Assembly: GCF_000380505.1 (NCBI RefSeq)
Contig: NZ_AQYH01000019.1
Span: 1 to 64,000, forward strand
DNA length: 64,000 bases
Direction of reading: 5' to 3'
Source: Kaistia granuli DSM 23481
Lineage (GTDB): Bacteria > Pseudomonadota > Alphaproteobacteria > Rhizobiales > Kaistiaceae
Each line of letters starts with the position of its first letter. Position 1 is the first letter of the stretch. This document shows positions 1 through 64,000 of the stretch, piece after piece. The notes below the pieces were generated by a model. That model saw nothing but the letters and a program-made list of their open reading frames with translations, did not search any database and was not told the DNA's origin. A program made the position numbers and the translations under genes.

Positions 1-117
1 GTTGGAGAGGACAAGGGTTTGGCCGGAGGTGCTGTCGTGCAGGACGACCGTTTCCTTGGCGACGTCGATGCCGAGGATGCGCGGCACCGTCTCGACGGCT
101 GGGCTGGGTGATGGCAT
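1..117 (-). mobile_element. IS110-family transposase, amino-terminal fragment cut by the window edge
   Basis: The minus strand has an ATG at 117 and stays open to base 1, giving 39 residues. After a short leader comes the motif RILGIDVAKETVVLHD at residues 13-28. This is the first strand of the RuvC-like DEDD domain of IS110-family transposases, with the first catalytic Asp in GIDVAKE. The family cuts and joins DNA as a recombinase with a RuvC-like domain and a C-terminal serine domain; both remaining parts lie outside the window. Whether the full copy is intact cannot be judged. The non-coding end of the element lies to the right of the start codon. Confidence 0.8.
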
Positions 118-326
118 GGTTTGTCCTGGCTTCGGATTGTCTGCGGGCTCGCGGGAACGCGGCCCCATCAAGTCAACAAGCAAGCGAAGCCGGTCCACCG
201 CCGGACCCAGATGACGACGGGCAGGCGCCCGATCCCGGGACGGTCTCGGCCATGGACGCGGGTTTCGGGATGGCCGTTTCGAAACCCGCAACCGGCCCAA
301 ACCATCTAGCAAATTCCAAACAGACA
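118..326 (-). ncRNA. Structured non-coding end of the IS110 element, candidate bridge RNA region
   Basis: No gene is visible between the transposase start and the next gene. The stretch folds locally: CGCG arms at 150-153/158-161, GGTCC/GGACC at 192-196/203-207, GGGC/GCCC at 219-222/227-230, and a perfect 10-bp pair GCGGGTTTCG/CGAAACCCGC at 258-267/280-289. IS110-group elements are known to encode a bridge RNA in the non-coding left end just upstream of the transposase, on the same strand. Position and hairpins fit that. The outer boundary of the element and the guide loops were not determined, so this is an inference. Confidence 0.4.
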
Positions 327-430
327 ATCCCGGGCTTGGCCCGGGATCCATTCAGCCAGGTTGTTGGCCGCGTGAAACGCGCCTCTGGCGCGGATGGATG
401 GATCTCTGCTTTCGCAGATGACGGGGGGGC
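327..430. repeat. REP-like palindromic repeat
   Basis: A perfect 9-bp inverted repeat, ATCCCGGGC (327-335) and GCCCGGGAT (339-347) around a 3-base loop, is followed by sequence reading GATCTCTGCTTTCGCAGATG around 400-420. This composition is typical of the short interspersed palindromic elements common between genes in Rhizobiales. No second copy is obvious in the window, so repeat status rests on resemblance only. The rest of the gap up to 567 shows no recognisable gene. Confidence 0.45.
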
Positions 431-567
431 GAGGCTGGGCTGGGCGCCTCACCTCGTTCAACGCGCAATGTGAGGGGCCCCGCCTCGGGCGAGCATCGCA
501 CCAAGGCAACCTACGATGTCAACGTAGTGCTCTCATGCCGAGTCTCATGCATTCCGCTCGTCCGCGA

Positions 568-1677
568 TCACTGAGCGTGAGCCCCGTCACCGCGTACGAC
601 CCGGCTCCCGTCCAGCTTTCTCCCCAGCACCGTCGCGACGACATACTCCGCACGGGCACGGGCCGTGTGGTGCTGCAGCGTATAGGTGCGGGCTTCCACC
701 GCCATGTCGGCGAGGCGGGCGGGATCCTTGAGCGCGGCTCGGATGGCGCGGGAGAGGCCGCCGGGCTCTACCGAATAGTAGAAGCAGTGCTCGCTCTCGC
801 GGAACGGCCGGTGCTGCAGGATGGTCGGATAGTTCATCAGCGGCACGGTGCCGAGCTCGCTTGCCTCGTAGTGGCGGTAGCAATCCCAGCCATAGCCCAT
901 CGGCGACCAGGCGAGGCGGGCGCTTGCGAGGCGCTGGTGGAACGTCTTGCGGTCGAGGGGCTTGTCCGGCACGTCGATGACATAGCCCTCGTCGCGCAGC
1001 GCCAGCAGCTCCTTTATGCCGTCGGTGCGGACAGTGCTGTTCGGCGAGATGTCGCCGGCGAAAAACACGTCCGAGGTCTTCTGCGTCGTCGGCTCGACCA
1101 TCGGCTGCGACGGATAGCCAAGATGGATCGGCCGCAGCTTCTTGATCCGGCGTTGCGAGCTCTTCATGGAACGCCAGCGGCGGCCGGGCAGGTCCCAATG
1201 GCTCGACTTGAAGAACACCTGCCAGCGGTCGGCGGTCAGCTCGCGCTTGAAATAGCTGTGGCAGCGATCGATCAGGCCGAAATTGTGCCGCCCGATGCCG
1301 AAGGAATCGTTGACGTCGATAACGGCGACCGGCACGGCGTGGAAATGGTGCATCAGCCGGGACGCGGCGATGGCGAACAGCGCCTTCGGGGCGCGGACGT
1401 GATAGTCGCGCAACGCGGTCAGCCACGTGCGCGGATGCCAGGCAGGTAGCGGCGGTCCGTCGACGACGACGAGGTCGTACTCCCCGCCGCGCAGGGCTTT
1501 GAGGGTGCGGAAGAATGCCGACGGCCCGAACAGGGCGCTGATCTGGCCTTCCGGCTTGCGGCCGGCCCAGAAGAAATCGGTCTGATCCGGCGCCGCTATC
1601 CGGAAAAGGTGGGCGTTGACCTCGAGAATGCGCAGCTTGCCGCCGCCGTCCTTCGTTCGTGCTGGATCGACGGTCAT
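568..1677 (-). CDS. Glycosyltransferase, CgeB/family 1-like
   Basis: The protein has 369 residues when started at the ATG at 1677, which has AGAGGA about ten bases upstream; a longer form from 1734 is open but less likely. The carboxyl half reads SARLAWSPMGYGWDCYRHYE, then a stretch on a changed status (ASELGTVPLMNYPT), like the nucleotide-sugar-binding half of CgeB-like or family 1 glycosyltransferases. The first half contains LVVVDGPPLP and IDVNDSFG segments. No signal peptide or membrane segment is seen, so a cytoplasmic enzyme of cell-surface glycan synthesis is likely. Donor and acceptor are unknown. It stands alone, divergent from the leuA leader. Confidence 0.6.
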   Translation of the reverse strand: MTVDPARTKDGGGKLRILEVNAHLFRIAAPDQTDFFWAGRKPEGQISALFGPSAFFRTLKALRGGEYDLVVVDGPPLPAWHPRTWLTALRDYHVRAPKALFAIAASRLMHHFHAVPVAVIDVNDSFGIGRHNFGLIDRCHSYFKRELTADRWQVFFKSSHWDLPGRRWRSMKSSQRRIKKLRPIHLGYPSQPMVEPTTQKTSDVFFAGDISPNSTVRTDGIKELLALRDEGYVIDVPDKPLDRKTFHQRLASARLAWSPMGYGWDCYRHYEASELGTVPLMNYPTILQHRPFRESEHCFYYSVEPGGLSRAIRAALKDPARLADMAVEARTYTLQHHTARARAEYVVATVLGRKLDGSRVVRGDGAHAQ

Positions 1678-1918
1678 GGTCGCATGGTCCTCTGGTTCCC
1701 GCGCTCTATAGCAATCCGCCAAAACTCCGCGCAACTGAAACGGCTGCGGCTTGATTGCCGCCTTGCGCGGGACGGGAATCCTTTGCTAAAGGTCTTCCAG
1801 TCTGGACGCTGGCGCGATGCCGAGCCGTCCGCGGATTGTAGACGAGGGCGAGAGCGTGCTGCTCTTTACGACAAATGGTGCTGATGACCGGGTTGCGTTC
1901 GCCGCGACCGGCCGCGCC

Positions 1919-1960
1919 ATGTCCGCTCTTCGTGGTCTTCTTCTCCTTAGACGCCCCTGA
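1919..1960 (+). CDS. leuL: Leucine-rich leader peptide of leuA
   Basis: A 13-codon reading frame starts with ATG at 1919 and stops with TGA at 1958-1960. It encodes MSALRGLLLLRRP, with four consecutive Leu codons at 1937-1948 and five Leu in all. It lies 112 bases upstream of leuA, the first enzyme of leucine synthesis, and its stop codon sits inside the first arm of a hairpin. These are the marks of an attenuation leader peptide in which ribosome stalling senses charged tRNA-Leu. The start has no strong ribosome-binding site, which lowers certainty a little. Confidence 0.75.
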   Translation: MSALRGLLLLRRP

Positions 1961-2069
1961 GCGTCGGCTGCCCCGTGACGGGCGGGCACTCAGGGGAATG
2001 AACGCGAAGACCTCCGCCATTCATGCCCTGAGCGCCATTCGTGTGCCGGGCCGCCGACAAGGAAGACCA
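1933..2069 (+). promoter_or_regulatory. leuA attenuator with alternative RNA pairings
   Basis: CCCCTGAG at 1954-1961 is perfectly complementary to CTCAGGGG at 1989-1996. The latter can instead pair with CCCTGAG at 2026-2032, so the two hairpins exclude each other. In addition TGGTCTTCTT (1933-1942), inside the Leu-codon run, pairs over ten bases with one G-U wobble to 2060-2069, which contains the leuA Shine-Dalgarno AGGAAG. A second copy of GAAGACC at 2006-2012 offers an alternative partner. There is no U-run after either hairpin, so control may act on translation rather than by an intrinsic terminator. The pairings are seen; the mechanism is inferred. Confidence 0.6.
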
Positions 2070-2071
2070 AC

Positions 2072-3640
2072 ATGACCGCGACCACGAATTCGTCCTCCGA
2101 CAAGGACCGGATCGTCATTTTCGACACCACGCTGCGCGATGGTGAACAGTGCCCCGGCGCGTCGATGACCTTCGAGGAGAAGCTCGAGGTCGCCGAACTG
2201 CTGGAGGAAATGGGCGTCGACATCATCGAGGCCGGCTTCCCGATCGCCAGCCAGGGCGATTTCGAGGCCGTGCACGAGATCGCCAAGCGCGCCGGTGACA
2301 ATGTCACCATCGCCGGCCTCGCCCGCGCCATTTCGGGCGACATCGCCCGGGCCGGCGAAGCCGTCCGCGTCGCCAAGCGCTCGCGCATCCACACCTTCGT
2401 CTCGACCTCGCCGATCCATCTGGCGCACCAGATGCGCAAGACGGAGGAGCAGGTGCTCGACATCATCTCGGCCACCGTCGCGCAGGCGCGCAATCTGGTC
2501 GAGGACGTCGAATGGTCGGCGATGGACGCCACCCGCACGCCGATCGAATATCTGGTCCGTACCGTCGATGCCGCCATCAAGGCCGGCGCCACGACGATCA
2601 ACCTGCCCGATACGGTCGGCTATGCCGTGCCGGAAGAATATGCGGCGATGTTCCGCGAAGTGATCGAGCGGGTGCCGGATTCCGACAAGGCCATCTTCTC
2701 GACCCATTGCCACAACGATCTGGGCCTCGCGGTCGCCAATTCGCTGGCAGGCATCCAAGGTGGCGCGCGCCAGATCGAGTGCACGATCAATGGCTTGGGC
2801 GAGCGTGCCGGCAACGCCGCGCTGGAAGAGATCGTCATGGCGATCCGCACCCGTCGCGATGTCATGCCCTACGACACGCGCATCGACGCCACCATGCTGA
2901 CCCGCGCCTCCAAGCTGGTTTCCAACGTCTCGGCCTTCCCGGTCCAGTACAACAAGGCGATCGTCGGCCGGAACGCCTTCGCGCATGAGAGCGGCATCCA
3001 CCAGGACGGCATGCTGAAGAACGCCGAGACCTACGAGATCATGACGCCGGAGAGCGTCGGCGTGAAGGCGACCTCGCTCGTCATGGGCAAGCATTCCGGT
3101 CGCCACGCCTTCCGCTCGAAGCTGAAGGATCTCGGCTACGAGGTCGGCGAGAACGCCCTGGAAGACGCCTTCAAGCGCTTCAAGGATCTGGCCGACCGCA
3201 AGAAGCATGTCTATGACGAGGACATCGAGGCGCTGATCGGCGACGAGGTGGCCACCGCCGCCGAGTCGATCCGCCTCCTGTCGTTGACGGTCATCGCCGG
3301 TACCGGCGGCGCCGCGAAGGCAATCATCAGCCTCGATGTCGAAGGCTCGCACGTCACCAAGGAAGTCTCCGGTAACGGCCCGGTCGACGCGATCTTCAAC
3401 GCCATCAAGGCGATCGTGCCGCACGAGGCGACTTTGTCGCTCTACCAGGTGCATGCGGTCACCGAGGGCACCGACGCGCAGGCCGAGGTCTCGGTCCGGC
3501 TCGAGGAAGACGGCAAGTCGGTCACCGGCAAGGGCGCCGATCCGGACACCATGGTCGCCTCGGCCAAGGCGTATCTGTCGTCGTTGAACAAGTTGATGGT
3601 GAAGCGCCAGCGCCAGCACGCCCAGGCCGTCAACGCCTGA
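2072..3640 (+). CDS. leuA: 2-isopropylmalate synthase
   Basis: This enzyme condenses acetyl-CoA with 2-oxoisovalerate, the committed step of leucine synthesis. The 522-residue length matches the bacterial short form. The HMGL-like barrel begins with DTTLRDGEQ at residues 18-26, and the metal-binding STHCHNDLG motif lies near residue 210. HESGIHQDG near residue 307 and the C-terminal leucine-sensing domain (about 390-510) complete the family layout. AAGGAAG at 2059-2065 is the ribosome-binding site. It is preceded by a leucine leader peptide and followed by a strong terminator, so it is a single-gene transcription unit. Confidence 0.97.
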   Translation: MTATTNSSSDKDRIVIFDTTLRDGEQCPGASMTFEEKLEVAELLEEMGVDIIEAGFPIASQGDFEAVHEIAKRAGDNVTIAGLARAISGDIARAGEAVRVAKRSRIHTFVSTSPIHLAHQMRKTEEQVLDIISATVAQARNLVEDVEWSAMDATRTPIEYLVRTVDAAIKAGATTINLPDTVGYAVPEEYAAMFREVIERVPDSDKAIFSTHCHNDLGLAVANSLAGIQGGARQIECTINGLGERAGNAALEEIVMAIRTRRDVMPYDTRIDATMLTRASKLVSNVSAFPVQYNKAIVGRNAFAHESGIHQDGMLKNAETYEIMTPESVGVKATSLVMGKHSGRHAFRSKLKDLGYEVGENALEDAFKRFKDLADRKKHVYDEDIEALIGDEVATAAESIRLLSLTVIAGTGGAAKAIISLDVEGSHVTKEVSGNGPVDAIFNAIKAIVPHEATLSLYQVHAVTEGTDAQAEVSVRLEEDGKSVTGKGADPDTMVASAKAYLSSLNKLMVKRQRQHAQAVNA

Positions 3641-3662
3641 TCAATTAGTTCGATTGAATCAA

Positions 3663-3699
3663 AACGGCCGCGTCGATGACGCGGCCGTTCTTGTTTTTT
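3663..3699 (+). terminator. Rho-independent terminator of leuA
   Basis: Perfect 12-bp arms AACGGCCGCGTC (3663-3674) and GACGCGGCCGTT (3678-3689) with a 3-base loop are followed by a T-rich run ending at 3699. It lies 23 bases after the leuA stop. Confidence 0.92.
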
Positions 3700-3705
3700 G
3701 GCTCC

Positions 3706-3878
3706 GTTTGAATCCTCCCCTTGCGGGAGGGTCGAAAATGCCTTGGCATTTTCGGGGAGGGGGAGCCGGCCGATCAGTCCGGCGCCTTGTCTCGATGTGT
3801 CGGCTCTGTAGTCCTGTCGCGGCCCCTCTCCCAAACCGCATTGCGGTTCTGCCCCTCCCTCAAGGGGAGGGTTCAAGC
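3706..3878. repeat. MITE-like interspersed element with terminal inverted repeats
   Basis: The 173-base element is bounded by imperfect 22-base inverted repeats, 3706-3727 and 3857-3878, that match at 19 of 22 positions. Inside are two further hairpins: CGAAAATGCC/GGCATTTTCG (3733-3742/3745-3754) and AACCGCA/TGCGGTT (3834-3840/3842-3848). It encodes no plausible protein. Its form is that of a non-autonomous palindromic element of the kind scattered between Rhizobiales genes. No target duplication was identified. Confidence 0.6.
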
Positions 3879-3932
3879 GGAGCGGCGCCCCGCTCTCACA
3901 GGACGCCGCCGATCGTCGGCCGGGAGACCGTC

Positions 3933-6140
3933 TTACTTGGGCAGATCGAAGTCCAGGCGGAGGAACTGCGTCTCTCCGGAATGGTCGTCGACGCCGTCAT
4001 TGTCGGTGATCGCGTAGCCATTGCCGGCGACGTCGAGGGCGAAGCTCTCGATCTTGTCGAGGACGTAGCCGTTCGTCGCCTGCAGGGCCGGCAGCAGGTC
4101 GTAGAGGTCCTGCTTCGCGACCTTCGGCAGGTCGCCGCCGAGCGGGGCCGGCGTAACGCCGTCGAGCGAGATGAAGGTCAGCTTCTTGATTTTGGCGTCC
4201 CGACCGATCTGGTTGTCGCGCTCAATGGCGACGAGGCCACCCGGAACCGCGGTCAGCTCGGAGAGGCCGACCCAGCCCTTTGCGGCCTTGTCGAGCGGGT
4301 AGTGCACGGCGCCCCATTCCTTCGACGCCGGCTTGTAGGCGAGGAGCTTGGTGAAGCCCTTCGGATCGTCCTTCCACTCGCGCTGCACGGCGACCCAGAC
4401 CGTCTCGTCGGCCCCGGAGCCGGTAACCGTCACGCCCTCGAAGCCGAAGCGGGTGGCATGCGCCGCCAGCGCTTCCGGCAGGGCGATCTCTTCCTGCACG
4501 ACGCCCTTGGCGTCGACGCGGACCAGCGACGACTGCGTCTTGTTCTTCTCGCGCTCGGGATTGCCTTCCGAAGCGAGCCAGAAGCCGCCATCGCTCGCAA
4601 GTGCGATGCCTTCGAGGTCGAGATTCTCGACCGGCTTGCCGTCCTTGGTCACAGTCATCTCGTCGGTGATCACGGCCGGGGTCTTGGTCGCGTCGATCGT
4701 CAGGATGCGGCCGATCGACTGGGCGCTGTCAATGACGGCGTAGAGCTTGCTGGGCTCCTTCGCGTCGGCGACCGTACCGGACAGGGCGGCCCAGCCGATC
4801 GGCTTGCTGTTCTTGTCGGCCGAAACGATGGTCGGGTAGGCGGCCGGCGCGTCGCTGCGCTCATAGATCGTCACGACCGAACCGATCAGGCCGTCCTCGC
4901 GCAGGTCGTTCTCGGCCGCCGTCACGAAGAGGTTGCGGGCCGGGATGGCCAGCAGACCCTCAGGGCCGATGCCGCCCGGCAGCGCCTGCAGGAAGGTTGG
5001 AGCCTTGCCGGCGCCCTCGTCCTTGTAGACGCCGACGAGGGACGCGCGCTCGGAGCCGACGAAGATCAGATTGTCGGAACCGAAGGTCGCGAACTCGGCC
5101 CCTTCCGGCTCGTTGCCCTTCTTGTTGCGCTTTTCCGGATAGTGGCCGAGGCGGACGGTCTCGTATTCGAGCGATGTGCCCGAGTCATATTCGAGCGTCC
5201 CGTCGATGTTGAAGATGGAGAAGCCGCGCGAACCGCCCTTCCAGTCGCCCTCGTTCGAGGTGAAGAAGCGCGTCGCGTCGATCCACTGCACGCCGTCCGG
5301 CTCGCGGGCGACCTTCTCCAGTCTGCCGGAGAGGTCGATCACGCCGTCCTTCTTGACGTCGATGCCGTCGAGGTCGACGGTTCCGGCTGGGAAGTGGTTC
5401 ACGACCTTGCCGGTGCCGAGGTCGGCGATGACGATGTAGTTGTTCTCCTGCAGGGTGAGAACGACCTGGTTCTTGTCGTTGATATCGACGAATTCGGGCT
5501 CGGGATCGGTCAGGGCGATCTCCGCAAGGCCGGTGACGTCGATGACCGTCTTGCTGGCGCAGTCGACGGAGCCGTCGGGCTGAATCGCGAAGCTGACCAG
5601 CGCGCCGCCCGGAAGCTGCGGGATGGCGCCTTCGTTGATCTCCTCGTCTCGCTCGTTCTCGATCGCGATGGCGAGGAACTTGCCGTCCGGGCTCTTGGCG
5701 AGCGAATCGGGCTGGCCGCCGAGGTCGCAGGTCGCCTTCACGGTCTTGGTGGCGAGATCGACGATGGCGAGATGGCCCGAGGGCTCGCTCTTCGATTTCG
5801 AGGTGACGACGCCGACCAGCGCAATGCCGTTTGCGACGACCGTCGAGGTCGGTTCGCCTTCAAGCGCGACGGTTCCGGCCGGCTTCGGCGCCTTCGTATC
5901 TGTGATGTCGATCAGGCCGATCCGCTTGCCGGGGCTATCTGTATAGACCAGCGTGTTGCCGTCTTCCGTCGCCGTGATGATTTCGGCGACGGTGCTCTCC
6001 TTGGCATCGGCATCCCCAGGCAGATTGTCGATGACGTGGAACGTGCTGATGCGGTTGAAGTTTTCCGCAGCGTTCGAAGCGAGGGCGGTGCCGGCGAGAA
6101 GGGTCGCGGCGAGGGCGCCGCGCAGGATCGGCTTGAACAT
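3933..6140 (-). CDS. Secreted esterase-like activity of phytase family protein
   Basis: The 735-residue protein starts at the ATG at 6140, which has GGGGA four bases upstream; an in-frame ATG at 6155 is the alternative. Residues 1-25 (MFKPILRGALAATLLAGTALASNAA) form a Sec signal peptide. The mature part is a long run of beta-propeller-type strands with repeated Asp/Gly turns (SPDGKFLAI, LASDGGFWLAS, ALDVAGNGYAITDNDG), as in the esterase-like phytase domain family. Export to the periplasm or outside is likely; release of phosphate from organic esters is suggested by the family name but not shown. It converges on leuA across the repeat element. Confidence 0.75.
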   Translation of the reverse strand: MFKPILRGALAATLLAGTALASNAAENFNRISTFHVIDNLPGDADAKESTVAEIITATEDGNTLVYTDSPGKRIGLIDITDTKAPKPAGTVALEGEPTSTVVANGIALVGVVTSKSKSEPSGHLAIVDLATKTVKATCDLGGQPDSLAKSPDGKFLAIAIENERDEEINEGAIPQLPGGALVSFAIQPDGSVDCASKTVIDVTGLAEIALTDPEPEFVDINDKNQVVLTLQENNYIVIADLGTGKVVNHFPAGTVDLDGIDVKKDGVIDLSGRLEKVAREPDGVQWIDATRFFTSNEGDWKGGSRGFSIFNIDGTLEYDSGTSLEYETVRLGHYPEKRNKKGNEPEGAEFATFGSDNLIFVGSERASLVGVYKDEGAGKAPTFLQALPGGIGPEGLLAIPARNLFVTAAENDLREDGLIGSVVTIYERSDAPAAYPTIVSADKNSKPIGWAALSGTVADAKEPSKLYAVIDSAQSIGRILTIDATKTPAVITDEMTVTKDGKPVENLDLEGIALASDGGFWLASEGNPEREKNKTQSSLVRVDAKGVVQEEIALPEALAAHATRFGFEGVTVTGSGADETVWVAVQREWKDDPKGFTKLLAYKPASKEWGAVHYPLDKAAKGWVGLSELTAVPGGLVAIERDNQIGRDAKIKKLTFISLDGVTPAPLGGDLPKVAKQDLYDLLPALQATNGYVLDKIESFALDVAGNGYAITDNDGVDDHSGETQFLRLDFDLPK

Positions 6141-6377
6141 GAATTCCCCAATCATTTCATGGCTGTCCGTGGCGCTGACGCCCAGGATTGCGGCGCAATA
6201 GAGCGGCGACGGATGACGTGCCGATGACAGTCCGGTGACGGTTCTGTGCCGCTCTGGACAGCCGGCGCGAAGATTTCCACAGTCCGTTGAAAGCGCGGCT
6301 GGACAGGCCGGAAGCGCTTTGCTACATACCGCCTCGTTCCGGGCGTCGCAGCGCAGGCTTCGACGCCGCCAAGGAAT

Positions 6378-6453
6378 GGGTGCATAGCTCAGTTGGTAGA
6401 GCAGCTGACTCTTAATCAGCTTGTCCTAGGTTCGATCCCTAGTGCACCCACCA
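6378..6453 (+). tRNA. tRNA-Lys (anticodon CTT)
   Basis: The 76-base gene starts with acceptor arm GGGTGCA (6378-6384), paired with TGCACCC (6443-6449), followed by discriminator A and an encoded CCA at 6451-6453. The anticodon arm is GCTGA/TCAGC around loop CTCTTAA, with anticodon CTT at 6411-6413. The T-arm contains GGTTCGATCC. All tRNA landmarks are in place. Confidence 0.97.
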
Positions 6454-6460
6454 CTTTCGA

Positions 6461-6493
6461 AAAGGCCGCCAATCTCCGATTGGTGGCCTTTTT
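6461..6493 (+). terminator. Terminator after tRNA-Lys
   Basis: Arms at 6461-6474 and 6478-6491 (AAAGGCCGCCAATC and GATTGGTGGCCTTT, one G-T pair) are followed by a T-run. It starts eight bases after the encoded CCA. Confidence 0.85.
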
Positions 6494-6537
6494 GCTTTGG
6501 TGGCTATAGCCTCGGGATGCGGCGCTGATCCCCGATT

Positions 6538-7173
6538 TCAGGCCTTTTTTCGGTAGAGCGCCCGGCTCGTCGAGATCCCTTCCGTCACCCGCTGGAAGGC
6601 GGGATCGTTTGCCATGAACAGCTCGCAGATCATCCTGATGTGCGGCGTCTCCATCTGTTCACTGGTGTAGAGGTCGGCGGCGATGTTTTTCATGGTCGGC
6701 GACGTCGCCATCGTCCAGAGCAGGTCATCCAGCAGAAGATAGCCGCCGGGCTTCACCAGCTCCTTGAGGACGAGGGTGGCCGGCGCGTCGACTGTGAAGG
6801 TGTGGGCGCCGTCCAGGAACGCGAAGTCGAGGCACGGCCCGGTCTCGCGCGCTTTAAGAGCAAGTTTGGCGAGGTTCCAGTTGTAGCTGTCGAAGCGCAG
6901 CCTGGTATTGCCGAATGGCTCGATGTTCGAATAGCCGAGGTCGCGGAAGTCCGCGGTCAGCCCATCCACCCTGTCCTGATAGTCGAAGATCAGCAGTCGC
7001 CCGCGATTGTCGAGCTTTTCGACGATCGTCTTGGTCGTGGCGCCGACCCCCGTCCCGATCTCGGCGACCACGGGGGATCTGTTGTCGGCAAGGATCCAAT
7101 CCAGCACCAGGGCCACCTCGGCCACCGGCTTTGAGATCGTCATGTAGCCTTCGGTCCCGATGTTCTCGAGCAT
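6538..7173 (-). CDS. Class I SAM-dependent methyltransferase
   Basis: The 211-residue protein has a Rossmann-type methyltransferase fold. Motif I is VVAEIGTGVGATT at about residues 35-47, the acidic end of strand 2 is LLIFDYQD near 60, and LDFAFLDGAHTF with PGGYLLLDDLLW corresponds to motifs IV and V. The pattern is that of the Methyltransf_24 group, whose substrates vary widely. AGAGGTG precedes the ATG at 7173. No signal peptide is present. The substrate is unknown; neighbours give no pathway context. Confidence 0.75.
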   Translation of the reverse strand: MLENIGTEGYMTISKPVAEVALVLDWILADNRSPVVAEIGTGVGATTKTIVEKLDNRGRLLIFDYQDRVDGLTADFRDLGYSNIEPFGNTRLRFDSYNWNLAKLALKARETGPCLDFAFLDGAHTFTVDAPATLVLKELVKPGGYLLLDDLLWTMATSPTMKNIAADLYTSEQMETPHIRMICELFMANDPAFQRVTEGISTSRALYRKKA

Positions 7174-7274
7174 TCTACACCTCTTGTTTGCAATTGGAGC
7201 CGGCTGGATCCATCGCAGGCGTTGTCATGCTTTGTCGCCATTGAGGCGAGAATTGGGGCGAGGCGGGTGCGAAC

Positions 7275-7598
7275 TCAGGGAACGTCGTCGTCGCCAGCCG
7301 GGCCGCCTTCACCTTCCATACGGGTAATCTGCTTGACGTCGAGGCGGGTGAATTTCAGCCGTACACCCGCGCCGAGACCGCCGCCCTCGGCGAGGAATAC
7401 GGCGCCGAAATGCTCGAGCGCCCGGATGATCGCCTCCGAATCCTCGGCCGACGACAGGCAGGCGCTGCCGCTATCCTCGGCCAGCCGCATCTTTTCCGCC
7501 TCCAGGCGGGTGGTCCTGGCCAGGTCGTCGAGGCTGATGCCGGTCAGCGCGCGCGCCGCGGCGATCAGGCGTCCGGTCAGGAACGGGGGCTCGAACAT
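7275..7598 (-). CDS. Small XRE-type helix-turn-helix protein
   Basis: The 107-residue protein has a helix-turn-helix segment near residues 10-50 (GRLIAAARALTGISLDDLA) followed by a tail reading LEHFGAVFLAEGGGLGAGVRLKF. This layout of helix-turn-helix plus a 'GV-F-E-G-GVRL' end is seen in short XRE regulators of Rhizobiales. The recognition helix is atypical. It is transcribed away from a second protein of the same build 175 bases to the right, so the two may be related regulators sharing a control region. Confidence 0.6.
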   Translation of the reverse strand: MFEPPFLTGRLIAAARALTGISLDDLARTTRLEAEKMRLAEDSGSACLSSAEDSEAIIRALEHFGAVFLAEGGGLGAGVRLKFTRLDVKQITRMEGEGGPAGDDDVP

Positions 7599-7772
7599 GC
7601 TGTCTCCTTCGGGCTGGCCACAATCATGGGACGAGCGGCCGGGGCTCGCAAGTCCCGCTCCGCCGTACCGCGCCAGACAAACTGTCGCCGTACGGCGAGC
7701 GGCCTCTGATTGCCGTCGCCGCAGGCTGATGCTCTACTGCCCAGGTGATGAGATCCAACATGGTGTGCAGGC

Positions 7773-8057
7773 ATGAATGGCGTTCAATGCAGGATGGCGC
7801 GAGCCGGTCTTGGCTGGAGCCTTGAAGATCTGGCCGGCCGATCGGGCGTCCCCATCGATCTGATCGCGCACTTCGAGAACGGGGAGGCGCTGACGCCGCG
7901 GATCGACCCTCTCCTTCGCAGCGCGCTGGAGGGGGCGGGGGTGATCTTCGAGGACGAGGGCCAGTCGGTCGACGGCGGGCCGGGCGTACGGCTTGGCCGG
8001 GCGCAGACGGACGAGGGCAAGCGCCCCGAGGAACTGAGCTCCGCCAACGACGACTAG
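7773..8057 (+). CDS. Small XRE-family transcriptional regulator
   Basis: The 94-residue protein begins with a clear XRE-type helix-turn-helix at residues 4-40 (RMARAGLGWSLEDLAGRSGV, then HFENGEALTPR), followed by LEGAGVIFEDEG and PGVRLGRA. This is the usual mini-repressor pattern of Rhizobiales, about 75-95 residues without a sensor domain. It probably binds DNA as a dimer. It is divergent from the related gene at 7275-7598. The target is unknown. Confidence 0.7.
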   Translation: MNGVQCRMARAGLGWSLEDLAGRSGVPIDLIAHFENGEALTPRIDPLLRSALEGAGVIFEDEGQSVDGGPGVRLGRAQTDEGKRPEELSSANDD

Positions 8058-8087
8058 CCGGATATCGGACTTCCGTCGCCCTGCCCG

Positions 8088-8657
8088 TCAGGTCCGGTCG
8101 GAAGGCTTGGGCTGGCCGGGATGCTCCGGCAGGGCGGTGCCGAAGACGTGATCCCAGAACAGGGTGGTCACGCCGAAATTGCCTTCAAGCTCGCTGTGGT
8201 GGTGCAGGGCGTGCCGCCGTTTCACCTTGTACAGGTAGCTGTCATGCGGCATGCGCCAGTGGTGCAGCACATGGTGGACGAAACTGTAGCCGACATAGCC
8301 GGTCACGACGCCGGCGGTGAAGCCGCTGGCAATGCCGAGGCCGAACAGGCGCCAGCTCGGCCAGAATACGGCCGCCGCGATGACCAGAAAGCTCAACCAG
8401 ACCGGCGTTCCGATCAGGTCCGTCGGCCTGGCATGGTGCTTCTCATGCAGGTCGCGGAAGTAGACCATATTGTGCAGGATGCCGCGGTGGATCAGATATT
8501 CGGCCAGTGTCCAGACGAACAGCCCCACGCCATAGGCGACGATCCATAGAAGTGGGTTGAGGGGGCCATGCCACAGGATGGCTGCCAAGATCAGCGCCGC
8601 GAGCGTGGCCGGGTAGACGATGAAGTCGGAATAATAGGTGACCGGTCTCAACTGCAT
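8088..8657 (-). CDS. Sterol desaturase/fatty acid hydroxylase family membrane protein
   Basis: The 189-residue protein has about four membrane segments and the histidine clusters of the di-iron fatty acid hydroxylase family: HRGILHN near residue 57, HEKHH near 70, HHVLHH near 128 and HALHHH near 149. These bind two irons and activate oxygen on a lipid substrate at the inner membrane. The length is short but the whole histidine set is present. The substrate could be a fatty acid, hopanoid or carotenoid; nothing nearby decides this. Confidence 0.8.
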   Translation of the reverse strand: MQLRPVTYYSDFIVYPATLAALILAAILWHGPLNPLLWIVAYGVGLFVWTLAEYLIHRGILHNMVYFRDLHEKHHARPTDLIGTPVWLSFLVIAAAVFWPSWRLFGLGIASGFTAGVVTGYVGYSFVHHVLHHWRMPHDSYLYKVKRRHALHHHSELEGNFGVTTLFWDHVFGTALPEHPGQPKPSDRT

Positions 8658-8793
8658 TTTGACAACCTAGTCTCGGTCAACGTCAGGATGAGCGCGCTCG
8701 TGAATTGAGCCAGCTTAGGGCCTGAACTACAAGTGTCGAACTGTCGCGTCCGTCAAATATGTTGAACTCTATGCAACGAGGGGTGGGAGGCAG

Positions 8794-9732
8794 GTGACGC
8801 ATCGGCAGACGCGTGGCATGGTTCACGCCATGCGCACCCTCATCCTCTGCCTCTTTCTCTGTTTTCCCGCCGCATCGCAGGCTTTCGATCTCGCCCTTCC
8901 CGCGGGACAGGCATGGCCGACAGGCTCCGGTCTCATGGCGGGGCCGTCGCATCTTCAGCGCGTCAACATCATCGATGGCGAGGATGATCGCGATTCGCTG
9001 CTGGCGATCGGGCCGTCGCTTGGCCTGTCGCGCGGCGAGATCAGTCGTATCCGCCAGGTTTCCGGCTATGTCGGCTGCCTGTCGCCGTCGCCCTCGGTCG
9101 GATCGGCGGCGCTGTTCCTCACCAACCAGCAGATCCTGACGGCGGCGCACGTATTCTTCGAGCCTTCGGGCAAGCGGCGCTGGAAATGCTTCTTCCGGCC
9201 TCAGAGCCCTGGCGGTCCGATGATCGATCTCGTGGTCGACGGCAACACGCATTTCGGCTCGAAGAAGCCGAAGCCGGGCTCGAACAACGATTTTGCGATC
9301 GTGCGACTGGTCGAGCCGGTGCAGGGGGCGGTGCCGTTTCCGGTCGCGCCCGACGTGCCGGTCAAGTCCGGCGACAAGCTGGTCGTCATCTCCGCGCATC
9401 CGGCGGAAATGGAGCGCGAGGTTGATCGCGATATTCCGGTGGCGCAGGGTTGCCGCGTGCGGCGGGCGATCGACAAGTCGCGCTCGGCGGCGGCGACATC
9501 GTTCTTCCGCACCGATTGCGATGCGACCGGAGCTTCGTCGGGTGGCATGCACCTCTCGCGCGTCAATGGCGAGCTGGTGTTTCGCGGCATCACGATCACG
9601 ACGGGACCGTGGCGTGACCCTCGCTACAAGGGCGCGCCCTATAGCGAGAAGGGCGGCAGCGTCACGACGGCGCTCGGGACCGACGCTGCCATTCTGGACG
9701 CCGGGCGCGCGCTCGCCTCCGGCGGATTTTGA
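8794..9732 (+). CDS. Secreted trypsin-like serine protease
   Basis: Counting from the GTG at 8794, the catalytic triad is His119 in ILTAAHVFF, Asp166 in NNDFAIVRL and Ser249 in GASSGGMH. A hydrophobic stretch ending in AASQA at residue 30 is a signal peptide, so the protein is exported. Three starts are possible: GTG 8794 (GGGAGG just upstream), ATG 8818 and ATG 8830, the last giving the most standard signal peptide. Cys pairs (95, 132, 220, 242) suggest disulfides. The natural substrate is unknown. Confidence 0.75.
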   Translation: MTHRQTRGMVHAMRTLILCLFLCFPAASQAFDLALPAGQAWPTGSGLMAGPSHLQRVNIIDGEDDRDSLLAIGPSLGLSRGEISRIRQVSGYVGCLSPSPSVGSAALFLTNQQILTAAHVFFEPSGKRRWKCFFRPQSPGGPMIDLVVDGNTHFGSKKPKPGSNNDFAIVRLVEPVQGAVPFPVAPDVPVKSGDKLVVISAHPAEMEREVDRDIPVAQGCRVRRAIDKSRSAAATSFFRTDCDATGASSGGMHLSRVNGELVFRGITITTGPWRDPRYKGAPYSEKGGSVTTALGTDAAILDAGRALASGGF

Positions 9733-9756
9733 TCCGGCGACTGAGGGGGCGGCCCA

Positions 9757-9906
9757 TCAGCGCAGGCGCGCGCCGCTGACATACAGATCGATCTCCGAGC
9801 GGCTGACACCGAGATCGGAGAGCATGCGATCGTCCATCGCCAGCAGGGTGTGGCGGGCGCGACGGTGGCGCAGCCAGCGGGTGAGGTTCAGCGTGTTCCT
9901 GGTCAT
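9757..9906 (-). CDS. DUF1127 small protein
   Basis: A 49-residue frame starts at the ATG at 9906 with GGAGG eight bases upstream. It ends in the family signature LAMDDRMLSDLGVSRSEIDL, followed by a basic tail. DUF1127 proteins are small arginine-rich proteins typical of alphaproteobacteria; some members act in RNA turnover, phosphate or carbon metabolism, but the role of this one is not known. It converges on the protease gene with a gap of 24 bases. Confidence 0.88.
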   Translation of the reverse strand: MTRNTLNLTRWLRHRRARHTLLAMDDRMLSDLGVSRSEIDLYVSGARLR

Positions 9907-10025
9907 CGTCATCTCCTCCAAGACTCCGGTCGAATTCGTCCGGTGATGCTTGATAGAGGAAATGCCGGCGACTGGATGTGACGAGGGTCACGTCGCGTAA
10001 GGCTGGGAGGCCGGGCCTTGCGCGA

Positions 10026-11270
10026 TCAGCCGAGATGCACTGCTGTCGTGCTCAGATTGGTGGTGCCCTCGAAGCGCGGCAACAGGTAGATGCAGGCGAC
10101 CGCCGGCAGCGTTATTACGGCAAAGGCGACGGCGAGCGCCGGCAGGCCGAACTGGATGAACGGCGCCACCAGGGCGGTGCCGATGGTCGGCAGCAGCGTG
10201 ATTGCCAGCATCAGGGCAGCGGAGCCGCGCGCTTCGTCCGGCGCGGAAGCGGCGAGGGATTTGACGAAGCCGACGCCGCCGCGCAGGCCGAGCCCGCCCG
10301 AGACCGGCAGCATGATGAACAGCAGCACGACGACGCTGGAGCCGCCGGCGAAGGCATAGGCCAGCATCGCCAGCGCCGAGCCGCCCACCATCAGCGTGCC
10401 GATCGTCACCAGCCGTTCCGGTCCCCAGCGATGGGCGAACAGGCCGGCGAGGTTCGACGTCACCACGAACATCGCCACCGTCAGCAATTGCAGGATGACG
10501 AAGGCGTTGACCGAGCTGCCCATCGTCTCGACCATCACATAGGGAGCACTGAATACGAAGGTGATCAGCCCGCCCAGAATCAGCGCATGGCTGAGCGCGT
10601 AGCGCAGATAGGGACCGTTGCGCAGCAAGGCGAGATAGCTGCCGCGCTTCTGGTCGGCGGCAATCGGCGGGTTGGCGGGCAACAGCGACGGCTTGGCCAG
10701 GATGACCGCGCCGACGGCGGCGCCGAGAATGGCAGGCACGATGAACGCGGCCTGCCAGCCGGAAACATGCAGCAACCAGGCGCCGATCAACGGTGCCAGA
10801 CCCGGCACCAGCGACTGGATGCTGCCGATGACCGAGATGGCGCGGACGGCGCCCGTCTCGCTGAACAGGCGGCGCAGCATCGGCGCGGGAAGCACCGCCG
10901 CGCCGGCCGAAGTGGCGCCCTGCACCACGCGGATGGCGTTCAGCGTCCAGATGTCGGTCGCGAACGCCGCCAGCGCCGAGACGATGGCATAGGCGACGAG
11001 GGAGCCGCCGAGCAGCAGGCGCGCGTCGAAGCGCTGCGCGATACTGCCGAACAGGATGAGGCCGATGCTGGAGCCGCCCATATAGGTCGCCAGCACGTAT
11101 TGCGCCGCTTGCGCGTCGCCGCCGAGCAGCGAGGGCAGGGCGGGAATCGCCGGCAGGACCAGATCGATCGACACCATGGTCGCCAGCGTGCCGACGACGA
11201 GGACAAGACAGGCGAGCATGCGCTCGCGGGAGGTACGGTTTTCGTCCGCGATCGAATCGGGGCGAGGCAT
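10026..11270 (-). CDS. MFS drug-resistance transporter, Bcr/CflA type
   Basis: The protein of about 414 residues (ATG 11270; a TTG at 11291 is also open) has twelve hydrophobic segments. The first helix region contains SIDLVLPAIPALPSLL, the drug:H+ antiporter signature of the Bcr/CflA group, followed by a YLATYMGGSSIGLILFG-like segment (VLATYMGGSSIGLILFG). GSIAQRFDAR is the motif A region between helices 2 and 3. It should export small compounds using the proton gradient. No regulator is adjacent. Confidence 0.82.
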   Translation of the reverse strand: MPRPDSIADENRTSRERMLACLVLVVGTLATMVSIDLVLPAIPALPSLLGGDAQAAQYVLATYMGGSSIGLILFGSIAQRFDARLLLGGSLVAYAIVSALAAFATDIWTLNAIRVVQGATSAGAAVLPAPMLRRLFSETGAVRAISVIGSIQSLVPGLAPLIGAWLLHVSGWQAAFIVPAILGAAVGAVILAKPSLLPANPPIAADQKRGSYLALLRNGPYLRYALSHALILGGLITFVFSAPYVMVETMGSSVNAFVILQLLTVAMFVVTSNLAGLFAHRWGPERLVTIGTLMVGGSALAMLAYAFAGGSSVVVLLFIMLPVSGGLGLRGGVGFVKSLAASAPDEARGSAALMLAITLLPTIGTALVAPFIQFGLPALAVAFAVITLPAVACIYLLPRFEGTTNLSTTAVHLG

Positions 11271-11429
11271 GGCTGACGCATCCAAAGGCAAAAGGGGACG
11301 CGTCTGCTACCGCATGTGTCCGGCCGGCGATAGTGCAGGAATGTCATCGCGGCCCGCCGAATCGCGAACGAGGCGGCCGCCGTGGCCGGCAGCCGCCTCT
11401 CTGGGTCGAAAAGCTGGACGATGCGGGCG

Positions 11430-11582
11430 CTACAGGCGGCCCATCAGCAGCAGGATGAGCAGGATGATCAGGATCAGCCCCAGTCCGCCGCTCGGATAAT
11501 AGCCCCAGCCCGAGCTGTAGGGCCAACTCGGCAGCGCGGCGATCAGAAGGATCACGACCACGATCAGAAGAATGGTACTCAT
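11430..11582 (-). CDS. DUF3309 small hydrophobic protein
   Basis: A 50-residue frame runs from the ATG at 11582 to the stop at 11430-11432. It has a hydrophobic start (MSTILLIVVVILLIAALPSW), a central WGYYPSGGLG turn and a second hydrophobic helix. This is the DUF3309 pattern, a small two-helix membrane protein common in alpha- and betaproteobacteria, function unknown. Confidence 0.88.
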   Translation of the reverse strand: MSTILLIVVVILLIAALPSWPYSSGWGYYPSGGLGLILIILLILLLMGRL

Positions 11583-11677
11583 GACGGCTCCCCGAATGAT
11601 TTGCCCCGAATTTGCTGGCTCAGTTCAATGCGTTGAGCCGCCATTCGGTTCCAGACATGGGAAGCCGGCCGAGCATT

Positions 11678-12919
11678 TCAGGCGCGACCGTCGAGATGGC
11701 GGGCGCGGCGGAGATCCGGGAAATAACGCGACCAGATCGCGGCGATCGCAACCGTGCCGGCGCCGCCGATGACGACGGCGGTGACGGCGCCGAACACCGC
11801 CGCCGACATGCCGGCGCGGAATTCACCCAGCTCATTCGAGGCGCCGACGAAAACCATGTTGACCGCGTTGACGCGGCCACGCACCGCATCCGGCGTCCAG
11901 AGCTGGATCAGCGTTTCGCGGATATAGACGCTGACCATGTCGCTGGCGCCCATCACCACCAGCGCCACCACCGAAAGCCAGACCAGCGTCGACAGGCCGA
12001 AGACGATGGTGGAGAGGCCGAACACGGTGACGAAACCGAACAGCAGCAGGCCGGCATGGTTGCGGATCGGGTTGAAGGCGAGCCAGGCGGCGACCGTCAG
12101 CGCGCCGACGGCCGGCGCTGCCCGCAGCAGGCCGAGGCCCCAAGGTCCGACCTCGAGGATATCGCGCGCGAAAATCGGCATCAGCGCCGTCGCGCCGCCG
12201 AGCAGGACGGCGAACAGGTCAAGCGATATCGCGCCCAGCACGATCTTTTCCTTCCAGACATAGCGGAAGCCGGCAATAACCGTTTCCCAGCTCGCCTTGT
12301 CGTTGAGGATCTTCTGGGCGGGCTTCGGCACCATCAGGATCAGCACCGCGCCGATCGCCATCAGGATCAGGGCGACGGCATAGGAGGCCTCCGACGCCGC
12401 GCCATAGAGCAGGCCGCCAGTGACGGGGCCGACGATGGTGGCGATCTGCCAGGCGGAGGAGTTCCAGGCAATGGCGCTGGCGAGATCCTTCGGCGGCACC
12501 AGATTGGGCGCCAGAGACTGCGAGGCTGGCCCCATGAAGGCGCGGACGACGCCGAAGAACAGCAGCACGGCGAAGACGATCCAAACGGCCTGGCTGCCCG
12601 AAATCGTGAACAGCAGAAGACCCAACACGCAGAGTGCTTCGCCGGCGAGGCAGAGCGCCATGATCATGCGCCGGTTGAAGCGATCGGCGACCGAACCGGT
12701 GACCAGCACCAGCAGCAGCGCCGGCAGGAACTGCACCAGACCGATCAGGCCGAGATCGAACGGATCGCGGGTCATGTCGTAGACCTGCCAGCCGACCGAG
12801 ACGCTGACGATGTTGACGGCGAAGGTCGCGCAAAGGCGGGACAGCCAATAATACAAGAAGCCGCGGTGCTGGAAGGCTCCGAAGCTGTGACGCTGATGCG
12901 CGGTCGATGTATCGGGCAT
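11678..12919 (-). CDS. MFS transporter, EntS-like (MFS_3)
   Basis: The 413-residue protein starts at the ATG at 12919. It has twelve hydrophobic segments, an early YWLSRLCATFA helix and the motif GSVADRFNRR between helices 2 and 3, as in the EntS/MFS_3 exporters. No Shine-Dalgarno precedes this ATG on the minus strand; a TTG at 13000 would add 27 residues that do not look membrane-like. A perfect 14-bp palindrome lies six bases upstream of the start. Its cargo may be a siderophore or drug, but context does not say. Confidence 0.8.
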   Translation of the reverse strand: MPDTSTAHQRHSFGAFQHRGFLYYWLSRLCATFAVNIVSVSVGWQVYDMTRDPFDLGLIGLVQFLPALLLVLVTGSVADRFNRRMIMALCLAGEALCVLGLLLFTISGSQAVWIVFAVLLFFGVVRAFMGPASQSLAPNLVPPKDLASAIAWNSSAWQIATIVGPVTGGLLYGAASEASYAVALILMAIGAVLILMVPKPAQKILNDKASWETVIAGFRYVWKEKIVLGAISLDLFAVLLGGATALMPIFARDILEVGPWGLGLLRAAPAVGALTVAAWLAFNPIRNHAGLLLFGFVTVFGLSTIVFGLSTLVWLSVVALVVMGASDMVSVYIRETLIQLWTPDAVRGRVNAVNMVFVGASNELGEFRAGMSAAVFGAVTAVVIGGAGTVAIAAIWSRYFPDLRRARHLDGRA

Positions 12920-12925
12920 GTAAAG

Positions 12926-12939
12926 GAGGTCCGGACCTC
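12926..12939. promoter_or_regulatory. 14-bp perfect palindrome upstream of the MFS gene
   Basis: GAGGTCCGGACCTC reads the same on both strands and ends six bases before the ATG at 12919. Its place fits an operator for a dimeric repressor of the exporter. No regulator gene is adjacent, and a chance palindrome is possible. Confidence 0.35.
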
Positions 12940-13089
12940 TGCTGCGCGAGCAAGGGGAAGGGCGCTGCGCAAACTGCGTCGCCTGTCTATCGCCTTGCAA
13001 CCAGCCGCGACAATCGCGAACTTCGCCGGAGCGACCGGAGTGGGGCTCGTGTGACCTTCTCGCCGCAACGTCAGCCGGCTGAAGCGCAC

Positions 13090-13120
13090 AAAAAAGGGCA
13101 CGGCCTTGGCCGCGCCCTTT
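13090..13120 (-). terminator. Terminator of the giant polar-growth gene
   Basis: Arms at 13093-13105 and 13108-13120 (AAAGGGCACGGCC and GGCCGCGCCCTTT, one mismatch) are followed on the minus strand by a run of six U. It lies about 25 bases after the stop of the gene ending at 13144. Confidence 0.9.
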
Positions 13121-13143
13121 CGCTATTTCCGAGATCGATCCGA

Positions 13144-16100
13144 TCAGTCGAAGCGGCCGCTCGCATGGGCGAGCATGGTGTAGACCTTGCCCGTGTCGGA
13201 GACGAGGTAGGCGTTGCTGGCCGCCGGATCCTGGCCGCCGCGCGCGACTTCGTTCAGCAGGCGCTCAAAATCGCCGACATAGCGATCGACCGCTGCCTTG
13301 AACTCCGCCTCGCGCTGATACTTGCGGCGGATCTCGTCGAAGGTCTGCTGGCCCGCCAGCGTGTACAGGCGGCGGGTGAAGACGTTCTTCTCGCCGCGAT
13401 GGTGACGCTCCCAGAGGTCAGCCGCCGCGCGGGGATCGATGGCGCGCGCGATGTCGGTCGACAAATTGCCGAGCGAACCGCTGCCATTGCTGCCGTTGCG
13501 GGCGGCGGGCGCTTCTTCGCGCCGCTCGACCGGAGCCGTGTTGTGGTCCTCGTCACGCGAGGCACGACGCAGCAGATCCGATACCCAGCCACGCGGCTCG
13601 GCATCCTCGGTCGCCGGGGCGGGCTTGGCCTCGGCGCGGGCCGGGGCGGGCGCGGCCGGCTGGCGTGCCGGGGCGGCCGGCTGCACGGTCGGACGCGGCT
13701 GCTCCGCGACGGCCGGCCGTGCCGTAGCCGGACGCTGGGCTACCTGGACCGCTGCGGCGGGAGCCGCGCTGCGGATCGGCTCGGGCGCCGCCTGGCGCAC
13801 CGGCTGCGGCCGGGCGAAGGCGGTCGCCGCGGCCGAAGCCTCGGAGACGCGACCGCGCGGGGCCGGCGTCGGGGTGCCGGGGACCGAGACGTCGAGCGAC
13901 TTGCCGTGCTTGCCGACGATGTCGGAAAGCTCGGTCAGCGCCTTCAGCTGGTCGGTGACGACGCGGCGCATGGCGTCGGCGCTCTCGCGCGTTTCGGTTG
14001 GGAGCTCGAGCACGCCGCGCTTCAGCTCGTTGCGCGTGACCTCGAGGTCCTGCTGCATCTCCTTGGCGGCGGAGCGCATCTCGTCGGTGGCGGCCGAGAA
14101 CTGCTTCGTCGCCTGGGCCACGACGGCGGCCATGTCGTCCATCAGCGCACGGTTCGCCTCGCGCACCACATTGGCGGCCTTGAGGCTCTCGTTGCTGGCG
14201 GTGGCCTGCATGCCTTCGAGGTTCTCGAGCACGCCCTTGGCAGCGGTCTCGCTCGAACGGGCAAGCATCTTGGCGACTTCGCCGGCGCGTTCCTCGGCAT
14301 CCTTCAGCGAGGCGCTGACGGTTTCCGTGAAGTTGCGCATCATGCCGTCCAGCTCGGTCGAGCGGGCGGCCAGCGTCGCAGCGAGCTGGTCGAGCGCGAC
14401 GCGGCGCTGTTCGATCGAGCCCTCGATGTCCGTATTGGCGGACGTCAGGCTGCGAGCAGCCTCGCTGAGCGAACGGCCCTGGTCCTCGAAGCGGCCGGCG
14501 ATGGCGCCGACATTCTCGAGCACGTCCTTGGAAACGTCCCGGAGCATCGCGACCTGCGAGGCGAGGACATTCGAGGAGTTCTGCGTGCCGCCGATGGCCT
14601 GCTCGATCGCCTGGGCGAACTCGCCGGTGCGGGTCGCAAGGCCGGTCTCGATCTGGTTGAGATTGTCGGTCGTGCGGGTCAGCAGCGCATTCAGCATGTC
14701 GTTCGACTGCGCCAGACGCTCGACGATGCCGGCGACGTCGGTGCGCAGACGCTCATTGGTCGAGCTGAAGTTCTGCGACACCGTCTCGCCGCTCTCAAGC
14801 AGGGCGCGGGCGGCTTCGTCGGTGCGCGACAGCACCATCGAGACGATCTCGGAGCCCTTCGAGGACAGCAGGTCGACAATGGTGTCGCCGGCGTTGGCGA
14901 CGCTGCTGGTCAGGTCATGGCCGCGGCGGTCGATGGTGGCGACCAGGCGGTTGCCTTCGCCATCCAGCAACTGGGCCAGCTCGGCGCTGCGGGTTTCCAG
15001 CACTTCGTTGAAGGCGCGGGTCCGCTCCTCCAGCGCGCTGGCCGTGTTCATGGCACGGCCGCCGAGGCTCTGCTCGATCTCGAGCGAAACGCGCGAGATC
15101 TGCTCGGCTGCCTCGGAGGAGACGCGCGACAGATGGCCGGCGGCTTCGGCGCTCGAGGACGCCAGCAGGTCGACCGTCGACGTCGCCACCTGCGACAGGC
15201 GTTCGGAAGCCTGGGCGGCGGAAAGGGTCACGGCCTCGGAAGCGCCGGCGGCCGAACGGGCGAGCGTCTGCGAGACGTCGTCGAGCGACTGCGACAGGGC
15301 GTGGGTTGCGTGCGCCGCCGATTGCGAGAAGGCCTGCGCCGCTACATCGGCCGACTGGGTCAGCGTCTGCGAGGCATCGCTGGCCGACAAGCGCAGCGCT
15401 TCGCTGGTGCTGGTCGAGGCCGAGACAAGATGCTCGGTCGCCTGCGACAGCGAGCCAACGATCTGCTCGGCGACACGGACCGATTCACGGCCGAGCGTCG
15501 AGGTGATGTCGCCAAGGCGGGTCGAAAGGATCTGGTCCATCTGGGTAGCGCGCGCGTCAAAGCTGTTCGCAGCCTCGACCGCCTTCTCGCCCAGCGTCTC
15601 GTTGATCGTGTGCCAGCGCTCGGACAGCATGTCCGACAGCGCCTGAGTCCGGTCGGACAGGCGGTTGGTCACGTCCGACAGTCGGTCGTCGATGATCGTG
15701 CCGATCTCGGACTGGCCGGTGGTGAACGCCTCCGCGATGTCGCGCGTCCGCTCGATCAGGGTCTGGTTGATCTGGCGCGAACGGGTGTCGAGCGCCTCGT
15801 CGATGCGACGGGTGTTGCTGTCGAGCGTGTCGGCAACCGTGCCGATCTTGGCCTCGATGGCGTCGCCGAAGCCGGTCAGGCGATCGGCCAGCGTCGTGTC
15901 CATCAGATTGGCGCGGTCGGCGAAGCGGGTGACGAGCTCCGGACCGCGGACCTCGATGATGTCGCGCAGCGCGGCGAAGCGCTCGTCTAGGCCGGTGGCG
16001 ATGGCCAGGCCGCGATCGTTGATCAGGTCGCCGAAGCGGCTCGACGTGTCGACGATCTTGTCGTGGATGTTGACGGCGCGGTTCTCGATCTCGCTGGCGA

Positions 16101-19100
16101 GGCTCGAACCCGAGGCCGCGATGCGCTCATGCGCCTGCAGCGCCTGGTTCTCGATGTCGCCGATCAGGGTCGAACTCGAGGAGACGATGCGGTCATGCAC
16201 CGCGTTGGCCCGGCCTTCGATCTCGTTGGCGATATCGGAGCCGGTCGTCAGGATCCGGTCATGCGCGGTCAGCGCCTGGGTGGCGATTTCGTCGGCGAGC
16301 GTCGAACCCGAGGCCATGATCTGCTCATGCGCGGCACGGGCCTGGCTTGCGATCTGGTCGACGAGGCCGGAACCGGACGAGAGGATCTCGTCATGGGCGG
16401 CGCGCGCCTGGCTGGACAGTTCGCCGATCAGAGTGTTGCCGGACGACAGGAACTGCTGGTGGGCGGAGAGCGTCTGGCTGGCGATCAGGTCGGCGAGCGT
16501 CGAACCGGATTCAATCACCTGCTCATGGGCCAGATTGGCCTGGCTGGCGATGTCGCCGACCAGGGCTGAGCCGGCCGCGACGAGGCGGTCATGCACGGCG
16601 CCGGTGCGGCTCTCGATCTGGTTGATCAGGCCCGAGCCGGCGTCGATGACCCGCTGGTGGACGGTCGAGGCACGGCTTTCGATTTCGTCGGCCAACTCGG
16701 TTCCCGAGGCGACGATGCGCTGGTGCACGGCGGTGGCGCGGTTCTCGATGGCGTCGGCCAGATCCGTGCCCGACGTGACGATGCGCTGATGGACGGTCGT
16801 CGCCCGGCTCTCGATCTCGTCGGCGAGCTCGGTGCCGGAGGCGATGATCTGCTGATGCACGGCATCGGCGCGGTTGGCGATCTCGTCAACCAGGCCCGTA
16901 CCGGAAGCGACGATGCGCTGATGCACCGCCGAGCCGCGGGTCTCGATCTGGTCGGCGATCTCGGTGCCGGAGGCAAGGATCTGCTGGTGCACAGCATCGG
17001 CGCGGCTGGCGATCTCGTCGACCAGGCCTGTGCCGGAGGCGACGATGCGCTGATGCACGGCGGCGCCGCGATTCTCGATCACGCCGGCGACGTCGGTGCC
17101 CGAGGCCAGGATGCGCTCCTGCGCTTCGATGGCGCGACGCTCGATCTCGGCCGACAGCTCGGTGCCGGATGCGATGATGCTCTGGTGGACGGCATCGGCG
17201 CGATCGGTGATGTCCTTAGCCAGTTCGCTGCCCGAGGAGAGGATGCGTCCGTGGACGTTCTCGATCTCGTTGGCGAGATTGGCGCCGGATGCGGCGATCA
17301 GCTGGTGAGCGGCCTCGGCGCGGCGCTCGATTTCGCCCGACAGGTTGGTGCCCGAGGCGATAATGCGCTGGTGCACGGCGCCGGCGCGGCTTTCGATCTC
17401 GTCGGCCAGCTGGTTGCCGGAGGCGAGGATCTGCTGGTGCGCGCTGTCGGCACGGCTGGCGATTTCGTCGGCGAAGCGGCTGCCCGAAGCGACGATGCGC
17501 TCATGGATATCCGTGCCACGGCTCTCGATCGTCGAGGCAATCTCGTTGCCCGAGGCGAGGATCTTCTGGTGCACGGCGGTGCCACGCGTCTCGATCGCAT
17601 CGGCGAGCTGCTGGCTCGATTCGATGATCAGGTCGTAAACGGCCGTGCCGCGGCTCTCCATATTGTCGGCGACCTGCCGACCTGAATCGACGATTCGCTC
17701 ATGCAGCAGGCCGGCGCGCGCCGCGATCGTCTCGGAGATCTCGTTGCCGGAGGCGATGATGGTCTCGTTGACCTTGAGACCGCGCACGGCGATCGCCTTG
17801 GCGACTTCGCCGCCGACCGTGGCGAGACGCTCTGTCAGTTCGGCCGAACGGGCGTCGAAGGTCTCGTTGACCGCGTTGGAAGCGCCGTCGATGGTATCGC
17901 GCAGCGCGGCCGTGCGGGCTTCGATCAGGTTGGCCATGATGTCGCCGGCGGCGGTCAGGCGGTCTGCGAGGCCGCTGCCGTCGATCGCGATCGCGTCTTG
18001 GATCCGGTCGCCGGTCAGCGACAGACGGTCGGCGAGATCGCCACCGCGCGCGGTAATGGTGTCGGCGATGCGGGTGCCGGTCTCGTCCAGCTTTTCGTTG
18101 ATCTCCTGGCCGCGCAGCGCCAGATCGACGATCAGGCTGTCGGCGTTGGATTTCAGCGCGGCATTCACTTCGCGGGTATGCAGCGAGATGGTCTCGGCAA
18201 CCTGGTTGCCGGTGACCGAGATCGAACGGGTCATGTCGGCGGTGCGACGGTCGAGGCCGTTGGTCAGCTCCTCGGTGACACGGGCCAGCGTTTCGTTGAC
18301 CTCGCGGCCGCGCTCCGCGACGTTCTCGGCCATGGCACGGCCGGTCGTCTCGAGCGTGTCGTTGATGTCGGCGCTGCGGGCAAGCAGCACGTCGGTGACT
18401 TCGACACTGGTGCGTGAGAGCGATTCGGTGACGTCGGTGGCGGCGCTCGACAGGCGGTTGACGAGATCCTCGCCGCGCACGGACAGCTTGCTGATCATCT
18501 CATCACCTGCGCTGCCGAGGGCGGAGGTGATGCTCTCGCCGCGGCCGGCAAGCGCCTGGGTGATCCGATCGCCCGAGCCGATGATGTTGGCGGCGATCTG
18601 CTCGCTCGCCTCGCCAAGATCCTTGGAAAGGGATTCCTGCGCCGAGACGATCGAGGTGCGCACGCGCTCGGAATTGATGACGATCGCCTCGCGCTGGTTG
18701 GCGAGGTCGTCGATCAAGCCGCGCATGCGGACTTCATTGTCGGAATAGGAGCGCTCGAGGGCGGCGACCTCGTTGTGGACGAGGAGCTCAAGCTCGCTGG
18801 CGCGGGCGAGAGCGCGTTCAATGCCGTCACCCATGGCGGCGACTTCGCGGCGGATGGCCTGGCTGACGGTAACCACTGCCTCGGAGGCGGCGTCTTCGGG
18901 CTCGGAAAGGCGGGCGGCGACATCCGAGATGGAGCGCGCGGCGATGCGCATTTCCTGAGCGCGGGCGATCATCATCGCAATGCCCCAGATGATGCCGATC
19001 GGCAGCACGAAGGCGAGGGCGATATTAGTGAACTGGGCCGAGCCGACGGCGGTGTCGCCGGAGAAGAGGCTAATGTCGGCGGACGTCACATAAGCGGCGA

Positions 19101-19527
19101 TGGCACCGGCCCACGCGACGGAAAGCAGCGTGGCGAGCGGATAGATCAGGCGCGACGGGCGGGGGGCGGGAGCCGCGGCGCCGGCGACGCGGCGGTCGTC
19201 ATTGGCCGGCATGCGGCCGCGACCAGGCTGTCGTCCGCGCGGGGCGGCATTGGCGTCATCGCGAGCGGGCGACGGGATGGCACGGTTCGGCGCGGCGGAA
19301 GGTCCTGCCTCGGGCTTGCGCGGCGCGTCACCCTTGCGGGGAGCATCGCCCTTGCGCGGCGCGTCCTGCAGGCGAGGGGGTTCTAGACGACGATCCCGGG
19401 GAACGGTTGCCGCCGCCGCCCTTGAATTGGGCCCGCCGGCCGGAGCGTTGAAATCGATGCGGAGCGCTTCCTCCACGGCGGTGAGCGCTGCATCCGCCGG
19501 GTCCTTGGACTTCGGGGTATTCGCCAT
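13144..19527 (-). CDS. gpr: Growth Pole Ring (GPR)-like giant coiled repeat protein
   Basis: The 2127-residue protein matches the size and layout of GPR of Agrobacterium (about 2100 residues), an apolipoprotein-like repeat protein forming a ring at the growing pole and needed for polar growth of Rhizobiales. A disordered basic Pro/Ala-rich head with DAPRKG repeats (about 1-125) precedes two hydrophobic segments (about 127-148 and 167-188). A long helical region follows with roughly two dozen 22-residue units of the type RADAVHQQILASGTELADEI (about 600-1165), then a Ser/Ala-rich coil (about 1345-1490). A Pro-rich linker (about 1880-2005) leads to a globular end with FTRRLYTLAGQQTFDEIRRK. One repeat unit lacks four residues after residue 757. 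It is transcribed alone. Confidence 0.88.
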   Translation of the reverse strand: MANTPKSKDPADAALTAVEEALRIDFNAPAGGPNSRAAAATVPRDRRLEPPRLQDAPRKGDAPRKGDAPRKPEAGPSAAPNRAIPSPARDDANAAPRGRQPGRGRMPANDDRRVAGAAAPAPRPSRLIYPLATLLSVAWAGAIAAYVTSADISLFSGDTAVGSAQFTNIALAFVLPIGIIWGIAMMIARAQEMRIAARSISDVAARLSEPEDAASEAVVTVSQAIRREVAAMGDGIERALARASELELLVHNEVAALERSYSDNEVRMRGLIDDLANQREAIVINSERVRTSIVSAQESLSKDLGEASEQIAANIIGSGDRITQALAGRGESITSALGSAGDEMISKLSVRGEDLVNRLSSAATDVTESLSRTSVEVTDVLLARSADINDTLETTGRAMAENVAERGREVNETLARVTEELTNGLDRRTADMTRSISVTGNQVAETISLHTREVNAALKSNADSLIVDLALRGQEINEKLDETGTRIADTITARGGDLADRLSLTGDRIQDAIAIDGSGLADRLTAAGDIMANLIEARTAALRDTIDGASNAVNETFDARSAELTERLATVGGEVAKAIAVRGLKVNETIIASGNEISETIAARAGLLHERIVDSGRQVADNMESRGTAVYDLIIESSQQLADAIETRGTAVHQKILASGNEIASTIESRGTDIHERIVASGSRFADEIASRADSAHQQILASGNQLADEIESRAGAVHQRIIASGTNLSGEIERRAEAAHQLIAASGANLANEIENVHGRILSSGSELAKDITDRADAVHQSIIASGTELSAEIERRAIEAQERILASGTDVAGVIENRGAAVHQRIVASGTGLVDEIASRADAVHQQILASGTEIADQIETRGSAVHQRIVASGTGLVDEIANRADAVHQQIIASGTELADEIESRATTVHQRIVTSGTDLADAIENRATAVHQRIVASGTELADEIESRASTVHQRVIDAGSGLINQIESRTGAVHDRLVAAGSALVGDIASQANLAHEQVIESGSTLADLIASQTLSAHQQFLSSGNTLIGELSSQARAAHDEILSSGSGLVDQIASQARAAHEQIMASGSTLADEIATQALTAHDRILTTGSDIANEIEGRANAVHDRIVSSSSTLIGDIENQALQAHERIAASGSSLASEIENRAVNIHDKIVDTSSRFGDLINDRGLAIATGLDERFAALRDIIEVRGPELVTRFADRANLMDTTLADRLTGFGDAIEAKIGTVADTLDSNTRRIDEALDTRSRQINQTLIERTRDIAEAFTTGQSEIGTIIDDRLSDVTNRLSDRTQALSDMLSERWHTINETLGEKAVEAANSFDARATQMDQILSTRLGDITSTLGRESVRVAEQIVGSLSQATEHLVSASTSTSEALRLSASDASQTLTQSADVAAQAFSQSAAHATHALSQSLDDVSQTLARSAAGASEAVTLSAAQASERLSQVATSTVDLLASSSAEAAGHLSRVSSEAAEQISRVSLEIEQSLGGRAMNTASALEERTRAFNEVLETRSAELAQLLDGEGNRLVATIDRRGHDLTSSVANAGDTIVDLLSSKGSEIVSMVLSRTDEAARALLESGETVSQNFSSTNERLRTDVAGIVERLAQSNDMLNALLTRTTDNLNQIETGLATRTGEFAQAIEQAIGGTQNSSNVLASQVAMLRDVSKDVLENVGAIAGRFEDQGRSLSEAARSLTSANTDIEGSIEQRRVALDQLAATLAARSTELDGMMRNFTETVSASLKDAEERAGEVAKMLARSSETAAKGVLENLEGMQATASNESLKAANVVREANRALMDDMAAVVAQATKQFSAATDEMRSAAKEMQQDLEVTRNELKRGVLELPTETRESADAMRRVVTDQLKALTELSDIVGKHGKSLDVSVPGTPTPAPRGRVSEASAAATAFARPQPVRQAAPEPIRSAAPAAAVQVAQRPATARPAVAEQPRPTVQPAAPARQPAAPAPARAEAKPAPATEDAEPRGWVSDLLRRASRDEDHNTAPVERREEAPAARNGSNGSGSLGNLSTDIARAIDPRAAADLWERHHRGEKNVFTRRLYTLAGQQTFDEIRRKYQREAEFKAAVDRYVGDFERLLNEVARGGQDPAASNAYLVSDTGKVYTMLAHASGRFD

Positions 19528-20345
19528 TTTTTAGCCTCGCGTCCGTACTCGATACTCTGTCGGCCGCTTCGACGGTTTGACCCGCCAAAAGCACGAGGAT
19601 GCTTCCAGGACACAGCTGGCGCTTTATACGTGCGCCGAAGTCGCTACACCCCGTAGATCAGCCCGTCTCCCGAAATCGCAATACTACGCGATGCCGGGTC
19701 GGCCTTCACACCCTTGCCCGTAGCCCCACCTTTTGGCACATTCAGCGCAGGGGTACAAGAAAGCATGGCTTTCGGCCGCGATTTGTTAACAAGGTATTTA
19801 CAAACAGCGACGCCTCCCGCAAACGCTGTCCGACTCAGCTCTTCGAGTTGATCGAAGCTTTCGTTGAGTCAGTTGCCGTGCCATCAAGTCGTGCGTAGCA
19901 TTCATTGTGTTGAAAAGCTGGCCTCAGGCTCTCCGCTTCCGATTTTTCTGAAACATCTATCGTTCTGATCTTGCGCGCCCGTAGGTCGTTCCTCTCTTTC
20001 GAGTCATTTTGTGTAGATGGTCTGCCGTTGGACTGGATCCGGCATTCGCCGGGTCTGGCGAGGCGCGGTGCCGTCGTGGCAGAGATCGTTCGAAAGTGGA
20101 AGGATTCCGGGCCCTGCGGGCGCTGGCTTTTGTTAACGATAGCAGCAGCTTTTCAAGCGACGAGCTTCTTCATGGCTTGCCGAGTGGCGACGGAGATGGT
20201 TGCGCGCCGCGATCGGTACGAAGCAAGCGGGAGGCACGAGTGGCGCCGGATGGGCGATCCGTCGCGGCCCTTGTCGGTCGTGGCCCTTGGCACATGTGGC
20301 TCATTTCGCCTATAGGGGGCGGTCTTTTCCAGCGTTCCGGATCCC
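19528..20345. other. 818-base gap upstream of the GPR-like gene
   Basis: No convincing gene is found: the open frames are short, lack family resemblance and differ in codon pattern from neighbours. The stretch is less GC-rich than its surroundings, notably 19600-20010. It must hold the promoter of the GPR-like gene and that of the ferredoxin gene. TTAA-N7-TTTA at 19786-19800 is one base away from a CtrA-type box. A small RNA in the middle is possible but nothing supports one directly. Confidence 0.5.
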
Positions 20346-20666
20346 ATGGCCAAGATCACTTATATTGCCTTCGATGGCACGCCCTATGACATCGAAGCCC
20401 GCGACGGCACCACCGTCATGGAAAATGCCGTTCGCAATGCCATTCCGGGCATCGAGGCGGAATGCGGCGGCGCCTGCGCCTGTGCAACCTGCCACGTCTA
20501 TGTCGACGAGGCCTGGGTCGCCGCGACGGGCGAGCCGGAGGCCATGGAAGAGGACATGCTGGACTTCGCGCAGGACGTGCAGCCGAATTCGCGCCTGTCC
20601 TGCCAGATCCGCGTTAGGCCGGAACTCGACGGCCTGATCGTACGCATTCCCGAGCGCCAGGGCTGA
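20346..20666 (+). CDS. [2Fe-2S] ferredoxin, adrenodoxin type
   Basis: The 106-residue protein carries the cluster ligands Cys40, Cys46, Cys49 and Cys86 in the spacing C-x5-C-x2-C, then a distant Cys, with motif [11 protein letters not shown]. This is the adrenodoxin/putidaredoxin class that passes electrons to cytochromes P450 or to iron-sulfur assembly. It is cytoplasmic. The next gene encodes a ferredoxin-NADP reductase-like flavoprotein 130 bases downstream on the same strand, a natural electron-donor pair. No hscBA or isc genes are near, so a role in cluster assembly is less likely. Confidence 0.92.
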
Positions 20667-20694
20667 TTCAGTCCCGAGCGGAACGTTTTGCTAG

Positions 20695-21825
<1,131 letters not shown>

Positions 21826-21948
21826 CGTCGGCGCCGCATCGCGCGGCGCCTTTTCCCACGGGTTCCCGATCTGGCCGGCGCGCTGTACCGGACGGGAACC
21901 GCATGCCGGCGATCGCCGTTTGCCGCATGCCCTTTGCCGGAGTCGATG

Positions 21949-22458
21949 ATGATCCCCAGCGCGCACCTTTTCGCCGATGGCGGCGATGTTCCCAACAACC
22001 CGAATCTTCCTCTGATCCTCTACCGGCAGGCTTTGGCCGAGGATGGTACGGATCGGAGCTCTGCCTTCGAGCGCCTGTTCGTCTCGCATGGCTGGGGCGG
22101 CACATGGCGCAACGGCATGTATCCGTTCCATCACTATCATTCGACCGCGCATGAGGTGCTCGGCATCGCGACGGGCACCGTGACGGTGCAACTCGGCGGC
22201 GAGAGCGGAACGCCGGTCGACTTGGTCGCCGGCGATGCGGTCCTCATTCCCGCCGGCGTCGGCCACAAGCGGCTGCACTCCAGCCCGGATCTCCTGGTGG
22301 TCGGGGCCTATCCGGTCGGCCAGCGCTGGGATCTGATCCGGGCCGACGATGTCGTCGACAAGGCCGCTGTCCGTGCTCGCATTCGCGCCGTCGGCATGCC
22401 GGCCGGCGACCCGATCACCGGCGTCGAGGGCCCCTTGCTGGCCCTCTGGGCCGCCTGA
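21949..22458 (+). CDS. Cupin-domain protein, YjlB-like
   Basis: The 169-residue protein is a single cupin barrel. WRNGMYPFHHYHSTAHEVL contains the metal-binding His/Glu cluster of motif 1, and DAVLIPAGVGHKRL is motif 2. The opening (AHLFADGGDVPNNPNLPL) and overall length resemble the YjlB group of unknown function. The ATG at 21949 is six bases from GGAG; an adjacent ATG at 21946 is closer. A metal-dependent enzyme or small-molecule sensor are both possible. Confidence 0.75.
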   Translation: MIPSAHLFADGGDVPNNPNLPLILYRQALAEDGTDRSSAFERLFVSHGWGGTWRNGMYPFHHYHSTAHEVLGIATGTVTVQLGGESGTPVDLVAGDAVLIPAGVGHKRLHSSPDLLVVGAYPVGQRWDLIRADDVVDKAAVRARIRAVGMPAGDPITGVEGPLLALWAA

Positions 22459-22465
22459 GCGGCGC

Positions 22466-23488
22466 TCACTCCGGCTTCTTGGTCGCCTTGCCGGTGTTCA
22501 GCTTGGTGAGTTCGGCCATGAAATCGGCCATGGCCGGCGGCTTCTCGGCGACGAAGGGCAGGGGGCGGCACACGTCGATGGCGGCGATGCCGACCCGCGC
22601 CGTTAGGATGCCGTTGATCACGCCCTCGCCGAGCCGGGCCGATAGCCGGGCGGCGATGCCGTGGCCGAGGATCTGCTGGACGACGGAATCGCCGGCCGCC
22701 ATGCCGCCGGTGACGGCGAGGTGGGCGATGACGGTGCGGGCGAGGCGCAGGAAGCCGAGCGTTCCCGGCCGTCCACCATAGAGCTGGCCGAGCTGGCGGA
22801 TCAGCCGCAGCGCCGTGAACAACACGAACAGCAGGTCGACCGCGGCGCGCGGCGATATCGCCGTTACCAGCGTCACCCGCGTTGCGGCCGAGAGCACCAG
22901 CGTCTGCGCGGCGGCATCGAGCGGCCGCAACAATTCATGCTCCGACAGGCCGATCAGGTCGCGCCCGTCGATGATTTCCGTCGCGTGCAATTCGAGCGCC
23001 GCGCGCCCATGTGCCGTGTCGGGCCGCTCGCTGTAGAGGGCGGTCAGGTCGCGGACGGAAGACCGTGCGGCGATGCGGTCGTCGCGGCGGGCGGCGTCCT
23101 CCGCCGCTTCGCGGATCCGCGTGATCCGGCGCAGGCGCAGCAGACCGCCGACCTCGCGGACCACCAGCGCGGCGAGGGCGACGAGGGCCACGGCGGCCAC
23201 GGCGACGGCGAACCAGCCGAGCCATTCGGCGCGCTGGAACAGGTCGCGGATCAACTGGTCGACGGCAAGCCCTATGCCGAGCGACAGCAGGATGCCCAGC
23301 GCCGAGGCGAGGATGTTGGCCCAGCGTGTCCGACGCGGCGGCTTCGGCGTCACCACCGGCAGATCGATATTCTCCGGCTCGGCGATGACCACGGGGCGGT
23401 CGCCGGGACGATGGGCGATGTCGGGATCGTCGACGACACGGATCCGATCGAGCCGGAAAGCGGTCGGTTTGCGCGGTGCGTCGCTCAT
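22466..23488 (-). CDS. TIGR01620/DUF697 family membrane protein
   Basis: The 340-residue protein has a polar amino end, two hydrophobic segments near residues 65-115 (ILASALGILLSLGIGLAV and WFAVAVAAVALVALAALVV) and a C-terminal DUF697-like part with AVTGGMAAGDSVVQQILGHG-type sequence. This is the YcjF-like family, which is always coupled to YcjX. The start overlaps the stop of the ycjX-like gene by four bases, so the two are translationally coupled. The role is unknown; heat-shock or envelope stress links are known from enterobacterial relatives. Confidence 0.82.
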   Translation of the reverse strand: MSDAPRKPTAFRLDRIRVVDDPDIAHRPGDRPVVIAEPENIDLPVVTPKPPRRTRWANILASALGILLSLGIGLAVDQLIRDLFQRAEWLGWFAVAVAAVALVALAALVVREVGGLLRLRRITRIREAAEDAARRDDRIAARSSVRDLTALYSERPDTAHGRAALELHATEIIDGRDLIGLSEHELLRPLDAAAQTLVLSAATRVTLVTAISPRAAVDLLFVLFTALRLIRQLGQLYGGRPGTLGFLRLARTVIAHLAVTGGMAAGDSVVQQILGHGIAARLSARLGEGVINGILTARVGIAAIDVCRPLPFVAEKPPAMADFMAELTKLNTGKATKKPE

Positions 23489-24948
23489 GCCAGCCGGTCT
23501 CCGATCAGGAACTCGAGCGCCCGGTCGAGGCGGATATGCGGCAGCGACAGCGTGATGCCCTCGGCCGTTCGCTCCAGTGCCGGCGGGCGGAAGCGGACGA
23601 AGCGCAACGCCGTCTGGCTGACTTCAGAAGTTGAGTCAGCGCCTGCAAGAATTGATTCAGGATCGTTCGGCAAGTCACCGGGAAAGAAGGCGATTTCGGT
23701 TTTGCCATCGAAGGTCTCACCGTCGATCGTTTCGCCCGCCAGCGGCGTTCCGATGATCGACGGCAACTTTTCCGAGTCCTGCACGACGACGCCTTCGCGC
23801 GTCGCCCGGACCGAGGCGAGCGCGGCGACCTCGACGCGGGCCCCGGCAGCCGAGGCGCGCTCGATGGCCGGCGCCAGCAGCCGGGCGAGGATCGCCTCCA
23901 GCCGGTCATGATCGGCATGGTGCAGGTGATCCGCCTTGGTGGCGCCGATCAGGATCCGGTCGATGCGGCGGGTGAGCAGGCTGCCGAGCCAGGAGCCGGA
24001 GCCGGGGCGATAACAGCCGAGGATCTCGGTCAGCGCGGCGCCGAGATCCGCGACGGCGGCGGGGCCAGCGTTGAGGGCGTTCAGCGCATCGACGAGGACG
24101 ATCTGGCGATCGAGCCTGGCGAAATGATCGCGGAAGAACGGTTTCACCACCACCGACTTATAGGCTTCGTAGCGCCGCGCCATCATGCGCCCGAGCGAGC
24201 CAGCAGGGCTGCCCGAGGCGCCCTCCGGCAAGGGTGCGAAGGTGAGGGCGGGTGAGCCCTCGAGGTCGCCCGGCATCAGGAAGCGGCCGGGCGGTAGCGT
24301 CGAGAGGGCGTTCTCGTCGGCGCGGCAGGCGCGCAGATAGTCGGTGAACAGTGCCGCCAGCTCGCGGGCCACGCCTTCCTCTTCCGGCGCCGCCGGATCG
24401 ATCGTTTCGAGTCTGGCCAGCCAGGGCGCCGCAGCGATGCGCCGGGACGGGCTCCTTGCCAGCTCCAGCGCCTCGCGCGACCATTGCGCGTAGTCCTTGG
24501 CGAGCAGCGGCAGGTCGAGCAGCCATTCGCCCGGATAGTCGACGATGTCGAGATGCAGCTTTCCAGGCCCGAAGCGCTGCTTGAAATAGGAGGCGGATTC
24601 ATAGGCGATCGTCAGCCGGAGCTCGCTGATCCGATAGGTCGAATCCGGCCAGATGCGCTGGTTGACCAACGCGCGGACATGGTCTTCGTAGTCGAAGCGC
24701 GGCACGTCGTCGTCCGGCTGCGGCTCCAGGCGAGCGCCGGTGACGCGGCCCGACGCATAGGAGCGGAACAGCGGCAAGCGGCCGCCGTGGACGAGATTGT
24801 GGACGAGGGCGGTGATGAAGACGGTCTTGCCGGCGCGGGCCAGCCCGGTTACGCCCAGCCGAACGGTCGGCGAGACGAAATCCGCGGCGCGGTCGCCCAG
24901 GGTCGACAGGGCAAGGCGCGCTTCGTCGGTCAGCGTGGTCAGTTTCAA
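23485..24948 (-). CDS. ycjX: YcjX-like P-loop protein (DUF463)
   Basis: Started at the TTG at 24948 the protein has 487 residues and opens KLTTLTDEARLAL, as relatives do; a GTG at 25008 is the alternative. The Walker A motif GLARAGKTVF lies near residues 35-44, and VDYPGEWLLDLPLL near 135 holds the second nucleotide-site motif. YcjX proteins are GTP/ATP-binding proteins with a switch-like fold. It forms a two-gene unit with the TIGR01620 gene, which it overlaps at ATGA. The cell process is unknown. Confidence 0.85.
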   Translation of the reverse strand: MKLTTLTDEARLALSTLGDRAADFVSPTVRLGVTGLARAGKTVFITALVHNLVHGGRLPLFRSYASGRVTGARLEPQPDDDVPRFDYEDHVRALVNQRIWPDSTYRISELRLTIAYESASYFKQRFGPGKLHLDIVDYPGEWLLDLPLLAKDYAQWSREALELARSPSRRIAAAPWLARLETIDPAAPEEEGVARELAALFTDYLRACRADENALSTLPPGRFLMPGDLEGSPALTFAPLPEGASGSPAGSLGRMMARRYEAYKSVVVKPFFRDHFARLDRQIVLVDALNALNAGPAAVADLGAALTEILGCYRPGSGSWLGSLLTRRIDRILIGATKADHLHHADHDRLEAILARLLAPAIERASAAGARVEVAALASVRATREGVVVQDSEKLPSIIGTPLAGETIDGETFDGKTEIAFFPGDLPNDPESILAGADSTSEVSQTALRFVRFRPPALERTAEGITLSLPHIRLDRALEFLIGDRLA

Positions 24949-25029
24949 GGGTACCCGTTCCTGGCCGCTCGATCTGGCCGATGAGCCGGCCGCGTCCCAT
25001 GTAGGCACAGCGCGCGGACGACAAAAGAC

Positions 25030-25575
25030 CTATTCGTCGTCGATGACGGGCTCGCCGCCGACCAGTTCCAGTTCCCTAGGGCGGAAGAAGGCGACGATCC
25101 GTCCGGTACGCGGCCGGAGTTCCGACCATTTGTGGATGTCGAAATCGATGACGGCGAGGCCGGCCGTCGGGAATTTGGCGGCGATTTCCTCGCGCAGCGC
25201 CGGATTGCCATTGCCGATCAGTTCGAGGGCTGTGTCCTGGATGGACGGGTTGTGCCCGATCAGCATCAGATGACGGGCATTGCCGCCGAGTGCGCCGATG
25301 CAGTCGAGATAGGCGTCGGCACCGACGTCGTAGAGATCGCGCGTGATGCGGATGTCGAGATCGCTTGGGATCATCGGCATCAGCCCCATCAGCGTTTCGC
25401 GCGTGCGGCGAGCCGAGGAGCAGAGGATGCGGTCGGGGACGAGCCGATGGGTCGCCAGATGCTCGCCGATCATCGTCGCCGCTCGCCGGCCCCGCGGCGC
25501 CAGCGGCCGGTCGAAATCGGCAAGCCCGGCCACGTCCCAGGCCGATTTCGCGTGACGGAGCAGAAGAAGGCGCAT
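25030..25575 (-). CDS. SixA-type histidine phosphatase
   Basis: The 181-residue protein begins MRLLLLRHAKSAWD, the catalytic RH motif of the histidine phosphatase superfamily (Arg7, His8). The second catalytic His is in LMLIGHNPS near residue 117. The short single-domain form is that of SixA, which removes phosphate from phosphohistidine proteins. It lies 81 bases upstream of the ycjX pair on the same strand and may share its transcript. Its target in this organism is unknown. Confidence 0.82.
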   Translation of the reverse strand: MRLLLLRHAKSAWDVAGLADFDRPLAPRGRRAATMIGEHLATHRLVPDRILCSSARRTRETLMGLMPMIPSDLDIRITRDLYDVGADAYLDCIGALGGNARHLMLIGHNPSIQDTALELIGNGNPALREEIAAKFPTAGLAVIDFDIHKWSELRPRTGRIVAFFRPRELELVGGEPVIDDE

Positions 25576-25716
25576 GGCGATCGGATCGTTTCCTGTTCCG
25601 GGGGCGGCCGGCTCGCCGGAACCAAGCCGGCGCGGCGGTCGATGCGATACGCTGACACGGCTGCGGGTCGACTTCAATCCGTTCCGTGCCTTGGGCGGGG
25701 AGGTGCTTGCGTGCTC

Positions 25717-26205
25717 TCAGCCGGCGGCGGCCCGGGCGAGTCTGGGGTCGCGGATCGGTGCCGCCTGCGCGACGATGACGGGCCGCGCCGGCGGTTGCGG
25801 CAGGGGGGCGGGCGCCGGGGCGGATGCGGCGCGCGCGGTGGCCAGCGCGGCCATGTCGATCCGTAGCACGGCGCAGAACTGCTCGTGCAGTCGGCGGAGC
25901 CTGGCCACGGAGCCGGGGGCGAAATGATCGAGACGATCGCCGATCGCGCCGATGCGCCCGAGTTCGTCGATATAGCGGCGGGCATAGTCGCCCTGGCGCA
26001 TCTCCAGCTCGGCCGCGGCGACGAAATGGCCCTTGCGAAGCAGCATCGTCTCCGCCTCGATCATTTGCAGCAGCGCCTCCATCGTCGCCTCGATCCGGGC
26101 GCAGACCCGGACCGCGTCGTCGAAACTGAGGACTGCGGGAATCGATGACGAATCGGCTTCCCGGTCTTGCTGACGCAGGGCAGGCTGGAGAAGGGGCTGG
26201 CTCAC
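25717..26205 (-). CDS. FlgN-like helical protein, possible flagellar chaperone
   Basis: The 162-residue protein is mostly helical up to residue 125, with a region ARIEATMEALLQMIEAETML that resembles the start of FlgN-type chaperones, followed by a Pro/Ala-rich tail. FlgN holds the hook-filament junction proteins before export. The match is by pattern only. DksA and a FliO-like protein are close by, as in flagellar regions of other alphaproteobacteria, but no structural flagellar gene is in the window. It may be an isolated remnant or serve another export system. Confidence 0.4.
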   Translation of the reverse strand: MSQPLLQPALRQQDREADSSSIPAVLSFDDAVRVCARIEATMEALLQMIEAETMLLRKGHFVAAAELEMRQGDYARRYIDELGRIGAIGDRLDHFAPGSVARLRRLHEQFCAVLRIDMAALATARAASAPAPAPLPQPPARPVIVAQAAPIRDPRLARAAAG

Positions 26206-26574
26206 GGACGGCTTCCTCGGTCAGCCGCGCGGACGCGCGGATCGGTCTCAGGCGTCGCCGATGGCAGCGGCGCCAAAACAGCCCGCTCATTCAATCATCG
26301 TTAAGATTAACGAAGTTTTACCTTCCGTTGCGTTAATGCCACGGCGGGCACGCGGTATTCCGTTGCCGCGCCGGGCTTCGGCGATATCCGAAGCCCCGTT
26401 AGGAAATCTAGAAATATCAAAATCTTGGCGGAATCGGCTGTACAAAATCGGGTGCCGTCAAGAGCCCGAAATGCGGTTATTTCGGCTCTCTCACAAAGAC
26501 GTCCGCGACCAGTTGTCCTAAGGGTGTCGCATCGCTATATTCCGCGCCGAAATGCCATCGAGCAGGGGTCATTC
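26206..26574. promoter_or_regulatory. Divergent control region between the FlgN-like gene and dksA
   Basis: The 369-base gap holds no gene. An A+T-rich patch at 26285-26340 contains TTAACGAAGTTTTAC (26307-26321), a TTAA-N7-TTAC arrangement one base from the CtrA consensus TTAA-N7-TTAA. It could govern either flanking gene. No hairpin of note is seen. Confidence 0.35.
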
Positions 26575-26991
26575 ATGACGTTAGATACCCTTGAAGCGTA
26601 TCGGCCTACGGAAGCCGAGCCCTTCATGAACGAGCGGCAAAGGGAGTACTTCCGCAAGAAGCTCCTTGCCTGGAAAGACGATATTCTCCGGGAGTCCCGG
26701 GAAACGCTCCAGCACCTCCAGGACGAGAACGTCAACCATCCCGATCTGGCCGACCGTGCGTCGTCGGAGACCGACCGGGCGATCGAATTGCGGGCGCGGG
26801 ATCGCCAGCGCAAGCTGATCGCCAAGATCGATGCTGCCCTGCAGCGCATCGAGGATGGCAGCTACGGCTACTGTGAGGAAACGGGGGAGCCGATCAGCCT
26901 CAAGCGTCTAGACGCGCGGCCGATCGCAACCCTTTCGATCGAGGCGCAAGAGCGCCACGAACGGCGCGAGCGCGTCTACCGCGACGAATAA
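26575..26991 (+). CDS. dksA: RNA polymerase-binding transcription factor DksA
   Basis: The 138-residue protein binds the secondary channel of RNA polymerase and, with ppGpp, redirects transcription in starvation. The coiled-coil tip residues Asp57, Asp60 and Ala62 (NHPDLADRA) are in place. In the zinc finger only Cys100 remains; the other three ligand positions are Thr103, Ser121 and Ala124. Such a degenerate finger is known in alphaproteobacterial DksA. The start is the ATG at 26575. A strong bidirectional terminator follows. Confidence 0.93.
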   Translation: MTLDTLEAYRPTEAEPFMNERQREYFRKKLLAWKDDILRESRETLQHLQDENVNHPDLADRASSETDRAIELRARDRQRKLIAKIDAALQRIEDGSYGYCEETGEPISLKRLDARPIATLSIEAQERHERRERVYRDE

Positions 26992-27012
26992 AGTCCGGCC
27001 AATATCTCAAAA

Positions 27013-27053
27013 TGAAGAAGGGCGCGGAACCGTCGGTTCCGCGCCCTTCTTCA
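27013..27053. terminator. Bidirectional terminator between dksA and the FliO-like gene
   Basis: Perfect 19-bp arms (27013-27031 and 27035-27053) with a 3-base loop sit between two convergent genes. The GAAGAAGG/CCTTCTTC base gives A/T-containing ends in both directions. Confidence 0.9.
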
Positions 27054-27072
27054 TGGATGATCGTTTGAGCGA

Positions 27073-28344
27073 TCAGCTCTTGCGTGAGCCAGAGATCTCG
27101 CCAAGCAGGCGGGCCATTTCCTTCTCAAGATCGCCGACGGGCGAGGGCGCGTCAGCGGCCTGCTCGCCGGGAAGCGGCTCTTCCTCGATGAAGTCCTCGG
27201 CGATCGCAACCGGCTCGTCCTCCGGCTGCGGCGGCTCGACGGCCGGGGCGGCGGAACGGTGGGGCGCGTCGAACTGATCGCCATCGTCGGAGCGGGTGTT
27301 TTCCGGACCGACATCGAAGATCGGCTCGAAGCGGGCGAGACGCTCGGCCTCGTCGTCCAGACCGGCGAACGGGTCGGCGCTCTCGACCGGCGGGGCCGGC
27401 GGAATGGCGCCCCGGCGCGGAACGGCGCGCGGGCTGTCGAGATCCGAAGCGGCGAAGGACGTCTGTTCCGGCGCGGGCGCGACGGCCGCTATGGCGCCTG
27501 GTGCGACGGGCGTCTGCTGCGAGCCGAGCAGCGGGCGCGGGTCATAGGGACGGGGGCGCTGTCCGATCGGCCGGCCTTCGATCGGTTCCGTCGGCGGGGC
27601 GGGACGCGGCGGGGGGATCGGCTGGGGCGGCACGTCGGCCGTCGTCGGCGTGTGCCGCGGTCGGTTGCCGGACAGGAAGCTCGGGAAGCCCCGGCCGGTG
27701 CGCGGTTCGGGCGCCTGGCGTTGAGGCGCCGGCGTCGGGCGCTGCGGGGCCGGCTCGAAGGCGGGCTCGGCTTCGGGCTGGGCGTAGCGGGCGTTGGCGG
27801 CCGGCTCGCTCGCAACCTCTGGCGCCGGTTCTGCCTCGCCCAGCTGGCGCGAAGCCGGTTCCGGCTGTGCCGGCGCCTCGTAGGACTGTGCTTCGGCGAT
27901 CGGCGCGGGCTCGGGACGGCGCGGCTCGGACGGCTGCGGCTGGCGCGGCGCTTCGGGAGCTGCCATGACGCGGCCGTTCTGCGTCGGCTGTGACGAGCGC
28001 GCCACAGGCTCCGCCCGCAGCGGCTCGAGCCGGCGCGTCTGCGGAACGCGCTGGATGCCGGGCTCGACGACGAGATCCGAAGGTCCGCCGATCAGAATCA
28101 GGTGTTCGACATTGTCACGGCGCACCAGAACGAGCCGGCGGCGCGGATCGAGCGGCAGCGCGTCGAGCACGGCGAGGCGCGGCTGCCGGCCGCGTTGCGG
28201 CCCGCTGCCGAGTCGGCCGTTCGTGAACAGGCGGATCAGCCAGAAGACCAGCAATATGGCCAGAAGAACCACGACGAGCGTGATCACGAACTGGGCAATG
28301 GTCGCGCCTGTGTCGCCGAACATTGGCGCCAGATAATCGTGCAT
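27073..28344 (-). CDS. FliO-like membrane protein with long Pro-rich tail
   Basis: The 423-residue protein has one membrane helix near residues 15-41 (IAQFVITLVVVLLAILLVFW). Next is a short domain ending VEHLILIGGPSDLVVEPGI near 79-97, the hallmark of FliO of the flagellar export gate. The remaining 320 residues are Pro/Ala/Glu-rich and probably disordered; normal FliO has about 120-200 residues. It faces dksA. FliO helps assemble FliP in the export channel, but no fliP or fliQ is in view, so a moonlighting or remnant role is possible. Confidence 0.6.
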   Translation of the reverse strand: MHDYLAPMFGDTGATIAQFVITLVVVLLAILLVFWLIRLFTNGRLGSGPQRGRQPRLAVLDALPLDPRRRLVLVRRDNVEHLILIGGPSDLVVEPGIQRVPQTRRLEPLRAEPVARSSQPTQNGRVMAAPEAPRQPQPSEPRRPEPAPIAEAQSYEAPAQPEPASRQLGEAEPAPEVASEPAANARYAQPEAEPAFEPAPQRPTPAPQRQAPEPRTGRGFPSFLSGNRPRHTPTTADVPPQPIPPPRPAPPTEPIEGRPIGQRPRPYDPRPLLGSQQTPVAPGAIAAVAPAPEQTSFAASDLDSPRAVPRRGAIPPAPPVESADPFAGLDDEAERLARFEPIFDVGPENTRSDDGDQFDAPHRSAAPAVEPPQPEDEPVAIAEDFIEEEPLPGEQAADAPSPVGDLEKEMARLLGEISGSRKS

Positions 28345-28880
28345 CTTATTCTCCCGACTTCCGATTCCGGTTCAGCCCGTAACGAGGCGTCGAAACGGAT
28401 CGAGCCTGGCACTCTCCGTGCCTGAAAAGCTCGACTCCCTGCTTATTCGACGTTTTTCGTGCGTGCGCTAGGCCTTGGCAACCCCGCAGCGCGGATCTGA
28501 TCCATCAATCCCCTGGTGGCGTTAAGAATTCATTGACCATGAGTTTGGCAGAATCCAGTGGATTCGCCTTCCCGTTGCATGCAATTCGCGGCTTTGGGGC
28601 CACGAGTTTCATGTCGCCGGGGGGCTGGTTAGGCGGCGAGCTGGCCGATTCCATGGCAAGTGCGACGCTTTTCCGGCGAGATGAGCGCCTCCCGGCGCGG
28701 GGCGCCGGTGTCGATTTCAGCGGCTCGCGTTGAATTCGGGAGTGATCCTCCGCATTCTGCCTGTTACATGCGGCGATCAGCGATTCTTCGCCACCAACAA
28801 GAATTCGCCAGGACCGAGAACAAGATGGGGCAGACCGGGGTGCAGGGGTTCATGCCGCACATGTCGGGCCGCGTGACGGC
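28345..28880. promoter_or_regulatory. 536-base divergent control region upstream of cckA
   Basis: No convincing gene is present. A frame from 28539 to 28733 encodes 64 residues of no recognisable type without a ribosome-binding site. TTAA-N7-TTGA at 28522-28536 is one base away from a CtrA-type box and is the most notable motif. The region must carry the promoters of the FliO-like gene and of cckA. Confidence 0.35.
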
Positions 28881-31424
28881 ATGACCGAAAGCAGAAATCA
28901 GAAGCCGTCGCGCAGCGCGTTGGTCGATCGGTCCGATCGGCCGACCGGTATCGGCCGGCTGCTCGTGCTTGCCTTCTGCCTCGTCGCCGCCGCGCTGGCG
29001 TTCGCCCTGTTGCCGCCTGCCGCCGCAGAGCCGTTCATTTTCGCGCTGCTCGGCCTGCTCGCCGTCGTCGGCGTGTTCACCCTCTTCGCCGCAGCGATAG
29101 GGTTGATGCGCTTCAGCGGCAAGTCTCCGCGTGACGAGCTGGCGCGCGGTTTCATCGATTCCATGGCTGAAGGGCTGATCATCACCGATCGCGACAGCCG
29201 CATTCTCTATGCCAATGCCGCCTATGCCGATCTGATCGGCGCCGACGATGGCAAGGATGTTCGCGTCGTCGAGCGGGTGTTCTCGGCCGACCAGGCAGCG
29301 AGCGAGGCGATCTATCGCCTGTCGCAATCGATCCGGCAGGGTCGTCCGGCCGTCGAGGAAGTGCGGATGCCGAGCCCGTTGGCCGGGCCCGTCTCCGGAC
29401 CGCCACGCTGGTATCGCATCCGCGTGCGTCCCGTCCGCACGGCCGCGGATGATGACCGCCAGCTGACCGCATGGCAGGTCGCCGACGTCACGCATGACCG
29501 CGCCCAGCAGGAAACGGTGTTCCAGGACCTGCAGCATGCGATCGACTATCTCGATCACGCGCCGGCCGGCTTCTTCTCGGCCGAGCCGGACGGCCGCATC
29601 GTCTATCTGAACGCGACGCTGGCCGATTGGCTCGGCATCGACCTGACCTTCTTCAAGTCCGGCCAGCTGATGCTGGCCGATATCGTGCGCGGCGACGGCG
29701 CGGCGCTGCTGTCGGTCGGGCGCGAGAATACCGGCGAGACGCGGACCGAAACGATCGATCTCGACCTCGTCAAGCAGAACGGCCAGAGCCTGCCGGTCCG
29801 CTTGCTGCACCGGGTTCCCTTCGCCGGCGACGGCGCGCCGGGCGCGACACGCACCGTCGTGCTCAACCGCGGTCCCGGCGAGGAACTGTCGGAAGCGCTG
29901 AGGGCGGCGGAAGTGCGCTTCACCCGATTTTTCAACCATACGCCCTTCGCGATTGCCTCGATCGACAAGTCGGGCCGCATTGGCCGCACCAATGCGCCGT
30001 TCGCGCGCCTGTTCGGGCCGATCAAGTCGGATGGCGGCAGCCGTTCGCGCCTCATCGACCTTGTCGCGGAGGCGGAGCGTCCGGCGCTTGAAGCGGCGCT
30101 CGAGACGGCGGCCGGCGGCCGCAGCGAGATCGCGCCCGTCGACACCACGATTCCCGGCCATGGCGAACGCAGCGTCCGCTTCTACGTCTCAGCGGTCGAC
30201 GAGGACGCCAATGATCGCGAGATCGCCACCGTTTATGCGCTGGAGACGACGGAGCAGCGGGCGCTCGAACTGCAATTCGCCCAGAGCCAGAAGATGCAGG
30301 CGATCGGCCAGCTCGCCGGCGGCGTCGCGCATGACTTCAACAACGTGCTGACGGCGATCATCGGCTTCTCCGACCTCCTGCTCGCCAATCATCGTCCGAG
30401 CGACCCGTCCTTCCAGGACATCATGAACATCAAGCAGAACGCCAACCGCGCCGCCGGCCTCGTGCGGCAGCTGCTGGCGTTCTCGCGTCGCCAGACTTTG
30501 CGCCCGCAGGTGCTGGCGATGGGCGACGTGCTGTCCGATCTCTCGATCCTGCTGGAGCGGCTGCTCGGCGAAAAGGTCAAGCTGGCGCTGGTGCATGGCC
30601 GCGACGTCTGGCCGATCAAGGCCGATCTGAACCAGTTCGAGCAGGTGGTGATCAACCTCGCCGTCAACGCGCGCGACGCCATGCCGAAGGGCGGCACGCT
30701 GACCATCCGGACACGCAACGTGACCCCGGACGAGGTGGCCGAGTTCAACTACAAGCCGCTGCCGCCGGCCGACTATGTCCTGATCGAAGTCTCCGACACC
30801 GGCACCGGCATTCCGCCCGAGGTGCAGTCGAAGATCTTCGAGCCGTTCTTCTCGACCAAGGATGTCGGCAAGGGCACGGGCCTCGGCCTGTCGACGGTCT
30901 ACGGCATCGTCAAGCAGACCGGCGCCCATATCTTCTTCGACAGCGAGACCGATGTCGGCACGACGTTCCGCATCTTCGTGCCGCGCCATGTGCCGGTTGT
31001 CTCGGCCAAGCCCGAGGTCGTTGCCGAGAAGGCGCCGGAGATCGCCGATCTGACCGGCAGCGCCAGCATCCTGCTGGTCGAGGACGAGGAGGCGGTCCGG
31101 AGCTTCGCCGCCCGCGCGCTCACCTCGCGCGGTTACACGGTGCATGAGGCGACCTCCGGGGTCGAGGCGCTGGAGATCATGCGCGAGACCGGCGGCACGA
31201 TCGATCTGGTCGTCTCCGACGTCGTCATGCCGGAACTCGACGGCCCGTCGCTGCTGCGCGAATTGCGCAAGGAGCGGCCGGATCTGAAGATCATCTTCGT
31301 TTCCGGCTATGCGGAGGACGCCTTCGCCCGCAATCTTCCGGACGGCGAGACCTTCAATTTCCTGCCGAAGCCGTTCTCGCTCAAGCAATTGGCGACGGCC
31401 GTCAAGGAGACGCTCGGCCAGTAG
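28881..31424 (+). CDS. cckA: Cell-cycle hybrid histidine kinase CckA
   Basis: The 847-residue protein starts the phosphorelay that switches the master regulator CtrA on and off. Two membrane helices lie near residues 26-45 and 52-75, followed by PAS domains (about 90-205, 215-330, 340-455). The phosphoacceptor His484 is in [11 protein letters not shown], the ATP-binding domain has N-box [11 protein letters not shown] near 592 and GKGTGLGLS near 664-671. The receiver domain has Asp780 in VVSDVVMPE and Lys830 in FLPKPF. The layout matches CckA throughout. It acts through ChpT, encoded elsewhere. Confidence 0.96.
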
Positions 31425-31550
31425 GCGCGGGTGCCAGCGGTTCGCCGTCCGCGCTGGCCCGGCACGCGGCAGCAGCCAAACGCCACGCTTGCCAAGGCGT
31501 GGCCGGCCGCCGAAAATGGCGGTTCAGATCCTAAACTCGGAATGATGTTC

Positions 31551-32834
31551 ATGAACGTTGGAAGCGCGCTCACCCAAGCGGCAGTGGCGCAGGCCTTGCC
31601 GGTCCGGATCGATCCGGTCACGCGCCGCGTTTCGATCGACGCCAAGGATCCCGCCTTCTTCCAGGATCCCTATCCGGTCTTCGAGGCGGTCCGCGCGGTC
31701 ACGCCGGCCTTCTTCTGGGAGGAGCAGGGCGTCTGGTGTTTCCTTGGCGCCGATGACGTCAATGCGCTCTATCGCGATCGCCGATTCGGCCGCGAGATCC
31801 TGCATGTGGCGACCCGCGAGGAACTCGGCATTCCCGAGATCCCGGCACATCTGAAGCCGTTCTACGATGTCGATAATCTGTCGATGCTGGAGCGCGAGCC
31901 GCCGGTCCACACCCGCCTCCGGACGCTGGTCAACCGCGCCTTCGTCTCGCGCCAGATCGAGCGGCTCCGGCCTCGCATCGAGGCGCTCTGTCACGAACTG
32001 ATCGACGGTTTCCAGGCGAAGGGCGAGGTCGAGCTGATCGACGCCTATGCGACGCCAATTCCGATCACCGTCATCGCCGAAATCCTCGGCGTGCCGGTCG
32101 AGCGCGCGCCGGATCTGCTTGCCTGGTCGCATGCGATGGTCGGCATGTACCAGCTCGGCCGTACCCGGGCGATGGAGGACGCTGCCGTCGAGGCCACGCT
32201 CGCATTCTCCGCGTTCCTGCGTGCGTACGTGCAGGAGCGACGGGGCAAGCCGGGCGACGATCTGATCAGCCAGCTGATTGCCGCCGAAGAGAAGGGCGAG
32301 AAGCTCTCCGAGGACGAGCTGATCACTACCTGCATCCTGCTCCTGAACGCCGGCCACGAAGCCACCGTGCACGCGATCGGCAATGGCGTGCGGGCGATCC
32401 TGCGTTCCGGCGCGGATCCGAAGGCGCTGTTCGCATCCGACGAGACGACGGCAGCCACGGTCGAGGAGTGCCTGCGCTACGATCCGCCGCTGCACATGTT
32501 CATGCGCTATGCGCTGGAGGATCTGGAGTTCGGCGGCATCCAGCTCAAGAAGGGCCAGCAGGTCGGCCTGCTGCTCGGCGCCGCCAATCGCGATCCCGCC
32601 CGCTACGGCGACGCCGATCGCTTCGACGCGACGCGCGAACCGAAGCCGCATGTTTCCTTCGGGCTCGGCATTCACTTCTGCATTGGCGCGCCGCTGGCGC
32701 GGCTGGAAATGCAGGTGGCGATGCCGATCCTGTTCGAGCGCCTGCCGGGCCTCCGCTTCGCCGGCGCGCCGAACTATCGCGATACCTATCATTTCCACGG
32801 CCTCGATGGCCTGAACCTGGCATGGGACGTTTGA
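31551..32834 (+). CDS. Cytochrome P450
   Basis: The protein of 427 residues from ATG 31551 (31542 and 31545 are also in frame) is a soluble bacterial P450. The haem ligand is Cys377 in FGLGIHFCIGAPLARLE. The I-helix oxygen-binding motif is LLNAGHEATVH, and the K-helix ExxR is ECLR. The substrate cannot be told. The following gene starts inside its stop codon (TGATG), so the two are translationally coupled. The adrenodoxin-type ferredoxin and its reductase at 20.3-21.8 kb are possible electron donors. Confidence 0.92.
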   Translation: MNVGSALTQAAVAQALPVRIDPVTRRVSIDAKDPAFFQDPYPVFEAVRAVTPAFFWEEQGVWCFLGADDVNALYRDRRFGREILHVATREELGIPEIPAHLKPFYDVDNLSMLEREPPVHTRLRTLVNRAFVSRQIERLRPRIEALCHELIDGFQAKGEVELIDAYATPIPITVIAEILGVPVERAPDLLAWSHAMVGMYQLGRTRAMEDAAVEATLAFSAFLRAYVQERRGKPGDDLISQLIAAEEKGEKLSEDELITTCILLLNAGHEATVHAIGNGVRAILRSGADPKALFASDETTAATVEECLRYDPPLHMFMRYALEDLEFGGIQLKKGQQVGLLLGAANRDPARYGDADRFDATREPKPHVSFGLGIHFCIGAPLARLEMQVAMPILFERLPGLRFAGAPNYRDTYHFHGLDGLNLAWDV

Positions 32835-33232
32835 TGCGGCGTATGACAACCGGGTTGGCTTGTGGCGCCACGACGCTGGCGACGGCGTTGCTGATGTCGG
32901 CGCAGGCCGGCGCGCAGACGGTGGTGGACGGCTCCGCCGCCAGCCTCGATCCCGCCCTGGTCCAGGCGATCCAGGTCCTGGTGACGCGCGATGTCACCGC
33001 TCCGGCCGAGGCGCAGTTCCGCAAGCTCCACCTTTCCAAGGCGCGGAACGGCCGTGGCTATTGCGGCGAAGTGGCAATGGCCACGGGGGCCGAATTCGTG
33101 CCGTTCCACGCGATCATCGAGGAAAACGGCCAGCCATCGCTGCTGCTCCTGTCCGACTACGCCAAGCCCGGCAATGCCGAGGGCAGGGAAACCGCGACCC
33201 GGCTGCTTACCAATTTCGGCTGTCTGGAGTAG
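32834..33232 (+). CDS. Small exported protein, unknown
   Basis: The 132-residue protein starts at the ATG overlapping the P450 stop. A signal peptide ending near AQAGAQT (about residue 29) is followed by a short domain with LDPALVQAIQVLV. Cys residues in GRGYCGEVAM and TNFGCLE could form a disulfide across the domain. It belongs to no family I recognise. The eight-base gap to the next gene implies an operon with the P450 and the methyltransferase. Confidence 0.7.
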   Translation: MRRMTTGLACGATTLATALLMSAQAGAQTVVDGSAASLDPALVQAIQVLVTRDVTAPAEAQFRKLHLSKARNGRGYCGEVAMATGAEFVPFHAIIEENGQPSLLLLSDYAKPGNAEGRETATRLLTNFGCLE

Positions 33233-33240
33233 AAGGCACG

Positions 33241-34140
33241 ATGATTGAAGGACAGCCCAGTGCCACCGCTTTTCGCGTTGCCATGCGTCGTGCCGCGCAT
33301 CAGCTTCTCGACAAGCCCCTGATTTTCGAGGATCCGTTGGCCCTCACCATCGTGGGGGGTGACCGCGGATCCGTGCTGGCGCGGGATGAACTATCGCGTG
33401 CCGATTCGCCAGGTGGCGAGACCATTCGCGCCTTTCTCGCGGCGCGCAGCCGGTTCGCCGAGGACCGCCTGGCGGCTGCCGTAGCGCGCGGCGTCCGCCA
33501 CGTCGTCCTGCTCGGCGCCGGCCTTGAGACTTTCGCCTATCGTAATCCGTTCGCCGACAAGGGCGTCGTCGTCTTCGAGGTTGACCATCCGGCGACCCAG
33601 GCCTGGAAGCGCGAGCGGCTCGCCGCCACCGGCATCGCAGTGCCTGACAACGTGACGTTCGTCCCGGTCGATTTCGCCACCGAGCATCTCGATCAGAAGC
33701 TTCTGGAGGCCGGCCTCGATCCGGGCGTGCCGGCGTTCTTCTCCTGGCTCGGCGTCGCCCCCTATCTGACCGAAGCGGCGATCCTGTCGACGCTTGGCAT
33801 CATCGCGGCGCGACCGGGCGGTGGCGAGGTCGTGTTCGACTATGCCGAATCGCCTGAGAAGCTCACGCTGTTGCAGCGCCTTGCCTTCACGACGCTGGCT
33901 GGCCGTACCGCCAGCCTCGGCGAGCCATTCGTCACCTTCTTCCGCCCCGACGACCTCGCCGGGCGCTTGGCTGCGCTCGGCTTCTCGTCGATCGAGGATC
34001 GTACTGGTCCCGATCTCGGCCAGATCTATCTGGGTGGCGCCTCGGCGCTCGATCGGGCCGCCATCGGCCATGTCGTGGCGGCGATCAAGACGGCGGCCAC
34101 CGCCACTGCAGAGCTCGACGAACCCGCGACCGCCGCCTGA
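33241..34140 (+). CDS. SAM-dependent methyltransferase, TIGR00027/LCM type
   Basis: The 299-residue protein has the leucine carboxyl methyltransferase-like layout: FEDPLA near residue 30, SAM-binding LLGAGLETFAYR near 91-102, and VFEVDHPATQAWK around 113-125, where the acidic residue binds the SAM ribose. Members of this group methylate small natural products or carboxyl groups. It ends a three-gene unit with a P450 and an exported protein. The last 115 bases overlap the end of the convergent DUF1194 gene. Confidence 0.8.
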   Translation: MIEGQPSATAFRVAMRRAAHQLLDKPLIFEDPLALTIVGGDRGSVLARDELSRADSPGGETIRAFLAARSRFAEDRLAAAVARGVRHVVLLGAGLETFAYRNPFADKGVVVFEVDHPATQAWKRERLAATGIAVPDNVTFVPVDFATEHLDQKLLEAGLDPGVPAFFSWLGVAPYLTEAAILSTLGIIAARPGGGEVVFDYAESPEKLTLLQRLAFTTLAGRTASLGEPFVTFFRPDDLAGRLAALGFSSIEDRTGPDLGQIYLGGASALDRAAIGHVVAAIKTAATATAELDEPATAA

Positions 34141-34940
34141 TCCCGAAGACGTCGCGCCGGCCCGGACGGGCGCTGCGCGATGTCCACTTGCCCCTCGATC
34201 TCGCGCAATAGCTTCCGGTGGATGGCCAGCTCAAAATCCTGGACGTTACTGACCGCCTCGAGGAAGGCGCCCGGACCGCCTATCACCTTGCGGGTGAAAT
34301 AGCCGATCAGGTGGCTCGGTGGCAGATCGTCGGTATCGTCATCGACGACACCAAGGAGCAAGCCGCGATAGACGATCGGAAGGGCGTTGATGGTGATGCC
34401 GCGAGCCACCAGAAAGTCCCGCGTCGCCGCCGGATCGGGGCCGCGATTGTTGATGCCGTCACTGGAAATGTTGATAACGCGGCGGGCACCGATCGCGCTG
34501 CCCGTCCCGAACAGCGAAGCGGCTTTCAGGAGCGCGCTGCCGATCGCGGTTCCATTCGACATGCGTCCGGGAACCCGGCGCTCCAACTGATCGGCAAAGG
34601 CATAGGCGCTGGTCTCGTCGTCGATCACCGTCCACGGCACGATCACGGACTGGCGAACCTCGCCCGCCCATTCCATGACGGTCACGGCGATCCGTCCTGT
34701 CTCACCGGCGCGGATGGCCGCGATGATCGCCGGGTCGCGAAACGCCGTGGCGAAGCCGACTTGTTGAAGACGTCGTTCCTCCCGATCCATCGAAACCGAG
34801 ACGTCGACGGCGATGACGATCTCGACGTCGACCGGTATCGTTCCCTGTGCCGATGCGGAGGGAATTCGTTCCGCCAGGAAGATCGCCAGCAGCAGGGCCG
34901 GCAACACGACGAGGCGATAGGCGATGGATCCTGAAGGCAT
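34026..34940 (-). CDS. Exported DUF1194 von Willebrand factor A-like protein
   Basis: Started at ATG 34940, the 304-residue protein has a signal peptide ending near SASA (about residue 31). The von Willebrand type A domain follows with the metal site DVSVSMD (the DxSxS motif) and VINISSDGINNRG for its later strands. DUF1194 is a secreted or periplasmic family of Rhizobiales of unknown function. The final 38 residues are coded opposite the methyltransferase gene and look unstructured. It is divergent from a winged-helix regulator 122 bases away. Confidence 0.78.
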   Translation of the reverse strand: MPSGSIAYRLVVLPALLLAIFLAERIPSASAQGTIPVDVEIVIAVDVSVSMDREERRLQQVGFATAFRDPAIIAAIRAGETGRIAVTVMEWAGEVRQSVIVPWTVIDDETSAYAFADQLERRVPGRMSNGTAIGSALLKAASLFGTGSAIGARRVINISSDGINNRGPDPAATRDFLVARGITINALPIVYRGLLLGVVDDDTDDLPPSHLIGYFTRKVIGGPGAFLEAVSNVQDFELAIHRKLLREIEGQVDIAQRPSGPARRLRDQAAVAGSSSSAVAVAAVLIAATTWPMAARSSAEAPPR

Positions 34941-35062
34941 TTCCGTCTCGGAGTTCTCGGATCGGGGCAATAGAAGCCAGCCCCGTCGCAGCGACGAGCC
35001 CGGAGCATCGACGCTACGCAAGGATTGTTGCATGATTGTTTGATCGAGCCGGGGAGGGGGAG

Positions 35063-36646
35063 ATGGTCGGCTTTGTCCGCTATGGCGATGTCACATTCGA
35101 CGCCACCTTCCTGTTCGCCCGCGACCGGTCGCAGGCGGAACTCCGCTTCACCCGCTCGGAGCGGGCCCTACTGCTCCTGTTCACACGTCACCCGCGCATC
35201 GTGCTGTCGCGTAACCAGCTGCTGGACGCGGTCGCCGGCACCGGCTCCGACACGACGGATCGCAGCATCGATTTCCTGATCAACCGGCTTCGCGCCAAGC
35301 TCGGCGATCCGGCTAGTCATCCGGCGATGATCGCGACGCAGTACGGCGAAGGCTATGTCTGGATCGCCGATCCCGTCCGGTCGGAAACGCCGGTCGATGC
35401 GTTTCTGGTGATCGGGCCCGTACACGGGCTTGAGCGGCTGCCGCCGGCCGGGCCGGCCCGGCAATTCCTCGAGCATGTGCGGCACGGGCTCGATCGGCGC
35501 ACTGCCGCGGACCAGGCGATCGTCGAGATCCACGACTGGCGGCCAGGCGCTGCCAGTGCGACCGCCCGCTATTCGCTCGATGTCAGCTTCTACCAGGCGA
35601 CGGATGCGTTACACTGCGCGGCCGTGCTTCGCGACGGGCCGAACCGGAAAATCCTCGCAACCGACAGACTGATGATTGATGGGGAGCCATCCGCCCGCGA
35701 TGACGCCGACGCCTTGGCCGGGCGCATCCAGGCGGCGCTCTGGCAGCAGCTGACCCGCCGCTCGATCGGCATCGCCGCGCCCTCCGATATGCCGCTCGAA
35801 CTTCGCATGCATGATGCGTCGCTCTTGCTGGCCCGCAGCGACGAGAGCTGGATCGAAATGGGCGCCCAGCTCGCCGTCGCCCGCGCCGCCCAGCCGGACG
35901 ACCCGACGATCCAGCTTATGTGGGGGCTCTACCTGCATTCCAGGCTGCTGCTCGGCGCAACCAGCGCCGATCTGACGCCGGAGGCGCGCAACGGCGTCGA
36001 GACCGAGATCGAATCGCTGGTGTTCGCGGTCCTGCCGCGTCTCGACGACAATCCGATTCTGATGCTCGCGGCAGCGAAACTGCTGTTCTTCACCGGTCGC
36101 GGCCATGAGGGGCTGGCGGAGCAACTGGCCGAACAGGCCTTTGCCGCCAGCACCGCCTTCGCCGCCTCCTTCGCCATTCTTGGCCAGATCCGGATGGGGG
36201 CTGGCGCCGCCGAACAGGCGGTGGAGCTCTACGACCACGGGCTGGAGATGGCGGAGCCGGGCTCGCAGTTCGAAGTCTATCTTCTGGTGCTGCGGGCGAG
36301 CGCGCTGCTGGCCGCGGGGGATCGCGAACGGCTCGAAGCCACCTGTGCCAGGCTCTATGCGGTGAAGCCGATCACGCGCCTGCAGATCGGCATGTTCGTG
36401 ACCTTGCCGGAGGCGGATGCGCTGGCGCCGGATGTGCGCGCCATGTTCGAGCAGTTCGATTTCCAGCGCGCCGAACGGCTGGTGACCTATCTCTACTACA
36501 TCTTCGCCAGGCTCTACCGCCGGCAGGAGCACCGCGACAATCTCATGCGAGGCCTGATCGCGCACGCCGTCCGGCGCTTCGGGCCGTCGGTCGTTCGCGA
36601 CGAGATCTGGCGCGCCGTCCCGGGGTTGGCGCCTTCGCTGGCGTAG
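35063..36646 (+). CDS. Winged-helix regulator with TPR-like region
   Basis: The 527-residue protein starts at ATG 35063 behind GGGGAGGGGG. Residues 1-105 are an OmpR/PhoB-type winged helix (FTRSERALLLLFTRHPRIVL, SIDFLINRLRAKLGD, TQYGEGYVWI). There is no receiver domain and no membrane helix, unlike CadC. The rest is helical with TPR-like pairs. Such proteins resemble transcription activators with a built-in sensor for signals or protein partners. It may act on the divergent DUF1194 gene. The effector is unknown. Confidence 0.75.
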   Translation: MVGFVRYGDVTFDATFLFARDRSQAELRFTRSERALLLLFTRHPRIVLSRNQLLDAVAGTGSDTTDRSIDFLINRLRAKLGDPASHPAMIATQYGEGYVWIADPVRSETPVDAFLVIGPVHGLERLPPAGPARQFLEHVRHGLDRRTAADQAIVEIHDWRPGAASATARYSLDVSFYQATDALHCAAVLRDGPNRKILATDRLMIDGEPSARDDADALAGRIQAALWQQLTRRSIGIAAPSDMPLELRMHDASLLLARSDESWIEMGAQLAVARAAQPDDPTIQLMWGLYLHSRLLLGATSADLTPEARNGVETEIESLVFAVLPRLDDNPILMLAAAKLLFFTGRGHEGLAEQLAEQAFAASTAFAASFAILGQIRMGAGAAEQAVELYDHGLEMAEPGSQFEVYLLVLRASALLAAGDRERLEATCARLYAVKPITRLQIGMFVTLPEADALAPDVRAMFEQFDFQRAERLVTYLYYIFARLYRRQEHRDNLMRGLIAHAVRRFGPSVVRDEIWRAVPGLAPSLA

Positions 36647-36690
36647 ACCACGGCTTCCGGCCGTATGCCGACAAGGGCGCCGTTTCGTCA

Positions 36691-36714
36691 CGCCCGGGCC
36701 TCGGGGCCCGGGCG
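36691..36714. terminator. Hairpin between the regulator and psuG
   Basis: Perfect 10-bp arms CGCCCGGGCC and GGCCCGGGCG around TCGG lie between convergent genes. There is no U-run, so it is a weak terminator or transcript-end stabiliser. Confidence 0.55.
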
Positions 36715-36725
36715 CGTTCGGGTTC

Positions 36726-37637
36726 CTAGACCAGGGCTGCCGCGATGCCGGCGGCGAGCTTGGCGTTGTTCTTCACCAGCGCGATGTTGGTGACGAGGCT
36801 GCGGCCAGACGTCAGTTCCAGTATGCGGCCGAGTACGTAGGGGGTCACGCTCTTGGCGCGGATGCCGTCACGCTCGGCGTCGAGGATCGCCGTCTCGATG
36901 TAGCCGCGCATCTCATCCGCCGGGATCTCGCTCGCGATCGGCACGGGATTGGCGATCAGCATGCCGCCTTCCAGTCCGATTTCGGCGCGCTTGGCGATGA
37001 ACGCCGCGATGTCGCGGGCAGCGTCCAGGCGGAGCGGCGAGGGCAGGCCGCTATCGCGCGACCAGAAGGCCGGCAGCGCATCCTGGCCGACGGTGACGAC
37101 GGGCACGCCGAGCGTCTCCAGCACTTCCAGCGTCTTCGGGATGTCGAGTAGCGCCTTGGCGCCAGCGCAGACGACCGTCACCGGAGTCTTGGCGAACTCG
37201 TAGAGATCGGCGGAAACGTCGTAGCTCGTCTCGGCGCCGCGATGCACGCCGCCGATGCCGCCGGTCGCGAACATCTTGATGCCGGCGAGATGGGCCGTGA
37301 TCATCGTCGCCGCGACCGTGGTGGCGCCGGGGCGGCCGGTCGACAGCGCGAAGGCGAGATCGGCGCGCGACACCTTCATGACATCCTTGAGGCCGGCGAG
37401 GCGCTCCAGCTCGTCGGCGGTCAGGCCGACGCGGATCTTGCCGTCCATGATCGCGATCGTCGCCGGGACCGCACCGTTTTCACGGACGATGTCCTCGACC
37501 GCGCGCGCCGTGGCGATGTTGTCTGGATAGGGCATGCCATGGGTGACGATGGTGGTTTCGAGCGCCACCAGCGGCTTGCCATCCGCCTGGGCGGCGGCGA
37601 CTTCCTCGGAAAGGATGATGAGGTCTTGATCGGACAT
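36726..37637 (-). CDS. psuG: Pseudouridine-5'-phosphate glycosidase
   Basis: The 303-residue enzyme splits pseudouridine monophosphate into uracil and ribose-5-phosphate, part of pseudouridine recycling. Family signatures are ALETTIVTHGMPYPDN near residues 26-41, FATGGIGGVHRGAE near 130-143 and SRDSGLPSPLR near 193-203. The length matches the family. The kinase PsuK, which usually sits beside it, is not in the window. It is divergent from an SDR gene. Confidence 0.93.
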   Translation of the reverse strand: MSDQDLIILSEEVAAAQADGKPLVALETTIVTHGMPYPDNIATARAVEDIVRENGAVPATIAIMDGKIRVGLTADELERLAGLKDVMKVSRADLAFALSTGRPGATTVAATMITAHLAGIKMFATGGIGGVHRGAETSYDVSADLYEFAKTPVTVVCAGAKALLDIPKTLEVLETLGVPVVTVGQDALPAFWSRDSGLPSPLRLDAARDIAAFIAKRAEIGLEGGMLIANPVPIASEIPADEMRGYIETAILDAERDGIRAKSVTPYVLGRILELTSGRSLVTNIALVKNNAKLAAGIAAALV

Positions 37638-37913
37638 CGAGTGTTACCGTTCTAAGAGGCGCGGGCCGGCGCCCCCGACGGGGGCGCGGAGCGACCGCGA
37701 AAAGGCGGACCATGCCGATCCCTCGCGTCCCAGGCAAGTGTTTGCTGCCGCGCGGGTGCCATGCTCGGCGTACATGGCAGCATGGGCATCGCGCCGACGG
37801 GCCAGTTTCGGAACGTCCTTGTCTTTTCTTTCCGGCCGGAAGCAGATCATATCGACGCCCTGTCGATCGAACCGGACGGCGATGCCGTTCCGGAGCAGCA
37901 AAGGGCTTGAAGC

Positions 37914-38603
37914 ATGACGAAGACCGCACTCATCACGGCCGCCAGCAAGGGCATCGGCGCCGCCGTCGCGCGCCGACTGGCCGCGGATGGCTATCGCGTC
38001 GGTCTGCTCGGCCGTTCGGAGGGCGTCGAGGCCCTGGCCAGCGAACTGGGTGGTTTCGCGGTGCGCGGCGATGTGACGAACGGCGACGATCTCGTCGCGC
38101 TGGTCGAGCGTGCCCGGGCCGAGACGGGGCAGATCGACGTCATCGTTGCCAGCACCGGCCATGCGGCCAAGAAGAAGCTGCTCGAGCTCGACGATGCCGA
38201 CTGGCACGCCGCGCTCGACATCTTCGTGATGCCGACGGTGCGGCTGCTGCGCGCCGCGCGCGCCGATCTCGAGCGTTCGAAGGGCGCCGTTGTCGCTATT
38301 TCGAGCTTCGCCGCCAAGCGGACCGATCCCGATTTCGCCTCGTCCTCGGTGCTGCGCGCCGGTCTCTCGGCCTATGTCGGCGTCGCGGCGAGGCTCCTTG
38401 CCAAGGACGGCATCAGCATCAACGCGGTGGCGCCGGGCTTCGTCGATTCGCTGCCGAGCACGCCGGAGCGGATTGCCCGCATTCCGGCTGGCCGCTATGG
38501 CGAGGTGGCGGAAGTCGCCGCGGCGGTCGCCTATCTGGCATCGCCCGAGGCGCGCTACGTTACCGGCCAGACCATTGCCATCGACGGCGCACTGACCGCC
38601 TGA
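37914..38603 (+). CDS. Short-chain dehydrogenase/reductase
   Basis: The 229-residue protein has an SDR fold with the cofactor motif TAASKGIGAAVAR at residues 8-20. The NAG motif is replaced by VASTGH near residue 79. The catalytic part is unusual: the expected Ser-Tyr-x3-Lys is not clear, since the region reads ISSFAAKRTDPDFASSSVLR with no YxxxK. This suggests a non-classical SDR or an inactive member. Substrate unknown. Confidence 0.7.
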   Translation: MTKTALITAASKGIGAAVARRLAADGYRVGLLGRSEGVEALASELGGFAVRGDVTNGDDLVALVERARAETGQIDVIVASTGHAAKKKLLELDDADWHAALDIFVMPTVRLLRAARADLERSKGAVVAISSFAAKRTDPDFASSSVLRAGLSAYVGVAARLLAKDGISINAVAPGFVDSLPSTPERIARIPAGRYGEVAEVAAAVAYLASPEARYVTGQTIAIDGALTA

Positions 38604-38606
38604 GCC

Positions 38607-39950
38607 TCATTTCGCCATCAGATATTTCGCAACCGCCGCGTAGGCCGGCAGGCTGGTCGGATCATTGGCCGCATTGCTGGCCTGCGGGTTCGAGGCGAAA
38701 CGGGCGATCACCATGCGCGCGGCCGGGTCGACATAGATCGCCTGGCCGTGCACGCCGCGCGCCATGAAGGCGCCGTTCGGATTGTGCGAAATCCACCACA
38801 TGCCGGTGTAGCTCCAGCCCTTCAGAAGCGGATAGCCGCCCTTGGCGAAGGCCGCCTTGTCGCCGCCGGCGCGGATATGGGCGATCGCCGCCGCTGGGAT
38901 GATCTGCTCGCCGTCCTGCTTGCCGTCGTCCAGCATCAACTGGCCGATCCGCGCCATGTCGCGAAGGCCGGCATTGAGCCCGCCGCCGGCAAACGGCGTG
39001 CCGATCGAATCGACGGTGTAATAGGCGTCCTGCTCCGCGCCCATCCGGCTCCAGATCCGCTCGGACAGCAGCGTCGCCACCGATTTGCCGGTGACGCGGG
39101 CGATGATCCAGCCGAGTGCGTCGGAATTGATCGTCTTGTAGCCGAAGGCGGCGCCGTGCTCACCCTCCTTCCGAACCGTCTTCAGATAGTCGAAATAGGT
39201 GCGCGGGCCGGTATAGTCGGCCGGTTTGGGTAGCGGGTTGCCGGCGGCAGAATAGGTCCAGACATCCGCATCCGGGTCGGAATAATCCTCGCTGTAGTGA
39301 AGGCCGGTGGTCATGTCGAGGACCTGGCGCACCGTTGCGTCCCCGAAGGCGCTCTGCGCCAGCTCTGGCACCAGCGTCGCCACCTTGGCCTTGTCGTCGA
39401 TCCCGCCTTCCGCCACCAGCATCTCGCCGAGCAGCCCGGTCAGCGACTTGGTCACCGACATCGCTCCATGCTTGCCGGTGTCGTCGAGGCAGCCGAAATA
39501 GCGCTCATAGATGAGCTTGCCGTCATGCAGGATGGCGATGCCGTCCGTGTAGTTGGCGGCGAGCGAATCGGAAAAGCGCATCGGCTTGTCGCTGCCAAGC
39601 GGCGTGAAGGTCAGCGCGTCGATGCTGTCGTCGAGGCGGCGTTCGAAAAAGCGCAGCGGGCCGAGCCCGCGCCCGACCCCGATCGTCGGCATCAGCTGGC
39701 GGAAATGGCAGACCGTCCAGCGGAGCTTCGGAAAGCTGAAATAGTCGGGATCGGTGAAGCGGATGATCTTGTCGGCGGGCGGCGGCGCCCCGACCATCCA
39801 GCCGAGCGCGACGGGGTCCGATTCGGCTGCGGTCATCGGTTTTTCCTCCTGCGCCGCGGCCGGCAGCATCATGGCTGCCAGGAGGGCGGCGATGCCCACG
39901 ATCCGGCGGCAGGTTCGCCCGGACCGGGGCCTGATTGCATGTCGCGGCAT
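38607..39950 (-). CDS. Exported serine hydrolase, beta-lactamase family (class C-like)
   Basis: The 447-residue protein has a signal peptide ending at PAAAQ near residue 34. The active-site Ser and Lys are in MSVTKSLTG (SxxK) near residue 170, and the second motif YSE is in LHYSEDYSD near 220. The layout resembles the 6-aminohexanoate-oligomer hydrolase/esterase group of the beta-lactamase family rather than a drug-degrading enzyme. It faces the SDR at 37914 with a gap of three bases. Natural substrate unknown. Confidence 0.78.
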   Translation of the reverse strand: MPRHAIRPRSGRTCRRIVGIAALLAAMMLPAAAQEEKPMTAAESDPVALGWMVGAPPPADKIIRFTDPDYFSFPKLRWTVCHFRQLMPTIGVGRGLGPLRFFERRLDDSIDALTFTPLGSDKPMRFSDSLAANYTDGIAILHDGKLIYERYFGCLDDTGKHGAMSVTKSLTGLLGEMLVAEGGIDDKAKVATLVPELAQSAFGDATVRQVLDMTTGLHYSEDYSDPDADVWTYSAAGNPLPKPADYTGPRTYFDYLKTVRKEGEHGAAFGYKTINSDALGWIIARVTGKSVATLLSERIWSRMGAEQDAYYTVDSIGTPFAGGGLNAGLRDMARIGQLMLDDGKQDGEQIIPAAAIAHIRAGGDKAAFAKGGYPLLKGWSYTGMWWISHNPNGAFMARGVHGQAIYVDPAARMVIARFASNPQASNAANDPTSLPAYAAVAKYLMAK

Positions 39951-40062
39951 GGCGCGTCTCCGGAAGGGCGTTACGTCGGAGGTCTCATACTAGCCCCCAA
40001 ACCGGGCTTGTCGCCACTGGCGATTGCCCGCGAGCGACACGACAATGTGGGCCTTGCGAATG

Positions 40063-40077
40063 AGAACAAAACGTGTA
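40063..40077 (+). promoter_or_regulatory. LexA-type SOS box of recA
   Basis: GAAC-N7-GTAC lies 52 bases before the recA start. The alphaproteobacterial LexA box is GAAC-N7-GAAC, so there is one mismatch (T for A). The position in front of recA makes LexA control very likely. Confidence 0.7.
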
Positions 40078-40128
40078 CATTGTCCGTGTTTGCTCACGTC
40101 CGAGCGGTGTGGAATAAGGAGCGCCGGA

Positions 40129-41214
<1,086 letters not shown>

Positions 41215-41223
41215 ACGGAAATC

Positions 41224-41254
41224 GACCGGGGAGGGCGGCGCGCTCCCCGGTCTT
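41224..41254 (+). terminator. Hairpin after recA
   Basis: Perfect 10-bp arms GACCGGGGAG (41224-41233) and CTCCCCGGTC (41243-41252) lie ten bases after the recA stop. The T-run is short (TCTT), so it is a probable but not ideal terminator. Confidence 0.65.
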
Positions 41255-41312
41255 CAGGCAATCTCTATGCGCGTAGCGATCCCTTCACCGGACACGCGGC
41301 GGCCGACAGAGG

Positions 41313-41681
41313 ATGGCAGGGATGGCGGAGCGCGAGATCCGGAGCGGCGGTTGTCATTGCGGCGATGTCCGCTTCACGGCGCGCGGCGCCTTTGATGCCG
41401 CCATCAGCTGCAATTGCTCGATCTGCCAGAAACGCGGCCATTGGCTCGCCTTCGTGCCGGCCTCGGATTTTGACCTGGAGACGGGCGCCGAGTCTATCTC
41501 CGACTACCAGTTCAACCATCGCCGCATCCACCATTTCTTCTGTTCACGCTGCGGCGTCGGCTCCTTCGGGCGGGGCACCGCTCCGGACGGTTCCGCGATG
41601 GTGGCGGTCAATGTCCGCTGTCTCGATGACATCGATCTTTCGACGGTGACGGTCACTCCGTTCGACGGTCGCAGCGTCTGA
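41313..41681 (+). CDS. GFA family protein (glutathione-dependent formaldehyde-activating-like)
   Basis: The 122-residue protein has the zinc-binding Cys set of the GFA/CENP-V fold: CHCG near residue 14, CNCSICQKRG near 33 and CSRCG near 77. The family name comes from a glutathione-linked enzyme of formaldehyde handling, but most members have unknown roles. A second ATG at 41322 is possible. It lies between recA and alaS, which are otherwise neighbours in many alphaproteobacteria. Confidence 0.85.
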   Translation: MAGMAEREIRSGGCHCGDVRFTARGAFDAAISCNCSICQKRGHWLAFVPASDFDLETGAESISDYQFNHRRIHHFFCSRCGVGSFGRGTAPDGSAMVAVNVRCLDDIDLSTVTVTPFDGRSV

Positions 41682-41823
41682 TCCAGCCCGGCCGGCGCGG
41701 CGTTAAGCACGGCTCACGCGCTTTCTGGACAGTCCGCTTAGCGATCGCTACAAACGCCCGCACAATTCCTTCGGCAGGGCGCGGAACCACGCGCGCTGCC
41801 CTCTGTAGCAGGCGGGTCAGTTC

Positions 41824-44478
<2,655 letters not shown>

Positions 44479-44516
44479 CAGCTGAGGGGGCAGCGCCCCC
44501 GGAAAAGGACGACGCT

Positions 44517-46310
44517 GTGGAACAGGTCGCGGCGGGCAGGGAACTTCTGGTCTTCCTGGTCGCCGCGGGGGTCATTGTCCCGTTGTTCCAGTATATGAAG
44601 CTCGGCGTCGTCTTGGGCTTCCTGATCGCCGGCGTCGCGGTCGGTCCCGGTGGCTTCGGCCACTTGGCCGCGACTTGGCCGATCTTCGGCTATGCGGCGA
44701 TCTCCGACGTCTCGCGCCTGCAGATGCTGGGCGACCTCGGCGTGCTCTTCCTGCTCTTCACCATCGGGCTAGAGCTGTCGTTCACTCGCCTGCGGGCGAT
44801 CGGACGACTGATGGTCGGTGTCGGCGGCCTGCAGGTCATCCTCGCCACCGCCGTCATCTACGGTCTGGCGGCGCTCGCCGGCTATCAGTTCGACGATGCG
44901 CTCGTTCTCGGTATGGCGCTGGCGTTGTCGTCGACGGCCATCGTCACCCAGTCGCTGGTGGAACATAAGCGGCTCGGCGCTGCGGCAGGCCGTACGACGC
45001 TGGGTGTTTTGATCCTGCAGGACCTGACGGTTGTGCCGATCGTCATCGTCGTCGGCATCCTCGGCAACGCCGGGGCGACGGAGGGTGCCAGCGTCGGTCT
45101 TGCCCTGATACAGGGTATCGGCATTGCCATCGCCGTCGTCGTCGCCGTTCTGGCGCTCGGGCGCTTCCTGGTCAGGCCGCTGATGCGGCTGGCAGGCGCG
45201 ACGGGCAACCGGACGCTGCTGATCGCCATCGCCCTGTTGATCATCGTCGGGTCCGGCGCGCTGACATCCGCGGCCGGGTTGTCCTCGGCTCTTGGTGCCT
45301 TCCTCGCCGGCCTGTTGTTGAGCGAAAGCGAATATCGCCATCAGCTCGATGTCGAGGTCGAGCCGTTCAAGGACCTGCTGCTCGGGCTGTTCTTCATGAC
45401 AGTCGGCATGACCATAGATCTGGTGATGGTCATCGATCACGGGGCGATGGTCCTCGCCGCGCTGGCGGTCCTGTTCGCCGTAAAGATGGTGACGGCCTAT
45501 GTCGCGGCCCGCCTCAATCGGGTCGAGGTCCCGGTCGCAATCGAGCTGGCCTTCCTGCTGGCGGGCGCCGGCGAGTTCGCCTTCGTGATGTTCGCGCTTG
45601 CCTATCGCGAACACGTCATCGACGGTGACGTCGCGCATTTTGCTACGACAGTGGCGGCGCTTTCCATGCTGTTCACGCCCATGCTCGGCGTCATCGGCGC
45701 CCGCATCGGTCGACAGCTGGACCACCGCCGCCATTCCCTTTTGCACGGTGTCCATGCCGACGCGGAATATTCCGGACACGTCATCATCGGCGGGTTTGGC
45801 CGCTTCGGCAGCATGGTCGGCGGCCTGCTCCAGGCGGAAGACATTCCCTTCGTCGCTCTCGATCTCAATGTCGCGAATGTCGAGCGGGGCAAGAAGGAGG
45901 GGCAACCAGTCTTCTTCGGCGATGCGACGCGGCCGGAGATCCTCGCCAAGGTCGGCGGCGATCGGGCAGTTGCCTTCGTCGTGACCCCGGACGCCGGCAA
46001 GGTGGCTGAAACCATGATCAGTGTAGTGCTGGAGAACTGGCCGCAGGCGGTGGTGCACGCGCGCGCCCGCAGTGTGGGCCACGCTCGTCAATTGCTGGAT
46101 CTCGGTGCCACCCACGTGGTGCCCGAGGCTCTGGAGGCCAGTCTACAGCTGGCCGGCGACCTGCTCGCGACGATGGGATTGCCGGGCGACGCGGTGGAAC
46201 AGCGGCTGGCGATGGCGCGCGAGATCGTCCACGCCAGGCTTCGCTGCGGCGACGATCCCGATGCGATCGGGCCGAACCTGCCGCCCGACAGCAGCCCCGA
46301 CTCGGACTAG
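44517..46310 (+). CDS. CPA2 family cation:proton antiporter with TrkA-N domain
   Basis: The 597-residue protein starts at GTG 44517 behind AAAGGA. The first about 390 residues form some 12 membrane helices, with GLELSFTRL and the conserved acidic FLAGLLLSESEY stretch of the Na+/H+ exchanger fold. From about residue 420 a TrkA-N domain begins with the nucleotide motif HVIIGGFGRFGSMV. This is the KefB/YbaL-like architecture, in which nucleotide or thiol binding gates potassium efflux. No KefF/KefG-type partner is adjacent. It ends four bases inside the convergent SDR. Confidence 0.88.
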   Translation: MEQVAAGRELLVFLVAAGVIVPLFQYMKLGVVLGFLIAGVAVGPGGFGHLAATWPIFGYAAISDVSRLQMLGDLGVLFLLFTIGLELSFTRLRAIGRLMVGVGGLQVILATAVIYGLAALAGYQFDDALVLGMALALSSTAIVTQSLVEHKRLGAAAGRTTLGVLILQDLTVVPIVIVVGILGNAGATEGASVGLALIQGIGIAIAVVVAVLALGRFLVRPLMRLAGATGNRTLLIAIALLIIVGSGALTSAAGLSSALGAFLAGLLLSESEYRHQLDVEVEPFKDLLLGLFFMTVGMTIDLVMVIDHGAMVLAALAVLFAVKMVTAYVAARLNRVEVPVAIELAFLLAGAGEFAFVMFALAYREHVIDGDVAHFATTVAALSMLFTPMLGVIGARIGRQLDHRRHSLLHGVHADAEYSGHVIIGGFGRFGSMVGGLLQAEDIPFVALDLNVANVERGKKEGQPVFFGDATRPEILAKVGGDRAVAFVVTPDAGKVAETMISVVLENWPQAVVHARARSVGHARQLLDLGATHVVPEALEASLQLAGDLLATMGLPGDAVEQRLAMAREIVHARLRCGDDPDAIGPNLPPDSSPDSD

Positions 46311-47035
46311 TTGATCAAGAAGCCGCCATCGACCGGCAGGGTCACGCCGTTCACCATCGAGGCGCGGTCCGAGAGCAGGAAGGCGATTGTCTCCGCTACC
46401 TCGCGCGGTTCGATGAAGCGGCCGAGCGGGATGCGCGACAGCATCGGGTCCGCCTTGGCGGGATCACTCCAGGCCTTCACCGCCATCGGCGTCAGCGTCA
46501 CGCAGGGATTGACCGCGTTGACGCGAATGCCCTGGCGGCCCAGTTCGTTCGCCATCACGGTGGTCAAGCCGTCGAGACCGCCCTTTGACGCGCAATAGGC
46601 GGCGTGGTCGGCGAAGCCGATCCAGGATGACAGCGACGAGACATTGACGATCGCGCCCTTGACGCCGCGATCGATCATGCTGCGCGCCGTTTCCTGGGCG
46701 ATGATCGCCGCGGCGATGACGTTGACCGTATAGAGGTGGTTGAAGCTCTCGACGCTGGTCTCGAGAAACGGTTCCAGAATGGTCGTGCCGGCGCAGTTGA
46801 CCAGCAGGTCGATCGGCTGTGCCGAGCGCGCGGCGATCCGGGTTGCGACCGGGTCGGCGAGATCGACGGCGATGGTTTCGCAGCCAATCGCCGCGGCGAG
46901 ACTTTCCAGATCTCTCGGATCGCGCGAGAGCGCCACGACCGTCGCGCCATACTCGGCCAGCAGTTCGGCTGTGGCGCGGCCGATGCCCTTGCCGGCGCCG
47001 GTTACCAGAATGCGCTTACCCGTGAACTCAGACAT
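46307..47035 (-). CDS. SDR oxidoreductase, L-xylulose reductase-like
   Basis: The 242-residue protein is a classical SDR: cofactor motif TGAGKGIGRAT near residues 11-21, NCAG at 83-86, catalytic Ser in NVSSLSSW, and YCASK near 150. The sequence is closest in pattern to dicarbonyl/L-xylulose reductases and related polyol or sugar-acid dehydrogenases. It lies downstream of the ABC importer genes on the same strand, separated by a hairpin, and may oxidise the imported sugar or polyol. Confidence 0.82.
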   Translation of the reverse strand: MSEFTGKRILVTGAGKGIGRATAELLAEYGATVVALSRDPRDLESLAAAIGCETIAVDLADPVATRIAARSAQPIDLLVNCAGTTILEPFLETSVESFNHLYTVNVIAAAIIAQETARSMIDRGVKGAIVNVSSLSSWIGFADHAAYCASKGGLDGLTTVMANELGRQGIRVNAVNPCVTLTPMAVKAWSDPAKADPMLSRIPLGRFIEPREVAETIAFLLSDRASMVNGVTLPVDGGFLIN

Positions 47036-47113
47036 GATTCCTCCCTCGACTGTCGAGGAAGCGTAGCGTCCGGCACGCCGTTCTGCGAGTCCGCGAGCGT
47101 CGTGAAAGGCAAA

Positions 47114-47144
47114 CGGGCGCCGCGGCGGAAGGCTGCGGCGCCCG
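47114..47144 (-). terminator. Hairpin between importer genes and SDR
   Basis: Perfect 10-bp arms CGGGCGCCGC (47114-47123) and GCGGCGCCCG (47135-47144) lie between the last permease gene and the SDR. No U-run follows, so it may only weaken read-through or protect the transcript end. Confidence 0.5.
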
Positions 47145-47220
47145 GGCAGGGCGGCTTCTTGTCGGCGGGGCTGGTTCTAGCGGAGAACGGGGCCAGGCCG
47201 ACAGTGCAACGGGCTCGCCG

Positions 47221-48129
47221 TCATTCCTTCACGGCACCCGTCATCGACGATACGTAATAATCGACGAAGAACGAGTAGAGGATGACGACCGGCAGCGAGC
47301 CGAACAGGGCGCCCGCCATCAGCGATCCCCACTCGAACACGTCGCCGCGAACCAGCTCCGTCAGCACGCCGACCGGCACGGTCTTGTTCTCCGAGGACTG
47401 GATGAAGGTCAGCGCGTAGATGAACTCGTTCCAGGACAGGGTGAAGGCGAAGATGCCGGCCGAAATCAATCCCGGAACCGCCAGCGGCAGGATGACCTTG
47501 CTGAGGATCTGCCAGCGCGAGGCGCCGTCGACCAAGGCACTTTCCTCCAGCTCGTAGGGGATCGAGCGGAAGTAGCTCATCAGCAGCCAGGTGCAGAACG
47601 GGATCAGGAAGGTCGGGTAGGTGAAGATCAGAGCCAGCTTGCTGTCATAGATGCCGAAATTGAACACGATGACGGCGAGCGGGATGAACAGGATCGATGG
47701 CGGCACGAGATAGGCGAGGAAGATCAGCAATCCCACTGGACGCGATCCGGTGAACCGCAGCCGCTCGATGGCGTAGGCGGCAAAGACCGCCGCTGCCAGC
47801 GAGAGGATGGTCGAGCCGAAAGCGACCAGGACCGTGTTCCAGAGCCAGCCCGGGTAGGAGGTTTCGAACAGCAAGTACTTGATGTGGTCGAGCGTCGGCG
47901 AGACGACCCAGAACGGGCTGTACTGGTCGTAGTCGGTGAGCTGCTCGTTCGGCTTCACCGCCGTGATGCCCATCCAGTAGAACGGGAAGAGCAGGACGAA
48001 GACGAAGACGGCGAGCGGCAGATAGATCGTCACGACCCGCCGAGGCAGGCTGCTTAGATAGCTCATGCCCTCGACGTCGTCGACGAGCGGTGCGTTGGCT
48101 TGTGTCGTGTTGCGCGCGGTAGCGGCCAT
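47221..48129 (-). CDS. Sugar ABC transporter permease, MalG-like
   Basis: The 302-residue inner-membrane protein has six helices. The ABC-permease EAA loop reads ELEESALVDGASRWQILSKV near residue 200, where the ATPase docks. It is the second permease of the importer; it starts after AAGGAA, ten bases after the first permease gene. The final part (VFEWGSLMAGALFGSLPVVI) matches the MalG family end. Confidence 0.9.
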   Translation of the reverse strand: MAATARNTTQANAPLVDDVEGMSYLSSLPRRVVTIYLPLAVFVFVLLFPFYWMGITAVKPNEQLTDYDQYSPFWVVSPTLDHIKYLLFETSYPGWLWNTVLVAFGSTILSLAAAVFAAYAIERLRFTGSRPVGLLIFLAYLVPPSILFIPLAVIVFNFGIYDSKLALIFTYPTFLIPFCTWLLMSYFRSIPYELEESALVDGASRWQILSKVILPLAVPGLISAGIFAFTLSWNEFIYALTFIQSSENKTVPVGVLTELVRGDVFEWGSLMAGALFGSLPVVILYSFFVDYYVSSMTGAVKE

Positions 48130-48139
48130 GTTTTTTTCC

Positions 48140-49072
48140 TTAGTCCTGACCACCCTGCTGCCACTTCCGCCTTTGCAGGCCGAAGAAGCTGAACATGATC
48201 GCCGCGAGCAGGAAGGGGATCATGGCGACTGCGATGGCGGCACCTTCGCCGAGCTGTCCGCCGGGAATGCCGCGCTGGAACGACAGCGTTGCCATCAGAT
48301 GGGTCGCGTTCACGGGACCGCCCTTGGTGAGCACGTAGATCAGCTGGAAGTCGGTGAAGGTGAACAGCACCGAGAAAGTCATGACCACGGCGATGATCGG
48401 GGTCAGCATCGGCAGGGTCACGAGACGGAAGCGCTGCCAGCTGGTGGCGCCGTCGATCGAGGCGGCCTCCTGCAGCGAGGCGGGGATCGTCTGCAATCCG
48501 GCCAGGAGCGAGATGGCGACGAAGGGAATGCCGCGCCAGACATTGGCGGCGATCACCGAAGCGCGCGCATTGGTCGGATCGCCGAGGAAATTGATCGGCT
48601 GATCGATCCAGCCCATCTTCATCAGCGACCAGGAAATGATCGAGAACTGGGCGTCGAAGATCCACCAGAAGGCGAGCGCCGAAAGAACCGTTGGCACCAC
48701 CCAGGGGAGCAGGATGATGGCGCGGAAGAAGGACTTGCAGGGCAGTTTCTCGTTGAGCAGCAGCGCGAGCCAGAGGCCCAGCACGAACTTCAGCACCGAG
48801 GCGATGAACGTGTAGAGGACGGTATTGAAGACCGCGGTCCAGAAGACGGGGTCATCCCAGAGGAAAGCGTAGTTCTCGAGGCCGATGAAGATGCCGTCGC
48901 GGCCGATCTTCGTATCGGTGAAACCCAGCCACACGCCGAGACCGAGCGGGTAAGTCAGGAAACAGAGAAGGAAAACCGCGGCAGGCAGCATGAACATCAA
49001 CCCGAGCGCATTCTTGCTCTGGAAGAATGCGCCGGCGAATGTCTGCGGTTTTGCGATAGGGGCAGTACTCAT
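48140..49072 (-). CDS. Sugar ABC transporter permease, MalF-like
   Basis: The 310-residue protein starts at ATG 49072 (MSTAPIAKPQ). It has six membrane helices and an EAA loop SLQEAASIDGATSWQRFRLV near residue 200. The opening block LMFMLPAAVFLLCFLTYPLG is typical of the MalF/UgpA permeases. It forms the membrane pore with the MalG-like partner. Genes for binding protein and ATPase lie upstream on the same strand. Confidence 0.9.
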   Translation of the reverse strand: MSTAPIAKPQTFAGAFFQSKNALGLMFMLPAAVFLLCFLTYPLGLGVWLGFTDTKIGRDGIFIGLENYAFLWDDPVFWTAVFNTVLYTFIASVLKFVLGLWLALLLNEKLPCKSFFRAIILLPWVVPTVLSALAFWWIFDAQFSIISWSLMKMGWIDQPINFLGDPTNARASVIAANVWRGIPFVAISLLAGLQTIPASLQEAASIDGATSWQRFRLVTLPMLTPIIAVVMTFSVLFTFTDFQLIYVLTKGGPVNATHLMATLSFQRGIPGGQLGEGAAIAVAMIPFLLAAIMFSFFGLQRRKWQQGGQD

Positions 49073-49100
49073 GGACGTCTCCGCATCCGGGCTTTGGCCC

Positions 49101-49134
49101 GATGTCACCCGCCGCCGGAGCGGCGGGTGACATC
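49101..49134 (-). other. Intergenic hairpin between binding protein and permease genes
   Basis: Perfect 14-bp arms GATGTCACCCGCCG (49101-49114) and CGGCGGGTGACATC (49121-49134) with a 6-base loop follow the binding-protein stop by ten bases. Hairpins at this place usually stabilise the binding-protein message, so that it is made in excess over the permeases. Confidence 0.75.
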
Positions 49135-49143
49135 GGTATCGAC

Positions 49144-50460
49144 TTAGGCGCGGTAGTAGCGCTCGGCGCGGCGCTGGGCCTGGGCGATGGCGTCTTCCGG
49201 CGACATCTGACCGGTGACCGCAGTGGCGTACATGTCGACGAGGACGTAGTCCGCCATGGTTGCCGCCGAAGCACTGCCGAGCGGACCGGCATAGCCGTTC
49301 GGACGGAGCGACTCCGAAGCCCTGGCATAGGCTTCGTGGATCGGGTTGCTGGTCCAGACCGGGTTGGCGGCGAATGCCTTGAGCGGCTGGCAGCAATAGG
49401 CGCTGGCGCCCTCGATCCAGCGGTTCATGCTATCGGCCTGATACATGAACTGCAGATAGGCCTTCGCGGCTTCCGGGTACTTCGTGTGCTGGAAGATCGA
49501 AAGCGTCGACGCCTGGTGCAGTTCGATCGACTTGCCGACGGGACCGATCGGCAGGTTCGTCGATCGCATGTCCTCGGCGATCTCCTTCATCTTCGGATCC
49601 TTGATGGCAGCGTAGTAGACCGACACGCCATTGGCGGTCAGCGATACCTGGCCGGCCAGGAAGGCACGGTTGTTGTTGACGTCCTGCCAGCTTTCCGTGC
49701 CCGGAATGAAGGTCTTGTAGAGTTCCTGGGCGTATTTGACGGAGGCGAGCGTCTCCGGGCTGTTGAGTACGACGGCGCCCTTGTCGTCGATCATCTGGCC
49801 GCCATGGCTCCAGAGCAGCCAATGGGCGTAGTTGTTGCCGTCACCGACGGCCTTGCCATGCGGGAAGCCGGCGGGCGTGCCCTTGGCCTGCAGCGCCTTG
49901 CAGAGCTCCAGGAAACCAGCGGTGTCGGTCGGGAACTCGTTGAAGCCGGCTGCCTTCATATGGCTGTCGCGATAGACGATCGCGTTGCCGATGGCGCAGA
50001 GCGGCAGGGCGATGAACTTGCCGTCGCGCTTGGCATAGCCTTCCAGGCCCGGATACCAGCCGCCATGGGTAGCGCCGAGATATTCGCCGAGCTCGGTCAC
50101 GTCAACCAGCTTGTCCGGATACTGCTGCGGATCGTCGAACCAGCTCATCACCATGTCGGGGCCTGAGCCGACATTGGCGGCGACGGCGGCTTTCGGACGG
50201 ATGTCCTCCCAGCTTTCCTTGTCGATACGGACTTCGACGCCGGTCGCTTCGGTGAACTTCTTGGTGTTCTCGAGCCAGGCGGCTTCTTCCGACGCCACGA
50301 ACGGCACCCAGCGCAGAAGGCGGAGCGTGGCGCCGGCTTCCGGCGTGTAGACCGGCGCAGCGGCCTGGGCAAAGGCCGGCGACATGCCGAGCTTGCCGAA
50401 GCCAGCCGCGGCCACCAGGCCGGCGGTCGTTACGAAAAGGTCTCGTCTATTCAGGGTCAT
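49144..50460 (-). CDS. Extracellular sugar-binding protein, Tat-exported
   Basis: The 438-residue protein opens MTLNRRDLFVTTAGLVAAAG, a twin-arginine signal, with cleavage near AFAQA (about residue 32). The mature part is a class I periplasmic binding protein (SBP_bac_1 type), with LRLLRWVPFV at the start and SYRHS-like inner strands. Tat export suggests folding before export. GGAGGAAACA precedes the ATG. It delivers the substrate to the two permeases encoded downstream. Substrate probably a sugar or polyol. Confidence 0.9.
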   Translation of the reverse strand: MTLNRRDLFVTTAGLVAAAGFGKLGMSPAFAQAAAPVYTPEAGATLRLLRWVPFVASEEAAWLENTKKFTEATGVEVRIDKESWEDIRPKAAVAANVGSGPDMVMSWFDDPQQYPDKLVDVTELGEYLGATHGGWYPGLEGYAKRDGKFIALPLCAIGNAIVYRDSHMKAAGFNEFPTDTAGFLELCKALQAKGTPAGFPHGKAVGDGNNYAHWLLWSHGGQMIDDKGAVVLNSPETLASVKYAQELYKTFIPGTESWQDVNNNRAFLAGQVSLTANGVSVYYAAIKDPKMKEIAEDMRSTNLPIGPVGKSIELHQASTLSIFQHTKYPEAAKAYLQFMYQADSMNRWIEGASAYCCQPLKAFAANPVWTSNPIHEAYARASESLRPNGYAGPLGSASAATMADYVLVDMYATAVTGQMSPEDAIAQAQRRAERYYRA

Positions 50461-50554
50461 TGTTTCCTCCTGCTAACTCGCGATTTTCTTTTTTTACAAC
50501 TGCGATCTCGGCGGATGCAGCCGGGATCGCTACGCCGATGAGTCCGGCGGCGTC

Positions 50555-51616
<1,062 letters not shown>

Positions 51617-52525
51617 ACACGTCCTCCCAGAACTTAGATCCGATGCCGCCTTCGGATGGAATCCGGCGGCGATTGATGCGCTGCATGGACGTCATGCGCC
51701 GAGAAAACGCGGCGCCGAGATGGATGTCCTGCAGGCATCGAATGCGTGTCACGCTTGGTGACGGTGTCTTCATGCCGGCCGCCAGTATTCGCCTGCGAAA
51801 AGCTCGCGGGACGTCTGGTGGCGCCAGTCTCAACCCGCGGTGGTTGTGAGTAGCAGGAGAAAACTCAGGCTTGGCCGCAACGAACGCCCAGCCACTTCGG
51901 GCTGATCCAGTCGCGTCGCAAGGCTTGCCGATGGGCTCACGGACAACGCGCACCTCCATGCGTCGTCGTGGCAAATACCGCTCCAGAGATAGCCATCCTC
52001 CACCGCTCACACCCTGGCGTGAGCTCCGGCAACGCATCCTAGACAGTCTCTCCCTCTGCCTGACCAAGTGGTATGCCGCACAGTCCACTGGATCCTACGC
52101 AAAGTTCTTCTCTCCGGTCAACATCGGGCCAACTGTCTGTTTCAAATAACGTGTGAGACTGTGCATTTGTTGCGATGCAATATGGAAATTGATTTGTTCA
52201 TTTTTTGCCCGCGTTGCGATGGTAAACTATCGATATTTTGACATATTGGATCGATCGCTCGTAGATTTCGTCCGCCACGTACGTGCTGACGTTCGCGTAA
52301 AGGGTAATCGTGTTATCGATCCTCGCCCTGACTTTCTTTGACGTCTTCCCGCTCGTCGATCGCTTCGATATCGCGATCGCATCCGCGCGTGTCGACCACC
52401 GCGATGGCCGGTCGGCGTCCGTTCCCGGAGCGATACCGCAGGAAGCCTGAGCCGAAGAGGGCTTGTGGTTCGGCGGCGCTTTCGTGTCAGGTAGTCGGAT
52501 GGGGACTGTGTCGGGAGAAAGCGTC
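51617..52525. other. 909-base gap between importer operon and META-domain gene
   Basis: No gene is supported; frames on either strand are short and unlike known proteins. The right half (52140-52340) is clearly more A+T-rich than the rest of the window. On the plus strand TTGACA near 52238, followed 18 bases on by TAGATT, is a possible promoter for the META-domain gene. A hairpin CTCACACC/GGCGTGAG sits at 52006-52023. The importer promoter must also lie here. Confidence 0.45.
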
Positions 52526-53290
52526 ATGCGCCAGATCGGCTTCCGTTTGGCGGCGATCGCCGTCGCATTGCTTCTCGTCGGGGCGAACGCGGTCGCTGCC
52601 GTTGCCGCGACGCGGACCCTGCATGGCTCCGTCATCGATCGCGAACGGATGGCGTTGCCCCCGGACGCGCGGGTCGAGGTCCAGTTGCTGGATGTCTCCC
52701 TGGCCGACGCGCCGTCGCGAACCATCGCCCGGACGAGCTTCCGGCCGCGCGGCCCGGTGCCGATTCCCTACCGCCTCCGTTTCGACGAGGCCAGGCTGAA
52801 GCCGCGTCACAGCTATGGGTTGCGGGCGACGATCTCGGTCGGCGACAGGCTGTGGTTCACCTCGACCAGCCGCCATTCGGTCGAGATCGGCGGGCCGGAC
52901 CGGATCGATATTCCCGTCCAGCGCCTCGGTGGCCAGGCGGCCCCGCGTCCCGCCGGCAGCCCGGCCGGGCGCTGGCTCGCCGAGGATATCCGCCGGGGCG
53001 GCGTCATCGATTATCTGCAGACCGTGCTTGAAATCGGCCCGAATGGCCGGGTCAGCGGCACTGGCGGCTGCAATCGCATGTCGGGCCAGGCGAAGATCGC
53101 CGGCGACACGATCCGGTTTGGCGCGATCGCCAGCACGCGGATGGCCTGCACGCCGGCTGCCATGAACCAGGAACGGAAATTCATCGCTGCACTGGAGGAT
53201 GTGCGTCGCTGGCGCGTCGATCCGGCTCGCGGCAAGCTGATCCTGCTCGACGGGCGAGGCAATTCGATCGTCGTCTTGTCCCGCCTGTAG
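52526..53290 (+). CDS. Exported YbaY-like and META-domain protein
   Basis: The 254-residue protein starts at ATG 52526, with GGGAG eight bases upstream. A signal peptide ends near residue 28. The first half (TLHGSVIDRERMALPPDARV, with ARTSFRPRGPVPIPYRL) resembles the YbaY/lipoprotein domain that tolerates many small ligands. The second half is a META domain with GRVSGTGGCNRMSGQAKI and FGAIASTRMAC, the signature of HslJ-type envelope-stress proteins. No lipobox Cys is seen. It likely works in the periplasm. Confidence 0.85.
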   Translation: MRQIGFRLAAIAVALLLVGANAVAAVAATRTLHGSVIDRERMALPPDARVEVQLLDVSLADAPSRTIARTSFRPRGPVPIPYRLRFDEARLKPRHSYGLRATISVGDRLWFTSTSRHSVEIGGPDRIDIPVQRLGGQAAPRPAGSPAGRWLAEDIRRGGVIDYLQTVLEIGPNGRVSGTGGCNRMSGQAKIAGDTIRFGAIASTRMACTPAAMNQERKFIAALEDVRRWRVDPARGKLILLDGRGNSIVVLSRL

Positions 53291-53324
53291 CACCCGGCCG
53301 CTGGCGGCTTCGGCGAGGCGCAGG

Positions 53325-53777
53325 TCAGCTGTCGAGCAGGCTGCGGCGGTAGCTGACGAAGCCGAGATGCGCGGCGACCTTGTCGTAGAGGTGTCTCGCT
53401 GTGGCGTTGTCGGTGTGGGTCAGCCAGTGCAGCCGGTCGCAGCCGCGCACGCCGGCCTCCTGAGCCACGGCCTCGATCAGCGCTCGGCCGACGCCGCCGC
53501 TGCGGCTGGCGGGGCTGACGAACAGGTCTTCGAGATAGCAGGAATGGCCGGCCAGCCAGGTCGATCGATGGATCACGGCATGGGCGAAGCCGACGAGGTC
53601 GCCGTCGATCTCGGCGCCGAGGGCGAACATCGGCTCGGCCGGATCGTTCAGGCGGGCCCAGGTGAGATCGGAGATCTCGGGCGCCAGCGGCCGCTGGTAG
53701 AAATCGAGATAGCCCTGCCAGAGCGGCCGCCACGCCTCGCGGTCGGTGCTGGCGAGTGGGCGGATCACGACACGCAT
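53325..53777 (-). CDS. GNAT family N-acetyltransferase
   Basis: The 150-residue protein is a single GNAT domain. The acetyl-CoA pyrophosphate loop is in SRSGGVGRALIEAV near residues 92-105 (the Q/RxxGxG/A motif). The terminal strand region reads YDKVAAHLGFVSYRRS. The amino-acceptor substrate is not evident. AGGATG precedes the start. A tandem pair of hairpins lies beyond its start, between it and icd. Confidence 0.82.
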   Translation of the reverse strand: MRVVIRPLASTDREAWRPLWQGYLDFYQRPLAPEISDLTWARLNDPAEPMFALGAEIDGDLVGFAHAVIHRSTWLAGHSCYLEDLFVSPASRSGGVGRALIEAVAQEAGVRGCDRLHWLTHTDNATARHLYDKVAAHLGFVSYRRSLLDS

Positions 53778-53822
53778 GCGGACATCCTATTCAGGACCGG
53801 GGAAGGCAATCGGCAAGGAAGG

Positions 53823-53879
53823 GGACAAGGGCGGAGCGCCGCCCTTGTCCTGAGCTTGATCGGGGAGCTGGGCTCCCCG
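53823..53879 (-). terminator. Double hairpin after icd
   Basis: Two hairpins follow the icd stop on the minus strand: CGGGGAG/CTCCCCG (53861-53867/53873-53879) and the stronger GGACAAGGGCGG/CCGCCCTTGTCC (53823-53834/53839-53850), the latter followed by CCTTCCTT. Together they probably end the icd transcript. Confidence 0.65.
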
Positions 53880-53892
53880 AACGGGCCTTGGC

Positions 53893-55104
53893 TTATGCCA
53901 TCGCCTTGGTCAGGTTCTCGCTGACCTTGTCGAGGAAGCCGGTGGTCGACAGCCACTTCTGGTCGGGGCCGACGAGCAGCGCCAGATCCTTGGTCATGTC
54001 GCCAGCTTCGACGGTGTCGACGCAGACCTTCTCGAGCGTCAGCGCGAACTTGGCCAGTTCGGCATTGTCGTCGAGCTTGGCGCGATGGGCGAGGCCACGC
54101 GTCCAGGCGAAGATCGAGGCGATGGAGTTGGTCGACGTCTCCTTGCCCTGCTGGTGCTGGCGGTAGTGGCGCGTCACGGTGCCGTGGGCGGCTTCCGCTT
54201 CGACGGTCTTGCCGTCGGGCGTCAGCAGCACGGAGGTCATCAGGCCGAGCGAACCGAAGCCCTGGGCGACGGTGTCGGACTGCACGTCGCCGTCATAGTT
54301 CTTGCAGGCCCAGACATAGCCGCCGGACCACTTCAGGGCCGAGGCGACCATGTCGTCGATCAGGCGATGCTCATAGGTGATGCCGGCTGCCTTGAAGGCG
54401 GCGGCGAACTCGGCATCGAACACTTCCTGGAACAGGTCCTTGAAGCGGCCGTCATAGGCCTTGAGGATGGTGTTCTTGGTCGACAGGTAGACCGGGTACT
54501 TGCGCATCAGGCCGTAGTTCAGCGAGGCGCGGGCGAACTCGCGGATCGACTCGTCGAGGTTGTACATCGCCATGGCGACGCCGGCGCCCGGGAACTTGAA
54601 GACTTCCTTCTCGATGACGGTGCCGTCCTCGCCTTCGAACTTGATCGTCATCCGGCCCTTGCCGGGGACGAGGAAGTCCGTCGCCTTGTACTGGTCGCCG
54701 AAGGCATGACGGCCGACGATGATCGGCTGCGTCCAGCCCGGCACCAGGCGCGGCACATTCTGGCAGATGATCGGCTCGCGGAAGATCACGCCGCCGAGGA
54801 TATTGCGGATGGTGCCGTTCGGCGACTTCCACATCTCCTTGAGGTTGAACTCTTTCACGCGGGCTTCGTCCGGCGTGATGGTGGCGCACTTGACGCCGAC
54901 GCCGACCTTCTTGATCGCCTCGGCTGCCTCGATCGTCACCTGGTCGTTGGTGGCGTCACGATGCTCGATGCCCAGATCGAAATACTGGAGGTCGAGATCG
55001 AGGTAGGGGTGGATCAACTTGTCCTTGATGTTCTGCCAGATGATCCGGGTCATCTCGTCGCCGTCGAGTTCAACGACGGGATTGGCTACCTTGATCTTCG
55101 CCAT
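53893..55104 (-). CDS. icd: NADP-dependent isocitrate dehydrogenase
   Basis: The 403-residue enzyme makes 2-oxoglutarate and NADPH in the citric acid cycle. It belongs to the eukaryote-like subfamily common in alphaproteobacteria: opening [15 protein letters not shown], substrate loop [18 protein letters not shown] around residue 95, and the dehydrogenase signature [20 protein letters not shown]-like stretch near 269-288. The length and motifs match the dimeric NADP form. It is transcribed alone. Confidence 0.96.
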
Positions 55105-55248
55105 GGAGGAAGGCCTCGCTTCTGGGTTGGACGACCCTGGCTGCCGGCGGCAAGGCCGCGTGCGGCAGGACAGCGCCGAAGGATGGTGCGGGCACCCCTA
55201 TAGCATCGCGCTCAAACCCCGCAAAGGCGGGAAGCCCGGGAAGGAGCG

Positions 55249-56547
55249 TTACGAATGAGTGGCATTGCCTCCACGCCCGCGCCACTTCCGGAGCTTTTCG
55301 CGGATCCGACCCTTGAGCCGCCTGAGACCAAGGAACGGAAGCTCCCGGCGGGTTCCGAACGGCATGTTGCTGCCATGGCATTGTCGGAGTGCGGCGCCGA
55401 GCAGGCGGGGCGACGTGCGCTTCGCCAACTGGCGCAGGGTTTGCTTTTCGCCGAAGACGGCGTTCAGTCGCGGCAACTGCTCTGCGAGGAACGCCGTGGC
55501 CTTGGTGCCATCGTCCGGGTCGCTCGTATGGCGGGGATATTGGAGCAGCATCCCGAGCGCATTCCAGTAGCGGTCGGCGCCGATCCGCCACGAGAAATCC
55601 TCCGCATGCGTCACTAGGACCCGGATCAACTCGCGGATACGAAGTCCGCCGAAATTCGACGCCGGACCGCCATTCGTGCCCATGTAGCGGAGGCTGGGTG
55701 CGGAAGCGTAGAAATTTTGGTCGTGAACCCGATAGGTCGAAAGCGGCACGTCGATGATGGCAGAGCCGCCGAGCAAGTGGCACAGCCGATTGTAGTGCCC
55801 ATCGGCCGCCAGCCGCCGCAACCGATCGGGATCGTCGCAGACCGGCGCGACGAGGTCGACCATGAAGCGTCGGTACATGTTCGACGTGCCAGGCGACCAG
55901 GGCCAGTGCCAGATCGAAATGCGGGGATCGAGAATGGTCGTGCCGCGCGCGAGCTGCGCGTAGGTGGCGTCGTCGATCGTTGCCAGGCGCGGGACGAATG
56001 CCGCTGGTCTGAGATCCTGTTGGGCTTCCGGTCGTGCTAGCATGGTCCGCTCGCGGTGGCCGTTGACCATCACGCCGTCGCGGGTCGTTTCGAGGGCGCA
56101 GCAGGAGGTGAACGCGATGTTCAGGCGGCCAGCGAGATGAACCTGGACATGCATGGAGGCGAAGTTTGACAGCAAGGTATCGTCGGAATCGACGAACACG
56201 ACAAACTCGCCCCGGGCCGCCTCCAAGCCGCGCAGCGCGCCGCCGAGTGGTCCGAGGTTGGTTTGCGAGTGGATGACCGTGAAGCGAGGGTCGTCGCCGA
56301 CGGTCTTCCGGATGACGTCCCGACTTGAATCGGTGGAGGCATTGTCGACGACGATCGCCTCGAAGCGGGGATAGTCCTGGCCCTGGATCGACTGAAGCGT
56401 TGCGTCGATGAAGCCCGCATAGTTCCAGTTTCGGACGATGAACGAGACGAGGGGAAGCTTCAGTTCGCCTGGGGCCGCAAGCCGCGTCGATGGAATCCCC
56501 CCCAATGTGAATTGCGCCGACGTGTCGCCGGTGAAGGTGGCTGTCAC
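55249..56547 (-). CDS. Family 2 glycosyltransferase (first of a pair)
   Basis: The 432-residue protein starts at a GTG at 56547, with AGGG about ten bases upstream. The GT-A domain begins at residue 32 (PLVSFIVRNWNYAGFIDATL). The nucleotide-sugar motif is VVDNASTDSSRDV, and the metal-binding acidic pair is VDSDD near residue 116. The motif WSPGTSNMYRR, shared with the next gene, marks both as one group. The last 100 residues are basic. It probably adds sugars to a surface glycan. It is 75 bases after the second copy. Confidence 0.8.
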   Translation of the reverse strand: MTATFTGDTSAQFTLGGIPSTRLAAPGELKLPLVSFIVRNWNYAGFIDATLQSIQGQDYPRFEAIVVDNASTDSSRDVIRKTVGDDPRFTVIHSQTNLGPLGGALRGLEAARGEFVVFVDSDDTLLSNFASMHVQVHLAGRLNIAFTSCCALETTRDGVMVNGHRERTMLARPEAQQDLRPAAFVPRLATIDDATYAQLARGTTILDPRISIWHWPWSPGTSNMYRRFMVDLVAPVCDDPDRLRRLAADGHYNRLCHLLGGSAIIDVPLSTYRVHDQNFYASAPSLRYMGTNGGPASNFGGLRIRELIRVLVTHAEDFSWRIGADRYWNALGMLLQYPRHTSDPDDGTKATAFLAEQLPRLNAVFGEKQTLRQLAKRTSPRLLGAALRQCHGSNMPFGTRRELPFLGLRRLKGRIREKLRKWRGRGGNATHS

Positions 56548-56622
56548 TTGGGTGCCCTGAAAAGTGGTGAGTAGGAAAACGGCGCAATCTAGGGCGAATG
56601 AACGCTCGCCGGATTTCCGGCG

Positions 56623-57519
56623 CTACACTCGGACTTTGGCCCGGCCAGGCATACTCCGTTGGCCGGACTGGAACCATGCATGCTGGATCTCGGAGCCCGC
56701 GGATGATGTGGGCCGATGGGGGTTGAAGTGCTGCAGCCGCGGCATGGATGAACTCGCATTGCTGCCATGGGTTCTGTAAGCCGAGAGCGGCACCTCGATG
56801 AGGAGGCTGCCTGCATCTTCATGGGCGAAGGGCAGCGCTACGGTGTCGAAACAGTAGGCGGGCAATATGTTCCGCGGCATGGCAGCGATGAAAGCGTCAA
56901 TTGTCTTGCGTCGGATCACGTTGGATGTGCCGGGGCTCCAGATCCAGCCCTCGACGTCGGCCGGCACTCGGATGGCCGTCGTGGGCGGTTCGTCGGCTGT
57001 TTCCTTCGCGATCGGGATTCTCGGCCAGGACTCGGTCATGGTGAGGCGAATATGCGGGATGCCGGATGCAATGACGGCGCCGTCGGTGCCAATCTGGATG
57101 GCTTCGCTGCTCGATACGCCGAGTTCGCCGCCGAGCGCCAGATGGGCGCGAACGTGATGGCTGACGAAATTCGGAAAAAGCACATCATCGGCATCGAGAA
57201 TGCAAATGAAGTCTCCAGCGACTTGATGCTGGGTGAAGACGTGATGCGCCGCGCCAAGCTGGCCCAGATTGTCGGGCAGACTGATGAAGCGGACCTCGGG
57301 ATGGCTCGCGCTGAAAGCTTCCATCAGATCAGCGCTGCCATCGTCCGAAGCATTGTCGAGCGTGATGATTTCCAGCGCTGGATAATCTTGCGCTGCCGCC
57401 GAATCGAGGGCGGTCTGCAGATAGGAGACGTAGTTCCAGTTGATCAGGATGATCGAGACGAGCGGCAGCTTCGTGCCGCCGCTCACCCCGTAGCGCGAAC
57501 GCCACTCGGCCTCGTTCAT
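56623..57519 (-). CDS. Family 2 glycosyltransferase (second of a pair)
   Basis: The 298-residue protein has the GT-A domain from residue 18 (PLVSIILINWNYVSYLQTAL), LDNASDDGSADLM near 51 and the acidic metal site LDADD near 100. WSPGTSNVIRRKTID is the shared group motif. Its start ATG overlaps the stop of the HdeD-like gene by four bases (ATGA), so translation is coupled. The product is shorter than its paralogue by about 130 residues, at the carboxyl end. Donor and acceptor unknown. Confidence 0.8.
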   Translation of the reverse strand: MNEAEWRSRYGVSGGTKLPLVSIILINWNYVSYLQTALDSAAAQDYPALEIITLDNASDDGSADLMEAFSASHPEVRFISLPDNLGQLGAAHHVFTQHQVAGDFICILDADDVLFPNFVSHHVRAHLALGGELGVSSSEAIQIGTDGAVIASGIPHIRLTMTESWPRIPIAKETADEPPTTAIRVPADVEGWIWSPGTSNVIRRKTIDAFIAAMPRNILPAYCFDTVALPFAHEDAGSLLIEVPLSAYRTHGSNASSSMPRLQHFNPHRPTSSAGSEIQHAWFQSGQRSMPGRAKVRV

Positions 57520-58079
57520 GCAAGCGTGCGCTTCGCGGCCAGTGCGAGGGCGATGTAGCTCCAGCCCGTGAAGATCAGCGAGATGCCAGCCAGCGTGCCG
57601 GGGACCCAGAGGCCCGAGGTCGGATACTGCGCGAGGATGAAGAAGCCGGCGAGGAAGGCGATGATGCCCGCTGCCAGGATCCAGCCCCAGCCGTCGAGCG
57701 GCTTGATGCGGAAGGAGAGGGCGATCTGGAAGATGCCCTTGGCGAGGAACACGGAGGCAATCACCAGCGTCAGCGCGAAGCTGCCGAAGACGGGCGACAT
57801 ATAGATCGCGATGCCGCCAATCAGCATGACGAGGCCGACGATCAGCTGCCAGAGGAAGCCGCCCCAACCCTGGATGCTGAAGGCCTGGAAGATCTGGAAG
57901 ATGCCGGCGATCGCCAGCACGACGGCCAGGAACACGGTGACCGTGACGCTGGAGACCAGCGGCATGGCGATGGCGCAGATACCGCCAATCAGAAAGACGA
58001 TGCCGAGAAAGAGGAACCAACCCCATTTCTCCCGCACGGCCGTGGAAAAGCTCTTATTGGCTGCCAGATCTGCGGGCAT
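57516..58079 (-). CDS. HdeD-like DUF308 membrane protein
   Basis: The 187-residue protein has six short membrane segments arranged as three similar pairs, with WGWFLFLGIVFLIGGICAIA at the start and LAGISLIFTGWSYIALALAA at the end. This is the HdeD/DUF308 family, linked in enterobacteria to acid tolerance. GGGGAGG precedes ATG 58079; an upstream start at 58172 is less likely. Its stop is coupled to the glycosyltransferase start, hinting at a shared envelope role. Confidence 0.82.
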   Translation of the reverse strand: MPADLAANKSFSTAVREKWGWFLFLGIVFLIGGICAIAMPLVSSVTVTVFLAVVLAIAGIFQIFQAFSIQGWGGFLWQLIVGLVMLIGGIAIYMSPVFGSFALTLVIASVFLAKGIFQIALSFRIKPLDGWGWILAAGIIAFLAGFFILAQYPTSGLWVPGTLAGISLIFTGWSYIALALAAKRTLA

Positions 58080-58213
58080 CTCTTGTCCTCCCCTTGGACC
58101 ATCCTGTTGCCATGATTGCGACTCGCGAGAATCGTGCAACCAGCGTCGCAAATATAGCGTGACCGCCATCAATCAGCTAGGACATGCCTTTCTCTCTCCG
58201 CTGCACGGACGAC

Positions 58214-59023
58214 ATGTCTTCTTCTGAACTTCTTGTCGACGGTCCCGCCGTCATTCTCGTTGAGCCCCAGCTGGGCGAAAACATCGGCACGGCCGCCCGC
58301 GCCATGGCGAATTTCGGCCTGCGCGACCTCCGCATCGTCAATCCGCGCGACGGCTGGCCGAGTGAAAGCGCCCGCCGCGCCGCCAGCCGGGCCGATCACG
58401 TCTTCGACCGCATTCGTCTGTTCGGCAGCGTCGAGGAGGCGGTGGCCGATCTCGGCTATCTGGTGGCGACGACGGCACGCTCGCGCGAACTGGCAAAGCC
58501 GGTGCGCGGTCCTGCCTCCGCCGCCGGCATTATGCGCGGCCACATGACGGCGGGCGTGAAGACAGGCGTGCTGTTCGGGCGCGAGCGGATCGGCCTCACC
58601 AACGAGGAAATCTCGCTCGCCGACGAGATCGTCACCTTGCCGATCGACCCGCAATTCGCGTCCCTCAATATCGCCCAGGCCGTGCTGATCGTCGCCTATG
58701 AATGGCGGCGCAGCGGGCTCGAGACGGAGGAGGCGGGCCTCCGCTTCGCGACGCCGAACGACAGCCGCCCGGCGACCAAGCAGGAACTGCTCGGCCTGTT
58801 CGAGCATCTCGAGGGCGCGCTCGACGGCGTCACCTTCTTCCGGCCGGTCGAGAAGCGCCCCGTCGTCGTGCAGACCCTGCGCGCCATGCTGCAGCGGGCG
58901 CAGTTCACCGAAGCCGATATCCGAACGCTGCGTGGGGTCATCGCGGCGCTGGAGAACCGCCCGACCCGTCCGCGGAAGCGCGCCGACGGTACCGAGACGA
59001 CCAGCCGCGAGGCAGAGGATTGA
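58214..59023 (+). CDS. trmJ: tRNA 2'-O-methyltransferase, TrmJ-like
   Basis: The protein has 269 residues from ATG 58214, or 279 from ATG 58184. The SPOUT fold motifs are ENIGTAARAMANFGL near residue 21, LFGRERIGLTNEEI near 116 and LNIAQAVLIVAYEW near 146, which form the SAM-binding trefoil knot. TrmJ methylates the ribose of nucleotide 32 in tRNAs. The stop overlaps the start of murI, as is common in Rhizobiales. SAM is the methyl donor. Confidence 0.85.
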   Translation: MSSSELLVDGPAVILVEPQLGENIGTAARAMANFGLRDLRIVNPRDGWPSESARRAASRADHVFDRIRLFGSVEEAVADLGYLVATTARSRELAKPVRGPASAAGIMRGHMTAGVKTGVLFGRERIGLTNEEISLADEIVTLPIDPQFASLNIAQAVLIVAYEWRRSGLETEEAGLRFATPNDSRPATKQELLGLFEHLEGALDGVTFFRPVEKRPVVVQTLRAMLQRAQFTEADIRTLRGVIAALENRPTRPRKRADGTETTSREAED

Positions 59024-59817
59024 GCGCAAGCCTGCTGGTCTTCGATTCGGGCATTGGCGGCCTGTCGGTGCTGCGCGAGATCCGGCGTCAATTGCCGTCG
59101 GCGGAAATCGCCTATGTCGCCGACGATGCCGCCTTTCCCTATGGCGACTGGGAGGCCGAACCGCTCTCCGATCACATCGTCGCCCTGATGGGCCGGTTGA
59201 TCGAACGCTTCCAGCCCGACGCGGTGGTGATTGCCTGCAATACGGCGTCGACCCTCGTCCTGCCGCCGCTTCGCGCCCGCCACGCCCTTCCGTTCATCGG
59301 CACGGTCCCGGCGATCAAGCCGGCGGCGGAACGCTCAGCGAGCCGTGTCGTCGGCGTGCTGGCGACACCCGGCACGATGAAGCGCGACTACACGCGCGAA
59401 CTGATCAAGAGTTTCGCTAGGGATTGTCACGTCCGCCTGGTCGGCTCGTCCGAGCTGGCGCCGCTCGCCGAAGCGGTGATGCGCGGCGAGCGGGTCGAAG
59501 ACGCGGCGATCCGGACCGAAATCGAACCCGCCTTCATCGAGGTGGATGGTAAGCGGACAGATACGATCGTGCTCGCCTGCACGCATTATCCCTTCCTGAT
59601 CGAGCGGCTGGAGGCGGTGGCGCCATGGCCAGTCGCCTGGGTGGATCCGGCCGAGGCTATCGCCCGCCGCGTACTCTCGGTTCTGTCCCTCGTATCGGAG
59701 CCGGCCGGAACCATAGCCTCGTCTGGTCAGGCATTCCTGACCTCCGGCAAGCCCTGGGCGCCGGCGCAGGTCGAGCTGCTCGGCCGTTTCGGGCTCGAAG
59801 CGGCGCGGCTGGACTAA
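59020..59817 (+). CDS. murI: Glutamate racemase
   Basis: The 265-residue enzyme makes D-glutamate for peptidoglycan. It starts at a TTG at 59020, four bases before the end of trmJ (TTGA overlap), with AGAGG just upstream. The catalytic cysteines are in VVIACNTAS and in VLACTHYPFL, and substrate-binding FDSGIGGLSV opens the chain. All are at the expected places. It is translationally coupled to trmJ. Confidence 0.93.
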   Translation: MSASLLVFDSGIGGLSVLREIRRQLPSAEIAYVADDAAFPYGDWEAEPLSDHIVALMGRLIERFQPDAVVIACNTASTLVLPPLRARHALPFIGTVPAIKPAAERSASRVVGVLATPGTMKRDYTRELIKSFARDCHVRLVGSSELAPLAEAVMRGERVEDAAIRTEIEPAFIEVDGKRTDTIVLACTHYPFLIERLEAVAPWPVAWVDPAEAIARRVLSVLSLVSEPAGTIASSGQAFLTSGKPWAPAQVELLGRFGLEAARLD

Positions 59818-59847
59818 GCGCCGCCAAGCCCAGCCGGCCGTGGGAGT

Positions 59848-60849
59848 TCAGTCCCGGTGCGCGTCCATCAGGATCTCGAATGAGCGCTTGCGATCGGCCG
59901 GGTCATAAAAGTCCGTCGTCACGATCAACTCGTCGGCGCCAGTCTGCTCGATGAAGGCCGCGAGCTTCGTACGCACCGTATCCGGGCCGCCGATGATGGC
60001 GACGCCGAGATGCGAGCGGACATAGGCCTCTTCCCTTGGCTCCCAGAGTCCTTCCATGCTGTCGACCGGCGGCATAAGCACGGTCGGCTGGCCGCGCACG
60101 AGATTGACCAGGCGCTGGTACTGCGTCGTCGCCTGGAACTGTGCCTCCTCGTCGGTTTCCGCGGCAAGGACGGGCAGCCCGACCATCACATAGGGCTTTT
60201 CCAGATAGGCGGACGGCTTGAAGAAGTGTCGGTAGGTTTCGAGCGCATCCATCAGGCGCAGCGGCGCGAAATGGCTGGCGAAGGAAAAGGGCAGGCCGAG
60301 CAGGCCCGCGAGCTGCGCACTGAAGGTTGATGAGCCGAGCAGCCATACCGGCACGTTGGAGCCCGCACCCGGAACCGCGCGCAGCTTCTGTCCTTCGACG
60401 GCCGGCGCCAGCAGGGCGAGGAGTTCCTGCACATTCTGCGGAAAGGCGTTGTCGTCATCGACGAGCTCGCGTCGCAGGGCCCGCATCGTCATCGGGTCGG
60501 TGCCCGGCGCGCGACCGAGGCCGAGATCGATCCGTCCCGGATAAAGCGCCTCCAGCGTGCCGAACTGCTCGGCGATCACCAAAGGTGCGTGGTTCGGCAG
60601 CATGACGCCGCCGGACCCGACCCGGATGGTCGAAGTCCCACCGGCCAGGTAGCCGATCAGAACCGATGTCGCCGAACTGGCGATTCCCGGCATGTTGTGA
60701 TGCTCGGCGACCCAGAAGCGGTTGTAGCCGAGCTTCTCGACATGGCGGGCGAGGTCGAGCGAATTGGCGAGGGCGCCGGCGACGGTGCCGTTCTGGCGAA
60801 CCGGGGCGAGGTCGAGAACGGAGAGCGGGATGGCGGGGTTCTGGGGCAT
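59848..60849 (-). CDS. LLM-class flavin-dependent oxidoreductase
   Basis: The 333-residue protein starts at ATG 60849 ([17 protein letters not shown]). It belongs to the luciferase-like monooxygenase fold, with [20 protein letters not shown] near residue 44 and [20 protein letters not shown] near 73, and [10 protein letters not shown] near 108. This opening is that of the MsnO8 subgroup. It uses reduced FMN or F420; since F420 is rare in alphaproteobacteria, FMN is more likely. Substrate unknown. Confidence 0.85.
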
Positions 60850-61011
60850 GAAACGATCCGGTGGGGGAAGGGTCTCGACTATGTGGGAAGCCGGCCGTCG
60901 CTCGGAAAGATCGTGGCACCGATTTTTGTATGGAGTGATACAGTATGGAGGTCGCTGTTCTCGGGCTCGTCGCGAGGCTAGAAGCACGAAAGCCATGACA
61001 GGGAGCGCGCA

Positions 61012-62001
61012 ATGATCGGTTGGGGCATTCTGGGGACGGGGTTCATCTCCGACACGGTCGCGGCGGCCATCGTCAAGAGCCCCGGCTCGCGCATCGCCGC
61101 CGTCGCCGGGCGAGATATCGGCCGCACGGAGGCATTTCGTGCCCGCTTCGAGGGCGATCGCGCCTATGCCGATCATGCGGATCTGTTTGCCGATCCGGCC
61201 GTCGACGTCGTCTATGTCGGCCTGCCGAACCATCTGCACCACCGCTTCGTTGGCGAGGCGGCGGCTGCTGGCAAGGCGATCCTTAGCGAGAAGTCGCTTT
61301 CCGTCGACATGGCGAAGAGCCAGGCGCTGGTCGAGGCGGTGGCCGCCAGCGACGTCTTCTTCGTCGAGGGTCTGATGTATCTAGCCCATCCGCTGATTGC
61401 CCGTTTCGTCGAGATCTTGCGCGACCGTCGTCTTGGCACGGTGAAGTCGATCCATGCGAGTTACGCCGCCGATATCTGGCAGGTGGTCAATCCCGAAGGG
61501 CGCGGCACGCTGTACAATCTCGGCTGCTATCCAGTGTCGCTACTGCAGCTCGCGGTGCAGACGGTGGCGGGCGAAGGGGCGTTTCGCGATCGCAGCCAGA
61601 CCGGTACCGGCACGATCTCGCCGCATGACGGCAATGTCAGCGAAGCGGCGCTCGCCGTGCGCTTCGGCTGCGGCATCCTCGCGACCGTCCAGGCCGCCGA
61701 GACCTATGGCATGCTTCCGGACTTCACTGTCGTCGGCGACAAGGGAAGCCTGCGCTTTCTCGACAATCCCTGGCTGCCTGAGGCGGGCGCCAGCCGGCTG
61801 CTGTTCACCGGCTTTGACGGCACCCGCGAAGAGATCGTCGTCGAAAGCGACGCGGATGCCTTCCTGCACCAGGTCCGCATGGTCGAGCGCAGCCTGGCCG
61901 CTGGCCTCGGGCAAGCCAAGCGCCCCTCGCCGCGTCCAGCCGATTCGATCGAGATCATGGAAATGCTGACCGATTGGGAGGCGGATATCCGCCGGCCCTG
62001 A
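61012..62001 (+). CDS. Gfo/Idh/MocA family oxidoreductase
   Basis: The 329-residue protein has a Rossmann domain with [11 protein letters not shown] at the start and AVAGRD for the second strand. The active-site region [17 protein letters not shown] carries the conserved EK, the Lys being catalytic. The C-terminal domain has the usual beta-sheet dimer face. The family oxidises or reduces sugar derivatives, inositol or diols with NAD(P). AGGGAG precedes the start. No pathway partner is near. Confidence 0.85.
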
Positions 62002-62095
62002 ATGCGGGCGTGCTCGAGGCGTAAAAGTCTCCTAGTCTGCCGCAACGTCATTCGGGCCCGCTGTCGGGCGCCTGTGGCCGGATCAGGAGATCAGA

Positions 62096-62872
62096 ATGGA
62101 CTTCAAGCTCGCGGACAAGACGGCGCTGGTGACCGGTTCGACCGGCGGTATCGGACTGGCGATCGCCAGGACGCTGGCGGAAGAGGGCGCCGCTGTCACC
62201 GTCACGGGACGATCGGCGGAAAAGGTCGCGGCGGTGGTGCGCGAGATCGGCGCGGCGCGCGGCATCGTCGCCGATCCGGCGACGGCCGAGGGCGCCGCGA
62301 TCCTCCTGCGCGAGCAGCCGGCTGTCGATATTCTCGTCAACAATCTCGGCATCTATGAAGTGAAGCCGTTCGTCGAGATCACAGACGCCGACTGGCTGCA
62401 TTACTTCGACGTCAACGTGCTGAGCGGCATCCGGCTGGCGCGCCACTATTTCCCGGCCATGCTGGAGCGCAACTGGGGGCGCATCATCTTCATCTCCAGC
62501 GAATCCTCGCTGCAGGTGCCGCCCGACATGATTCACTACGGCATGACCAAGACGGCGCAGCTCTCGGTGGCGCGCGGTCTCGCCGAGCTGACCAAGGGCA
62601 CGGCGGTGACGGTTAATTCGGTCATGCCGGGACCGACTCGCTCGGCCGGTATCGGCGATTTCCTGCGTTCGGTGTTCCCGGATAACACCGGCAGCGAGAC
62701 CGAACTGGAAAAGGAATTCTTCCGGCTCTATCGTTCGTCGTCGCTCCTGCAGCGGATGATCGATCCGAAGGAGATCGCGGCGCTGGTCGCCTATGTCGCG
62801 AGCCCGCTGGGTGCCGCCACCAATGGGGCGGCGCTGCGGGTCGAGGGCGGGTTGTTGATGTCGCTTGCTTGA
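62096..62872 (+). CDS. SDR family oxidoreductase
   Basis: The 258-residue classical SDR has TGSTGGIGLAIARTL at residues 14-28, NNLG in place of NNAG near 81, catalytic Ser in FISSESSLQVP and YGMTK near 147. VNSVMPGPTRSAG follows. The ending VEGGLLMSLA is usual. SD AGGAG lies before ATG 62096. The gene is 94 bases after the Gfo/Idh gene on the same strand and may share its transcript. Substrate unknown. Confidence 0.84.
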   Translation: MDFKLADKTALVTGSTGGIGLAIARTLAEEGAAVTVTGRSAEKVAAVVREIGAARGIVADPATAEGAAILLREQPAVDILVNNLGIYEVKPFVEITDADWLHYFDVNVLSGIRLARHYFPAMLERNWGRIIFISSESSLQVPPDMIHYGMTKTAQLSVARGLAELTKGTAVTVNSVMPGPTRSAGIGDFLRSVFPDNTGSETELEKEFFRLYRSSSLLQRMIDPKEIAALVAYVASPLGAATNGAALRVEGGLLMSLA

Positions 62873-62975
62873 GGCGGTGAACCGGCTCCGGCATTTGACT
62901 CGCCCGGGCTTCTCCTCTACATCCCGGCCCATCGAGCGGGTCCATTCGGGCCGGCGCGGTATTTCACGCACCCGC

Positions 62976-62994
62976 GGAAACGTTCTTCGTTTCC
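62976..62994 (+). promoter_or_regulatory. Leader hairpin of rpsD
   Basis: Perfect 7-bp arms GGAAACG (62976-62982) and CGTTTCC (62988-62994) lie 68 bases before the rpsD start, followed by a second short stem (63000-63017). S4 often controls its own message through leader structure, but no known alphaproteobacterial S4 site is recognised here. Confidence 0.35.
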
Positions 62995-63062
62995 TGTCGG
63001 CCGGCCTTAGAACCGGCAGAGGAGGGCACGTGTCCCTGTAACTCGTATCCAAGGGATATGCG

Positions 63063-63680
63063 ATGTCGAAGCGTGCTTCGTCCAAACACAAGATTGACCG
63101 TCGTCTTGGTGAAAACCTCTGGGGTCGTCCCAAGTCCCCGGTCAACAAGCGCGAATACGGCCCCGGCCAGCATGGCCAGCGTCGTAAGGGCAAGGTTTCC
63201 GACTACGGTACCCAGCTCCGCGCCAAGCAGAAGCTCAAGGGCTACTACGGCAACATCTCCGAGAAGCAGTTCCGGAAGATCTATGCCGATGCGACCCGTC
63301 GCAAGGGCGATTCGTCGGAGAACCTGATCGGTCTCCTCGAGACCCGTCTGGACGCGATCGTTTATCGCGCCAAGTTCGTTCCGACCGTTTTCGCCGCGCG
63401 CCAGTTCATTTCTCACGGCCACATCAAGGTCAATGGCCGCCGCGTCAACATTCCGTCCTTCCAGGCGAAGGTCGGCGATGTGATCGAGGTCAAGGAAGCT
63501 TCGCGTCAGCTGACGATCGTCCTCGAGGCGACCCAGCTCGCAGAGCGCGATGTGCCGGACTACATCGAAGTCGATCATCACAAGATGACCGCCAAGTTCT
63601 CGCGCGTGCCGGCTCTGGCCGACGTGCCGTATCCGGTTCACATGGAACCGAACCTGGTCGTCGAATTCTATTCGCGCTGA
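63063..63680 (+). CDS. rpsD: 30S ribosomal protein S4
   Basis: The 205-residue protein binds 16S rRNA early in assembly of the small subunit body. The opening [20 protein letters not shown] is the alphaproteobacterial form, without the zinc Cys. The S4 RNA-binding domain is near residues 95-160 ([20 protein letters not shown], then [16 protein letters not shown]). The last residues VEFYSR are conserved. It stands alone, followed by a strong terminator. Confidence 0.97.
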
Positions 63681-63705
63681 TCCGTCAGCGTCGTTCGAAT
63701 TCTGG

Positions 63706-63735
63706 AAAAGGCCGCCTTCGGGCGGCCTTTTCTTT
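63706..63735 (+). terminator. Terminator of rpsD
   Basis: Perfect 11-bp arms AAAAGGCCGCC (63706-63716) and GGCGGCCTTTT (63721-63731) around a TTCG loop are followed by CTTTTCTT. It starts 26 bases after the rpsD stop. Confidence 0.93.
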
Positions 63736-63821
63736 TCTTGGAGCGATCGCCCGGCATTTACGCTCTTCGAAACCACCGAGCTCCGGCGTATCAAGGATGC
63801 CGATCGAGCACGGGGGATGGC

Positions 63822-64000
63822 ATGGCCGAGGTTGCGAGCAGGACGGGACGGGCCACCGACGTCGTCGGACTGGCCGCGATTGCCACGACGATCATCGGCT
63901 GGGCGTCGGCCTTCGCGGCCATCCGCGTCGGCCTGACGGCGCTGACGCCGGTCGAACTCGCCGCCGCGCGTTATCTCACCGCCGCGGTTCCCGCCGGGCT
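63822..64000 (+). CDS. EamA/DMT family transporter, amino-terminal part
   Basis: The frame opens with ATG 63822 behind CGGGGGA and runs off the right edge; 59 complete codons are visible. After a short polar start, a membrane helix LAAIATTIIGWASAFAAIRV leads into GLTALTPVELAAARYL, which is the first-helix signature of EamA (drug/metabolite) transporters: W-SF/A-x4-R followed by P-x3-A-x2-R. The rest of the ten-helix protein and the substrate are out of view. Confidence 0.8.
   Translation, partial: MAEVASRTGRATDVVGLAAIATTIIGWASAFAAIRVGLTALTPVELAAARYLTAAVPAG

Follow-up and report, generated by a model that had tools for sequence, protein, structure and literature searches.

A leader upstream of leuA in Alphaproteobacteria with a conserved stop-codon hairpin and leucine codons that may pair with the leuA Shine-Dalgarno sequence

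Introduction

In Kaistia granuli DSM 23481 the leuA gene is preceded by a short open reading frame (ORF) carrying a run of Leu codons, which raises the question of whether this leader controls leuA and, if so, whether it does so at the level of transcription or of translation. In the classic leu leader of E. coli and Salmonella, a Leu-codon peptide lies before leuA and is followed by a hairpin, and the system acts on transcription. In the erm and cat translational attenuators and in the rtpLP leader of anti-TRAP in B. subtilis, a ribosome stalled within the leader ORF frees a sequestered or blocked downstream Shine-Dalgarno sequence (SD). A preliminary description of the locus, based on the window (the whole stretch of 64,000 nucleotides analysed here), had favoured translational attenuation through mutually exclusive folds. 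Here we compare the leader across the order and the class of the window.

Materials and Methods

The loci near the window comprised 108 leuA loci (the window, 80 titled genome records, 13 loci of the same genus and 14 of the same family); L002 was left out as a paralogue (32% identity). Alignment A1 contained 98 of the 106 sequences with the leader, after removal of eight near-duplicates. The pairing analyses were performed on 139 sequences of the order and 78 of the class (217 in total), the class set lying outside the window's order. L167, L177, L180, L215, L234, and L239 were excluded, as they were not anchored by the pattern, and L246 was kept in the class set although misanchored. In the own-vs-swapped test, each leader was duplexed with the SD region of the same sequence and with the SD of other species, and a reversed SD, which keeps the composition, served as control. 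Sets of representatives (72-75% identity cut) were used as a partial remedy for clade confounding, related sequences still being present in them. The present tests replaced, because of this confounding, an earlier own-vs-swapped run on 106 sequences that had no reversed control.

Results

The leuA leader in the window

All features described here lie on the forward strand. The gene leuA (2072-3640; 522 aa), assigned to 2-isopropylmalate synthase by an NCBIfam match, starts with the ATG at 2072, with a spacing of 8 nt from an AAGGA SD (2059-2063). The leader ORF extends from 1919 to 1960 and, as read from the sequence, encodes the 13-residue peptide MSALRGLLLLRRP; its codons are ATG TCC GCT CTT CGT GGT CTT CTT CTC CTT AGA CGC CCC TGA, with the start codon at 1919-1921 and the stop codon at 1958-1960. 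This ATG was present in the seven closest sequences (the window and L083 to L088), the remaining seven of the window's genus having no leader ATG at the matching position; a longer leader with an in-frame start at 1817 is possible. Four leader peptides compared with NCBIfam gave zero matches.

The elements listed in the preliminary description were confirmed on the sequence. Thus, four consecutive Leu codons (CTT CTT CTC CTT) occupy positions 1937-1948, the last one being codon -4 from the stop. Positions 1933-1942 (UGGUCUUCUU), the anti-SD strand, can pair over 10 bp, including one G-U, with 2060-2069 (AGGAAGACCA), so that most of the SD is covered. The repeats CCCTGAG (1955-1961 and 2026-2032), CTCAGGG (1989-1995), GAAGACC (2006-2012 and 2062-2068), and GGTCTTC (1934-1940) were all found, as was the absence of a U-run, and a consensus scan of 1700-2300 gave no terminator-like or promoter-like sites. 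The leader TGA falls within the 5' arm of a hairpin, referred to as HP1 (1954-1996; CCCCUGAG...CUCAGGGG; inner stem GCCC/GGGC), which reached -27.0 kcal/mol when folded alone. For the 186-nt RNA spanning 1905-2090 the folding z was -3.5, and 2 of 200 shuffles were equally good.

In the window, an open +1 frame relative to the leader is found at 1875-2075, with a stop codon that overlaps the start codon of leuA (ATGA); this arrangement was no general feature of the family. Just past leuA (3663-3699), inspection by eye showed a strong inverted repeat, rich in GC, with a T-run after it. It is likely the leuA terminator, and leuA may therefore be monocistronic.

Distribution of the leader and linkage to leuA

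The leader element preceded leuA in 106 of the 108 loci near the window; the exceptions were L066, an AT-rich and distant locus without the element, and L107, where the contig ends 33 nt upstream. The covariance model R1 found one strong site in the window's genome, at the leuA leader (next best E 0.9). Under strict filters, 244 of the 297 genomes sampled from the order, representing 108 of 122 genera, had an R1 match, as did 95 of 385 genomes from the class, 5 of the 95 belonging to the window's own order. Among the 53 genomes of the order without a match, 20 were examined and 12 of these carry this leuA. Degenerate copies of the element were still visible by eye in several of these 12, and four of the eight degenerate-copy loci that were scored (L264, L269, L273, and L274) gave E < 0.01. 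Two degenerate elements compared by eye, L272 (CCCCGAGGC/GCCTTCGGGG) and L273 (CCCCTGGGC/GCCTTAGGGG), have at the same hairpin position a G-C pair in one and a U-A pair in the other. Outside the order, the element was carried by Phaeobacter inhibens (E 2e-5) and, in a reduced form, by Paracoccus denitrificans and P. ferrooxidans (E ~0.02).

In 117 of the 120 R1-match loci fetched, leuA was located downstream on the strand read; it was not found in that orientation in L243, L247, and L250, the last of which looks like the opposite strand. The synthases downstream of the leader in L190 (gene from 323) and L196 (from ~307, reverse-complement coordinates) were 28 and 27% identical to the LeuA of the window, respectively, which suggests a different synthase type with the leader retained. 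A small Cupin_2 gene stands between leader and leuA in L167 (from 294) and L177 (from 307, reverse-complement coordinates), and the leader would therefore act first on the cupin gene in these two loci.

Rfam searches returned no leader family, either for positions 1500-2500 of the window (E up to 10) or for 20 loci at gathering scores, where tRNA was the only match. Searches of an open-licence library listed no account of the leader in Alphaproteobacteria, and a prior mention in Vitreschak et al. (2004) is possible; passages of PMC10117765, PMC2573895, and PMC6123439 do not name it in this class.

Codon usage and stop codon of the leader

The core of the element in nearly all 106 loci was a leader ORF ending Leu-Leu-Leu-x-x-Pro-stop. 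Leu was found in the order (n = 139) at codon -6 in 138 sequences, at -5 in 134, and at -4 in all 139, and Pro at -1 also in 139. The third base varied at codons -6 and -5 (106 sequences). Codon -4 was CTT in 139 of the 139 sequences of the order and in 72 of the 78 of the class set, the others being CTA (5) and CTG (1, corresponding to the misanchored L246). CTT accounted for 241 of the 407 leader Leu codons at positions -8 to -4 vs. 70 of the 3524 Leu codons of the leuA genes (106 sequences); this bias fits pairing, since codons made of pyrimidines only suit a purine SD. Outside the order, codon -5 was Arg in 45 of 78 sequences, mostly as CGA, and CGA preceded the last Leu codon (e.g., CTT CGA CTT A) in 44 of the 78, between L158 and L249.

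The stop codon in the class set was TGA in 66 sequences, TAG in 5, TAA in 3, TGG in 3, and TCT in 1 (the misanchored L246); in the three TGG cases (L153, L183, and L245) the next in-frame stop is still inside HP1, 9 to 24 nt on. Recoding of UGA at the leader stop is unlikely, because UAA or UAG stand in its place in 8 of the 78 class sequences. Frameshifting or readthrough at CUU-A into leuA was also rejected, the leuA frame relative to the leader being spread over all three phases; the +1 frame was open to leuA in 68 of 139 order and 29 of 78 class sequences, and the +2 frame in 53 and 23, respectively.

The stop-codon hairpin, alternative folds and search for a terminator

The leader stop codon sits in the 5' arm of HP1 across the loci of the family, where the CTTAnnnGCCCCTGA core is fixed. 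Seven of the 15 predicted pairs displayed double changes in the 98 aligned sequences, i.e., covariation, and the pairing of 1954-1961 with 1989-1996 is the conserved form of the hairpin. The two arms of HP1 paired better own than swapped in the class set (t -6.0), with t -1.4 in the order, where the arms hardly vary. HP1 begins 8 nt past the first base of the last Leu codon, and thus lies just ahead of a ribosome placed on the Leu codons. Among the 69 class representatives, one half of the gap between HP1 and the SD paired with the other half better own than swapped (t -2.8); outside the order this gap possibly forms a second hairpin.

The mutually exclusive CCCTGAG/CTCAGGG folds of the preliminary description were not supported as a conserved switch. 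Pairing between 1989-1995 and 2026-2032 is possible in the window as an alternative to HP1, and the resulting fold, with HP1 absent, is the minimum-energy one; the Leu/SD helix is kept in both folds. The second CCCTGAG copy (2026-2032) was present in two of the six nearest relatives and not conserved beyond, reading CCCTGAT or CCCTGGT in the other four. The 3' arm of HP1 paired no better with its own downstream segments than with swapped ones, either in the order (t +2.0 and -0.2) or in the class (t +0.2 and +1.2). A CCCTGAG/CTCAGGG switch is therefore possible in the window and was rejected as a conserved one, and we take HP1, on these alignments, to be the conserved structure and the second CCCTGAG fold to be local.

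These data bear on transcriptional attenuation, in which readthrough or stop of RNA polymerase would be set by HP1 or by its 3' arm pairing instead with a downstream segment, possibly by means of Rho or a pause hairpin. A Leu-codon leader peptide with a strong hairpin at its stop is the classic layout for such control, the alternative fold of the window would suit it, and the sequence would admit Rho-dependent or pausing-based variants. However, a TTTT in the 12 nt that follow HP1 was rare (4 of 139 order and 3 of 78 class sequences, 7 of 217 in all), the consensus scan gave no terminator-like site in the window region, and neither set showed co-variation between the 3' arm of HP1 and downstream segments. 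We consider that transcriptional attenuation is unlikely, while keeping a real share of the probability.

Pairing between the Leu codons and the Shine-Dalgarno sequence

Leaders paired more strongly with the SD of their own species than with that of others, both in the order (n = 139; -13.37 vs. -11.94 kcal/mol, z -7.2) and in the class (n = 78; -14.57 vs. -11.89 kcal/mol, z -8.3), with z values of -1.2 and +0.8, respectively, for the reversed SD. The effect was maintained in 99 order representatives with <72% identity (z -5.6; reversed -1.5). When 20 segment pairs were compared (115 order and 69 class representatives), leader:SD was the sole pair beyond t -4 in both sets (t -4.4 and -5.2). 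In the order, the SD paired below expectation with other downstream segments (t +4.4 for C1, +2.8 for C2, and +3.1 for the start region), and in the class set leader:downstream pairs showed weaker own effects (t -2.8 and -3.1). Helices of at least 8 bp were obtained with the own SD in 26 of 104 sequences of the order (11% swapped, 6% reversed) and in 18 of 65 of the class (7 and 2%, respectively); helices of at least 10 bp were found in 6 of 104 order representatives, in contrast with ~1% for swapped and 2% for reversed SD. The helices themselves were varied, as in L170 (UCCUUCGACU/AGUCGAAGGA), L217 (GCUCCUUAU/AUAAGGAGC), L236 (13 bp) and, by eye, Paracoccus denitrificans (UCCUUCUUC/GAAGAAGGA) and Phaeobacter inhibens (UCCUAA/UUAGGA, with a CTA codon). 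Downstream of 23 of the 44 leaders bearing CGA there was a complementary 5-mer, vs. 7.0 expected from base shuffles.

Other results went against the pairing. Compared with dinucleotide shuffles of the downstream region, the best leader:downstream duplex was at chance in the order (n = 139; mean z -0.06; P < 0.05 in 2.9%), the same test giving a mean z of -1.31 in the class (n = 78; P < 0.05 in 32%). The own-vs-swapped effect was absent in Bradyrhizobium (15 sequences; z -0.1) and reached a z of only -2.0 in the window's genus (14 sequences). The helix of the window was interrupted in L085 to L088, four of its six closest relatives, because CTT is CTG there; its length was 6 instead of 10 bp in L085, L087, and L088, and neither in these nor in L086, which carries the same change, was there compensation. 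Since the helix varies among lineages and relatives, the interaction slides rather than consisting of one fixed helix. Support for the Leu-codon/SD helix thus appears, from the sequence comparisons, to be real and lineage-dependent.

It could be argued that HP1 is the true sensor, through protein binding, a roadblock or termination and recycling, with leuA controlled by translational coupling and the Leu/SD pairing only helping. Conservation is indeed far stronger for the HP1 sequence and the CTTAnnnGCCCC spacing than for the leader/SD helix, and HP1 is present in Bradyrhizobium, where SD pairing gave no signal. Yet stem-preserving substitutions are found in HP1 (CCUCUGAG/CUCAGAGG and, in several sequences by eye, UAA or UAG in place of UGA together with the corresponding change in the 3' arm), Paracoccus denitrificans lacks the CCCC/GGGG part of HP1 and retains a 9-bp leader/SD helix (by eye), and the leader-to-leuA distance, which ranges from 40 to 146 nt in all three frames, argues against strict coupling; a sensor role of this kind is improbable in our judgement. 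That the complementarity has no function and simply follows from the richness of Leu codons in pyrimidines and of the SD in purines, with leuA regulated otherwise, would agree with the shuffle test at chance in the order and the helix missing in some close relatives, but is very hard to believe in view of the own-vs-swapped effect in both sets with a flat reversed-SD control, the long helices in distant lineages with altered codons and altered SD, and the complementary 5-mers of the CGA leaders.

Modelled opening of the Shine-Dalgarno sequence

In the order (n = 139), the modelled SD opening was 0.34 in the free RNA and rose to 0.53 when a ribosome occupied the Leu codons and to 0.48 when it stood at the stop codon; the corresponding values for the class (n = 78) were 0.29, 0.48, and 0.39. 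The direction was reversed in the window, with 0.44 for the stalled ribosome vs. 0.56 at the stop. State models run on 106 sequences and then on 217 separated stalled and terminating ribosomes weakly in both cases. As SD opening differs little between the two states, control would have to rest on the dwell time of the ribosome on the Leu codons.

Discussion

Taken as a whole, the interpretation given in the preliminary description was partly supported. Leader/SD complementarity co-varies between species, whereas the exact 10-bp helix of the window does not persist in most of its closest relatives; a leader ribosome opens the SD in the models of the order, with little difference between stalling and termination. 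A Leu leader able to sequester the SD and the absence of an intrinsic terminator agree with translational attenuation, and the reversed SD opening in the window does not. Judging from sequence, we find it rather probable that the leuA leader is a leucine-responsive translational attenuator.

What we infer for this attenuator, namely stalling, SD occlusion, an effect on leuA translation and a role for HP1, would operate as follows. The leuA mRNA would start with the short ORF, whose Leu codons would double as an anti-SD. With charged Leu-tRNA plentiful, ribosomes would clear the Leu codons and be released after termination within HP1, whereupon the Leu-codon stretch would pair again with the leuA SD and leuA would be poorly translated. 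When leucine is short, the ribosome would wait on the Leu codons with its footprint over the anti-SD, and leuA would be translated. The proposed reading is kinetic, the time spent by ribosomes on the Leu codons setting the freedom of the SD. HP1 probably brings together the two distant strands, Leu codons and SD, and, being at a fixed distance ahead of the decoding ribosome, may slow it there.

The alphaproteobacterial leader shares with the classic leu leader the consecutive Leu codons upstream of leuA and a hairpin following the leader peptide. It differs in that the intrinsic terminator (GC hairpin plus U-run) is absent before leuA and no conserved terminator/antiterminator pair was found, and it matches no Rfam leader family (window region and 20 loci). 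As in the erm and cat attenuators and the rtpLP leader, the SD is predicted, from modelling and co-variation, to be sequestered by a helix with the leader ORF; in contrast with them, leucine would be the signal and the regulatory codons themselves would form the anti-SD strand.

The closest precedent for the leader/SD pairing logic, in the terms in which it is presented in the relevant passages of its report, is the LEU element of Actinobacteria, in which the Leu-codon run of a leuA leader ORF pairs with the leuA SD (Seliverstov et al. 2005; PMC1262725). Those passages present this pairing as the base stem around an inner pseudoknot or an alternative hairpin and describe no terminator; the authors favoured a regulatory protein, as the mutation data did not fit attenuation (PMC1262725). 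On that account, both systems have a leader ORF with Leu codons upstream of leuA, and the pairing of the Leu run with the SD was detected here statistically over the alphaproteobacterial family, except in Bradyrhizobium. They differ in phylum and apparently in the core, for which a single conserved stop-codon hairpin is supported here and a pseudoknot or alternative hairpin is described in Actinobacteria.

The leader could represent an RNA regulator that is class-wide in Alphaproteobacteria and apparently uncatalogued, the Leu codons being the anti-SD of leuA and a near-invariant stop-codon hairpin standing at a fixed distance ahead of the sensing ribosome; for this wider reading we see the chances as even. 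It would imply a double selection on every codon, once for the amino acid Leu and once for pairing, a corollary that in our opinion may equally well hold or fail. If the regulator is as proposed, it would be a proteobacterial translational counterpart of the textbook leu attenuator. As the same pairing logic is predicted for actinobacterial leuA, the two would be parallel solutions, reopening the unexplained case of the LEU element. The strict CTT and the fixed hairpin spacing offer a direct way to examine the influence of codon identity and of a downstream hairpin on ribosome waiting, and Phaeobacter inhibens and Paracoccus denitrificans are tractable carriers of a form of the element. Leucine synthesis would then be under translational rather than transcriptional control in many bacteria of the whole class, symbionts and industrial strains included.
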